Shown piece by piece: positions 1 through 64,000 of a stretch of 64,000 bases of DNA. Both the position numbers and the translations under genes were made by a program. The notes under the pieces are model-generated. The model did no database searches. It saw only the letters and a program-made list of their open reading frames with translations, and was not told the origin of the DNA. The number at the start of each line of letters is the position of its first letter. Within the stretch, counting starts at the first letter, position 1. The stretch covers positions 12,443,001 through 12,507,000 of the forward strand of contig CM027378.1 of assembly GCA_015680905.1 (NCBI GenBank), in the 5' to 3' direction. This DNA is from Coptis chinensis. Lineage: Eukaryota; Streptophyta; Magnoliopsida; Ranunculales; Ranunculaceae.

Positions 1-660
1 TCCATATTCATCATCCCTAGACCGCCCTCCTCCTTTGTTTTGCATATAGTGCTCAAGCTTGCTTGATGCACACAACATTTGCAATCAGTTCCGCTCCATA
101 GGAAGGTGACACAGATTTTCTCAATTTGTTCCAGAACAGCTAAAGGAAGTATGAATGTTTTGGCCCAATAAATGTTTAGATAGCTCAAGACCGAGAGGAT
201 CAACTGTAGTCTGCCTACATGAGATAGTAGTTTAGCTTTCCAGTCCTTGATGCGGCCTGTAACCTTTTCAATCAATGGTTGACATTCTTTGATTCCAAGG
301 CGAGCATAAATGAGTGGGTGACCGAGATATCTTACTGGAGGTTTCACAAGTTCCAATCCTAGGATCTGGGCCAGTGCTCGTGCATCATCATGAATCATAG
401 CTCCCGTCATAATAGTAGTCTTCTGAGGGTTGATGCTGAGTCCAATAGCTTCACTGAATATCTGTAAACAGTCCTTGAGGGCTACTATAGAGGTTACTTC
501 CCCTTTGCAGAAGATGAGAACGTCATTAGCAAAGGCCGAATGCGTCAACATGTTCCTCTTGCATTTAGAGTGGTATCGCATGAGTCTGGATTCTATGCTT
601 TCCCTGATCACAATTCCCAAAATTTCCATGACTAGCACAAAAAGATACGGGGACATGGGT
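1..660 (-). pseudogene. LINE ORF2 continued: RT active-site box and thumb, cut by the window edge
   Basis: After the frameshift near 658 the minus-strand frame resumes with the sequence that follows QGDP in reverse transcriptases (SPYLFVLVMEIL). The catalytic box normally reads FADD or YADD, but here it reads FAND (522-533), so the first catalytic Asp is Asn. The downstream thumb and connection region is typical of plant LINEs, with KPPVRYLGHPLIY, WKAKLLSHVGR and EEGGLGM. The frame stays open to the left edge of the window. Confidence 0.85.
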
Positions 661-2609
661 CACCTTGACACAAACCTCTTCCCCCAGCAAAAAACCCTTC
701 TGGAGACCCATTCACCAGGACAGAGAAGTAAGTTGTACTAATACACTTATGAATCCATCGTCGCATCTTCTGAGGGAATTCAAATTTCTCCAACAAAAGG
801 AGGATCGTATGCCAGCTTACCGTATCATATGCCTTTCTGATATCTAGTTTAACTGAGCATCTGGGTGTGACATGACGTCTATCATATCCTCTTAGCACTT
901 CATGAGCCATGAGGATATTATCTTGAATAGATCTACCTGGGATAAAAGCAGACTGATTCTCATGTACTAGTTCAGATATCACCATTTGTATTCTATTGGT
1001 GATTACTTTCGATATGCACTTATATATCGTGTTGCACAGTGCTATGGGTCGAAACTCTTCCACTATTGAAGGGTTACTCACCTTTGGGATGAGGCAGAGG
1101 AAGATTGCATTAATACCCCTCGGCATCTTGAAACATCTTAACACATTTTTAATAGCATTTATGACATCATCTCCCACTGTCTCCCAACAATATTTGAAGA
1201 AGAAAGGATTAAACTCGTCCGGACCAAGCACTTTATTATTCTCCATGTCAAAGAGACAAATCTAATCTCGTTACAGAACCTCTCATCAAGTACCTCCCTC
1301 ATGTTCGGCTCGATGACATTCCAGACTTTCAAATCCGTGAAAAACTCTCTCTCTCTCTAACTGGCGGCGCATCAGTACCTATCATCTTTCTGAAATACTC
1401 AATAATGATTTCTGATACTTCTGCCTGACCATGAACTGTAACCCCCTGATCATTTGCAATTGCCCAAATGCCTTTCTTGGCAGCTTTTTCCTTCAATGAA
1501 TTGAAGAAAAAGCTGGTGCATCTATCACCATCTATCATCCATTTCTCCTCATCTTTCTGTCTCATATCCTCTACTTCTGCTCGTGCAAGACTGATATACT
1601 TTTGCATTGCAGTCCTTTCCAGTGCTCCCAACATAGCATCATCAGACTTATTTTGAAACAACACTTGCTCATCCTGCAAATTTTGCCTAGCAACAATTAC
1701 TCTCTCATGTAAATTGGAGAAATTCCTTCTTGCCTATGGTCTAAGTCTTTCCTTTAGTAACTTGAGTTTCTGCATCAGGATATACATCAGATTATTATAG
1801 ATTTGAGTTGCCCAAACTTCCTCTAGCATAGTCTTAAACTCAGCCTGATAAACCCAAAAGTTGTAGAATCTGAACGGCATTGGCTTTCTGTTAAAATCAT
1901 TCCATGTAATGAGTATAGGGGAGTGATCAGAAACACCCTGTGGCAAAAAATCTGCTAAAGTTTGCGGGTATCGAGATAGCCACTAACTATTAACCAAACA
2001 TCTATCAATCCGCGACATGATTCTGGCTGACCCATTAGATTTATTCCACCAAGTGTAAAAGAACCCAGTAGATTTGATATCTGAGAGTCTCGCATTCTGT
2101 ATGCATAGACTAAAATTAGTCGCTTCATTCGGATGCATATGATCTCCACCTAACCTTTCATTTGTGGACAAAATGTTATTGAAGTCGCCTGCTACGCACC
2201 ATGGCATTTGAATCGATCTGTGGATGCCTAACAAATCCTTCCACAACACTAGCCTTTCCTGTGGAGCATTACTAGCATATATCACCGTGAGCAAGAACTC
2301 TTCTGGTGCTGGAAGATATGTAACTCTACAATGTATATACTGGTCCGAAGCGTCTATTCGATGAACTCTGACTACAGACAGATCCCAGCATATCCAGATA
2401 CGTCCAGAGTGACTCCTATCATAGTTATTAGTATGTTCCCATGTAGGGCAACATATATGTCTTATGAGGTCATACTTGGCTTGCTTAACTTTCGTTTCTA
2501 GCAGACCAAAGATACACAACTTTTTATTTTGTCTCACCTTGTTTATTTCCGCTGCTTTCAACAGATCATTTGCTCCTCTCACATTCCAAATACAAATTGG
2601 ACCTATCAT
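632..2609 (-). pseudogene. LINE ORF2, endonuclease and reverse transcriptase part
   Basis: The ATG at 2609 directly follows the ORF1 stop. The apurinic-type endonuclease shows WNVRG, LLETK, GDFN and SDHSP in the expected order, about residues 8 to 228. In-frame TAG codons follow CLVNS (near 1983) and KERLRP (near 1734). One frameshift lies between 1329 and 1246. Reverse transcriptase motifs follow: FRPIALCNTIYK, AFIPGRSI, KLDIRKAYDTV and CQGDP. A one-base deletion just after QGDP (near 658) shifts the frame. The protein copies the element RNA into DNA at the target site, but this copy cannot be functional. Confidence 0.9.
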
Positions 2610-4061
2610 TTAGAGATTTGAGTTTTTGTTTTTTGAACCCCTAGGGCGTCCCCTGCTCTTCTTTCCTTTGCTTTTCTTACCACTTGACTGATTAGTTGTT
2701 TGACCTTTACTCCTCGTCATCACACCAGCTTTTGGAGAAGCAGGTGGTTCCGGTCCAGACAGGGGGATATTATTCATATCCTTGAAGTAGATGGTTTCCT
2801 CCTCCGAAGTCTCCTCATCAGACAAGTCCCCATTTCTGGTTGCATCAAGGAGATTGTTGTATTCGTTCTGCTCAACATCATAATGCACCAGCAAATCTGG
2901 ATTTATCTGCATTTCATCAGTCTGAGTGTTCTCAAAAAGTACTAAGGCCACAAACATATTACGCTGGCATACGTCTGATTCACTGTCACTTTCATTTTCC
3001 TGTCTGTTTAATAATTCTTCTGGTACTTCTGCTGTTGTTGCTAACACTATAGCCATCACTTCGTTCTCTACCCTTTCCATTACTGTATTCATCTCTTCCA
3101 ATCCCACTGTAGGATCTTCTTCATTTATCATTGTTTCCACTCTTGCATCCACTCTCGTTGCATTGTCTTCACCCATGATATTCTCTGGACTGTTCAAATC
3201 TACCCCAGTTGCATTTAAACCTCCAGTTCCCAAATTCATGTCATTCATAGTGCCCTCAGTAGCACACTCCACAATTTGAACACCTCTCTCTTCCCGATCT
3301 ATCTCAGTTTGTGAGGTTGTGACTGGTGGCTCATTATGCTCTGTGTTCTCTGCCCTTGAATCATTTCTAATGCTACGGGTCACACTTGTTATCTCATTTG
3401 TGTGCACCCTAGTTTCCACAAGAGTATCAACCCTGTGCATATGCCCTATACTGATACAGTCATCAGTCTTGTGTCCAAACCTTTTGCAATAATCACACTT
3501 TTTTTGTACCCACCCATACTCTACAGAGATTTTCCTAACATCTTCACCACCCATATTTATTTCGAATGAGTCTGGCAACTCTGTAGTAATTTCAACTAGA
3601 ACACAAACCTTCACATACAATACTCTCTTTCTTGATGTTGTGGCTTCATCCATCCTCTGTGGATCTCCTATTCGGCTAGCTAAAAAACCCAACCCTTCTC
3701 TAGTTCATAGATCCTTAGTTACATTATATAGATTTAACCAGATTGGTATAACTTTAACAGAATTCTTTTTCCTCTCAATGTCCTGAAACCATTGAGTAAC
3801 AATGAAACATTTCCATGCCATGTAGATCTGGGGATATTCTAACACTTTCCTCTTATCTTCCTCATTAGTAAATTTAAAATAAAAAAGATCAGAATCAGCA
3901 ACCATCTCATATTCACCCTTTGTTTTCCATTTTTTCTTCAAGAACTCCTTCACCATCGGATATGGAAGCTTCTGTTCTAGAAAAAAACCCACAACATATT
4001 CACTCCACACTTGAGACCTTTCCACCTCAAATCCATCGGCACTTGGGTAATGATAAGACAT
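2610..4061 (-). pseudogene. LINE ORF1, main part (DUF4283 plus CCHC zinc knuckle)
   Basis: ORF1 of plant L1 elements encodes an RNA-binding protein that coats the element RNA. The first part (4061-3705) is a DUF4283-like domain with conserved Trp and Phe positions. An in-frame TGA at 3705-3707 interrupts it, and the same frame continues to 2610. A CCHC knuckle (CDYCKRFGHKTDDC) lies about 45 residues into the second part. A long acidic Asn/Glu-rich linker follows, then a basic Lys/Arg/Gly/Ser tail. The true N terminus lies beyond the LTR-like insertion at 5549-5775. Only the one stop was seen in this part. Confidence 0.85.
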
Positions 4062-4076
4062 TAAAAGAAAGTTTAC

Positions 4077-5548
4077 CTACGAAATGAACGCATGAGACTC
4101 AAAACGTAAGTAAACTAAAACTATTTTACATGCCTAAAATTTATCAAAGATTTCTACTCTCAATTCTATCGAGATATAGTGGAGTAGATGATTCGTTCCA
4201 CTCCTAGTCCTTCCGCATGCTGTGTTTTCTAGTCTAATTACTCTACTCTAAGTCTAATGAGAGATTTACGAAATGGCAACTAGACTACGATGCAACTACC
4301 TACAAGATGCAACTAGTCGACTATTAGAACAACTATGGGAATGCTACGTCGATTCTATGATAAGGAGTTAGAGGGGGATTGATTCCACCTTAACTCGACT
4401 TACTCCTACTAACGACGAATCGTCCAAATCCGAATTGAACCGCTACGCAGAACAATTGGTTCTTCCTAATCCCTAATTACACATGACATTTCTACCAATT
4501 CATAACTAGCATGTAAACGATTAAACCCATTCTCATGGCGAATTAATCGTTTCTAGAGTGGAATAGAAATTACGACGACTCTACGATAATCGGAATCAAG
4601 CTTTCATCAAGGCTTCTCAACCCCCTCTAATGGAGGTTTAGCCGAGAATCATTACGCAATCATTTCCGATTAAATTAAAACTAAACATAATATAAAGAAT
4701 TGAATTTTACTAATCTAAATTAAACAATAATTAAAATCTAATTAATTACTAAGAATTAAATAACAAGTAATAAATGAAATTAGATCTAACAATTGTAAAT
4801 GACAAAAATCGAAATGAATAAGAATCTACTATTTTATTTATCAAACTAATTAAGAACAATGATTCTAAGAGTTTAATCTAAAACAAGAATTTAATTGAAG
4901 ATAAACTAAATTAAAAACAATTAAATCTAGATCTAGAATTATCTATATTTTTAGGTCTAATTAACTACCATTAACAAAGAGCTAAGCTTTTGTTTTTATA
5001 TGTTTTCAGATCCAAAAATCGTGCATGGGCTTGGAGCCATGTTTTGGGCCAGAGAATCAGGCCCAAAACCCAATTCTTTCAGTCCAAAAAGGCCTTTTCA
5101 GCTGTAGTTGACTTCAACAGATTTTTTGTCCACTTTTGCTCCTCTGATTGGGTCAAGGCTTAGACCATTGGAAAGCTCTTTCCGAGCCGGTCCTTTTGAC
5201 ATAAGGTAGGCCCAATTCCGAGGTCTGAGTCCAAAGATACGGCCTTCGGAAGTTCTGCTGATTTTGAGTGCTGTTTCTGCCTGCGTTGACTTTGACTTTT
5301 CATCTTTTGACCGGGCTTTACACAGGCTTTGTCTTCTTGAATCTTGGCCTTTAATCACCGAACTCCTTAGCAACCAACCATTGCTCCTTTATCTCATCAA
5401 AGTGGCATATTTCTCGCATTATAATTGACTTTGAAGCCTGAAACGCATAAAAACACGTAATAAGTATTAACTCTTAATTATTACTCACATAATTGGTCTA
5501 AAAGTATGACTGTTACAGGGTTAAAACTATAGTTTTGGGCTCTTATCA
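4077..5548 (-). mobile_element. Solo-LTR-like insertion inside LINE ORF1
   Basis: About 1.47 kb separates two parts of one LINE ORF1. Its minus-strand start is TGATAAGAGCCC, close to the TGATAAGTGCTC start of the LTR arms near 23.8 and 31.7 kb. AT-rich LTR-like sequence follows, including a GGAGCAAAAGTGGACAAA phrase that resembles the LTRs near 14.5 kb. No gag, pol or second LTR is present, so it is best read as a solo LTR of a gypsy-type element. The left edge is approximate. The flanks read TTACC on one side and GGTAA on the other, which are reverse complements, so a clean 5-bp direct duplication is not shown. The 91-codon ORF inside has no recognisable features. Confidence 0.65.
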
Positions 5549-5775
5549 GGTAACACCCTCAATCATTTCAAGATCAAACCTTTGGAGAGAGGTATCCGAT
5601 GTAGAGACATTACCTCCCTAGAAGAGAGAGCTCCAGTTCGACGTCTGGTTACCTGTAGCATTCATAATATTATTCTGCATCTGGTTGTTAACCAAGGTTG
5701 GATTTCGTCCCTGCTCGCGAGAAGCTGTGAGCGGAGGAAACATCTGAAGATTATCTAACTGAGAATCCATCTATA
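5549..5775 (-). pseudogene. N-terminal part of LINE ORF1, separated by an LTR-like insertion
   Basis: Reading the minus strand from an ATG near 5770 gives a peptide starting MDSQLDNLQMF. It has one in-frame TAG after about 50 residues and ends in LEMIEGVT exactly where the LTR-like insert begins. The DUF4283 part of ORF1 resumes on the far side of the insert at about 4075. A 5' leader with no recognisable coding sequence continues to about 6150. The assignment rests on position and orientation, because this N-terminal region is poorly conserved among LINEs. Confidence 0.6.
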
Positions 5776-7913
5776 GAAACTAGTTCAACTACGAAGATAA
5801 AGAGGTAAGGCGCTTTCTTCCTACTCTGAACTCACAATGTTAACACTGGAGGATTTTACCAGAGGAGGCAAACACCAAGAAAGAGAAGCAGATATTACCA
5901 ACAGAGTTGCTAAACTTGGAAGCTAGAACCCTAGAAGCCCTCCTTAACAGAACTTACATTGTCAACAGTTGAGGATTTTACCTGAAAAGGAAAAGAACTA
6001 GAGAGCAAGAAGGATAAGGTTAGCTCACCAAAACAAGTTTTTACTAAAAGCGGGAAGGAAAAAGGAGCATAGAAAACAGATGCATCCTAAGTTATAGCAC
6101 TCCTGGTCACCCAGCCCATGGTCCCCATTAACAACCTTTTTCCAGACTTGTGTGGTATAAAATCCATTTTCCGTAAAAACAATTTTAAGTGAGGTTTTTT
6201 TTTAACACAATCCAATACTCAACGAAAATAATTTTAACTTGTCACCAACGAATTAAATATAATAAAAGTCAGTACAACACGTGCACTTAGAGCCTTAACC
6301 AAAATAAAATAAAAAATTATAATATAACCATTTAATATCAAACATGTCTCAATTAAAACAAATGCGGCAATATCCAGTAATAGATTATATTGCCGTAATT
6401 AAATATTCATAAACAAATGAGGTAATATAGTTTAAAAGGGATTTGAAAAGAGAGATATGTTACACCGGCTATTAGTGACTGTTTTGTTTAGCATGCTAGG
6501 GAGCTCCAATTCCCTACTACGAATTGTGCTCATACTTTGCGCTTAATTGGTCGTGAAGAAGATGGTTTTGCAGCTTGTCTGATCTTGACGATGTTGCGAG
6601 GTTCAATATTGATAGGTGTGTGTATGATCCTGACGATGTTGTATAATGACTCTATTAAGTAGTAATAATATTATGTCCTAAAATAATATGCACAAGGACT
6701 TGAAATGATGACCATACTTGCTTGTTGCTCGAACGTGACTGATCATCTTGTCAAAGAATGTTGATTCTCCAATTATATTTGCTGCTAAACCTCTCCTCTT
6801 ATCAGTTTGCCACTAGAAAATGATACATTAAAAGTGAGCCTGGACTACAGAAAAAGGGAAAAAGAATAATTGAATTGTCTCCATTAATGTTGTGGCATGG
6901 AGTGTGACATCATCCCTCCATTCTACACCAACCTATATATGTTGTAAAGGCTAGGCAACTATATGGGAAAAAAATATGAAACATGCAATCGAAGGCAATA
7001 GCCACATTCCTAACTGGAACTTAAATTGAGTCACTGTGGCCAAAATCAAGAAGTTTTATTCCAAAGACAGAGAGAGCCTGCAAAACCCAGTACGAGTGAG
7101 AGAGTTACCCGAGTCCAACTCTTTTCCCCTTTCTCTCTCTTTCACTCTAGTTATCTTTTTTCTCTTTTAATTACTCAGATCAATCTCCCTCTCACTCTTT
7201 ATTTGGTTTAGATACCAAACAATTAACCCACTAGCCCATCTCTCACTTATTTGTTTTTGTTAACTGCCCTTTCTTTTCTTCGCCTTCTCAAACTAGCCCT
7301 TTCTTCTTTTATTTAAACATCCCTTAACTTGTCAAATTTATTTCTCGGTCCCTATCAAACTAGAAACTTTACAAAAGGTAAAAATCCATTTTCCGTAAAA
7401 ACAATTTTAAGTGAGGTTTTTTTTAACACATTCCAATACTCAACGAAAATAATTTTAATGTGTCCATAACGAATTAAATATAATTAAAGTCAGTACAACA
7501 CGTGCACTTAGCGCCTTAACCAAAATAAAAGAAAAAAAATTATAATATAACCATTTAATATCAAATATGTCTCAATTAAAACAAATACGGAAATATCCGG
7601 TAACAAACTATATTGTCGCAATTTAATATTCATAAAGAAATGCGGCAATATAGTTTAAAAGGGATTTGGAAAGAGAGATATGTTACAGAGGGTATTAGTG
7701 ACTGTTTTGTTTAGCATGCTAGGGAGCTTGAATTCCCTACTACGAATTGTGCTCATACTTTGTGCTTAATTGGTCGTGAAGAAGATGGTTTTGTAGCTTG
7801 TCCGATCCTGACGATGTTGTGAGGTTCAATATTGATTGGGGTGTGAATGATCCTGACGATGTTGCATAATGACTCTACTAAGTAGTAATAATATTATGTC
7901 ATAAAAGAATATG

Positions 7914-9309
7914 GGTTATTTAGGGTTTGGTCCTACTTATATTTAGGTTTTAGTCCTAAAATTATCGATTATTAGGCTTTAGTCCTACTTCTATCTATTG
8001 ACCTTGAGTCGTCTCAGTTGACCGTGGTCAAATAATTTTATAATAATATAATTTTCATTTTTTTATGAAAATGGCCAAACTACCTTTCAGCGTGCTTGAC
8101 ACGCAACTTTATATTGAATTGTTTTTGAACACTACGTGTCGAACTGTGAGGGATGAAATTATATAAACCTTTCGATCATTTATTATTCGCATCTCGAGGA
8201 AATAGGTGAGATAGGGAGGCTTATATTTTGTTCACTTCCCTTCCGTTTGGTTAATGACTACTTCAGTCTGCTGAGTCTGTGGAAGCCCACTAATCTGACT
8301 CAGTGAATGATCCGGTCTAACAGGCCTTTCCTCCGAGTTGTACAAATTAGTCGAGTCAACATCATCACCACTACTGAGTCTACCTTCCTAGTTAGTGGTA
8401 GTAGCGTGATGGAAATGCAAAAGGCGGCGTTGAAGTTCATCACCGAAAGGAGTAACAGAAGGATCTCTAGAATTAAGAAGAAGAACTTCGTGAGCGGTTA
8501 TGATTGCTTTTATATGTTCCAGATTGATAACTATTGCTTTCTCTCTACCCAAAACTGTTGATGGGTAAGATAGAATAGGATCGAGGATACGTAAGTCACG
8601 TCCTGGGAGACCTGTACGATGCATGATTGAGTGTTTTCCTACTTCTACTACTTGTGCTTGACCTGCTGAATCTAGGAGAAGCCATTCTCTGACACCTGCC
8701 CCTTTTTTTCTAATTCCACTAGGCGTGGTTCGAACCGGGTCTGATTCTTCTTCGACTGGACTAGTCACCCCTAGTTTTGGTGATGGACGAGGTGCTCTCA
8801 TTGTTCGCTGCTAGTATAACCAGCTATGGAATGAATTTGCAGGTAAGAAATCACTAGTGGTTGACTACAAAGTAGATATATTGCTGAGAGTGGAGGACTT
8901 TTTTTGTCACTTAGTAGGGAAGAATTGGTGCATTCGTTGGAATTAACAATCTCGAGGAAACCATTTTGTTCACTTCCCTCCCTATCTCACCTATTTCCTC
9001 CCTATCTCACCTATTTCCTCGAGATGCGAATAAGAAATGATCGAAAGGCTTATATAATTTCATCCCTCACAGTTCAACACGTGGTGTTCAAAAACAATTC
9101 AATATAAAGTAGCGTGTCAAGCACGCTGAAGGGTAGTTTGGCCATTTTCATAAAAAATGAAAATTATATTATTATAAAATAGTTTGACCACGGTGAACTG
9201 AGACGACTCAAGGTCAATAGATAGAAGTAGGACTAAAGCCTAATAATCGATAATTTTAGGACTAAAACCTAAATACTCCTAAATGAGTAGGACCAAACCC
9301 TAAATAACC
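7914..9309. mobile_element. Pack-MULE with long TIRs carrying an MRS2-like exon
   Basis: The element has terminal inverted repeats of about 300-340 bp (7914-8219 and about 8972-9309) that begin GGTTATTTAGGGTTTGGTCC. It is flanked by an exact 11-bp direct duplication, AAAAGAATATG (7903-7913 and 9310-9320). The other tandem units lack it and show an uninterrupted site near 6690 and 10540. Long TIRs and a 9-11-bp duplication are typical of Mutator-like elements. No transposase is present. The interior holds a captured host exon (8388-8801, minus). The right TIR contains a short internal duplication of CCCTATCTCACCTATTTCCT. Confidence 0.9.
8388..8801 (-). CDS. Captured first exon of an MRS2/CorA-type magnesium transporter (MRS2-3-like)
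   Basis: This open frame of 137 codons matches the N-terminal cytosolic part of plant MRS2 magnesium transporters, which form pentameric Mg2+ channels in membranes. Signatures include RKKGAGVREWLLLDS, HRTGLPGRDLRILDP, LSYPSTVLGREKAIVINLEH and IITAHEVLLLNSRDPSV. The N-terminal MRAPRPSPK and the RKKGAG start resemble the MRS2-3 subgroup as I remember it. The membrane segments and the GMN pore motif of full-length MRS2 (roughly 400-480 residues) are absent, so no transporter can be made. The frame ends at TAG close to where the parental exon would be spliced. It lies wholly inside the Pack-MULE, so this is transduplication of one exon. Whether it is transcribed is unknown. Confidence 0.85.
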   Translation of the reverse strand: MRAPRPSPKLGVTSPVEEESDPVRTTPSGIRKKGAGVREWLLLDSAGQAQVVEVGKHSIMHRTGLPGRDLRILDPILSYPSTVLGREKAIVINLEHIKAIITAHEVLLLNSRDPSVTPFGDELQRRLLHFHHATTTN

Positions 9310-10956
9310 AAAAGAATATGCACAAGGACTTGAAATGATTGTCATACTTGCATGCATGTTGCTCGAACGTGACTGATCATCCTATCTAAAAATGTTGATT
9401 CTCCCATATATTTGTTGCAAAACCTCTTCTCTTATCAGTCTGCGACTAGAAAATGATACATTAAAAGTGAGCCTGGGCTACAGAAAAAGGGAAAAAGAAT
9501 AATTGAATTGTCTCCGTTAATGTTGTGGCATGGAGTGTGACACCATCCGTCCATTTTACACAACCCTATATATTTTGCAAAGGCTAGGAAACTATATGGG
9601 AAAATATATGAAACATGCAAGAAGGCAATAGTCACATACCTAACTGGAACTTAAATTGAGTCACGGCCAAAATCAAGAAGTTTTATTCCAGAGATAGAGA
9701 GAGACTGCAAAACCCAGTACGAGTGAGAGAGTTACCCAAGCCCAACTATTTTCCCCTTTCTCTCTCGTTCACTCTAGTTATCTTTTTTCTCATTTAATTA
9801 CTCAGACCAATCTCCCTCTCACTCTTTGTTTGGTTTAGATACCAAACAATTAACTGGCTAACCCATCTCTCACTTTTATGTTTTTTGTTAAATACCCCTT
9901 CTTTTCTTCACCTTCTCAAACTAACCCTTTCTTGTTTTATTTATCCATCCCTTAACTTGTCAAATTTATTACTAGGTCCCTATCAAACTAGAAACTTTAC
10001 AAAAGGTAAAAATCTATTTTCTGTAAAAACAATTTTAAGTGAGGTTTTTTTTTTAACACAATCCAATACTCAACGAAAATAATTTTAACTTGTCACCAAC
10101 GAATTAAATATAATAAAAGTCAGTACAACACGTACACTTAGAGCCTTAACCAAAATAAAAGAAAAAATTATAATATAACCATTTAATATCAAACATGTCT
10201 CAATTAAAACAAATGCGGCAATATCCGGTAACAAATTATATTGCCGTAATTAAATATTCATAAACAAATGCGGTAATATAGTTTAAAAGGGATTTGAAAA
10301 GAGAGATATGTTACACCGGCTATTAGTGACTGTTTTGTTTAGCATGCTAGGGAGCTCCAATTCCCTACTACGAATTATGTTCATACTTTGTGCATAATTG
10401 GTTGTGAAGAAGATGGTTTTGCAACTTGTTCGATCCTGATGATGTTGCGAGGTTCAACATTGATAGGTGTGTGTATGATCCTGACGATGTTGCATAATGA
10501 CTCTATTAAGTAGTAATAATATTATGTCCTAAAATAATATGCACAAGGACTTGAAATGATGGTCATACTTGCTTGTTACTCGAACGTGACTGATCATCCT
10601 GTCAAAGAATGTTGATTCTCCCATTATATTTGCTGCAAAACCTCTCCTCTTATCAGTCTGCCACTAGAAAATGATACATTAAAAGTGAGCCTAGACTACA
10701 GAAAAAGGGAAAAATAATAATTGAATTGCCTTCATTAATGTTGTGGCATGGAGTGTGACACCATCCGTCCATTCTACCCCAACCTATATATGTTGTAAAT
10801 GCTAGGCAACTATATGGGAAAAAATATGAAACATGCAAAAAGGCAATAGTCACATACCTAATTGGAACTTAAATTGTGTCACTGCCAAAATCAAGAAGTT
10901 TTATTCCATAGACAGAGAGAGAGATTGCAAAACCCAGTACGAGTGAGAGAGTTACC

Positions 10957-11876
10957 TGAAGATGATGGAATAGTGGTCATTTGGGTTGTGTTGTTCATCT
11001 TAAATCCTTTGTTCGGAAGAATGGTTTGATGGTTGAAAAATTACTTTCTAGTCTTTCTCTACTCTTGTTCAATTCTTAAGGTTTTAATGGTGGAAACACC
11101 GGTTCTTTATCTAGAATGGTTTGAATATTGATTTGATAGAAAAACATGTATGGAAATGGTTTTCATGGATGTCTTGTTCACAAAGTTATACTCATTTGAA
11201 CTTGTCAAATGAGTATGGCTAGTGTTTTTGGGATTGAATCAACTATGGAAAAGTAATGAAAACTTTGTATTAAAGACATGATTGAAAACTAGTATTGAAG
11301 ATAATAAGAACTTGATTTAACCACTAAAGCTTGAAGAACCTAAAAATGGAAAACAAGTTAATAACAAATTACACTATTAATTTAAAACATATTACCTACT
11401 TTGATCTTAATGACCAAAGATTAATTCTAGAGTAAGGTTCTTTCTCCTCATACTTTGGTTTATATAGGACACCAATTACATATTTGCCCTTTCTTCTAGA
11501 AATAACCTTTAAGCTTTGTGGGTTTTTGACTTTTGCCCATACAATTGAACTCATGATTTTGGCTTTAAGTCCTTGAGTCCATAGCTTTTACCTTTGAGTC
11601 CTTGAGTCTTCAGCTTTTAGTCCTGAGTCCTTGAGAGTTGACTTTGATAGTTAACTTTGACTTTCTGGCACTTTTGCTCCTAAATTGGAATCTTCCCAAA
11701 TAGCGTCAATAGAAATCATTTTTGCGCTAAAATGCACGTTTTTAATAATATATGTCATGAGTGGCTTGTATCCTACAAAAGATAGCAATAGCTATAAGTT
11801 GTTTGTTAATTAAGCATAAGAAGGGCATAAGTGAAGTATTGTAAAGGTAATAAAATGCACATTTGGGGACTAGTCA
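10957..11876 (-). mobile_element. Gypsy-type LTR (minus orientation)
   Basis: This 920-bp LTR runs from TGAAGATGATGG (plus-strand left edge) to GGGGACTAGTCA. On the minus strand it begins TGACTAGTCCCCAAATGTGC. Its outside neighbour (11877-11968) reads on the minus strand like a retroelement 3' end with a GGACAAG phrase and a purine-rich GTTTGGGAGTAG tract. It is closely related to the LTRs at 14369-14980, 14981-15834 and 17519-17906. It interrupts tandem unit 3 at TTACC. The partner duplication was not found, so the full element boundaries are unknown. Confidence 0.75.
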
Positions 11877-11968
11877 ACTACTCCCAAACACCATTTTTCT
11901 TGTCCTCAAGCAAATATGAGAGATAAACAACTAAGATCACAAATGTGTGATTTATTATACTAATCTCG

Positions 11969-12420
11969 TTACCCGTTCAACACGACTGGTCCCCAGAGGC
12001 TATAGAAGAGATCGAACATGGTCTTGACGATGACGAAGCTCCACCTCCACCTCCAGTAGACTACTTTGCTCCAGGAGCTCTGTCTCAGTTCAAGTGTCCC
12101 ATAGATGCTTTGCGATTCATTCATGAGGGTCAGTGTCAACTACATCGGCAGTTAAGTACAATTCAGCAAGAGTAGCGCGATTTTTAGGCCAGCACTCTCC
12201 TAATGCTTCAGGAGCTGTGAGATGAGATTGTTCGACAAGCTCCTACGCCTAAGAGAGCTCGACGAGAGGGAAAAGACAGGAGTAGCTCGAGTTTGTCTCG
12301 ACGTCGTTAGTTACCCCACACGAATTTTGACTAGGCAGCTCCCTAGTGTCTGCATAAATAGATATATTTGTTTTAGGTTTAGTACATGTTTTTACTTTCT
12401 GCACTTCTAGGTTTTATTAG
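11969..12420 (+). pseudogene. C-terminal remnant of a gypsy-associated ORF (left arm of palindrome)
   Basis: This plus-strand fragment is homologous to the better preserved minus-strand ORF at 18900-20010. Shared blocks are EEIEHGLDDDEAPPPPPVDY, FAPGALSQF, FIHEGQCQLH and LSTIQQE, then several stops (first after QQE near 12171). It starts abruptly at 11969, where it abuts the end of the minus-strand LTR segment. Such ORFs lie downstream of pol in some Athila/Tat-type elements, but I cannot assign a function. Confidence 0.55.
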
Positions 12421-14368
12421 TATTATCTGTTATGTATGCTTATGTTTTGTGGAATGTATAAGGATTTGTAGTATATGAGCAGAATGACATACAAATATAT
12501 CATGCCAAAATTTTCTTACTTTCTACACTATGTATGTTTTTACAAATAAATTCAAAAAGCCAAAAATTTCATGTTAGGATAATACATTTTACCTTTTAGT
12601 TAACCCATGTACATCTTGTTCTATATCAATCAACCCACGCTCCAAACTTGTTTGGGGGTGGTATATTTCCATCACGAAGAACAGAGTATAGGCTAGTGTC
12701 ATTTTTGTTCATGTTCCTATGGTAATCGCATTCCTTTTCTTCATACTTTGAGGACAAATCATATTTCTGTTTGGGGGTGGTATAGTAACATTCTGCAAAA
12801 ACTATGCATTTATTATATAATATTCTTATATTAGATAGAATTAGTATATTTCTATATTTCTTTCTTTCTTAAAATATTACGAAAAGACCAAAAATATTTT
12901 TTCTGTTTAGTACTAAATGTCTTGTTTTCCTTTTTCTATGATGAACAAATGGTTTAGAAGTCTCATTATAGCAATAGAGTAAAGATTCGTTCTTTGAACT
13001 CAGACTAATATACATACAATAGTTTCTGCATCTTTTCATGAATAACATGCATCAACATTTAATTGTATATAGCAATAAGTGTATGAGACCAAGGTTAGAA
13101 CAGTTAAGTTCCATATCCTGAAAGAATCTAGCCGAAAGCCTCATTTGTATGATTACTGAGTGATGGCACAAAGGATGTCTGGATAGAATGATAACATGTC
13201 CACTTGCTTGATCACCACACCATATTCTAGGTGTGAATTTAGGCCATTTTTGGATCGATATAGCTAAATAAACGTTAAAAACCCAAAAAGATAGTTTTTC
13301 TCTAGTTACCCCCCTTGAGCCTTCACCAATTTCTAAAAAACGTTTAATTTCTTTGACATCAATCCCTAAAACCGTTACTACACACAATAAAAAGCGTACC
13401 CAGCTGACGAGTTGAGAATTGGATGAAAAGTAAAAAGAGAAGAGAAGGCCTTGTAATAAAACAGAATAGTTAGAAGCTTCGAAAAGAAAAGAAAAGATTC
13501 AAAAATCAAAATCTCTCAAAAATTCAAAATCAAAAGGAGTCGATTTCAAAAGAAACAAAAACAAAGTTAGAAATCCCAAAAATCAAAATCATATGGAGTC
13601 ACAAAGCCAAAGGGCTAAAGAATGAATCACAAATTCGGAAGCAAAAGAACAAAACAAGGTTCTTCTCTAGTTACAAATATCACGAAGACCCAATTTCTCA
13701 ACTTATTAGAGTTTGTTTTTCTTTCCCTTTATTTCTAAAACACTACTTTAGCCCCGTAATTCCTAATAAAAGACCTCTAGCTTAACTAGGAATAGGATGG
13801 TGTGATAGTAAGTGCATATTGTGATCAATCGACTTTAGTTTCTTTGGACGTTATTCATGTATGTGAGGAATATAAGTGCCCTCTGCACTTGAGAAAATGA
13901 AACTTGAGTAAATCTATCAGGGAGTTGTGATTGCAACACACCCCTGTGAGAACTCACTTTAAGGACGCTCTCCAAAAGTTTCGGAAACGACTCTACTTTT
14001 GTATTTCACAGCTCATGTTTTGCACGTTTATCTTTAGATGATTAAATTACTGTGTATATGTTATTCTGAGTTCAAATGAGCTTCTCTTTATTCCCCTGCT
14101 AATGAGATGTATAGCCTTCTGAGAATAACAAGGAGATAAGACCTTTTGTATTAGATAGAGGAAGTTGGTTAGTACCTTCTATGGAAAACTCTCACGAGGC
14201 TTAAGCTCATCCACTAGAGAATTCCTAGTGGTTTAAGACTTTGTTGCATATGGTCAATGCAATCGCACTCTGCGAAATGAGACTAGTAGAATAAATCACA
14301 CATTTGTGATCTTAGTTTTTGTCTCCCATCTTTGCTTAAGGACAAGCAAAATGTTGTTTGGGGGTAAT
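12421..14368 (+). other. 3' untranslated region of a gypsy-type element, with polypurine-like motifs
   Basis: No gene was recognised. The stretch holds the long 3' region of the plus-oriented element. The motif GTTTGGGGGTGGTAT occurs near 12650 and 12768, and a related GTTTGGGGGTAAT lies near 14356, just before the LTR. The latter two follow a GAGGACAA or AAGGACAAG phrase, as is usual before the 3' LTR of Athila/Tat-type elements. An A-rich tract lies at 13430-13690. The reverse complement of most of this region recurs at 15835-18900. An antisense ORF (13387-13052) is discussed in the findings. Confidence 0.65.
14356..14368 (+). promoter_or_regulatory. Polypurine tract before the 3' LTR
   Basis: The purine-rich tract GTTTGGGGGTAAT directly precedes the LTR start at 14369. 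It follows AAGGACAAGCAAAATGTT, the phrase commonly found just before 3' LTRs in Athila/Tat-type gypsy elements. In such elements it primes plus-strand DNA synthesis. The role here is inferred from position and composition. Confidence 0.6.
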
Positions 14369-14980
14369 TCATCAGTCCCCAAATGTGTGTTTTATTACCT
14401 TTACAATGCTTCGATTATGTCCTTATGCTTAATGAACAGACAACTTATAGCTGTTGCTACCTTTTGCAGGATACAAGCCATTTAGGACGTATATTCCTAA
14501 AATGTGCATTTTAGCACAAAGCATTGCTATTGATTTTGCTTGGGAAGATTCTAGTTTAGGAGCAAAAGTTTTGAAAAGTCAAAGTCAATTGTCAAAGTCA
14601 ACTCTCAAGGACTCAGGACTAAAAGGGGAAGACCCAAGGACTCAAAGCTAAAAGCTATGGACTCAAGGACTTAAAGCCAAATCAAGAATTTAATTATATG
14701 GGCTAAAGTCAAAAGCCCACAAAGCTTAATCTTATCCTCAAGGTTGTTTCTAGAAGAAAGGGCAAATATGTAATTGGTGTCTTATATAAACCAAAGAGAT
14801 GTAGAGAATTAGTTATCCAATATTTTAGGGTCCAAATCATTTTATAGCTTTATTTTCTTACCCTAGAATTAATCTTTGGTCATTAGGATTAGATAATATG
14901 TTTTAAATTAATAGTGTAATTTTTTATTTACTTGCTTTCAATTTTTATGTTCTTCAACCTTTAGTGGTTAAATCCTTTGT
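14369..14980 (+). mobile_element. 3'-truncated gypsy LTR (plus orientation)
   Basis: This LTR starts TCATCAGTCCCCAAATGTGT, where sister copies start TGATCAG or TGACTAG, so the terminal G is mutated. It follows the plus-oriented 3' region and runs for about 610 bp to TTTAGTGGTTAAATC. There it changes directly into a minus-oriented LTR copy. The last roughly 300 bp of the LTR, as seen in the copy at 10957-11876, is missing. Confidence 0.7.
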
Positions 14981-15834
14981 TTGGAGGAATGGTTTGATGG
15001 TTGAAAAATCACTTTCTAGTCTTTCTCTACTCTTGTTCTTAAGGTTTTAATGGTGGAAACACTAGTTATTTATCTAGAATGGTTTGAAATCTTAATTAAA
15101 CTATTGATTTGATAGAAAAACATGTACGGAAATGGTTTTCATGGATATCTTGCTCACAAAGTTATACTCATTTTAACTTGTCAAATGAGTATGACTAGTG
15201 TTTTTGGGATTGAATCAAAGATAGAAAAGTAATGAAAACTTTGTATTGAAGACAAGATTGAAAACTAGTATTGAAGATAATAAGAACTTGATTTAACCAC
15301 TAAAGCTTGAAGAACATAAAAAATAAAAAACAAGTAAATAACAAATTACACTATTAATTTAAAACATATTATCTACTCCTAATGACCAAATATTAAATCT
15401 AGAGTAAGGTTCGTTGTCCTCATACTTTGGTTTATATAGGACACCAATTACATATTTGCCCTTTCTTCTAGAAACAACCTTTAAGCTTTGTGGGCTTTTG
15501 ACTTTAGCCCATACAATTGAACTCATGATTTTAGCTTTAAGTCCTTAAGTCCATAGCTTTTAGCTTTTAGTCTTTGAGTTTTCAGCTTTTAGTCCTGAGT
15601 CTTTGAGAGTTGACTTTGACTTTCTGACACTTTTGCTCCTAAACTGGAATCTTCCTAAGCAGTGTCAATAGCAATCATTTTTGCGCTAAAATGCATGTTT
15701 TAGGAATATACGTCCTAAATGGCTTGTATCCTGCAAAAGGTAGCAACAACTATAAGTTGTCTGTTCATTAAGCATAAGAAGGACATAATTGAAGTATTGT
15801 AAAGGTAATAAAATGCACATTTGGGAACTGATCA
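14981..15834 (-). mobile_element. Gypsy LTR (minus orientation), right arm of palindrome
   Basis: This copy aligns in the same orientation with the LTR at 10957-11876 but lacks its first roughly 50 bp. It starts at CCTTTGTTTGGAGG and ends at GGGAACTGATCA. The minus-strand start is therefore TGATCAGTTCCC. The junction with the plus-oriented LTR at about 14980 has the shared sequence TTAAATC, which suggests a microhomology-driven inversion or template switch. Confidence 0.7.
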
Positions 15835-18800
15835 ACTATCCCTAAACAGCATTTTGCTTGTCCTCAATCAAAGATGAGAGAGAAAAACTAAGATCACAAA
15901 TGTGTGATTTATTCTACTAGTATCATTTTGTGGAGTGCAATTGCATTGACCATATGCAACAAAGACTTAAACCACTAGGAATTCCCTAGTGGACAAGCTT
16001 AAGTCTTGTGATAGTTTTTCATAGAAGGTACTCACAAACTTCCTCTATCTAGTACAAAAGGTCTTATCTCTTTGTTATTCTCATAAGCATATACATCTCG
16101 TTAGCGGGGGAATAAAGAGAAGCTCCTTTGAACTCAGAATAACATATCCACAGTAATTTAATCATATAAAGATAAACATGCAAAACATGAGCGGTGAAAT
16201 GCAAAAGCAGAGTCATTTCCGAAACTTTTGGAGAGCGTCCTTAAGGTGGGTTCTCACAGGGGTATGCTGCAATCACAACTCTCTAATAGATTCACTCAAG
16301 TTTCATTTTCTCAAGTGCAGAAGGCACTTATATTCCTCACATACATGAATGACATACAAAGAAACTGGGTCGATTGATCACAATATCCACTTACTATCAC
16401 ACCATCTTATTCCTAGTTAAGCTAGAGGTTTTTTATTAGTAATTACGGGGCTAAGGTAGTGGTTTAGAAATAAAGGGAAGGGAGGACAAACTCTGATAAG
16501 TTGACAAATTGGGTCTTCAAAATATTTGTAACTAGAGAAGAACCTTGTTTTGTTATGTTTCTTCTGAACTTGTCATTCATTCTTTAGCCCTTTGGCTTTG
16601 GGACTCTATATGATTTTGATTTTTGAGAGTTCTAACTTTGCTTTTGTTTCTTTTGAAATCAACTCCTTTTGATTTTGAACTTTTGGTAGATTTCAATTTT
16701 TTGAATCTTTTCTTTCTTTTGTTTTTGAAGCTTCTAACTATTATGTTTTTGTACAAGGCCTTCTCTTCTATTTTTACTGTTCATCCAATTCTCAACTACT
16801 CGTTAGCTAGGTACGCTTTTTGTTGTGTGTAGTGACGGTTCAAGGATTGATGGTGAAAAAATAAAAAGATTTTTAGAAATTGGTGAAGGCTCAAGGAGGG
16901 TACGTAACTAGAGAAAAAACTATCATTTTTGGGTTTTTAACATTTATTTGGCTATATCGATCCAAAAATGGTCTAAATTCTCTCCTAGGATATGACGTGG
17001 TGATCAAGCAAGTGGACGTGTTATCTTTCTATCCGGACATCCTTTTTGTCATCACTCAATAATCATTCAGATGAGGCTTTTGGCTAGATTCTCACAGGAT
17101 ATAGAACTTAAATGTTCTAACCTTGGTCTCGAAAAGTCATTGCTATATACAATCAAATGCTGATGCATGCCATTCATGAAAAGATGCAGAAACTATTGTA
17201 TCTATATTAGTATGAGTTCGAAGAACAAATATTTACTATATTGCTATAATGAAACTTCTAAACTATTTGTTCATCATAGAAAAAGGAAAACAAGACGTTT
17301 AGTACTAAACCGAAAAAATATATTTGGTATTTTCGAAATATTTTAAGACAGAAAGAAATATAGAAATATACTAATTCTATATAATATAAGAATGCTATAT
17401 AATAAATGCCTAGTTTTTGCAGAATGTTACTATACCCAAATGTGGTGATCCCAAACATTTGGGTACTAAAATGTTTATCTTAAACACTTCTAGACATTTG
17501 GATAATAAAACGCACATTTGAAGAGAATGGAATAATGGTGATTTGGGTTGTGTTGTTTATCTTAAATCCTTTGTTTGGAGGAATGGTTTGATGGTTGAAA
17601 AATCACTTTCTAGTCTTTCTCTACTCTTGTTCTTAAGGTTTTAAATGGTGGAAACACTAGTTCTTTATTTAGAATGGTTTGAAATCCTAATTAAACTATT
17701 GATTTGATAGAAAAACACATATGGAAATGGTTTTCTTGGATATCTTGCTTATAAAGTTATACTAATTTGAACTTGTCAAATGAGTATGATTAGTGTTTTT
17801 GGGATTGAATCAATGATATAAAAGTAATAAAAACTTTGTATTGAAGACAAGATTGAAAACTAGTATTGAATATAATAAGAACTTGATTTAACCACTAAAG
17901 CTTGGTTTTCCATTTTTATGTTCTTCAGTGATTTTGTGGTTCGGGAATTGATGGTGAAGAAATATAAAGGTTTTTAGAAATTGGTGAAGGCTCAAGGGGG
18001 TAGCTAGAGGAAAAACTATCTTTTTAGATTTTTAACGTTTATTTGGCTATATCATTCCAAAAAGGGCCTAAATTCACTCTTAAGGTATGGCGTGATGATC
18101 AAGCAAGTGGACATGTTATCTTTCTATCCAAACATCTTTTGTGTCATCACTCAGTAATCATTCAGATGAGGTTTTTGGCTAGATTCTTACAGGATATGGA
18201 ACTTAACTATTTTAACCTTGGTCTCGGAAACTTATTGCTATATATAATCAAATGCTAATGCATGCCATTCATGAAAAGATGCAGAAATTATTGTATGTAT
18301 ATTAGTCTGAGTTCGAAGAACGAATCTGTACTCTATTGCTATAATGAGACTTCTAAACCATTTGTTCATCATAGAAAAAGGAAAACAAGACGATTAGTAC
18401 TAAACAGAAAAAATATTTTTGGTCTTTTCAAAATATTTTAAGAAAGAAAGAAATATAGAAATATACTAATTCTATCTAATATAAGAATGTTATATAATAA
18501 ATGCCTAGTTTTTGCAAAATGTTACTATACCACCCCTAGACATAAATATGTTTTGTCCTCAAAGTATGAAGAAAATGAAGGAGATTACCATATGAACATG
18601 AGCAAAAATGGCAGTAACCTATACTCTGTTCTTCGTGATGGAAATATGCCACCCCCAAACAAGTTTGGAGCGTGGGTTGATAGATATAGAACAAGATGAC
18701 ATGGGTTAACTAAAAGGTAAAACGTATTATTCTAACATGAATTTTTTTGCTTTTTTGAATTTATTTGTAAAAACATGCATAATGTAGAAAGTAAGAAAAT

Positions 18801-18899
18801 TTGGGCATGATGTATTTGTATGTGCTTCTGCTCATATACCACAAATCCTTATACATTCCACAAAACACAGGCATACATAATTGATAATACTAATAAAAC
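15835..18899 (-). other. 3' region of a gypsy-type element in minus orientation, with an internal rearrangement
   Basis: This is the inverted counterpart of 12421-14368. It contains no recognised gene. One block of about 600 bp (16840-17440) recurs in direct orientation at 17950-18540. Between them lies an LTR end fragment that starts TGAAGAGAATGG (17519) and runs to about 17906. There it flips into a short reverse-complement stretch (about 17907-17930). The polypurine-like motif next to the 15834 LTR edge is altered to GTTTAGGGATAGT on the minus strand. Confidence 0.6.
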
Positions 18900-20010
18900 C
18901 TAGAAGTGCAAAAAGTAAAGACATGTACTAAAACTAAAATAAATAGATCTATCTATGTGGACACTAGGGAGCTGCCTAGTTAGAATCCGCACGGGGTAAC
19001 TAACGGCATCGAGACGAACTCGAGCTACTCTTGTCTCTTCCCTCTCATCAAGTTCTCTCTGGCATAGGAGCCTGTGGAACAATCTCATCTCACAGCCCCT
19101 GAAGCATTAGGAGAGTGCTGGCCTGAAAGTCACGCTGCTCTTGCTGAATTGTACTGAACTGCTAATGTAGTTGATGCTGACCCTCATGCATGAATTGCAA
19201 AGCATCCATGGGATGCGTGAATTGAGATAGAGCTCCTGGAGCAAAGTAGTCTACTGGAGGTGGAGGTGGAGCTTCGTCATCGTCGAGATCGTGCTCGATC
19301 TTTTCTACAACCTTTAGGGACCAGTCATGTTGAACGCAATGAAGGTATACAGGAGTGAATGTGGCAGACTTTACTACCACAAAGTCACTCGGAATTGCTA
19401 CTCCCCAACTAAGCATGAGCTTAGTTACAAGGGTAGGAAGGGGAGCAGTACTCTGTCTAGACTGAGAAAGTTGGTCCTACAGGAAAGAACTAATACAGAA
19501 CCCGTTGTTCCGGGTTTGTAAGATTCAAAGAATGTGAAGGATCGACTTACTTATATCTAAAGGTTTCGTTGTCCCCACTAGGTTGGGCACAATCCTAGTT
19601 GCCACCGCCAACTGGTTCTTCCTCAAAGAAGTCTGCCTCGCATAGGTGGAACCATTGATGTACTCGCCCTCTAACACAGTCGCATGTATCAAATCAAACA
19701 CTGTGCCATAAAACTATTGACTCTCGGGGACCTCGTGTCTCGCTTCGATACCCAAAACCGATCCAACTGAGTGCCTAGTCAACACATGCGAGCCACCCCC
19801 AAATGAAACGGTAACCAAACCTTCATTATCACGAGCTAAGCCACGATAGAAAGCTTGAACAAGAGAAAGGGAGTAATGAGTAGTGGGTTCTAGCAAGAGT
19901 GGCCTCCAACCTCTTCTAAGGATCTGTCCCTTGAAGAAAACATAAAAAACCCCCGAATCAAATAGGTTTGAAAAATCCATTTCAAGTACAATCTTTCGAT
20001 TGGTAGCCAT
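18900..20010 (-). pseudogene. Gypsy-associated ORF of the 'putative plant transposon protein' kind
   Basis: The ATG at 20010 opens 98 codons (MATNRKIVLEMDF...) with GQILRRGWRPLL, VQAFYRGLARDNEG and SVGSVLGIEARHEVPESQ, then a TAG near 19714. The frame goes on with YINGSTYARQTSLRKNQLAV, and a second piece (19416-19162) carries IEHDLDDDEAPPPPPVDYFA. Several stops and shifts follow. The composition resembles ORFs often annotated as 'putative plant transposon protein' in plant retroelements. Position beside a gypsy 3' region supports an element origin. The molecular role is unknown. Confidence 0.5.
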
Positions 20011-22374
20011 GAGAGGATATTTTTGTTAAATTGAAAGTAGATATGAGGTGGGGTGAAGGTTTTCTAGAAGCAGTAGGAAATGATTTTGATTTGGTGAAGA
20101 AAAAGGCACAGCGCGGGTTGAGGAGGTGCGGGCACGTGTCGGGTTGATTTTTGTGAGCTAGGGTTTGGTGTGAGAGAGACGATGCATTGGGTGGTCGCAT
20201 GGTTGGAATTTAAACCCACGTACGACCGTCGGTTGCTAGGTTTTTAGGTTTTGAAATTTTTGTCCCAAGCCCATATGAAATGTGGAAATACCGACAAGGC
20301 CGTGTTCCTTCTCATAACTCGTAAAATGCAAATCCTGCTTCATTACCGGTCTGATTCGGACAAACGAACTGTCTAAACGATCAGCGCAATAAATCCTATC
20401 CAACGGTATATCACATGCTTTGATCTAAGGTTGTATGACACACAAGATGATAAATGAACGCCTTAAAGTGTGAATATGACATAAGTTGTATACACAAATG
20501 AGCTATAAAAAGAATAGAGTATGCCAACTTGAAAGCAAAGTGCACAAATAGCGGAATGAATAAAAAATAGTGTTACGAGAGCAAAGGGAACGGATGGTAT
20601 AAAGAATATACAAACGTGAAATTAAACATTAATTAATTTTTTTGGATTATATTTTGAAAAACTATAAAAAAAAATGTGGCTCATTTTTAGTCAGATCCCC
20701 AAGACTCGAGTCAATCCTAACAAGATGGTTTGATTACTCTATGAAGCTGGGCTCTGTGTTTTGGTGTCAGACACATGTAGACTGTAAATACTAAGCCCTC
20801 GCTTATCGGCTGAAGCCCAGGGTAGTCTGGTGTTTGACATCTCAAACACCAGTTCTCCCTGACTGCATGTTGTCTGCGGGCGTAGGAACTTTTTCCTAGA
20901 CCTGGGGTGATGGTGTGAATTCTTTTACATATATCATGTTTAATATCAATCGGAAGAGACGCAAAAACTTCAGAATCAGAGGGTACACGTCTCCATTGAG
21001 CAAGAACTATTTTTAAACATTTTGAAAGGTTTGTAGAAGGGGGGTGGGGGGAGAAAAGAAGTTTTTGAAATTTTTGGCAGCTGGAAATTTTGTAGAATGT
21101 TTAGAAAAGAGGGGAATATTTTTGAAATTTATGTACAAAAAAGAGTCTTTTAACGTCAGTTTCTCGAGACACAATAATAGAGAGGTGCATGATAGAATTA
21201 AACAGATCATTTTTTTTAAATGCAATATAGTAAATGCAAGAAAATAAATGACATGAAATTTAAAATTACTTAACCCTACTTCTAACAAACCAAATGGTTT
21301 GGACCCTAAAATATTGGATGGTTAATTCTCTATATCTCTTTGTTCGTGCTAGATGTTTGTTCCGATGAACGTGACTAGATTGGCTCTGCTTGATTGATTT
21401 TATCTTTTTAGTTTGGTCTATGTGACAAATGGTTTATGCAACGTCTGTTCTAAAGTGGGGCTTAATCCCACTTTTTGTTCTTTTAGGGCTTGGGTTTAGC
21501 CTTAGCGTTAATGTAAAGACGAGACTGAAACATAAATCACATAATCATCCAAGCATGCTTAGTAACACACAAGTATCCTCTTACACTTTGTAGTGAGGAG
21601 GTTTAGAAATTACCGCCCAAGGTGTGCGTACACGACCCTTGGGGTGAGACGACGTGGTGGGGTTGACAAAGTGTTTGGTATCTTATATGTCAACCGACCA
21701 TTCAAGCTTTTCCTTACGATTACAAGTTTAATCTAACTAAGACCCACAAGTCAGGTTGAAATGTGGCAAAGCCAATAAGATACAATTGGTTGCCTTTGTG
21801 GGCCTAAAACAAAGTTCCCTTCGTGGGCTTAAAACTATGAAAGCGGTAAACACAAAAAGTAACTACGTTTAGCTAATTAACTACTCACTAATAATTACTT
21901 AAACAAAATATGTAAAAGTTTGGAAAGTGTTCGTCAAAGATTGGAACTTCAACCCCCAAGTTAGGTTAAGATGCGTGAGCGTGATGTTATACTACTCGCC
22001 TCGCACATCCAACTGGTCTAAGTTCGTTATCCCCAACACATGGTAAGTAAACTTAAACCTAAGGACTAAACTTTCAAACTTAAACTATTTTAATTTATCC
22101 TAATTATTTTTTTTGTATTTTGACTTAACTATATGATATTATCTTAATCTAATCATGCATAAACAACAATTAATAGAAAATAGAACCTAAACATGCTACT
22201 AAACTAATTTTAATGTTTAACTTTATTGATAGATTACTAATTCATTTTAATTAATAAAATTTGTAATTTTTAAATTGCTTTTTTTAATTGAATTTTTGGT
22301 TTTGAAAAGTGAAAACTTTGCAAATCTATCTACTTTTTATCTACTAACAGTTGAATTAAAAAGACTGGGGGGAA
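20011..22374. other. Retroelement non-coding DNA, no gene recognised
   Basis: AT-rich sequence. The part next to the ORF start (20011-20220) may be its leader. A G-rich run lies at 21038-21053. The stretch 21290-21345 matches, on the minus strand, an LTR segment near 14800-14850 (ATCCAATATTTTAGGGTCCA). The 3' LTR or 3' region of the integrase-bearing element therefore probably lies within about 21.2-22.4 kb, but I could not define its edges. Several short ORFs here have no recognisable features. Confidence 0.45.
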
Positions 22375-22468
22375 TTAGAGGTGACTTACACACAAAGATT
22401 CTGAGCCAACAGAATCTTCGTTGGAAGAAAACAAGGTGCGGTGCGGGTGAATGAAGTGTGAGTGCGTG

Positions 22469-23822
22469 TCACACGCAGGCGCGGGTGAACGAAGTGCGGG
22501 AGCGTGAAAATAAGATTGAGAAGAAGAGTTCAAAGAGTGATTTTTTTCTCCATCTTCCTCTTTCCATTTGGATCCATGACGGCGTCGCCATTTGAAGAGG
22601 ATCAAACTTACCATTAACTTGGAAGGTGTTGTTATCCTTGTAATCCTTCGAAGTGATTGCCCCATGTAGGGTGATTGCAGTGATCATGTAAGGACCAGTC
22701 CATTGAGTATTTAGTTTTCCTGTAAACAGATGTAACCTTGAGTTATAAAGTAAAACATTTTGACCAATTTCAAAATGTTTTTGTAAAATATGCTTGCCAT
22801 GAATTCTTTTCATGTTATTTTTGTAATTTTTAGAGAGATCATACGTATCATTTCGAATTTCTTCGAGTTCATTTATTTGTAGTTTACACTTCTCACCTGC
22901 CGCATCGAGATTGTAATTAAGGGTTTTTATTGCCCACAGGGCGCGATGCTCTAGTTCCACTGGCAGATGACAAGGTTTTCCAAAGACAAGCCTGTAGGAT
23001 GACATCCCTATAGGTGTTTTAAAAGCGGTTCGGTATGCCCATAAGGCATCATTTAGATGGGGAGACCAGTCTTTCATATTTGGATTAACTATTTTTTTCA
23101 AGATGCGTTTTATCTCTAGATTAGAGACTTCCGCTTGACCACTTGTTTGGGGATGATATGGAGTTGCAACCTTATGTGTTACTCCATATTTTTTCATGAC
23201 ATGTTCAAAGAGTCGATTACAAAAATGTGACCTTCCATCACTAATGATGGCTTTTGGAACGCCAAATCTTGAAAAAATGTTTTCTTTTATAAAAGATATT
23301 ACAGTTTTGTTATCAGTGTTACGACATGGTACGACCTCGATCCACTTGGATAGATAGTCTACGGCGACTAGGATGTAGATTAAACCGTGAGATGTGGGAA
23401 AGGGTCCCATGAACTCGATGCCCCATATATTGAAAATCTCCACTATGAGAATGGAATTTAAGGGCATCATATTATGTTTAGAAATACGACCAAGATGTTG
23501 GTAATGAAGGCAAGCTTTACAATGATCAAAAGCATCACGAAAGAGTGTCGAGCAATAGAATCCATATTGCTACACTTTAGATGCGGTTTTGTTTGCACTA
23601 AAATGTCTTCCACAAGACTATTCGTGACAAAAAGAGAGAACGACAGATTGTTCCTAATATGGAATGCAACATCGGATAATCTGGTTAGGACAGTACTTGA
23701 AAAGGTAAGGATCATCCCAATGATAGTACTTTATTTGTGCTAAAAACTTCTTATGTTGATTTCTATTACACCAGGGTGGAGTGTCTCCAATCACCAGAAA
23801 GTTAAAAATATCAGCATACCAA
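22469..23822 (-). pseudogene. Ty3/gypsy (Athila/Tat-like) integrase, decayed
   Basis: The minus strand begins at the RNase H-integrase linker (WYADIFNFLVIGDTPPW, FKYCPNQI). Next comes the zinc-binding part with FCHE and [15 protein letters not shown], with in-frame stops. The catalytic core is open from 23470: [21 protein letters not shown] and [10 protein letters not shown]. The first residue of the usual DDE triad is Glu (GIEF instead of GIDF). A C-terminal domain with WTGPYMI and FQVNGKF follows, then an atypical tail. The linker is cut at 23822-23824, exactly where an LTR-like arm begins, and RT and RNase H are not found nearby. The enzyme inserts retroelement DNA into the genome, but this copy is dead. 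Confidence 0.9.
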
Positions 23823-23823
23823 G

Positions 23824-25353
23824 TGATAAGTGCTCAAACGTAATGATTTATCCCAAATTATGTGTATGTTAGTCTCCATTTTATATTTAAATATTCTAAT
23901 ATGATATAATTTGAGTTTTTGCAGGTCAAAGAACCTAAATATGAAATATGAAGGGAAAAGAAGTCAAACAAGTCAAAAAGGAGTCACTGGGAATTACAGC
24001 TAAAGACATACGGACAAAATATCATATTTGTCTCCATAAGTGCCAAGCCTAATGAGACTCTAAAAGATGATAATAATTGAGTTAGAAGAGTCTTAAATCT
24101 TATCTTAAAGCCTTAATTTCAACTTCATAGGAAGAAAAGATCAACATGGAAAATAATTTAGAGTTTCACAAGAATTAGGAAACTGAAAGCTATCAGAAGC
24201 TGCAGCTTGGGAAATAGCCTCCAGGGTAAAGTGGGCCACGACCAATTTTTGTAAAACCGAATCCAACTTTTTTATGATTGCTTCTAGAAATATTCTAGAG
24301 AGTTTGACACAAAATAAACATAGGATTCGAATCTCTATTCAAACGAATATGTAAGCAAATATATAAAGCACAAAAACATCAATTTACAGGATCTAGGAAA
24401 TTTAGTTTGCATCTTAGATCTAGAATTAAAAGAGAAAAAAGTTCAAACCTTTTTCACCATTACCATCAATAAAGATTATTCCTTTTCATATTGTGTTCAT
24501 AGCATAGTATGGATAGCTAATCTCCCTTCTCTTGGGAAGGGAGATGAAGCTTTTTTCTTATGCTTTAGTTTAGTTTTTTCTTCTATCATATTCTAGTATA
24601 AATCCCCCATTGAGTTTCTTTTTATTCGTCCATTAATCTAACACTCTTTATAGAGGTTAGGAGGTCTTAGAGTAATTCATGATTGTGTAGAGCCAAACAC
24701 CACAAACCCTAGATTCTTTTCTTCTAGTTTTTAGTGTTCTAGTGTGATGATTGGATTCTTTATGACACCTCAATTAGTTGTATGATTAATGCCACATGTG
24801 GATTTTTCATGACACTTAGAGTTGTATATTGAATGCCACTTAAAGCACAATTTGGTTAGATAGATCGAAGATATCATTAGAGATTGAAGAAGTACTTGGT
24901 GGTAATGTAGAAAGCATGTTGAAAGCCACATATTATTATCATGGTTATGAGCATAAGGTTTGTAGATATGGTAAGTTTCTATTGGTGATTTATATTAAAC
25001 ATGATAGGTAGATCTATTAGACTAATTCTATAATTTTGGGGGATTTATCTCTCCCAAGATATTCTCTCTCTTGATTCATATTAATATATTTAATTTAGTT
25101 TAGTTTATGCATAGTTTTAATCTCAAATCAAATCAACCATATATTTATTATTACTTAGCCACATCTTTTACTTGCATCCATTAGAGTAATTTAGATTAGG
25201 AATTTCTATTATCATCAACTAATTATTTAGAGTAGGATTGATATCTTGCTAGCCACTATACTAATCAATATTTAATAGGCTAAGTAAGATTTGCAAAAGA
25301 AACATAACAACAACAATGACACAAATAATTACGTGTTACATGCTTTTTCAATG
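23824..25353 (+). repeat. LTR-like left arm of a 1.53-kb inverted repeat
   Basis: The arm starts TGATAAGTGCTCAAAC and ends ACGTGTTACATGC...CAATG. Its reverse complement recurs at 25470-31679 once the CACTA insertion is removed. Arm lengths are 1530 and about 1536 bp. The TGATAAGTGCTC start is typical of gypsy LTRs. No ORF of note was seen. It interrupts the integrase gene at 23822. Confidence 0.85.
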
Positions 25354-25469
25354 ATGTTGCTGTCGACAATTTAGAAGGTTCTGAAATGGATGATGTATTA
25401 CTGAGCAAGTGTTTAAATTTTCAGTCACGTCCCTGTGGTTTTGTTGTGTCCTATTACCCTATGTTTGGC
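25354..25469. other. 116-bp spacer between inverted LTR-like arms
   Basis: This is the loop of the inverted repeat. About 100 bp of it (GAAGGTTCTGAAATGGATGA through TGTTTGGCC) is clearly related, in the same orientation, to 61926-62030. In both places it ends at TTGGCC next to retroelement-related sequence. Confidence 0.75.
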
Positions 25470-26539
25470 CATTGAAAAAGCACACAACACGTAATTATTT
25501 GTATGTGTCGTTGTTTGTGCTACGTTTATTTTGCAAATCTTACTTAGTCTATTGAATATTGATTATTATAGTGGCTAGCAAGGTATCAATCCTACTCTAA
25601 ATAATTAGTTGATGATAATAGAAACTTCTAATCTAAATTACTCTAATGGATGCAAGTAAAAGATGTGGCTAATTAATAATGAATATATGGTTGATTTGGT
25701 TTGAGATTTAAACTATTGCATAAATTAAACTAAATTAAATATATTAATATGAATCAAGAGAGAGAATATCTTGGGAGAGATGAATCCACCAAAATCATAG
25801 AATTAGTCTAATAGATTTACCTATCATGTTTAATATAAATCACCAATAGAAATTCACCATATCTACAAACCTTATGCTCATAACCATGATGATAATATGT
25901 GGCTTTCAACATGCTTTCTACCTTACTACCAAGTACTTCTTCAATCTCCAATGATATCTTCTATCTAACCAAATTATGTTTTAAGTGGCATTCAATATAC
26001 AACTCTAGCTGTCATGAAAAATCCACATGTGGCATTAATCATACAACTAATTTAGGTGTCATAAAGAATCCAATCATCACACTAGAACACTAAAAACTAG
26101 AAGAAAAGAATCTAGGGTTTGTGGTATTTGGCTCTACACAATCATGAATTACTCTAAGACCTCCTAACCTCCACAAAGAGCGTTAGATTAATGGACGAAT
26201 AAAAAGAAACTCAATGGGGGATTTATACTAGAACATGATAGAAGAAAAAACTAAACTAAAGCATAAGAAAAAAGCTTCATCTCCCCTCCTAAGAGAAGGG
26301 AGATTAACTCTTCATACTATGCTATGAACAGAATATGAAAAGAAATAATCTTTATTGATGGTAATGGTGAAAAAGGTTTGAACTTTTTTCTCTCTTAATT
26401 CTAGATCTAAGATGCAAACTAAATTTCCTACACTACCAAAAAAACGAGTTTACCCGACATACACCATAAAGAATATCCGACGGTTTCCATCAGTAGGAAG
26501 TACCCGGCAGATTTTGTCGGTCGGGTATAATATTTCCAT

Positions 26540-27480
26540 CTATCGGGTAAGCTCCCTAGGTACTTCATTTGTTTTAGTTGTGGCTGACGGTTGTAGGAGA
26601 GTTATTGTCCGTCGGCTATTTCGACGGTTTTTAATTGTTGTTGATTTCCAACAAACTACGTAATTTCCCGACTGTTGTTTCAATATTTTTCAATGTTTTC
26701 AAACCGTCGGATTTGCTCCTACGAGTTTGGGCCATCGGCATATCTCTTCCGAATACCAGACGCCAAATTAATTTCATTTCCCACGCCTAATTTTTAGGAA
26801 AAAAAATAAATAAATAACAAAAAGATAACCCAAAAACTGTTATCCCTCTCTCATTCAGGGCTTGTTGTAGCCGCTTCACTCCTTCTCTCGTTATGGGTTC
26901 GTTGAATTCTAGGTAAACCATAATAAATTGCTTGTCTTTCTGCCCAATTTCTATCTTTGATTTATGTAAGGATTCTTTAACTTAATCTTTTATGTGTTCA
27001 TGATCTTCACGCAAGGCATGCAACTACACGAGGAGTTCATCAATGGGATTACAGATGTTAGTGGTGTATGTGGTAATAGGAGGCAACATGTACTTCTCAG
27101 ACTTGCTCTTAATGATGTGGTAATCATCTATCTTTACTGGTTTAACTTTCTTGTCAATAGCATTTCTAAACTTTGAAGTAATTTTTGAAGTAATTTCTAA
27201 GCATTGTAAGTGTTATTTGAAGTAATTTTTTCCCATTCTTTCGATTAGTAATCTGGACTTAAAATGAACAGCCCCATAAATGCTTTGTTATTGGCTCATC
27301 TGAGTCCACAACTTTTTTTGTGAGCGAATGTACAGATGCTGTGACTAGCCATTTCACTCATTAGAGTTGCCTTCGAAACATTTTTGTTCCTAGTTAAGTG
27401 AAATATTTGAAACTTTAGTGCCTTGCTTTTCATTGATGACTCACTTATTCATAGTGTATGTTTCTGTTTTTTCTTTTGTA
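26540..27480. other. CACTA interior, left part, unidentified
   Basis: After the terminal repeats there is AT-rich sequence with a small open stretch at 26994-27176 (MQLHEEFINGITDVSGVCGN...). It may be part of the host gene that supplied the bZIP exons or of another capture. I did not recognise it. Confidence 0.35.
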
Positions 27481-27492
27481 TTTTTTTGTCAG

Positions 27493-27836
27493 GAGTTATT
27501 TGTGAATGGGGAGTTCAGATTTCAATGGGCGGAAGTTGAAAATATAATGGCTAATGAGAAACTTGCTGAAATCGCTTCAGCGGACCCCAAACATGCCAAA
27601 AGGTAGTCTTTCTTCCAATTTTCAGTTTTGTAGCATTTGGTATAGACTAAAGGGAATGCCAAGTTATGATGATGTTAATACTCTATTCTTAAACTGATTG
27701 TTGTAGGATTTTAGCTAATCAACAATCAGCAGCTCGTTCCAAGGAACGAAAGAAAGATGAGGTATATTTCTTAGAATTGGAACACGAAGTTCAAACCTTA
27801 CAAACAAAAGCAACTACTTTGTCCAGCGACAAATGA
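27493..27836 (+). pseudogene. Captured bZIP transcription factor exons (VIP1/RF2a-like group)
   Basis: Two exon-like pieces are joined by a GT-AG intron (27603-27706). The first encodes NGEFRFQWAEVENIMANEKL and ends SADPKHAKR. The second continues in frame with [19 protein letters not shown] and [17 protein letters not shown]. This is the basic region and first zipper heptads of the VIP1-like bZIP group, nuclear DNA-binding factors. The invariant NRQSAARS is NQQSAARS here, losing one DNA-contacting Arg. A TGA at 27834 ends the frame after SSDK, so the rest of the leucine zipper is missing. It lies inside the CACTA element, so it is a transduplicated fragment. Confidence 0.85.
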
Positions 27837-28648
27837 CAATCGTTCTGTGTGTATTCTTTATTTACTTTAGTGTGCTCAAGCTCGCGACTCACTCTCACAC
27901 TCAACCAAATACAAATTCACTCCTTTTTAGTGTTTTTAAAATAAAATCTTGATTTCACATATACTAATCTTTTGTTTTAGGGGTGAAGATTCTTGGTCTC
28001 TGGAGATAAGTGTTGGTGGTCTTTTTAGTGCTCTTCTTGGTATGTTCACTTGTATTTTCTTTTTTGTTCGGTAACTAGCTGATAGTTTCCTAAGGCCATA
28101 AACTAATGGCCTTGAATTGGTTTCATCAATTAGTGGTGTTGGGCTTGCTGCAATATGAAATATATCCACTGAAGGTTTCCCTGATTCCGGTTACTTCCCT
28201 ATAATTTGAATTCTTAAGTTGCGACTTTGAGCTAATATATTAGCCCCAAGTCCCCAACTATATTTCATGATGCTAACTATTGTATTTGTGATGCTAATTA
28301 TTGTATTCATGAGCTTCCCAAAGTCCAAGACCACATGCTAATTGTTTCCAATAATCTTTTAGTATATGCTCTTGTTTCTCGATATTTCTGGTACTTGCGT
28401 TAGTTTATGTGTCGTAGGTCTTGTTTCTCTTCAACATGGTTTTTTTTTTGTATGTGTAAAGCTTTAAAGAGAGCAAAATACTACTATTCTTTTTTATTTT
28501 TATTTTTATTTTTTTATTATTTTTATTTTTTTTGTGGTGATGAATTTCATGTTAACTTATAAGGAGAATAATGGTGATGGACTAAAGTAGCTCATCATTG
28601 ATTTCTAAAACGCTTAAACCGTTTGATGGACAAAGTTATGGTGAAGGT

Positions 28649-28741
28649 GAAGATATAAGGATTAGTTTACCTGATGAAATTCTTCACCTCATTTTTTTCA
28701 TTCATTCCTACTGTTGATTCATGTAAGGCTGTTTTTAAGAT
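28649..28741 (+). pseudogene. Captured F-box motif fragment
   Basis: The plus strand encodes EDIRISLPDEILHLIFF and, after a one-base shift, FIPTVDSCKAVFK. Together they match the start of a plant F-box domain (SLPDEILHxIFSFIPTVDSCKA). F-box proteins select substrates for SCF ubiquitin ligases. Only about 30 residues remain, so the call rests on a short motif. It lies between the bZIP and H+-ATPase fragments within the CACTA element. Confidence 0.6.
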
Positions 28742-29418
28742 TTTTAGTTGAACTTGTGGTTGTTGCTTTTAATTTATAATTTCATCTATTCATTTTTGTT
28801 ACACGTCCTTTCTACTTGTGCTAGATACTAAGTAAGTGTAGGTCTTCTTTAATAATTGTGATGTTGGGACCTTTTATTAAAATCCCAAGATTTTTTAAGG
28901 CACATTCTCACATTCACATAACTACCAAGGCTTAGGTCCATAATGACCTTTCTACTTTAGTTTTTTTCATGCATTTCTTCTTGAATAAGTTAATTTATCA
29001 TTATTGTGTTATCTTAATGTATGTAGCCAATCGCGGCGCCCACCGGTTAAGGAAGAGTCACATGTGGACACGGGGAGGTGTTTGTGTGTGCAACTAATTG
29101 ATCTTTTTAACTTCTCACCAGTGCAACTAGTCCATCCTCATGTAGTACATCCCTTTTACTTGTTGATTAACCTAGGGGGTTAGGTTTGTATTAGTGCATG
29201 GAAATTGGTAGTATACTTGTTATTCATTTGTTACATGGCTTTATTCCTTTAATTGTATGTGCCTTAATTGATTTCTTATATGTTGCAAGTACTCAAGAAA
29301 AGGTTATTCCTTGTGTTTACGACATTGTTGCAATTGAATGGAGGGATTAATATTCTGACCAACTTTGACTTGTCTTATGGGGCTTAAAGTTTGCGTCTCA
29401 TTGCATTTTATTATTTTA

Positions 29419-30087
29419 GAGCACAAATATGAGATTGTGAAACGCTTGCAAGCGAGGAAACATATATGTGGAATGACTGGTGATGGAGTGAATGATGCTC
29501 CTGCCCTTAAGAAGGCTGACATTGGAATAGCAATCGTTGATTCAACTGATGCGGCTCGTAGTTCCGACATTGTCCCGATAGAACCCCGGCCTAAGTGTCA
29601 TCATCGCTGCTATATTGATCGATGAGAGCAATCTTTCGAGGATGAAAAACTATACGGTGATTTTTTATTCTGTTCATGGTCTAGTATGGATTAGCTATAC
29701 TTTACATTTATCCTTTCGCTTGCAATTTGATTGCCGTTTTTTGTTTTTTTGGATAGTAAATGAAATGAAAACTAGATCATGTTTTGTGTTTTCTTTTCTT
29801 GATAACGTTTTTGGTGGTTGCAGATATATGCAGTTTCCATCACAATTCATATTGTGGTAAGCTTCCTAGTAGTCTTAGGGTTATTCACTTGCATCATTTG
29901 AGTACTGTAATCTGGAAAAATAGTAGGCATACTAGATAGGAGTCTTTTTAGATTTTTATCATCAAGTTGTACAGTTCTTGCCTTCTCACCATGATTTTCA
30001 TTTGACAGTTTGGTTTCATGTTGCTTGCTCTTCTGTGGAAGTTTGATTTTCCACCTTTCATTGTGCTCATCATTGCAATCCTGTGTC
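29419..30087 (+). pseudogene. Captured plasma-membrane H+-ATPase (P3A) exons
   Basis: Three exon-like pieces are seen: 29419-29656, 29824-29856 and about 30009-30087, with GT-AG introns between. The first has [20 protein letters not shown], the hinge motif [19 protein letters not shown], and [12 protein letters not shown], then a short frameshifted stretch ending RMKNYT. The second encodes IYAVSITIHIV. The third encodes FGFMLLALLWKFDFPPFIV. These are consecutive parts of the P-domain end and following membrane helices of plant AHA-type proton pumps. The phosphorylation-site DKTGT region and the C-terminal regulatory domain are absent. It is a fragment captured with its introns. Confidence 0.9.
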
Positions 30088-30679
30088 ATGTGTTGAAGAT
30101 TGAGCATTGCCAGATGGATTGGAGAAATGACATATTAGGCAAGGCTCAACAGGAAAGGCGATTTCTAGTCAATTTACTTTCATTCATAAGAAATTATGTT
30201 TCCCTCCATGATCAGTAGGTAGATTTCTATTAGAGGCATATCAAATACCTCTCCCAGGAGATGTTACTAGTAATCTTGTGATAGTCAAGTGATCTAGTGG
30301 CCCATGTCAGAGATCCAAGCTGGTTAGACATTCAATGGTGGCGTTACTATGTGCTTTAGAGCTGACCAATTCTAATTTTGAATTTCAGCAGGTTGCTAAA
30401 GAATTGGTGCTTAGTCATTACTAGGGTACTAGAGATTACTAGGACGGGTTGCTAGATAGATGGTGTGGTGCTGATTTTTGGTTTCTGAAGGAAGTAATAT
30501 GTATACTTAGTGAACGACATGTCTTATTCTTGTTTTTTTTTATGAACACATTGTTTCTTTATGAATACATTAGCGTTTGTAGTATTTGAGTAGGAACTTG
30601 CAAGAATGTAATTGGTGCAGGAAAGAATGTAATGTTGGGATACCTGAAACAATTATTATAAGAAATATATTTTTTTTAA

Positions 30680-30965
30680 ATAAAGAACTAATACCCGACG
30701 GATAAAAACTGTCTAATAGCAAACTACCCGACGGCTAGTAGCTGGCATATCCGACGGCTGGTGATAGCTGGTCTAACCGACTGTTCATAACAGCAGAACT
30801 ATCCGACGGTTTTTAACAGTAGGAATATCCGACGGTTTTTAGCAGTAGGAATATCCGACGGTCTTTGACAGCAGCAACTATCCGACGGTTTTTGACAGCC
30901 GGCATATCCGACGGTTATTAACAGTAGGAATGTCTGTCGGCAAAGATCTTCAACCCCGACGGCCT
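30680..30965. repeat. Subterminal repeat array of the first CACTA element
   Basis: A unit of about 26 bp containing ATCCGACGGTTTTTRACAGT repeats at least five times in a row, with further variants of ACCCGACGG on both sides. A shorter set (ATCCGACGG, ACCCGGCAG) lies in the left end at 26440-26540. In CACTA elements such repeats bind the element-encoded TNPA-like protein. The binding here is inferred from family knowledge. Confidence 0.85.
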
Positions 30966-31679
30966 GTTTTGACCAATAAAAACCGTCGGAAGCCTATGCC
31001 GACCGAGTATTTTCCGACGGCCTTGCGGCAGTTTTTGTCTGTCAGGTAATACCTTTCGTGACAGCCATAGTTAGTCGGGTAAAGTCGTTCTTTTTGTAGT
31101 GCTAGATCCTGTAAATTTATGTTTTTGTGCCTTATATATTGGCTTACATGTTCGTTTGAATACAGATTCGAATCCTATGTTTATTTTGTGTCAAACTTTC
31201 TAGAATATTTCTAGAAGTAATCATAAAAAAGTTGGATTCGGTTTGACAAAAATTGGACGTGGCCCACTTTGCCCTAAAGGCTATTTCCCAAGCTGCAGCT
31301 TCTAATAGCTTTCAGTTTCCTAATTCTTGTGAAACTCTAAATTATTTTCCATGTTGATCTTCTCTTCCTATGAAGTTGAAATTAAGGCTTTGAGATCATA
31401 TTTAAGACTCTTCTAACTCAATTATTATCATCTTTTATAGTCCCATTAGGCTTGGCACTTATGGAGACAAATATAACATTTTGTCTTTATGTCTTTAGCT
31501 GTAATTCTCAGTGACTCATTTTTTTACTGGTTTGACTTCTTTTCCCTTAATATTTCACATTTAGGTTCTTTGACCTACAAAAACTCAAATTGCATCATAT
31601 TAGAATATTTAAATAAAAAATGGAGACTAACATATACATAATTGGGGATGTAAATCATTACTTTTGAGCACTTATTACA

Positions 31680-31949
31680 ACCCCCAACTAGCATTTTGCT
31701 AATCTCTTAGCAAATATGCATGTGTTATACTAGAGAAGTGTTCAAAGTTAACAATACTAATTAAATAATAAACTAACTCACTTTCACAGGCATCGTGGCT
31801 GTATTTACCATATGCAGTAAGGCCTTAAACTTTTAAGTTACCCTTAAAGGACGAGTTATAGTCTCGTGAGGGTTTTTAGTTGATATACCCACAAAATCAA
31901 TTTTACATATAAACTATGGTGAAATCTAGAGAAAATAATATTTTAGTTA
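31680..31949 (-). other. PPT and proximal 3' region of a minus-strand gypsy-type element
   Basis: On the minus strand this reads towards the LTR with GCTAAGAGATTAGCAAAATGCTAGTTGGGGGT, a decayed form of the usual GGACAAGCAAAATG plus purine tract. It continues at 37077 beyond the inserted MULE. There is no gene. Confidence 0.65.
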
Positions 31950-32388
31950 AAATGTCTACACTTAATGGGCATAATGTACAACGTACTTTACATCTTTTTG
32001 CAATTTAGATACTTTACTTTTTTTTTTGCACTGTAGTACTTTGTAGTTTGCATTTTCTTTCACTTAATGACTATGGCCCAATTCCAGTCAGTTAAGTGTT
32101 AACGTGGCCATCGGAGTGTCCAATGTGTCCATTCATTTCAAATTTCTTCCTATGTGGCATAGAGAAGCACATGAAATTATGCACGAGAGAAACACGTGCA
32201 ATTAATTCCCTCCATTTCTCAACAGTCAAAAATAACTTCCCATCCAATGGTCTAATTTCAATCCCCAATATCCTTTCTTTATAAATTCAATTGGCCAGCG
32301 GAACCCTAACTACAAAATTGCAACCAAATTGCAAAATAAATCAACAAAATAGAAATTGAAACCTAATTTGCGTACCTAGTTTGCGTAA

Positions 32389-32769
32389 ATGGCGTCAACC
32401 TCGGTCACTTCTTCACGAACATGCTACTGTGGAGAGCCATCACCAATAGTGATCTCCAAGACTCCTTATTGCAGAAATTACAAAACACATGATTATGGTT
32501 ACTTTGTATGGGAGGATTATCAGAAACCACCAAAGCAGAGGTTCGTTGATGTGTACAGTGACATTGAAGTGTTGCAATAACATTTATATGCTGCTGAGAT
32601 GAATAAACTCAATTTGCAAAAGAAATTGATGGTGACAGTTGAATGTGAGAAGAAAAAGATAATGGAGTTGAAGAAAAAAGTGAAACAACTGGAATTGAAG
32701 AATATGCAATTGAAGCAACCTATTGTAATTTTAGTTTTTTCATTTATGTTGTACAAGTGTTTAATGTAA
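32389..32769 (+). pseudogene. GRF-type zinc-finger small protein encoded by the MULE
   Basis: The ATG at 32389 opens MASTSVTSSRTCYCGEPSP..., with CYCG, TPYCRNY and DYGYFVWEDY. This fits the GRF zinc finger (CxCG...C...FxWxD), a small nucleic-acid-binding fold. An in-frame TAA at 32578 is followed in the same frame by a Lys/Glu/Leu-rich coiled-coil-like stretch (NKLNLQKKLMVTVECEKKK) and a hydrophobic end (IVILVFSFMLYKCLM), stopping at 32769. GRF finger plus coiled coil plus C-terminal hydrophobic segment is a common architecture in small plant proteins of the At4g04775 kind. The ORF starts about 430 bp inside the left TIR and faces the transposase gene. Confidence 0.75.
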
Positions 32770-33554
32770 ATGGTTATTTGACACTATTGTTTATTTGGTT
32801 ATTCGAGCTGCTTATTCTGCAGCAAATCTTCTGCAACAACAATACATGACATAAACACTTACTACAATACTGTGTAAATCATTACATTAAACAACAAAAA
32901 TAACCAAACATCCTGACATAGCATCTTGACATATGTTCTTAAACAACCAAAATAACAAAATACATAACATCCTGACATTTGTTCTTAAACAACCACAATA
33001 ACCAAATACACATCATGACATATGTTCTTAAACAACCAAATACATAGATCACTTGGAAGCTTTACTTCTTGTTGTGACACCAGTAGTTGTTGATCTAGTC
33101 CGATGCCTTTTGCCACCCAAGGTTTTTCCAGCATTGTTTCTAACTTGTTATGCTTTATTTGCTTAAGATCCTCCTATTGCTGTTGTTGACTCTTGGGTTC
33201 CCACATTTGCTTGAGATCCTCCCATTGTAGATGAACCTTCTAGGCCACTAAGTTGATCAGGTGCACTTGATGAATTACTTCTCACAGATGATCTTTCTTG
33301 TGGCTATGTCAACAATATTCAATGTGTTAAAAAAAACTTATTACAACTTACATGAAACAACTAACCATATATCATAATGAAGACACAACAAAAACTTACA
33401 TGAAAGAAGTTCCTTCCACTTGGAAGGATTGCATGTATTCTTTCACCCAATGACATGACTCTTTTTGGTGCAGTTGGAGGTGACAACCTTGAAGTAGTCT
33501 ACACATAAAATAGATCATATTGATATAAGTGAAAAAAAAAAACAAATATAAATA

Positions 33555-33556
33555 AC

Positions 33557-33630
<74 letters not shown>
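33555..33630. repeat. Microsatellites (AAT)n, A-run and (AC)n
   Basis: About a dozen AAT units are followed by an A-run and about 14 AC units, inside the 3' part of the MULE. An ORF running through it on the minus strand is an artefact of these repeats. Confidence 0.9.
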
Positions 33631-33634
<4 letters not shown>

Positions 33635-33962
33635 AGGACAGTCACATTGATATTTCCCTTCTTCCTCTACCTCTTGAGCCTCTACATTTTCTTCCTCTAA
33701 TTGCTCCTACTCTACCCCTTGAATCAATGACATCACTAGGGTCTTCCTCTTCTACATTCCCAACTTGTGCACCTTGTACATTGTCATCATTTGATTGTTT
33801 CTTCTTCCTCACCTATTAAATAGAGTTACATAAAATTACAAACATAAGTAAAAAATTGGGTAAAATTAAAGCACTAAACAAACTAAAAAAAAAACAATTA
33901 AAAACACTCACTTGCTTTTTTCTAACTGGTTCTTGAGTGGACTTGCTAGATCGAATGTTGTG

Positions 33963-36578
33963 TTATGTACTATTGCACCTTGAGCAATGCATTTTCCTAC
34001 CTTTCTTGCTAAGTTGGTGAGAAGGCTTGTCTTGTGTCACTTGTGTAACCCTTCTAGTACCCACTGCCACCCCTTCCTTTCTTCTATTCTTCTTGGGCCT
34101 ACTAAGCATTCTCCTTTCTATTGGAGGCAAAAAAGCTTCCTTCCTTATTCTATTCCATAGGTTTTGGCCATTCAAAGGTTGCAACACATGACTATATGTC
34201 TTCATATACTCAGTCACAGAATACCAACTTGATATATACTTCAATGGATCAATGTTGACAAAATACATAACAGATATGGAGTGTGCACATGGGATGCCAG
34301 TCAACTCCCACATCTTACAAGTACATATCATAGCTTCCACAGCAACAGTGAAGGCCTCATACTTGTTCTTCCTTACCTCAAATGACTTGGAGCCATTGTA
34401 CTATGCTGTCTAGTATCTATGGTCCTCCTTTTTTTTCTCTAGCTTTTTTATTATCATAGGACATATGTCACCCTTCCATTTTTGCATGTCTGAAATCTTC
34501 TTTTGCATCATTCTCATCACTTGCAACCTGATTTCCTCAAGCATCTCTATGATATTCTTTTCCCTTGCTTCTACTGTGTTTGAATTGAATGTCTCACATA
34601 TATTGTTGTCAACACAGTCAGAAGAATCAAATGTGGTAAAGAATGCCCTTGACCATTGTTTTGGGTTTTGCTTCACCATCAGGTGTTCATATGCTGGTGT
34701 AGAATACTTCTTCAATTCTTCCATGATACCATCAAACTCTTGAGGTGTCTCGCATTTGCTAGCCTTCTAAAATAAGAACTTATACTATAAACCAGGGAAT
34801 GACTTTTTAAATTGGCATAAATATGCCTAGCACAATTCCTGTGCTCAGCAAATGGCAAATAGTCTTTAACTACTTGTACAAGGCCCTTTTGTTAATCACT
34901 TATAATGGTCAAGCCAAGTCCTTGTCCCTTACTGTAACCAAGTCTTGCATTAACAAATCAGGAAACCACTTCCAACTTTTTGAGTTTTGTACTTGTATTA
35001 CCGCCCATGCTATTGGGAACATTTGATTGTTTGCATCCCTCCCAATGGCTGCAAGTAGCTCCCCTTTGTAGTAACCCTTTAAGAAACATCCATCCACCCC
35101 AATAACTAGTCTGCAACCACTTTTCAAAGCATCTATAAGTTCTCTAAACCCTATATACATACTCTTGAAAACTGTAGGTCCATTAGGTTCAGGATTCCAT
35201 GTCACAATGATCCCAATTGTACTACCAGGATTACTCATTTTAAGCTCAAACTAGTAGTCCCATAACTTTGTATATACTCCACCTAACCTACTTTCCACTG
35301 CATCTAGAACTTTCTTCTTAGCCCTACAACATTGACACAATGTCACATCTAGCTTAAACTTATAAGATATATGTTCTTTCAAATTTTTCAACTTTATTTT
35401 AGGGTACTTGAGTATCTTGTCATGATAGATCCTAGCAATCCATTTACAGTTAGCAACTCGAACATCAAAGACCTTGGAACATGTATGTTCCTCTATATAA
35501 GATTTTATTTGAAAAATTCTTTTTGTATTCATCCAACTAGCATACAATCTGAAAGAACACCCCTCAGCACAGATTACAAGAATTTTTTTCTTGTTGTTCA
35601 ACTTGAACCACAATTGGTACCCATGTGCAACTGCAAAGTCCTTCAAACAATCTTTCAATTGATTAACATTAGTAAAGACCATCCCTAGTGCGGGTCTCAC
35701 ATGAAACACATCAGTTTTGGGATCAAAAGTAGGGTACTTCATCTTCTTGAACTTTCTAAGTATGGTACCATCATCATCCACATCCACATCTGTATCAGGG
35801 CTATCATAATCACTAGAATCTAAATAGTCACTATCAACATCTTTTAGTTTCACCTCTTCATCACTTGCAACATTCCTTGCTTCATCAACATTCATTGCTT
35901 CATACACATCACTGCCATCACTAGTTATAGCTTGATCAACAGTTCCACCATTCAATGCTTGATCACCACTCTCACCATTCACTGCTTCATCACCACCATT
36001 TTTAGTCACTGGAATATTTTCAGGTTCATCATCATCCCAAATGGATTTCATTCTTGCAATTCTTCTTAGCCTGTTTCTTTCTTCAACCATTTTTCTAACT
36101 TCAATCAGCTCCTCATCATTATCAGACAACTCAAGCAAATCCTCAAATTTAAATTCATCCTCAGACTCACTACAAGAAAGATAAACCCTCTCATTCTGTA
36201 ATTGAGTTTGTATCTCTTGCTCTTCCCCATCCTCTAACTTTACTTCTTCAATAACATGTTCAACAATCAACTCATGCTCAGTATACACCTCAATACCATT
36301 CCCAGCCTTAGTTTCTTTCAACATTTCCATCACACCACAATCATCATGAACCAATATATAGCTAGTGCCTCTAAACCCATAGAAGTGAATTTTGATGATA
36401 TTGGAATAACCAACCCATCTACAAGTTCTTTCAAATCAAAATAACCAAACCTATTAGGATTAATATTGTAAAAATATGATACCTTACCCCCACGATAGTG
36501 AAGCTTTGGAGTCGTAGCAAATCCTCCTCCATGATGGAGATGAATATCAATACTATTCACTACATAATTAAACAACAC
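33963..36578 (-). pseudogene. MULE transposase (mudrA-like) with few disabling changes
   Basis: The N-terminal domain (36578 on) has the family pattern HHGGGF, YRGGKVSYFYNI and GYFDLKELV. A one-base shift near 36390 moves to a frame open from 36354 to 35251 with an acidic linker. The MuDR N-terminal transposase domain follows (FHVRPALGMVFTN, VICAEGCSFRLYASW, HTCSKVFDVRVANCKWIA). An in-frame TAG precedes MSNPGSTIG. The catalytic MULE domain has VIGVDGCFLKG and FPIAWAVIQVQNSKSWKWF. After further stops (34909, and near 34410) the SWIM finger appears as CTCKMWELTGIPCAHS, then a basic C terminus. An exon-like tail at about 33815-33650 may be a last exon. The enzyme cuts and moves the element, but this copy is inactive. 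Confidence 0.92.
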
Positions 36579-37076
36579 ATTATATTAATAATAAATTAAC
36601 AACAATAATATTTTAATACTAATTGAATAATATTTATGCTTACTTGAATCAAATCAATTCCCAATATTAGTTAACAATGCGAGTTCACAAACAACTTTCT
36701 ACAGTTTCTAGGGTTTTATGGTTTTCAGGTTATGTAGGGAGAGAGAGATGTTGGACAAATGTTGGAAATTAGGGTTTTATGATAGATCCCCCATTTTCAC
36801 TTAACTGTTGGAAATGAGCGCGAAAAATGAGAAATGAGAGGGAAGTTTGAGTCACGTGCTTCTAACGTGCTTCATTTTGAGCTTGTGTGGCACAATGTCA
36901 TAGGGAACCCATGCCACGTTAGAAAAAACATGACACATGTTGACCACGTGAGCACAAGTTGAACGGAATTTGGCCTATGGTCGTCACCTGAAAGAAAATG
37001 CAAAGTACAAACTACTGCAGTGCAAAAAAAAAATGTAAAGTACGTTGTACATTATGCCCATTAAGGGAAATATCTA

Positions 37077-39160
37077 AATCAAAAAGTTACTATTTATCAC
37101 ACCCATGATCATAAAATATTAAGTTAAGGTTCTATTCATAAATATAGAAAAGACTGACTAATCATCCTTACTAGAGCTTATTCATTTTTAACCATTTTGA
37201 TTCCTTTCTCTTTTCTAAGCAACGGAATTTCTACCTCACCTTTAGATTATAATTCTGACTTCAAATCTTACAATTTCATACACTCACAAGAAAATCTCTC
37301 TCAGATAAGTTTTCTATTTTACCTCCATATGCAGGGAAATGAGTAAAAAGTAGAACATCCCACATATTTAGTCAGAAAGACGGAAATTTGCAAATATATA
37401 AATAAAGTCTCATGGAAAGAATGTCAATCACATTTGAAGTGTCGCGTCCTTCACTTTAGCACATCCTCTCACTTATTCTACACTTCATATCATACTTTAG
37501 TGATAAGTCTGGGTATTAAGACGGGGCTTAGGACATGTTAACAAGAAAAGGGTAAAAGGGATTCAAATATTTCAGAGAATATACTAAAGACCATTTAGCT
37601 TTTGACCTTCTTGGAAATTGTCTTCACTTGTAGACTGCAACACTTGAACTATATCACTACTTCTGCTTAATTATTTATATTTCTTTTCTTTATTTATTTT
37701 TTTTTCTTTGAGCAAAAGGAATGATTTTCTTCATTTAACTTTGGTAAAATTTCCTTCAAAATCTTCTTCGTTCTAGCTTTCTCTTTAGTTCTTTAGAAAT
37801 CCTCAGAAATATGGGTAAGGCTAATAATATGGGGCATACTCCTTATCTGGTGTTGGGTTTAAGATGATTGGTTTAAGAATAAAAGGCTTAATATATAAGG
37901 CTATGATAATCCTACTAGGTGGGATAAAGGTTGATTGGTTCACTACTTGACTTATCAGTATGATATTTCGCTTTGAATATACTAGAAGACCTAATGGCTA
38001 TCTCCCCAGTTGATGCCAACTCGTGATTGACCAAATCAAGAATAAATGAGACTACACAACGAATTTAAGCACAAAAAAATGATTGAGTCAACTTGGACTC
38101 AGATTTACGTAAATATTCTTCAAGAAATTAAAATTGAAAGGCTAAAGTCTCACAGGTCAAGTATATGTCATAATCCTGTAGTTTGGTAGAAGTTTAAGTT
38201 GCTTTTTCATTTGAAATTCCTCTAGTGGTGTATTATATGAACTTACTCTAGACTAAGACTTTTATCAGTGAGATCTATTTTTAGTAATAGAAACTTAGTC
38301 TAAAAGTCTTACTAATCCTGACTATGACTTATAATTTCCAATTTCATTAATCAGTTTAAATGATAAAAATATAGTTTTCACCTAGAATCATCATAATTCA
38401 CATATAAACTTTCAAAATATTGTAATTAAAATATTGTAAAATTTTAATTCTCACCCCCCCCCCTAACTAAATTAGGCATTGTCCTCAATGACTAAATAAA
38501 ATAACTGAAAGCTTACCATAATTCAAATGATCAGAGAATGAGGGCTATTACCTTAAATACGTGCAAAATTACATCAGCTAAAATCTGTAAAATTTATATC
38601 CTTAACAAAACAAATAAGAGTAATGATTCGGAAGGATCAATAATTACTACAACGACTAAATATTTGTCATGTGCTCGATCTGTAAAGTTATACGTCTCTA
38701 AAAAGGCGGAGAAAAAGTGCTAGAGTGGAATGCATGAGCCACATGTACAAATAACATGACTGAAAATAAATTAATAAATAAAAAATAAATAGACAACAAT
38801 TAATAAAATAACAATAACTAGAATCAATAGTTTCATTGTTTATTAGAATACAAGTGGTTGTAAAAAAAAAATAAGAGTGATAAATCCATAAGAGACAATC
38901 AAGTACATGAGTGATAAAAAATAGTTATTCAGAAAATGCGGAACTACGAGAGTTCAAATTTCTCTACTATAAAATCAGTTATGATAACAGGGTCAGATTC
39001 ATTATCCCAGTACAACTCCATTTTCCCACTCGCCTCCTTGCAATCGATTCGATAATCATAAAAATATCTAACAATATCTTCATAACATTTGTCCCTCTTA
39101 GAATAATTAAAAAAAAAAAAAAAAAAACAATCCCAACCATGACTTTCACATTATTATTAT
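37077..39160 (-). other. Gypsy-type element 3' region, copy A of a long inverted repeat
   Basis: This is non-coding sequence read on the minus strand. It continues 31680-31949 across the MULE and ends at the LINE insertion at 39161. From about 37300 to 39160 it is the reverse complement of 62100-64000, including a C-run at 38453-38463 (GTTAGGGGGG on the sense strand). No gene was recognised; the short ORFs at 38538 and 38911 have no features. Confidence 0.75.
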
Positions 39161-39161
39161 T

Positions 39162-39351
39162 GGGTGTCATTATGGATAAATTGAGTGGCGAAATAGTTAG
39201 GAATTAAAGTTACTAAATTGCTTGTATGCGGTCTGATCATTGGCTCTGCTATACATACTATGTCAGGATTGTGAGAGGTGGTAATTTCTCTTAATTTGTC
39301 AATAGCATTTGTTTTTCTGGCTCCCCTTATATTCCAATATATAACATTCAT
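39162..39351 (-). pseudogene. Start of LINE ORF2 (endonuclease N terminus) in the inverted segment
   Basis: The ATG at 39351 opens MNVIYWNIRGARKTNAIDKL, with DIVCIAEPMI and VTLIPNYFATQF. This is the first strand and catalytic Glu region of the LINE endonuclease. It stops at the left element boundary. The missing continuation (LVKEGTIVSTIHSS) is found in sense orientation at about 41180, so only a few codons, if any, were lost between the two parts. Confidence 0.85.
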
Positions 39352-39373
39352 TGAGGTAAGAGGGGTGTAGTTG

Positions 39374-41027
39374 TTACGTAAGACAGAGGTACTTTGCTAG
39401 TGGGGGGATCCGAGGGTGTTCTCCCAACTCCTTTGTCTGCATTTTTCCTCGATCTACCTCTCCTCTTGGGCACCGTTGTTTGACCTTCCCAAATCTAAGT
39501 AACTGCCTCAATTTCTTGCAGTAGTGGTTGAGTAGTTGGTACTGTCTCTTCTTCCATATCCAGTTCCGAGAAAGCATTTGTTGTTTCTATATTTGCGTTT
39601 ATAATTGCTGATGGCAGTACACCCTCCACCCTATTCACCTTTTTTATAGGAGGTAAAAGTATTTGAAAAATCATATCATTCTGTGCCAAGATAAGTGGAG
39701 CAACAGTGGCGAGCTCGGTGGTCTCTACCAACTCAACTGAACTTGGGGCCTTTTCTTCTGTATTGGGGACTACTAAAGTAGTAGTGGTTATCTTGGTTTC
39801 AGTAGCATGATTTTCCACCAATTGCTCGGTTTCAGTAGCATTTTGGAAAACCAATTGCTCGGTTTCAGTAGCATCATTTTCCACCAATTGCTCGTTTTCT
39901 GCATTAGTCTCAATGGCCCCTGTAGGAGTCGCAACATTAGTTATGGTTTCTGTCTCGACTATAGGAGAATCAGTTGTGTGTTATGTATCCTCTACTTGAA
40001 TTGGAGAGCTTTGTTGACCATCCTTGGTCTTCTTTCTCCATCTCTTTTTCTGATTCTTCGACATGTTCTCAGCAGCTTCGTTGGCCTGTGGAGGTGGTGT
40101 AGTATCAACAACCACTGATTTACCTTTGGTTTTGGCTAGATCTTTCTGTAGATGCTTACAATTTGCAACATTGTGACCTACACCTTTGCAATGTGAATAG
40201 AACTCGGGGGTCTTCCCCAACTAAATATTTTACCAAAACCCCACATTATACTTCTTAGATTCAATCCATATTTTCTCTGGAATGAGATTAGATAGGTCTA
40301 TATCTACCAATACACTTGCATAGAACCCCAGTTCTCGCTTGGCCGTGGTTTCGTCCACATGGATTGGTCTACCTAGTGCTCGACCCATGGCTAGTAAATT
40401 CTTGAGTTCCCAATACTCCAAGCTAAGGCCAGGGAAGCGTACCAATACTGCTGCGTGTGATTGGATCTCCCTTTCTGTCGAGAAATTAGGTGACCATTTC
40501 GTGAGCCTCAAAATTTAGGTGTCTACCTTCCAAGAACCTTGGTTCCACACTTTTTGGTAGTCTTCTGCTTCATCGAATCTGAACATTATAAATCCCTTGC
40601 CCAGAGGAGTAATAGACCAGTTACCATTAGGTGCCCAAAGTTTCGCTACGATACCATGGACTTGTTCGAGTTTTACCCTATTCAAATCCAATCTTCCCAC
40701 CAACGAAAATTTGCAAAAGTCCCTGCCTTTTTCCAACTCCTCATCAATCAAATGGACTGATGGAAATCCTCCATATTCCCCAGGAACTGGGAGCATCGAG
40801 GTGTCAATCTCCTAACCATATTTAGCTTTCACTACGGTCGTATACGATTTTGTTGTTGGTGCATCTGTTTCCTTTCCATTACTTGTTGCAGTAACAATAG
40901 CTTGAGTGATTGAAGAACCACCCGAACCATCTAAGAAACCCCAAGGACAGATAGAACCTTGTTGATCCATTAGAACCAATAAAAGAAGAAAATTTCCGAT
41001 GAAAAATGCCCGAAAGGGCAGAGTCAA
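39374..41027 (-). pseudogene. LINE ORF1 in the inverted segment (DUF4283, degenerate zinc knuckle)
   Basis: One minus-strand frame runs from 41027 to 39981 and is broken only by single stop codons (near 40812, 40515, 40230-40221 and 39981). It carries a DUF4283 domain (FCKFSLVGRLDLNRVK, NGNWSITPLGKGFIMFRF, YQKVWNQGSWKVD). A conserved region follows (VLVRFPGLSLEYW, YASVLVDIDLS). A knuckle reads YSHCKGVGHNVANC, with the first Cys replaced by Tyr. A frameshift precedes the acidic and then basic C-terminal part (39887-39374), which contains repeated ATETEQLV units. The alternative start is Met at 40966. Confidence 0.85.
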
Positions 41028-41169
41028 CGTCCGTTGTGGCTAGTCAACCCATACAAAAAGGAAACTTTCCCTCCACGAAAGAAGAAAGATCGAGATCTTA
41101 TCTTCCAAAAGAACTAAAAAAAGAAATAAAATGGTAAAAGACTGTAATGCCCTCTGAAAACTTAAAAAG

Positions 41170-44100
41170 GAAATAAGTGGCTATGGATTCTTGTCAAAGA
41201 AGGTACTATAGTATCCACCATCCACTCATCAGATCAACATATTTCCGTCCTTATAGATGACTGTGTGATCTCTTTTGTACACGCCAATTGCAATCTGGGC
41301 CACAGAAGAAGACTATGGAGTGAATTAGAGGTACTCAACCACACCCAACCATGGTTGGTCATAGGAGACTTCAATTGTGTTCTCAAATATGAAGAAAAAC
41401 GAGGGCTACCACCTAACAGAATCGCCATGAATGAGTTTCACGCTTGCATTAACACATGTCAACTGATAGAAAGTTCTTTTGATGGTATGGAGTTCACTTG
41501 GTCGAATAACCAAAAGGACTATAGGAGACAGGTGTCCAAGCTTGACAGAGCTTTCTTCAATTCAACTTGGAATAAAAAATATGGAGGGTGAAAATACAAA
41601 GTGGGGTCTAGAAACGCTTCCGATCATGCTCCCTTGATTGGTATGCATTTTTTGATCCCCAAACCAAAGAACTCTCCTTTCATATTCAATAAGGTGTGGA
41701 GTACACATCCAACCTTTATGGATATGGTTCAGAGCAACCGAATCGGTGGTAACTGGGGGTCCTATCATTCAGGTGATGAAGAAACTTCAAAGGCTCAAGG
41801 CAGAAATCAAAGTATGGAATCGTGAAGTGTTTGGGCATTTGGACACCAATATAAGAAAGGCAAAAGGTGAACTTATGCATACCCCAAGCTAGAGCGGACC
41901 AACTACTATATGATTTACCTTTGCAGAATTTGGTTATACATAAGCAAGAACTCCTCGAAACGGCCAGGAATAATAGGGCAAGCCTCTGGAGACAGAAAAG
42001 CAGACTGAAATTCGATGAAGAGATGGATTGCAACTCAAAATACTTCCATAACACATTAAAATTTCGACAAGGAGCAGCTATAATCTCTAAATTGGAAACC
42101 AAAGAAGGGGTTTTGTTAACTGACCAGCAACACATAAGAGATTACATCATCCAGTTTTATGAAGAAAAATACAAAGAAGTACCAACTGTACAAGATGACC
42201 ATCTCCTAAGTTTGGTCCCCAATCTTGTAACAACAAAAGACAATTGCATGCTCACCATGATACCTTATTATGCAGAAATAGAGCAAGTTATGTTCTCCAT
42301 GAAAACAGATAGCTCTCCTGGCCCAGATGGTTTTTAGGGGCACTTTTATCACCAATGTTGGCCTACAATCAAGTTGGAGGTATACAAAGCAGTCCAATCT
42401 TTCTTCATCCAAGTGATAGTGCCTAAGGGTCTAAACTCAAACTTTGTCACTTTGATTCCTAAGGTGAAAAATGCGAGTAAACTCAGCAACTTCAGACCTA
42501 TATGTGTTGGTAACTTTCTTATGAAGATTATATCAAAGCTTTTGCAGCTGAGACTTAACATGATTGCCGACAAAATTATCACAAAAGAACAGACAGGTTT
42601 TGTTCCAGCGAGATCAGCTCAGTCTTCGATTGCCTTAGCTTCTGAGCTCTTTAATGAGATGAAAACAAAAAGACATGGTGGGAATGTGGCAATATAACTT
42701 GTTATATGTCAAGCATACGATTCTATGAGTTGGAACTTCTTATGTCAAGTTTTGAGTAAATTGGGCTTTTCTAGTACTTGGATCAGATGGATAAAAGCAA
42801 TTATGAGTTCTGCGTTCATATCAGTGATGCTTAATGGTGGCCCTATTGGTTTTTTCTCCATGGGAAGGGGCCTCAAACAAGGAGACCCTCTTTCTCCCTT
42901 GTTATTTGCTATCGCAGAAGATGCCCTAAGTAGGGGATTTCACCACTTAAGAACACTTTGCCTGGTCAAGCCAATGGTTACTTTCATGGATTTTCAAGCT
43001 CCTAGTCACCTCTTTTTTGCCGATGACATCATCATATTTGCAAATGGTGATATAAGAGGTCTGAGGCACATCAACAATCTGTTGGGTAGATATCAGTTGG
43101 CATCTGGGCAGTGCTTGAATAAAGACAAGTCCAAGATCTTTATGAGTGGTTTCAGATAATTGAGAAAGGAGAGGGCAATACAGGTTCTATTAATTCCCGA
43201 AGGCTTTCTACCAGAAAAATACTTGGGAGTATCCATGGTGCAAGGGCGAATAACAAGACAGACAGTGACTCCAGTCCTAGATAAGATTAAAAAGAAACTC
43301 ACTTGCTGGAAGGGTAGAAATCTTTCTTTCCAAGGAAGAAACATTCTTATCAAAGCCGTGTTGTGCAGTACACCAATCTATAATATGGCAGTATATAAAT
43401 GGTCGTCTTCTATCATAAAGGAAGCAGAGACACTCATGCGAAACTTCTTATGGATAGGGGACCCTTCAAAAAGGAGAATCACGACTGTGAGTTGGGAAAA
43501 ATCATGCAAGCCTGTTCAAGAAGGAGGGATTGGAATTAAAAGGATGAGAGAAATTAACCTTTCTATGCAGATGAAACTAGCCTAGTCGATCTTAAATGGT
43601 AAAGACGACTTCGCCATGCTCATGAGATCTAAATTCACAGGAAGGAATGGAGGTTTTATTCACTACCATAAACTATCCTCGATCTGGCCAGGAATCAAGG
43701 AAGCACTCTTTGAGGTTACAACCAGAAGTCAATGGATAATTGGGAATGGTAACAAGGTCAACATCTGGAGAGATAATTGGCTCGGGGACTTTTCTCTACA
43801 ACAACTTATGCACTTGAGTGATCGAGATATAGCAGGCCACAATGCTAAGTTATCGACTATGGTCAATGACAATGTAATTGTCATACCCCAGAGTCTCATG
43901 CATGTTCTGGACAATCTAGGAGTCAGCCCAAGATCTCCAATTATTTGCAACTCCGAAGTCGAAGATTATAGAATATGGTGCCAAGATTCTAAAGGCAAGT
44001 TTTCCACAAAATCTGCTTTCGAAAGTATCAGAAGAACTAGACCAAAAGTAAGTTGGTACAAAAACATTTGGAACAACTTCATTCACCCAAGAACTACTGC

Positions 44101-45200
44101 TACAGGGTGGAAGCTCCTCCATGGCTGCGTTGCAACAGATGACAGAATCCAAAAATCCGGTATCCGATTAGTATCTGCATGCAGGTTGTGTAAATTAGCA
44201 GAAGATCACCTAATAACTACTGCTACAGGGTGGAAGCTCCTCCATGGCTGCGTTGCAACAAATGACAGAATCCAAAAATCCGGTATCCTATTAATTAGTA
44301 TCTGCATGCAGGTCGTGTAAATCAGCAGAAGAGAATCTAACACACTTGTTATGGGAGTGTAATTTTTCTACACAATTGTGGACATGGCTAGCTACGGGCT
44401 TTCTTATTCAACAACCTCTTCTAGGTTTTAAGGAAGCAATTCTTCTCTCTAAGTCTTGGAGCCCGATGATGAAACAAATTTGGAACTCAGGGGTGGTGGC
44501 AGCAATGGTAAGCTTATGGAACATGAGGAACAAGGTGTACTTTGAGAGTAAAGTATCCAATCTTATGGACTATAAACAGTTTGTTAGAGCTCAAATCGTA
44601 TGCACCCATCACCGGAGTAAAGCTTGCAATGGGAACAACAACTGGGAAACACTAGTTCTGACGAACTAGGCAGTAACTCCAAGACCCAAACAAGCACCTC
44701 AACTGAAGACATGTGTTTGGATTCCTCCAGAACCAAACATCATGAAGCTCAACATTGACAGGGCAGTGTTTGGGAGTCCAGGGCCTTCGGGCATTGGGAT
44801 ATGTTGCAGAGATTCTAAAGGAGAGTTCATCTTCACTTTTTGCAAAAGACTAACAAATGGTACTATAGATAGAGCTGAAGCTTATGCAGTTGTCGAAAGG
44901 ATTGAAATAGCTATCAGTAGAGGCTTCTATCATCTTTGGGTGGAGTCAGACTCTCTCTCAACTGTTACCTCTTTCAGTTCAGGCGGAATACCATGAGAAT
45001 TACATTCAACACGGAAGAGATGCAAACATAAAATCACATCGATCAGGTTCACTCATATATGGAGGGAAGCCAACATATCTGCGGATACCCTTGCTAAAGC
45101 TGGAGCTGCTCTTCCCGTCGACGATTTCCTGTTTTTTGTAGGAAAGCCCACATGGCTACTCAAATGGGAATGCCCATTTGAGCATTTTAGTAGAATATGT
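41170..45200 (+). pseudogene. LINE ORF2 in sense: endonuclease, RT, zinc-binding and RNase H domains
   Basis: The endonuclease remainder shows SFVHANCN, WLVIGDFN, MEFTWSNN and SDHAPLI. Reverse transcriptase follows with SSPGPDGF, LSNFRPICVGNFLMKII, GFVPARSAQSS, QAYDSMSW, GLKQGDPLSPLLF and an intact LFFADDIIIF (about 43009-43041). The zinc-binding RT-associated region (WKLLHGCVATDDRIQKSG, CRLCKLAEDHL) is duplicated in tandem. A type I RNase H domain ends the protein (LNIDRAVFGSPGPSGIG, RAEAYAVV, WVESDSLS, 44742-44996). Around eight stops or frameshifts break it. The RNase H first Asp region is NIDRA instead of the usual NTDGA. Confidence 0.92.
44092..44336 (+). repeat. 123-bp in-frame tandem duplication in the LINE zinc-binding region
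   Basis: The phrase starting ACTACTGCTACAGGGTGGAA occurs at 44093 and again at 44216, a 123-bp period equal to 41 codons. The reading frame passes through both. The second copy has a small insertion (TTAAT) that then shifts the frame. Confidence 0.85.
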
Positions 45201-45319
45201 TAATGCCTCCTAGATAGAGATATCTATGGATGGTTATGAACTTGTAACTGAGAGATTGCTCCGGCAAGATTTCAGAACCATTCTTTTGTTTTTTCTTTAA
45301 TATATTTTCACCTTACCAA

Positions 45320-45332
45320 GTAAAAAAAAAAA

Positions 45333-45369
<37 letters not shown>

Positions 45370-45371
45370 TA
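45320..45371 (+). repeat. (ATT)n microsatellite at the LINE 3' junction
   Basis: About eleven ATT units follow the A-run at the LINE 3' end. The left flank of the LINE holds only four units, so the array probably grew from the target-site duplication. Confidence 0.8.
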
Positions 45372-45540
45372 ACATTGTTATCAAACAACTCTCCATAGTG
45401 AAGTTCAACGTGGATCTTTCGTTTCGTCGCCATGTACAATTGTTTATGAATTGGTCCTAGAAATGACTAAAGGTATATTGGCCAAACTTAAGAAAAGAGG
45501 GCAAAAAGAAAAAAAAGACAAAAAAAAAAAAGGACCAATG
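45372..45540 (-). other. Continuation of retroelement copy A beyond the LINE
   Basis: ACATTGTTATCAAACAACTC and the following roughly 100 bp match the reverse complement of 62030-62140 with moderate divergence. This restores the continuity of copy A across the LINE insertion. Similarity fades after about 45500 in an A-rich tract. Confidence 0.65.
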
Positions 45541-46779
45541 CAGTACACCCATCAGTGAGGGACGGTGAATAAGTCGTTAAAGTTCAAAACTGGATCACAA
45601 AAGAACTATTACTGGCTAATAAGTCCTTAAGGTTCATGACCTTCTTTCTCTCCTATTTCTCTCAGGCCTAAACCAAATACCCAATATCTACCATTCCGTC
45701 CTTAAGGTACAAGTACAAAAAAAAATTCGAAAAAATTCCAATAAATTATCGATATTGTACATATCAGCTCTGTAAAATTTAAGAATTGATTAGGTGATAG
45801 AATATTTAATTTAGATTACTTTACTTTAGGAATTCATATAGTATAAATTGCATATTTAGCGTAATTAGATTAATTTAGCATAATTAAATTGGATTTGTAT
45901 AGTAAAAAGTATTTTCATAAAGTTTGGTGTTTGTTTGACAGAAAAGAACGGTACAGAAAATGTATTTATAAATTTCAAAAAATTCTAAAATTTTATAGAG
46001 TTGATCTGTAAGGTATCCATAATTTATTGGAAGTTTTTTGAATTTTTCGTACTTGTCTTACCTGGTTAACTAACATAGTCTTTGCAGTACTCCATTTTCA
46101 GTTTTCAGGACGCAAGCATCTTTAAAAACTGTCGAGCAGAGTTATTTTCACATTATAAAAACTTCTAAAATTTGTACAGGAGGAAACTTGATTCGTCAGG
46201 AGTTTCCAGTAAAAATTTGGGTATTATTTGACCTATTTTGACCACTTAACTAGTTGCTTGTTTTCAGTGTGTTGCTACAGTTTTTCAGGACCAAGGTCTT
46301 TGGAAGAACAGTTGAGAATAAGGATCTGTAAAACTCCAAATAATCCAAACGTTTTACAGGATCATTCCTGATACGTCAGGAGATTCCAGTAAATATTTTG
46401 TGATTTTTAGTGCTGTTTTACTTATTTAATCAATCGATTGTTTACAGTGTGTGCAGAAAACTTTTTCACTAGACTCTGCAGGATTAAACAGTATAGAAGA
46501 GGAATTTTTCAAGGTCCGATTAATCTGAAAATTTACAGGCTACTTTCTGGATGTATCAGGTAGCTTCTGTAAAAATTTAAATTTTTCTAGACTTGTTTTA
46601 CTTGCTGTAATAGTAAGTACTTTTCTTCCACTGTGAATCTCCTGTTAGTGGTTTCATAATTAGCATTAATAGTCAATCTAATATAGTTTGATAATATAAT
46701 TTAGTTAATTAAGTGCATATTAGATTAGTTTATATAGCTTAATTGTCTAGTGCTCGAAAACTTGGTTTCGTGATTCACC
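45541..46779 (+). other. Non-coding leader of a gypsy element with imperfect tandem repeats
   Basis: No gene was recognised. Three imperfect units of about 180 bp (46085-46620) share the order TTTTCAGGAC, ACAGG, TYAGGAGNTTCCAGTAAA and a T-rich stretch ending TTTTCAGTGTG. They precede the gag region and probably belong to the 5' untranslated part of the element. LTR edges and a primer-binding site were not found. Confidence 0.5.
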
Positions 46780-49065
46780 TCGTAAACGTTTAATCAGAAG
46801 AGCAAATTCTTGTAACAACCTTCCAATTCTGGTTTCGGAGGAGACGACACCATCAAACTCAAGATCTGATTCTGAATCTGAGACACACACACCACTAGTA
46901 GACTTAGTTACACCATCTACACAAGTAGAGGATACACCTAAGTAAATTTTTGAGCATATTAAGTACTTTTAAAGCACCTCATCTTTCCCCTGAAGAAACT
47001 AGATTAAGGTTGTTCCCTTTGACTTTTGAAAATGCCGCACTACATTGGTATAGATCCCTACCCTCTAATTTTATAACTACTTAGGAGCAACTATCACAAA
47101 ATTTTATGAAACAATATTACTCTTTACGTAAAACTAAATCCATGCAATTGGCTATTTCAACCTTCAAAGGAAAACCTAATGAAGAGTTTCATATAACATG
47201 GGATAGATTTAATGATTTACTTGTTTGCTGTCCACATCATGGTTTTGACAAACTTAATATAGTACATTACTTTATAAAAGGTCTTTCACCTATTAACCGT
47301 CAGTTAATTGAATCAATGAATGGAGGAAGATTTACTAGTCTTACTCCTGATGAAGCCTACACTTTTTTGCAAAACCTTTCTGAGAGTTCTAAGGATTAAT
47401 ATTGGGCCAATGGTAGTGACCATGAGGACATGGCACGGGTAGATGGGGGGATGAGTTTTAGTAAACCAGGTATGTACAAGGTTAAAAACGAACTCAATGA
47501 GACACTTGAAGCTGCCATTGCTAGTTTATCCATAGGCAATCAAAACTTAAACAAAAAGTTTGATTCATTCACTTTAAACCTTCCCAAGAATAATCAACCT
47601 CAACAAGCAATGAGTGTCAATAAATTTTGTGAAAGTTGTTTCGCCACAGACCATGATACACTAGTTTGTCCAATATCTATTGTCCATAACTTTAGTAATA
47701 ACTATAACCAAGATCCACAAAATAATTATCAAATGGAGACAAAATATGCCTCCACAACAAAACCAATATGGATTTCAGGGTTATCAAGGGAACAATAGAC
47801 AACAATACATGAATAATAGAGACACAGTAGTACCTTCTCTAGAGTATTACCCACAACAACAACAACAACAACCAAACATGAACAGAGAATTAGCTATTGA
47901 TCATATGGCTAATTACCAAATCCAACCCAACACCACATATGAAACCATACCATGAAAGCTTTAGCCACCAAAACCGAGAATGAATTCAAAAGAATTGACC
48001 AAAAGATCGATAGTATAACTCAACAGATGAGCCAACAATTCAATCAGATACTAGCTAGTCTAGCAAACAGACCCAAGGGAACCTTGCCAAGTCACAACCT
48101 GAACAAAAACCTAAAGGTAGAAATGTTTATCAAGTTGAAACCACCTCTTCATCCACACCCACAGAGGGAGTTAACTCGATATCTACCCTTAGGTCAGGAA
48201 AGGAAGTAGATAACAAAGTTGACATACCTGATTCTGATGAAGTTGTTATAACAAAAGATAAGGAAAAGCCAGTTGAAACTGAGAAAACCAAATAGCAGGT
48301 AACCGAAAAAATTCCACCCGCACCATTCCCCTCTAGGTTAAAAGATAACAAAAAGGAAGCACAATATAATGAGATCATGAATATTTTTAAGAATCTATAT
48401 ATCAATATTCATTTTCTAAGTGCAATTAAACAAATACCTTCCTATGCCAAATTCATAAAAGACCTAGTAAAGAAGAAAACAAAGATCCCAAAAGAGGCTT
48501 TCCTTGCACAAAGTTATTCATTCTTTCTACAGAACCAAGCCGTAGTAAACATAAGGACCCCGGTAGTCCTACAGTCACATGTAGAATAGGAGAGGACTAC
48601 ACTAATCAAGCATTATTGGATTTAGGTGCTAGTGTGAATTTATTACCATACTCAGTTTATAAACAACTAGAGTTAAAAGACTTGAAACCAACAAATGTTA
48701 GACTACAGTTAGCTGATAGATCAATTAAGATTCCACGAGGGGTAATAGAGGATGTGATTATCAAGGTTTTTGATTTTTATTACCTCACTAATTTTATAGT
48801 TCTTGACACCTTACCTACAAACGGAAACCAAATCCCTATCATCTTGGGTAGACCATTCTTAGCTACAGCAGAAGCTTTAATTAATTGTAGGAATGGGAAC
48901 ATGTCCATCACTTTCGGGAATATGAGAGTAGATGTAAACATTTTTACATTATTTAGAAACCCTGTCGATGATACTGAAAAGATGGATGATCTATGTGCAG
49001 TAGATACAGTAGCTAATAAAAGTTTTAGGAACACTCACTACAAAGCTAGCTTGAAAATTGTATAA
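46780..49065 (+). pseudogene. Ty3/gypsy (Athila/Tat-like) gag and protease region, truncated
   Basis: The N-terminal gag region reads SPRKRLIRRANSCNNLP. A typical retrotransposon gag domain follows: FENAALHWYRSLPSNF, FKGKPNEEFHITWDRFNDLL, HGFDKLNIVHYFIKGL and SMNGGRFTSLTPDEAY. A CCHC knuckle reads CESCFATDHDTLVC, then a Gln/Asn-rich stretch with several frameshifts. The aspartic protease-like domain (48610-49000) has LLDLGASVNLLPYSVYKQL and IILGRPFLATAEALI; the catalytic motif is DLGA. The sequence breaks off at about 49065, before reverse transcriptase. It could be the 5' part of the same family as the integrase at 22.5 kb, but this is not shown. Confidence 0.88.
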
Positions 49066-49938
49066 TCGATCCAAAATTGGATATATGATTTGCAGCTCTA
49101 GGTTCAAGCAAAGTGATTATATAGTTAAGAAATATTCCCAAATATAGAGTATAAAACTCTTCAATAGAAGTGCATAACATTGAATTTTTTTCATAACTAT
49201 ACAAAATCCAATTCCACTTGCAGTGCCAAACCCACAATGAAGCAAAACCCCCAATTCAGTGAATTTCATAAGCCCAAATCAATTTATAAAAACAACTCTA
49301 CGAATCAAAAAATACAAAAAAAAATTACTTGTTTTTCGGTTTCGTTTGTCATTTCTTGAGCTTAATTGAAAACCCCAACAATTGATTGAAGCAAATTTGG
49401 GGGAAATTGAAGAAATAGTTACCTTCAGATGGACTTAGCAATTCATTTGGCAGGACTTGAACTCTTGCTGTCCATGATCCACAACGAAACCTGCCAGAAA
49501 AATTGAGAGGGCTATAATGAGTGGGAAGATCGTTGAACGCTTGAGAGCAAATAATAGAAGCTTAGCTTCCAACTGACGAATATGAGTTTGAACTTTTCAT
49601 GTTCGCACAATCAATTTTCCATTCTTCTACTAAAAACCCTAGGGCTTATTTGAGAAGTCAAGTACAGAGAGAGAGTTGAGATCGAGAAGAAACCGAAGTC
49701 TTTTGGGTGTGACGCCTCACGTGCGAACAAGTGCTCTAGTTTTAATATTTTATTAGCTAAAATATTTATACCTCTGACGCCTATATGTCATCACTATTTT
49801 TTTCAATATTTTCTTGAAAAAAATAAAACAACTTTTTGATTTATTGTGACGCTAAAAACCGAATACTAACGCCTAATTGGCGACACAAAATTTCTGCCCC
49901 AAAAGCCTCTGCCACAAAAATACAATTACGGTGTAGTG
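49066..49938. other. Possible CACTA remnant, right terminus at 49938
   Basis: This non-coding stretch ends in ATTACGGTGTAGTG, which has the form of a CACTA terminus. Before it lie dispersed GACGCC and GGCGACAC words that may be decayed subterminal repeats (49705-49935). The left terminus was not found. An exon-like segment on the minus strand sits at 49428-49483. Confidence 0.4.
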
Positions 49939-50537
49939 CAACTATTGCTGTCGGTAGGGCCACGGTAGAAACCGTTGGATAATCCGTGGCAAAAGGTCAC
50001 TTTTACCTATGGTTTTGGTCCGTGGGATAAGGTCAGTTTTTCCTATGGTTTTGGTCCGTGGGATCTGCTGTTTTTTCTACGGCTATAGACCATGGGTAGA
50101 GTCATTTTTAAAAAATAATAACAATAATTGATATTTCAATTCTTAGATCTTTTCACCTGCAATCCACAAATAACCACCAATCACCTAGCAAAAGTCTTAC
50201 ACCTACAAATAACCACCAATCACTATAACCATCCTACACCTTAGCAACATCTTGATGAGAAACAATACAAGTCATTCAATTAAAAACTCATAAGTTACGT
50301 TTGACATCAAAATACAAATGACTGATATATGCACATGAAAAATTAAAATGTTACTTTCCAATCCAGAAGATAATATCACAATCCAACAAAAAAAACCTTC
50401 CAATTCCGCCAAAGTCGCATGTATATCAACAAGTTTATGGTCCGTCTTCAAGTATATGGCTTCAATTTGAATAGTGACATGGCCTAACACTTCGCAACTA
50501 CTGAGCTTGGAAGCAAGGCGTTCTTCACAATCAGCTG
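49428..50537 (-). pseudogene. Two unidentified exon-like segments
   Basis: The minus-strand segment 50537-50394 is bounded by a TTTCCCAG acceptor and a GTTTTT donor. It is open through DCEERLASKLSSCEVLGHVT and ends LVDIHATLAELE. A second segment (49483-49428), bounded by CTGGCAG and GTAACT, can read RFRCGSWTARVQVLPNELLS. I do not recognise the protein. Between them lies CACTA-like debris, so they may have been captured or disrupted by it, and it is uncertain that they belong to one gene. Confidence 0.35.
49965..50105. repeat. Short tandem repeat, CACTA-subterminal-like
   Basis: CCTATGGTTTTGGTCCGTGGGAT occurs twice with a period of about 34 bp, with related words (CCGTGGCAAAAGGTCAC, TCTACGGCTATAGACCATGG) around it. 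It may be the end of a second DNA transposon. Confidence 0.55.
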
Positions 50538-51546
50538 GGAAAGAAACAAAAGAAAATTGTTAGAAACAAACACTTTATAAGTTCCCTCCCTTGGCAATTG
50601 CAAACAAAGCTATTGCCATAGGCAGTTACTTTTAAAAATAAGTATAACCCCACTACATGTCACTTGTGCGGCATCCAGTCCAAGAAAAAAAATCTTGTTT
50701 AGAACATACTGATAATATATTTTACGTTTCCCTAACATTTTTCACATTCAGGAAAAAACAAAAATATAAATTATAATGCCAGACAAGTGCCTAATTATGG
50801 ACTGAAACAGAGCTATTACCATACTTATTAAGTAGGTAAACTTTTCAAGTGCTCAATGATGGAATGAATTTAGTAATAATGCGTCTTCTATTCAGTCTCA
50901 AGCTTAATAGTGGACTAAAAATTGAAAATTGTAATGCTCAATATTTAGGTAAACACTTCCCTTGTAATTCTCTAACGATCTACAATGTCAAATGCATGAC
51001 TAAATTCTCAAATTTTAACGAATACTTCAAACATAATCTATGAAATATTCATGTGGGCGAGTGCGTGTTACATTGTCCTTCCTAAGATTTGAGTGTGTGT
51101 GTTAATATAATGCAATACCCTTGATAAAACAAATACCCAATAAGCAACGATATAACTACCTGGAAAGAAACCAAGGACTTATATTCAAGAGAAAGAAGAA
51201 GCAACAAAACAATGGACAAAACCCTTAGCTTAGTACCATAATACACTACCCAACTGAATTGGAAGGCTAAAAGTAGGTCCAAGCTTCCTGGATATGCATA
51301 AGCATATGCACAGTAATAGCAAGTAATATACATAGCTATTTGAATATCGAAAAGGCTTCCACATATAGAACAAACAATATTAGTTAAGTTCTTAAATTTT
51401 CTAGAATATGAGTCCCTTTTCTTCTTTACGATTTAATGACTAATTCTGATGCCAACAGATTGGAATCTCTTAAATACAAATCTATCAATCAACAATGACA
51501 TATAAAAAAGGTAGAAACAGCATGTTGTCACTGACCTCCTCTGCCA
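50538..51546. other. Intergenic stretch, nothing recognised
   Basis: AT-rich sequence between the exon-like segment and the GnT-I pseudogene. It has a few short ORFs without recognisable features on either strand and no terminal repeats that I could define. Confidence 0.5.
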
Positions 51547-53875
51547 TCAGGTATTTCCAATTCCAAGCTGCTTCAGAGAGTCGGGGCCAACGAGGAAAAT
51601 ATGCTAGGGGTTTGGTATATGAAAACGACCACTCCTTTATATGCCGTTCTAGGAATACCATCCTGGAAAGGAAGTATAATTCAAAACGTGCGAAAAATTT
51701 AATTTCTAATGTAGCAAAATGATGCAAGAACTAAACATAGGGAAGAAAACGTAATGAATAAGCAAAAAGGCCAAGTTGGATAGCAGTTCCATAGGATGTA
51801 TTATATAAGATAATAGCAAGTAAAATTTAAGAGAAGTTATAATGGCATATAAAAGTTGATATATAAGTTTAATAGCATCAAGCACTTATCACGTTTAAGG
51901 TATTAGCAAACATACAGAGAAATCGTTTTTGTGTGTGCCTGTGACTCTAGGCCTGTGCAGTTAAATCGCTACTCGTTTGAAGAGGGAGTAGGTGTAATCA
52001 GTCGGGGATTAATCGGCATTAATCGGGCAATTTTTCATTACACTATTTCTTTACAAATACTTGTTAATATATTTAACATTGAAATACCAACATAATGGAG
52101 CCAATTAAGAACCCAATCAATCAATAAACAATCAAAACACTCAATCAACTAAAATAAATATGATTAAATAAGTGTAGAACTTTAAAGACTTGAGGGTTGA
52201 TCGAATTGGCAAAATGTCAAGTTCGATATTTAGCAGTGAAATAGTAAACACAATTACTCAGCTAATCGGCACGTATTAATCGGCTAATCAGGCTAATCGG
52301 CCGAGTAGTCAGAGAGTTTTTGAGCCCGATTGTCATTGGGGATTAAATTGTTAGTTGGATCGGCTAAGCAGCGAGTAGCGAGTACTCACCGGTTACTCGG
52401 CGAGTACTCAACGATTTAACTGCCCAGCTCTAGGCCAAATATTTCCACTTCGTCAATCAATGACTTATATAAATAGTGTCAATCTCAAAGAGAAACTTTA
52501 TCGAGAAGAAGAAAGCTAGACAGAAGAAAAATATATAGAGAATGCAAAATAGGAGAATGGATTACCTTCCATTCTTCAAATATTCCAAACTGACGAGCTA
52601 TGTGCTCAAAATCTGCCTGGTCTTTGTACTGGATGCGCACATCACCATCAATATTATATGCCTTGAGGGCAACATCACTTCCATGAATAGGTGTTGCATT
52701 TGACACAATGTTGCCAAAGTGCCTTACGTAATTTTCCTGCCAAAAAAAGGTATTTATGGATTAGAAGAAAATAAGAGTAACACTTTCACTGCGTGCCATT
52801 TGTGAAATAATTTACCTCCATCAAGTAGCTCAGATCCATTGATTTCCAATCAACCTTTGGAAAGAACAAAAACATAGAATCAAACAAGTACATATAAGAC
52901 TAGTGAAAATAATAAGATTGCAAAAACAAAAATTGCTCACATGACCATCATTCATCTTAATAGGCTCCAGGTATTGCTTGAAGAACTGCCCCATACTAGA
53001 ACCCTGCAACCCAAAATAAAGGAATTGACTGATTCTGAACTCAAAAGACTTTCTATAAAGTACAACACAAAGGAACAAAAGCCAAATATAGGCATAATGA
53101 AAACAAGCTGCATTCACACTACTGAAGTAGTCTAACAGAATAAATTGGAGTTGATCAACACAGTTGTATTTCTATAATCAAAGACAAGATTAGTAGTACG
53201 ATGCTAGTTGAATATTGATTAGACAAGCTGTATCTTTCTAGAGTCTTCTGCTCAAAAGAGGTTTGCATATTAGAAATTTCCTTGAGAAAATGGAAGATTA
53301 AATATTTTGGACTTTACTATTTCAGAACCTCAAGAGATCAAGTGTTGGGTCACATGCTGATCTGAATTTGAAGCATCTATTTGAAAGAACCTCGTGTTCC
53401 AAATGATTACAGAGACCAATATATGTCAGGTCTCAAATGAACATATAATGTATTAATGCAGATAATTATGTAAAGTGAAATATCACTAACTAGTCAGAAA
53501 AAGGAAAAGGAAAAGGATCAACATGGAATAGTCCTTTTCTGATTAGCTTATAAAATGATAGTTCTTTAGATTTGCATATCAAGTAAAGATACATACATGT
53601 TCACCAAAATTGTAAGTCCTGCACACTTCTGGACGTACAAACTATCGACCTTTGTGGTTCTCTTTTAATCTTAGCCAGTCATCCCAGTAAGTGTAATATT
53701 GTCAAGGAAAAGTGATGGAACATAGACAAGAAATATTTCAAAATATGATTTAAGAACTAGAACACAGTATGCCAAGAAGGATATGCCCTAGGCCACTTCG
53801 GTGATAGCTCATCCCATGTAGATTTTGTCAACATCCATCCAAGTCAGGGAAAGAAATCTGAACGGTATAGACTAT
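51547..53875 (-). pseudogene. N-acetylglucosaminyltransferase I (GnT-I, CGL1-like), 3' exons only
   Basis: GnT-I is a Golgi GT13 enzyme that adds the first GlcNAc in complex N-glycan synthesis. Six C-terminal exons are seen on the minus strand: 53875-53781 (SLYRSDFFP, LGWMLTKSTWDELSPKWP), 53686-53597 (WDDWLRLKENHKGR, RPEVCRTYNFGEH), 53003-52941 (GSSMGQFFKQYLEPIKMNDG), 52854-52816 (VDWKSMDLSYLME), 52736-52566 (GSDVALKAYNIDGDVRIQYK, ARQFGIFEEWK) and 51662-51547 (DGIPRTAYKGVVVF, then frameshifted GPDSLKQLGIGNT). Lesions are TGA inside FFP*LGW (53844), TAG in GR*FVRP (53642), a doubtful splice junction at 53781/53686, and a one-base shift near the end. Upstream exons, including the membrane anchor and the catalytic EDD region, were not found. 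Confidence 0.88.
51953..52427. mobile_element. hAT-type MITE in a GnT-I pseudogene intron
   Basis: The 475-bp element has inverted ends CTGTGCAGTTAAATCG and CTGGGCAGTTAAATCG (reverse complement of the right end). An exact 8-bp duplication CTCTAGGC flanks it (51945-51952 and 52428-52435). An 8-bp duplication and short C-start TIRs fit the hAT superfamily. Inside are several variants of TAATCGGC and GCGAGTACTC. It codes for nothing. Confidence 0.88.
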
Positions 53876-54261
53876 CTGCCAGGAAATTTCGAAGAGCTGT
53901 TTAGGGGGGAAAAAAAGGCATGTCCAAGTAACATTAACTTTGTTCTGATGTCTAAAAGATGATGAATGAAATAAGATAATATTGCAGTTATTTTCAATCT
54001 TGTCGAGTCTTCTGAGTTCATGACTTAAACACTTTATACATCTCTGTATTCTCTATCCCATCACCACATCAGGTTTGGGAAGAAGCATTAGTCTTTAGTC
54101 GTTATGGTATAGTATTAGGAAGAGGGTCGTAGTTACTTTTATTTCCTACTGTCATGGGCTTAGTTGTTTTTAATTTCTTAAATTATCAATAGTTTATGAA
54201 TGTGATTATTTTTTATGAATAAGAATTAAATTGATATGAGTTTAGAACTGTTATGTGATGC
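53876..54261. other. Sequence between the GnT-I pseudogene and the LTR element, nothing recognised
   Basis: I looked here for the missing upstream GnT-I exons on the minus strand and saw none. The sequence is AT-rich and continues, after the LTR element, at 61158. Confidence 0.5.
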
Positions 54262-54266
54262 ATCTG

Positions 54267-54630
54267 TGATGTAGATACAGAACATAATTGGAGCTTTTAG
54301 ATGCTTGGAAATGAGGATTTTAGTTTATGGAAATATTACTTAACAAGTTCTATTAATCAGAGTGTGTTTTCAGGGTTAATATAGCAATATAAAAATAGGA
54401 TAAATAATATGGACGAAAATAAGGATTTAATTAAGTTTAGTAAGTTATTTATTAGGTTTAGGAAACTAGGGTTTCTTGATATGTTTTCTTAGGCTATAAA
54501 TAATTGTAATTGCCTCATTAGAGGATAGTTTTTGGTTATTAAAAATATTGATTAGAGAGTTGAGAGCTCTTTATTTTGTGTTCTTGTTTATGAGCTATTT
54601 TAGATTTAAGCGCCACGCTAATACACATCA
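54267..54630 (+). repeat. 5' LTR of the non-autonomous retrotransposon
   Basis: The LTR runs TGATGTAGATACAG to ACGCTAATACACATCA. A TATA-like CTATAAATAATTG lies at about 54494, with a plausible transcription start downstream. It aligns almost throughout with the 3' LTR and contains the uninterrupted site (GATTAGAGAGTTGAG, near 54550) of the CACTA insertion found in the 3' LTR. Confidence 0.92.
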
Positions 54631-54632
54631 TT

Positions 54633-54645
54633 TGGTATCAGAGCC
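54633..54645 (+). promoter_or_regulatory. Primer-binding site (tRNA-Met type)
   Basis: TGGTATCAGAGCC starts two bases after the 5' LTR. This sequence is known to be complementary to the 3' end of plant initiator methionine tRNA and primes minus-strand synthesis in many plant LTR elements. Confidence 0.93.
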
Positions 54646-54980
54646 AAGTATGGATGATTGGGAAGACGAAGATAAAGAACATTCTTTTGCTGACTTTGAT
54701 TGTGAGGAATTTCTTTATGCTGCTACAACTTATGATTCCAAAAGATTGGGTTCCGATTTGTAGGTAAAAAGTTCTAAAACTTCAAACTTTGTTGATGGGG
54801 TTGAAAAAAATTCTATCTTTATTCTTGAAGTTGAAGAAAAATTGGATTTTATCGATTGGGATTTACCCCCTATGTTTGATGAGGAGTCTGTTGAAGATGA
54901 GATGTATTATCAAATTGATTCTGGTTATGATTCAACTGTTGATAAAAGGATTACAGTATCATCACAACTACCAAATTTTG

Positions 54981-55607
54981 CTACACCAACTGAACATCAA
55001 ACGAAGAGTGCGACCAGCGAGTAAAATCAGAGAAGTGTCTTGGATCCCTCCTGATATAGGGGTAGTTAAGGCCAACACAGATGGTTCTGCATTCGGAAAT
55101 CCAGGAAATGGGGGTGCGGGAGTCATTTTCGGGAACTATAATGAAGTTAAGGTACCTTGGTACAAGGCCTAGGGGTTACTACAAATTATGAGGCAGAAAG
55201 TTTGGCGCTGGTTTTGGGCGGCGGCTGGCCAGGAAAAAGGATGGCAAAAACTCTGGATAGAGAGTGACTCTATGGTAGTAGTTTTAGCATTCAAAGGAGG
55301 AGAAGTCCCATGGTGGCTGAGAGCAAGGTGGTATAGAGCATCAAGGCTTATTGACCGAAAATCTCACATACACTCGGAGAAGCAAACTTTGGGGCGGAAT
55401 CTTGCGCACAAAAAACATGGATCAACTTTGCGGAAAAGGAGAGCTCTATTGGAGTCCCAATAGACCCCCTTTCATTAGGTCCTTAGAATGTCCTCACCGG
55501 ACTTACTACAGATTTGATGCTTAGAGTCTGTTGTAAATCCATTTTGTCAGAGTTGTATTCTTTTTTACCTTTTAATAAAACATCCTACTTGCATGCAAAA
55601 AAAAAAA
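54981..55607 (+). mobile_element. 5'-truncated LINE (RNase H end) inside the LTR element
   Basis: The insertion is flanked by an exact 11-bp duplication ACCAAATTTTG (54970-54980 and 55608-55618) and ends in an A-run (55597-55607). It encodes the C-terminal type I RNase H of a plant LINE: VSWIPPDIGVVKANTDGSAF, GNPGNGGAGVIF, NYEAESLALVLG and, after shifts, KLWIESDSMVVVLAFKGG. The catalytic Asp (NTDGS), Glu (YEAES) and Asp (ESDS) are visible, although in different frames. It is dead on arrival because the rest of ORF2 is missing. Confidence 0.93.
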
Positions 55608-55837
55608 ACCAAATTTTGAAAAAAATATTGTTATGGAGCAGTCATCATCTCTTGTTTATGTTGATCCTTTTTTGTTGTGTGCGAAGGTCTCCTCTAGATC
55701 CAGATTGGTATATGAGTCTTCTTTTGATTCGTTTGTGAAGGAAAAGTGTAGGCTGTCTCAATATGAATATGGAGAAGAAACAATATCTATGATACTACTA
55801 TTGCTCAATAAAACTCGAGAACGAGTTTCCTCCAACA

Positions 55838-55846
55838 GTGGGAGAA
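55838..55846 (+). promoter_or_regulatory. Polypurine tract of the non-autonomous retrotransposon
   Basis: The purine-rich AGTGGGAGAA directly precedes the 3' LTR. In LTR elements this is the primer for plus-strand synthesis. The call rests on position and composition. Confidence 0.7.
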
Positions 55847-56240
55847 CGATGTAGAAGCAGAACATAATTGGAGCTTTTAGATGCTTGGAAATGAGGATTT
55901 TAGTTTATGGAAATGTTACTTAACAAGTTCTATTAATTAGAGTGTGTTTTCAGGGTTAATATAGCAATATAAAAATAGGATAAATAATATGGACGGAAAT
56001 AAGGATTTAATTAAGTTTAGTAAGTTATTTATTAGGTTTAGGAAACTAGGATTTCTTGATGAGTTATGTTTTCTTAGGCTATAAATAATTGTAATTGCCT
56101 CATTAGAGGATAGTTTTTGGTTATTAAAAATATTGATTAGAGACACTACTAAAAAACTGACATTTTATGACGTTTGTTTTTTATCTATCTTGACGACTTT
56201 GTTAAAAACAGTCAAGATAGGTGTTTTAGTAATATTTTTA

Positions 56241-56488
56241 TGACGGCTATTGTAACATTATGTCGTGTATGACACAAGCGTCAAGAAAATATAATAATTT
56301 TATGACGGCTATTGCAACATTATGTCGTGTATGATTCAAGCGTCAAGAAAATATAATAATTTTATGACGGCTATTGCAACACTATGTCGTATATGGCATA
56401 AGTGTCAAGAAAATATAATAATTTCATGGCGGGTGTTGCAACATTATGTCGTGTATGACACAAATGTCAAGAAAATATGATAGTGTTT
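56241..56488 (+). repeat. 62-bp subterminal tandem repeats of the second CACTA element
   Basis: Four units of TGACGGCTATTGCAACATTA...CAAGCGTCAAGAAAATATAATAATTT start at about 56241, 56303, 56365 and 56427, a period of 62 bp. The last unit is the most diverged. Confidence 0.92.
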
Positions 56489-56639
56489 TCTAAAACTGTC
56501 AAATTAGCAATAGAATAAACCGTCAACCTTCTCACAATTTTTTGGGCACTAGGTTGGACCATTTTGGCTTTCAATTAAACCGTCGACAACTTAAAAAAAA
56601 AAACAAAATCAAGTAACTCAGTAAGAAAAATTGAACCGT

Positions 56640-58210
56640 CAATACACTCCGGAGTTTCCTCACCGACTCACCCATCTTTTTAATTTTTCAGTCTTTTAAG
56701 TTTTATTAGAGAAAAAAGAAAAAACACGAAAGTGCATTTTCTTCCTGGAAACCTAGGTCATCTTCTTCGTCCTCTCCAATTGGAATACACGTCTCCATTC
56801 CCTTCTCTGAAATCTTGGACATCTTGCTGAATCTTATTTGCCTCTCATCTGGCCATGGAGAAAAAGGTGTCTCCTTTTCTCTCAGATTCCAGTTTTACTT
56901 AGTTATCTCACTAAGTTTTTGTTATGGTTTTTGACAGATTGAAACGGAAAGTAGTGGAAGGCGTTGGGTCGATCAAGGTATGGCTCCATGTCTTAATTTC
57001 TCCAACCCTATTTCCTTTTTCATTTCGCTTCCTGCTAATAGGTGTGAGTTTTTTGTGTTTTGGATTTGATTTCCCTGATTTCGTGCATTGTATTCATCCT
57101 GTATGATCGGTGATTGGTTCATCTATATATCTCCTTGAATGCTCAAGTGCTTAAAGCCGCTCAAACAAGGGTGGGATTTGATGGTTAAAAGCTTCGTGCT
57201 CTTGAATGACTACAAAGTAAAGCTTGTTGATCCGGTGCAATTTGTCCTTTTTATCCATGCTGGCCTTTGTCTTATCATATAGCTTGTGATTTGCTTGTCT
57301 GATTTGGTCTATACGAGGGTTGAGTCAGAACGAATGCAAGGTTTGCATTTCTATTTTGCAACTCTGAACAACTATTAGAAGTACTTTAAGTTAAAAAAAA
57401 AAAACAAAGTGGTTTCGACTTCCTACGGGTATTACTAATTTTTGCCGAGAAGGATTCAGATTTTTCTGAACGTTTTGTGAACAAGTAAGATTCTATTCCA
57501 TCTTTTGTTCTTCTCGATCTTGGTTGATGTTTTTAAGGAAGAAAAAAGGTTGCTCTTTTGAATCTGGTTTCCCCCAATTTAAACATTTTGATTGGAAAAT
57601 GTGTTCTTATAATCGAAAATATCTACTGTACAATTACGGTGTTTGAATAGCAGTTCATTCTAAAATTTCTTATAAAAATTAATTTTCTTCTTAAGCGGTT
57701 TCGAAGCTTTTAGCTTTCTTTTACCTTGATTAATAAACTGATAAATTATTAGAAACTAATAAGTAACAAGAATAAACTTTGTGTGAATTAATGGGTAGTT
57801 GAAAACTTAGTTCACTACTTTGCTTAGTGCTAACAGTGAACTTGCCAACCACTATGCAAGGTGCTAAAATTATTTTGATTCTCTATGTTTGGTTTGCCTT
57901 TCATATCAGGTTGCATGATTCTTGAGATTAATATTACTAAGTTAATGTCCAAATTGACGATAGGATGTTTCTAGTGGTGTGAGGTTGATTTCTCAGGTTG
58001 TATAGTTGTAGTCTTTGAAGAATCAAGAGAAAGAGATCGATTACTTATAATTTCATATTATACTTTAATATAATCCTTTTACTATGTGGACTGAATATTG
58101 GTTTGGTTTTGAATTTGCAGGTTTCATCAAGTCAAAAGAAATCCCAATGATTGTGATCAAACTAGTATAGGAACCAAAGCTATTAAGAAGGTACTCGATC
58201 GATCTGTATT
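56640..58210 (+). pseudogene. Captured 5' gene region of unknown identity in the second CACTA element
   Basis: A leader-like C/T-rich stretch ends at an ATG (MEKK, near 56855), followed by GTGTCT. Exon-like pieces bounded by splice-like signals lie at about 56938-56976 (ETESSGRRWVD or KRKVVEGVGSIK, depending on frame) and 58121-58191. I could not identify the parent gene. It may be the start of the gene whose later exons are the RBOH pieces, or a separate capture. Confidence 0.35.
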
Positions 58211-59220
58211 TGCAACCCATAATGTATATAATTTAGTCGTTAATATTTAATTGTTTGTTTTACTGTTTAGAAAAGATTGGAATTGGTATGCTTTAGCGCA
58301 TGTTAGTAAGTGAACCAACTATATATGAAATAATACCAACCTTTTGTTCAAAGGGTGTTGACATGTACATTTGTGTGCTCACTAGCCGCTACTACTTTTT
58401 TCTGGCATTTTGTTTCTAATGTATATATGCTCTCTATCTTTCATAGTCTGAAATTTAGCATTTAGTGGCATATATCATGGATAGTTATTATTTCTAATCA
58501 CGACGTGTTGTTTTGCTAGCTAGTATCATTTGTGTATTTTCTTAATACTGTAGAAGTGGCTATCTGATTATGTTTAGTTAACTTATTAAACAAACTAGCT
58601 AACATATTCTTATTCACATTGTTTCTTAGGTGATAACTCAGTGATAAGTCAAAAAGTAACTTGAACATACAAGTAAATGTGACTTAGTATTTGACCTGCC
58701 TCTAGACACACTGGTTAGTAGACGTTAATTCTTGGCTGAAACCAAATTTTCAAGGACGACCTGACCCTTCAAAATATAATTGTCCTTGGCCTGGTAGAAT
58801 CAAATTAGGACATGGATCAAGGGAAGTGAATTAAGTACACCATTGATACCATAGCAAAATGGTATTGCATCAAGTGTCGGACACTTTATATCTATTAAGG
58901 GGCAATTAGCCCTTTTCCATTTTTTTTTGTTTGTTTTTTTCAATTAGCCCTTTTTAAGGATCTTGGAATCTGTCCTTTAATATGTTAGTACTAAAAAAAT
59001 ATGGCTTAACATCAACTACACTTTTGTCTTATATTCAAGCTGTTAATGACTACACTAACGTACTTCTCTCCAACTTGCAGCTATCTCAACTGGAGACCCT
59101 TTTCAAGGAAAGCTTAACAAGCTCTTTTTCAATAGAAAGAATTCCATTAACATCCAAGGAAAACTCAGATGACTCCCTTAGTTGGGAACAATGCCATTAA
59201 CAGAGTTCTTATTCCGAACT

Positions 59221-59959
59221 TATTGGAGACGTGCATGGATAATCATATGTTGGTTACTTGTGTGTTTTTCACTTTTTGCATGGAAAGTCACAGTATCTCA
59301 ACAGAAAAGCATTTGAGGTCATGGGATACTGCTTGTGTATTGCAAAGGGTGTTGCAGAGATCCTGAAGTTCAACATGGCACTGATTTTGCTCCCTGTTTG
59401 CCGGAACACTATTACGTGGCTTAGGAAGAACCGTTCATTAAACTCAATTATCCTGTTTAACGACAACATCAACTTCCACAAGATATGTTCAATTGTGTTC
59501 CTACTAGACCTGCCATACGATGTAATAGTTCAGTGACTTATGTGGGTTTTCTAGAATAAATTTGATGTATCTTTCCAAGATAGAAGCCTCGGGGCTCATG
59601 GAGATGGACAAAACACATTTATTTTGAGTAAATAGAAAAAGAGAAAATCATGTTGCCAATTACAATATGTCCTAGATCACTGACTATGTTCTGAATATTT
59701 TGAAATTTGTTCTAATTTCTGAGAGTGTTTCACATTATTTTTAGTGTAGCTGATTGCAGCGTGCATAGTGATTGGTGTAATTCTCCATGGTGGCACGCAT
59801 CTTGCCTGTGATTTTCCAAGAATTGCTGGTTGTAGTCATTCAATATTTCGCACTACAATATGTGCTGATTTTCAAAACCACCAGCCATCATACATTGAGA
59901 TATTGGTGACAATAGAGGTTGCAACTGGAATCACAATGGTTCTCTTGATAGATGGGTAA
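59221..59959 (+). pseudogene. Captured respiratory burst oxidase (RBOH) exons
   Basis: RBOH proteins are plasma-membrane NADPH oxidases that make superoxide in defence and development. The first piece (about 59221-59484) has YWRRAWIIICWLLVCFSLFA, then after a one-base shift QYLNRKAFEVMGYCLCIAKG, KFNMALILLPVCRNTITWLR and FNDNINFHK. These are membrane helices of the ferric reductase-like domain. The second piece (about 59766-59959) has IVIGVILHGGTHLACDFPRI and VATGITMVLLI, with the conserved HLACDFPR. The EF-hands and the FAD- and NADPH-binding domains are absent. A preceding exon-like stretch (59080-59200) is open but not clearly RBOH. The fragment is a transduplicate and non-functional as an oxidase. 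Confidence 0.88.
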
Positions 59960-61157
59960 ACTTGTAATGCGTGAGTGTAATTAATTTGTGATCTCATTAA
60001 ACCAATTAGTTTTTGTTGTTTGTAATAATATTTCCTGATATAATTTTGGTATGCTTTTTAAATTTTTCAGCAAATCATATCCCTTGAATGGATTTTGTTT
60101 TTTAGAAAAACAATATTAGTGTCCTAACCATTGGTACTTATGATGGATGTTTTCTTCATCATATATAAGTTATTACTTGGCTTGTAGCGTGCTTCTCATT
60201 AATTGGTTTGTGTTCTCATTTTTATGTAAATGGTCTATCAATTGGATTTTCCGTTTACTTCCAAAATCTTCGTTCTCATTTTGTTTCTTGTAGCTTGGGT
60301 TAGTGTTGGATGACATTCAGAAAGGAACAATTATGGGGAGATAGATAACGTTCGTAAAGCTAGCTTAAGTTGATTGTTTGAGATGGATCGGTACATTGGT
60401 TGGATAGGATACGTAAATTTGATTATGAGAATGACTTGATTTTGTTGAATCAAGTTGTATTTGTTGATTATTTTTCTTGGTAATGGAATAAATCATGTAA
60501 CAAGAAAAAGTTGTTCGAATAATTTATATATGTTGGTAATAAAAGTATGATTTTGGTTGATTTGTTAATCTGTATGGATTTACATTTGTTAGTATGTATG
60601 GGGTTATAAGTTATATGGAGATATGTAGGAAAATTTGTGTAATAGAACATTTGGGGTGCCCAAAAAAAAAAAAAAAAAGATATTTGTGACAGCTTTGAAG
60701 GAACTGTCGTTACCCATACAATCTCTTGACAGTTTTAGTGTTCATCTCTTGACGCTTTTTATACTAAGAGTTGTCGGCTACAGAGAAACCATCATAAACA
60801 CGACTTATTTCTTGATGTTTTTTCTATTAAAATATGACGGTTATGTTAAATACGTCATGCAAACAGCCCCAATTATGACATTTTGAAATGCATTTATATC
60901 ATATAAGTTTGAGTTATTATGTTAGTTTCTTGAGAACCGTCATCAGAATAATGACGGTTTTTGTAAATTTTTATGACATGCTCTATAATGACGGTTGTTT
61001 TTTTAATGAAAAAATGTCATTAAACCTATTTAATGACAGTTTTTAGCCGTCATTACAAGTCATTTTTTTAGTAGTGAGAGTTGAGAACTCTTTATTTTGT
61101 GTTCTTGTTTGTGAGCTATTTTAGATCTAAGCACCACGCTAATACTACATCAATCTG

Positions 61158-62030
61158 TGTCACTCTGTCAACTAGTGAGGTGAAATTCTTATCTGTTTCG
61201 GTCAAGTGAGGTAGAATACTTTTGTGTTTCGGACCCAAATCCTACTCTAACTCTCTAAGTATCAATCCAGTAAAATGGGCTTGAATACTAAGGCAAGCCC
61301 AATCAACTAGGGTCTTAGAAACAAAAACAAAAGAGACCGATCGTTATTCCTTTTGCTCATCTTCTACTTCCAGCCGCACCACCACTCCCTCATCGTCATC
61401 ACCACTTAACCTCACCCATTAATAGGTATTGCAACCTCCAATTACACATACACGAGACGAGGAGCACTTGCTAATCTGCAAGGCCTACTGCCGGTTAATT
61501 CATAATCAATTTTCAATTTTGAATTGTGGAACTCTACATTCCCAAACAGTAGCTTTGATTAGCTCCTCCAAGTTTCTCCAATTCCAGTTCTAAGCGATTC
61601 CACAATTTGTGGATAATTCTCTTTTTAATTTATATTCCCTTATGACTTGGTGAATTCGATTTCGCCTTCGATAAGGAAAAGAAACCAGAAATGAGAAAGA
61701 AAATTGAGTTGTCGAAGTTTTGATTGAATTCCGGTTTCTATTTTGTTTGCTGTTGTCAGGAGGGGAATAGGAGAGCATGAAGGTTGTCAGGAGGGGAATA
61801 GGAGAACATGAAGGTTGTCATGAGGGGAATAGGAGAAAATGAAGGTTGTCAGGCGGTATTGGTTGTGAGGAAGGAATGGTGCCTTATTAATATTTGTTTA
61901 CGCTTGAAAGATTTAGAAGAAAGAAGGTTCTGAATTGGACGATTTTATACTGAGCAAGTGTTCAAATTTTCAGTCTCGTCCCTGTTGTTTTGTTGTGTCC
62001 TCTTACCCTTTATTTGGCCCATACACATTA
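61158..62030. other. Host-type non-coding sequence with a 31-bp minisatellite
   Basis: After the ATCTG duplication this continues the sequence left of 54262. It includes a C-rich, leader-like stretch (61340-61430) and three 31-bp repeats (61757-61850). Its last part (61926-62030) is related to the spacer at 25354-25469. No coding exon was recognised. Confidence 0.5.
61757..61860 (+). repeat. 31-bp minisatellite, three units plus a partial
   Basis: The unit GTTGTCAGGAGGGGAATAGG AGAACATGAAG repeats three times with one or two differences, and a fourth begins GTTGTCAGGCGG. Confidence 0.9.
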
Positions 62031-64000
62031 CGCTAGCTCAAGGACAAGTTTGCAAACAATCACACATGACAACTCAATGAAAGATTTATGCAGAACTCTG
62101 TTATGGAGATTTATTTGATAACAATGTCATGAACGGATTTTTTTTTAACAAGAATGCGAAAATCGTAGTTGGGACTATCTCTTTTATTCTAAGGGGGACA
62201 AATGTCACGAAGATATTGTTTGACGTTTTTATGATTGTCGAACCGAGTATGAGGAGGCGAGTGGGAAAATGGAATTGAATTGGGATAATGAATCTAAGCC
62301 CATTTGTCATAACTGAGTTTCTAGTAGAGAAATTTGGACTCTCACAATTCTGCGTTTTCTTAATGATCACTCATATAGTTGATTGTCTAATATAGCTTTA
62401 TCACTCTTATTCTCAGGCAGAGACAAATTCTATATTCTGTTAAATAATGAAACTATTGATTCAAGTTATTATTATTTTATTAATTGTTGTCTATTTCCTT
62501 TTTATTTATTAATTTATTTTCAGTCGTGTCATTTGTACATGTGACTCATGTATTCTACTCTAACACATTTTCTTCGCTTTTTTGGAGACGTGTAACTCTA
62601 TGGAATGAGCATATGACAAATATTTAGTTGTTGTAGTAATTTTAATCCTCATGAATCATTACTCTTATTTGTTTTGTTAAGGATATAAATTCTACAGATT
62701 TTAGCTGATGTAATTTTGCACGCATTTAAGGTAATATCCCTCCTTCTTTAATCATTTAAACTATGGTAAGCTTTAAGTTATTTTGTTTAGTCATTGAGGA
62801 CAATGCCTAATTTAGTTAGGGGGGTGAGAATTAAAATTTTACAATATTTTAATTACAATATTTGGAAAGTTTACATATGAATTATGGTGATTCTAGGTGA
62901 AAACTATATTTTTATCGTTTAAACTGGCTAATGAAATTGGAAATTATAAGTCATAGTCAGTATTAGTAAGACTTTTAGAATAAGTTTCTATTACTAGAAA
63001 TAGATCTCACTAATAAAAGTCTTAGTCTAGAGTAAGTTCATATAATACACCACTAGAGGAATTTCAAATGAAAAAGTAACTTAAACTTCTACCAAACTAG
63101 AGGATTAGTACAGAGATTTGACCTATGAGACTTGAGCCTTTCAATTTTAATTTCTTAGAAAGTCTTTACGTAAATCTGAGTCCAAGTTGACTCAACCATT
63201 TTTCTGTGCTTAAATTCGTTGTGTAGTCTCATTTATTCTTGATTTGGTCAATCATGAGGTGGCATCAACTAGGGAGATAGGTATTAGGTCTTGTAGTCTA
63301 TTCAAAGCGGAATATCATATTGATAAGTCAAATAGTAAACCAATTAGCCTGTATCCCACCTAGTAGGATTATCATGTTAACCCCTTTAAGCCTTATATAT
63401 TAAACTTTTTCTTCTTAAACCGATCATCTTCAACCCAACTCCAAATAAGGAGTATATCCCATATTATTAGCCTTATCCATATTTCTGAGGAATTCTAAAG
63501 ATCTAAAGAGAAAGCTAGAACAAAGAAGATTTTGAAGAAAATTTTACCAAAGTATAATGACGAAAATCATTCCTTTTGCTCAAAGAAAAAAAATAAATAA
63601 AGAAAAGAGAAAAAGAAAGAAAAGAAATATAAATAATTGAGCAGAAGTAGTGATAGAGTTCAAGTGTGGCAGTCTACAAGGGAAGAAAATTTCCAAGAAG
63701 GTCAAATGCAAAAAATCTTTAGTATATTCTCAGAAATTTTTGAATCATTTTTACCATTTTCTTGTTAACCTGTCCTAAGCCCCATCTTAATACGCAGACT
63801 TATCACTAAAGTATGATATGATGAAGTGTATAATAGGTAAGAGGATGCTAAAATGAAGGACCCAACACTTCAAATGTGATTGACATTCTTTCCATGAGAC
63901 TTTATTTATATATTTGCAAATTTCCATCTTCCTAACTAAATATGTGGGATGTTTTTTACTCATTTTCCTGCATATAGAGGTAAAATAGAAAACTTATCTG
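62031..64000 (+). other. Gypsy-type element 3' region, copy B of a long inverted repeat
   Basis: This is the reverse complement of 37300-39160 and 45372-45480 in copy A. It lacks the LINE insertion and so shows the empty site. A GTTAGGGGGGTGAG tract lies near 62815 after GAGGACAATGCC. Similarity continues to the last base, so the copy extends beyond the window, where a polypurine tract and an LTR in plus orientation would be expected. There is no gene. Confidence 0.75.

Follow-up and report, generated by a model that had tools for sequence, protein, structure and literature searches.

Element structure and host gene content

The 64,000-nt stretch of Coptis chinensis DNA analysed here (contig CM027378.1; the window, whose positions are used throughout) contains a non-autonomous CACTA element of 4,671 bp at 26431-31101, the position given in an earlier note on this DNA. 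Both ends start with CACTAC, in inverted repeat, and the proposed 3-bp duplication is present as CTA on either side (Table 1). The earlier note had described the CACTA ends as perfect; with arms 89% complementary, they are good but short of perfect. The CCGACGG/CCGTCGG repeats are confined to 26477-26710 and 30695-31020 of the element, and are thus subterminal at both ends. Inverted CACTA ends, a 3-bp target site duplication and short subterminal repeats together place the element in the CACTA (En/Spm) superfamily. A six-frame profile scan (E up to 0.1) detected no transposase domain within 26431-31101, in agreement with the note.

Table 1. Coordinates of the element, its borders and its internal pieces in the window.
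Feature	Position	Strand	Evidence or match
Left target site duplication CTA	26428..26430	.	window sequence
5' terminal inverted repeat	26431..26458	+	28 nt, 89% complementary to other arm
5' terminal module with CCGACGG/CCGTCGG subterminal repeats	26431..26892	+	common to more distant relatives (81-85% in L021-L027)
Captured block	26893..27886	+	missing in 7/7 distant relatives
Sigma-70 factor exon with splice donor	27004..27123	+	87% to C6:92.84 Mb
Piece of a further, unnamed host gene	27198..27344	+	87% to C5:80.0 Mb, 86% to C4:30.36 Mb
bZIP gene piece: exon end, intron, next exon, start of following intron	27499..27863	+	85% to gene at C6:41.23 Mb
Element's own intron-like stretch	27887..27977	+	adjoins 5' module in distant relatives
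Trehalose-phosphate-synthase-like exon end with splice donor	27979..28058	+	93%, or 90% over 93 bp, to C2:91.08 Mb
Second stretch of same trehalose-phosphate-synthase-like gene, internal deletions	28142..28337	+	donor locus
Stretch with dispersed repeat in right part (about 29153-29372)	28734..29372	+	
Plasma-membrane H+-ATPase piece: three exons, two introns, splice sites kept	29372..30082	+	profile and structure matches
3' terminal module with array of ~26-bp CCGACGG repeats	30082..31101	+	sequence
3' terminal inverted repeat	31074..31101	-	28 nt, 89% complementary to other arm
Right target site duplication CTA	31102..31104	.	window sequence

The earlier note had recognized pieces of three host genes in the interior, a bZIP, an F-box gene and a plasma-membrane H+-ATPase, of which the first and the last withstood profile comparison. 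The bZIP exons, with their intron, align to the gene at C6:41.23 Mb; the PF00170 match of the window copy lies under Pfam's cut-off (E 4.3e-05) and that of the resembled gene above it (E 4.6e-09). The ATPase exons match TIGR01647 (E 6.6e-27) and the AHA2-type structure 5ksd (E 2.4e-23). The F-box piece was rejected: the stretch 28543-28888 (+) matched none of the Pfam families even with E values as high as 10, and the six-frame scan (E up to 0.1) revealed no F-box. This stretch matches five other loci and, in the one read (L056), adjoins a CACTA 3' end. The number of host genes is higher than three, and the sigma-70 exon, the two trehalose-phosphate-synthase-like stretches and the piece of the unnamed gene were all absent from the note. 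All pieces lie on the same strand, as it had stated.

A search for parent genes in the same genome (935.6 Mb) returned likely donors for the sigma-70, bZIP, trehalose-phosphate-synthase-like and ATPase pieces, with identities of only about 78-93%, so that the true donors may no longer exist or may be other paralogues. The sigma-70 donor-like gene at C6:92.84 Mb matches Sigma70_r3 and Sigma70_r4, and in the donor locus the second trehalose-phosphate-synthase-like stretch follows the first downstream, at a distance of about 1.5 kb. The ATPase exon differs from its likely donor by 15.7%, and the ATPase module, at or near whose start (29372) the dispersed repeat stops, is matched at at least 28 places in the genome. 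Alignment with the donor loci shows that nine of the ten donor-exon splice boundaries retain AG/GT in the window copy; the reading frames of this copy are broken.

The element holds host coding DNA, lacks its own transposase and occurs in multiple copies at independent insertion sites, all features of a Pack-CACTA. We assign a probability of about 0.93 to the reading that it is a non-autonomous Pack-CACTA, moved in trans by a CACTA transposase, whose cargo comprises exons and introns from no fewer than four host genes (sigma-70 factor, bZIP, trehalose-phosphate-synthase-like and plasma-membrane H+-ATPase) together with part of a fifth. The ends, duplications, profile matches and six-frame scan bear out the core of the earlier proposal, a Pack-CACTA with unrelated host gene pieces on one strand and no transposase.

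Copies, mosaic relatives and assembly of the element

Sister copies, which the earlier note had suggested seeking, were found at four further loci (one rearranged), each within its own 3-bp duplication (4/4), giving five copies of this arrangement with their own flanks and duplications. The whole bZIP-to-ATPase order without TIRs, named in the note as counter-evidence, was encountered nowhere in the search, all four other loci having TIRs and duplications. More widely, 10 of the 11 related loci tested show a 3-bp duplication (L023 lacks it), and the 5' end occurs within 2 mismatches at 269 places in the genome, compared with 0 for the reversed control. Joins created by chimeric contigs are a highly improbable explanation: although the assembly figures fit early nanopore reads and some of the variation between copies resembles base-calling error, these joins are repeated at five sites spread over four chromosomes, where flanks and duplications differ.

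The relatives have a mosaic make-up. In one set NhaD exons, identified in L009, take the place of bZIP; L011, L015 and L016 contain this same DNA, and the exchanged module lies between 27314 and 29182. L041-L043 carry more upstream ATPase sequence, joined at 29370. In all seven distant relatives the 5' module continues after 18-54 bp into the counterpart of window 27887-27977. The 5' module in relatives leads into an AAG/GTAC donor-like site.

These arrangements would be consistent with capture in successive steps between conserved ends. Another origin, outlined for Pack-TYPE elements (PMC8903248; PMC13317346), is tandem insertion, in which the outer ends of two neighbouring CACTA copies move together and the copies become one element. 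A Pack-type 5' end does lie beside a CACTA transposase, in a 2-kb block present at two loci (95.6% alike), but we consider such a fusion unlikely here, because no internal TIR remnant was detected (best 17/28; shuffles mean 17.1, max 19) and because the bZIP-containing block sits within a stretch that is nearly uninterrupted in all seven distant relatives, looking like an insertion into one element. Inner TIRs could have been lost later.

The window's closest relative shifts along the element, from L009 at the 5' end (98.6%) through L013 in the middle (98.3%) to L041 at the 3' end (96.8%). Although this shift might reflect ongoing exchange of halves between copies, through recombination or gene conversion, we hold such exchange to be doubtful: the segment trees gave recombination among copies no support, as in each of three segments a single clade of this type was compatible with the AU test (p 0.313, 0.384 and 0.357), and the branching is star-like with differences inflated at CG sites.

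CACTA elements are moved by a TNP2-type transposase, and one made elsewhere would cut and paste this element. In the genome, Transposase_21 scored above its cut-off at least 150 times, 150 of the 2,715 candidates having been scored, and the genome 5' ends and Transposase_21 matches examined included no autonomous element bearing this pair of ends. A transposase domain does lie about 1.45 kb from each of two TIRs, but these face away from it and were rejected as autonomous partner candidates. Near CG, the density of differences between copies was 3.0 to 6.6 times that found away from CG/CHG, a pattern suggesting that the copies may be heavily methylated and mostly silent. Because the differences cluster at CG/CHG sites, frame lesions in single copies may be sequencing errors and raw divergence misleads as a means of dating; no age is claimed. 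When a methylated transposon is read from an early nanopore assembly, its frame lesions and its age may be misleading.

Orientation of the host gene pieces

In elements with a known 5' end, all ten identified host genes lie in the sense of the element, eight of them on strong matches, and none of the 24 antisense frames from the eight elements scanned matched any Pfam family (E up to 0.1). PHD_Oberon in L047 was excluded from this count because the part of L047 analysed has no 5' end. Two of the eight scanned elements were without a host domain, L020 and L019, the latter with one below-cut-off viral name taken as chance. We tentatively raise the possibility that host pieces in this CACTA family are captured or survive strictly one-way, being retained only where they run in the same sense as the 5' end and have functional splice sites; the family would then constitute a genome-wide exon trap, with the 5' module as first exon and new exon combinations formed by adding or exchanging blocks between conserved ends.

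Selection for splicing of the sense exons might explain such a bias, if members whose exons share the direction of the 5' end do less harm or are better transcribed and the trap feeds chimeric transcripts. The shared orientation, the empty antisense frames, the retained splice boundaries and the donor-like site following the 5' module in relatives would be consistent with this selection; however, the broken frames of the window copy, the two elements lacking a host domain and the few independent genes involved count against it, and a one-way bias could also stem from the capture process, which leaves selection a somewhat improbable cause. By analogy with soybean Tgm-Express1, sense exons could be spliced as cassettes on read-through from the 5' end or from a neighbouring gene, and the element would be expected to have no protein function of its own. 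The one-way orientation makes testable the long-standing question of whether gene-carrying transposons are filtered by transcription and splicing.

Comparison with known gene-capturing elements

The element is a Pack-CACTA of a known kind, close to Tgm-Express1. Tgm-Express1 of soybean is described as a 5.7-kb CACTA with fragments of five unrelated host genes, their exons and introns kept, the exons being spliced as cassettes as demonstrated by RT-PCR (Zabala and Vodkin 2007, PMC1947982). The Coptis element likewise carries unrelated host gene fragments with exons and introns, but it involves other genes and another plant, shows splice sites in its DNA where soybean has splicing shown in RNA, and occurs in five copies with mosaic relatives. 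Pack-CACTA elements of Arabidopsis, maize and rice (PMC8903248) have CACTA TIRs, a target duplication, internal coding DNA and no transposase, and in maize often hold several loci per element. All of these structural features are shared here, whereas the mosaic family in an apparently early-diverging eudicot and the one-way pieces set the Coptis elements apart, and no live movement was seen.

CACTA captures on wheat chromosome 3B (PMC4290129) comprise gene pieces, exchange between families and exon shuffling, with expression and selection measured. Captured pieces, exchange and exon shuffling are common to both systems, the expression and selection measurements being wheat's alone. Helitrons differ from the Coptis element in moving by a rolling-circle mechanism and lacking TIRs. 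In maize, related Helitron copies with different gene pieces were read as successive capture (PMC3288121), and related copies in Coptis likewise differ in their gene pieces. To these systems the present analysis adds a well-resolved Coptis chinensis Pack-CACTA family, for which a single genome provides probable donors, relatives without the captured block, sister copies and exchanged modules; the kind of element is already known, and the same-way facing of the pieces across the family is the point worth following up.

Ends and gene content of the element

The element at 26431-31101 starts with CACTACC and finishes with GTAGTG. The earlier note had described perfect ends and a 3-bp duplication; the duplication stands, with CTA on both flanks, while the 28-nt arms proved to be 89% complementary and hence imperfect. 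CCGACGG/CCGTCGG motifs are confined to regions near the ends, and the right side contains an array of ~26-bp repeats. Among stop-free stretches of at least 40 codons, the longest inside the element has 97. A six-frame Pfam scan returned only P-type ATPase (Hydrolase) and bZIP, both on the + strand and below the Pfam cut-off, and no transposase domain, consistent with the previous remark that no transposase was visible.

Table. Host gene pieces in the element and long open reading frames elsewhere in the window (C6:92.84 Mb, chromosome:position in the same genome)
Feature	Position	Strand	Basis
Sigma-70 piece	27004-27123		87% to C6:92.84 Mb; 86-87% to three other loci
Piece of unnamed host gene	27198-27344		87% to C5:80.0 Mb, 86% to C4:30.36 Mb
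bZIP piece	27499-27863		85% to bZIP gene at C6:41.23 Mb, intron included
Trehalose-phosphate-synthase-like pieces	27979-28058 + 28142-28337		One gene at C2:91.08 Mb, order kept
H+-ATPase piece	29372-30082		Three exons
LINE-type reverse transcriptase-like long ORF	632-3692	-	By eye
Integrase-like long ORF	22469-23470	-	By eye
MuDR-like transposase-like long ORF	35251-36354	-	By eye
Reverse-transcriptase-linked protein-like long ORF	43616-44320	+	By eye

The bZIP piece, which may be VIP1-like, and the H+-ATPase piece, both proposed from the sequence in the earlier note, were confirmed, and the bZIP gene at C6:41.23 Mb has open exon frames. Both Sigma70_r3 (E 1.2e-16) and Sigma70_r4 (E 4.2e-15) match the gene at C6:92.84 Mb, whose alignment to the element extends across a splice donor. 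At C2:91.08 Mb, an exon close to the two matched stretches hits Glyco_transf_20 (E 1.4e-54), from which the gene is probably a trehalose-phosphate synthase. Nine of ten donor-exon boundaries retain AG or GT in the element; the bZIP exon-2 donor is changed here and intact in three other copies (L010, L013, L018). The element is a real, multi-copy Pack-CACTA with pieces of four or more host genes that could be named.

At ~28660-28720, where an F-box had been proposed, Pfam yielded nothing at E up to 10, and this capture is not supported. Five other loci match 28543-28888, and in L056, the one locus read, the counterpart adjoins a CACTA 3' end.

Relatives and probable stepwise assembly

The genome searched comprised 935,630,033 bases in 116 contigs, the nine largest holding 916,534,583 bases (97.96%; smallest 85.17 Mb); the Coptis chinensis assembly paper gives 936.6 Mb, with nine chromosome-scale molecules of 916.5 Mb (~97.9%), each >85 Mb (PMC8172641). 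Allowing up to 2 mismatches, the 28-nt 5' end has 134 + 135 occurrences genome-wide, against 0 for a reversed control. The bZIP-to-ATPase arrangement was found at four further loci (L010, L013, L018 and L012, the last with the ATPase part rearranged), each with its own 3-bp duplication; such duplications accompany 10 of 11 related loci tested, L023 being the exception. L009, L011, L015 and L016 share the element's ends and carry different DNA between 27314 and 29182, which in L009 includes exons of an NhaD antiporter (TIGR00775, E 2.3e-14 and 3.1e-12). L041-L043 differ upstream of 29370, where L042 and L043 were read by eye as having the preceding ATPase exon; a profile search there gave no match. 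The ATPase module occupies at least 28 places including the window (best 40 of 94 candidates scored, donor genes excluded).

The bZIP piece is also present in L014, L017 and L047; L014 and L047 are without the element's ATPase exons, which were likewise not found at the L017 locus (C5:24956700-24963700). Similarity of L017 to the window stops at 29372, and in L017 and L059 the bZIP copy is broken by a stretch with hAT-like ORFs, read by eye. L045 and L048 hold a different repeat with the same bZIP piece and resemble each other at 90% across 2.78 kb; five loci of this kind were seen.

All seven relatives at a greater distance (L021-L027) have 18-54 bp between their 5' module (26431-26892 in the window) and the counterpart of 27887-27977, and because these nearly abut, 26893-27886 looks like an insertion into a pre-existing element. 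L047 continues beyond the counterpart of 28874 with ~180 bp of other DNA and then the 3' module at 30082, where ATPase homology ends, and represents a state without the ATPase piece. The stretch ~29153-29372 consists of a dispersed repeat; of the 22 matches listed from C2:109.79 Mb through C3:89.20 Mb, 18 stop at 29372 (query position 1053) and four at query positions 1024 or 1049. These relatives and repeat boundaries fit host pieces being added one after another and exchanged between conserved ends. The Pack-CACTA model put forward in the literature, fusion of neighbouring elements (PMC8903248, PMC13317346), would predict inner TIR remnants; none were found in the element (best 17 of 28; 60 shuffles, mean 17.1, maximum 19). 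The closest relative shifts along its length (L009 98.6%, L013 98.3%, L041 96.8%), but AU tests did not reject one clade for the bZIP-to-ATPase type (p 0.313, 0.384, 0.357), so recombination is not demonstrated.

Copy differences cluster at CG and CHG sites in four alignment segments. Non-consensus letters near CG versus away from CG/CHG amounted to 4.8% v 1.6%, 8.2% v 1.7%, 8.7% v 1.3% and 8.3% v 1.6%, with transversions and indels raised near CG along with transitions (26431-31101). This clustering, which makes frame lesions found in a single copy unreliable, would fit methylated cytosines, in part through decay and in part through base-calling error; the assembly used Oxford Nanopore R9.4 reads, Albacore calls and Illumina polishing (PMC8172641). 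Five copies differ in the middle segment by 0.93% per pair away from CG/CHG (116 of 12,480) versus 2.69% overall.

Orientation of captured pieces

Six-frame scans covered eight elements: the window element, L014, L026 and L027 over their entire assumed length, and L023, L047, L020 and L019 in part. At E up to 0.1, none of the 24 antisense frames matched any Pfam family. Sense frames, running the same way as the 5' end, matched Hydrolase, bZIP, Mlo (E 3.9e-14), PMR5N (1.2e-10), PPP5 (1.2e-10) and, below cut-off, IPPT (0.00049), with PHD_Oberon (4.6e-19) in L047; the scanned part of L020 matched no Pfam family, and that of L019 gave only a viral name under the cut-off, judged to be chance. The Mlo, PPP5, PMR5N, IPPT and PHD_Oberon matches are spread over L014, L023, L026, L027 and L047.

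L064 also has a sense CN_hydrolase piece (E 0.00068, below cut-off). There (C9:24766600-24768700) and in L065 (C2:105076850-105078900), a CACTA transposase gene (Transpos_assoc, E 3.9e-17) sits back to back with a Pack-type 5' end that carries the CN_hydrolase-like piece. The two chromosomes hold this 2-kb block in versions 95.6% alike, and it could be a composite moved or duplicated as one.

With sigma and trehalose-phosphate-synthase orientation taken from donor alignment, and with NhaD and CN_hydrolase added, the ten host genes in elements whose 5' end is known all run in the sense direction, eight on strong matches and two (IPPT, CN_hydrolase) on weaker ones; the count excludes the unnamed gene's piece (27198-27344), and PHD_Oberon because the examined part of L047 is without the 5' end. 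The two-sided fair-coin chance is ~0.008 for eight genes and ~0.002 for ten. Our literature search, across partial texts, found no account of CACTA elements favouring one strand for the pieces they capture, which does not prove that there is none, and this apparent one-way orientation is the point of interest. Pack-CACTA elements and multi-gene capture are already established (PMC1947982, PMC8903248, PMC8978399, PMC4290129), and the window element is a further case.
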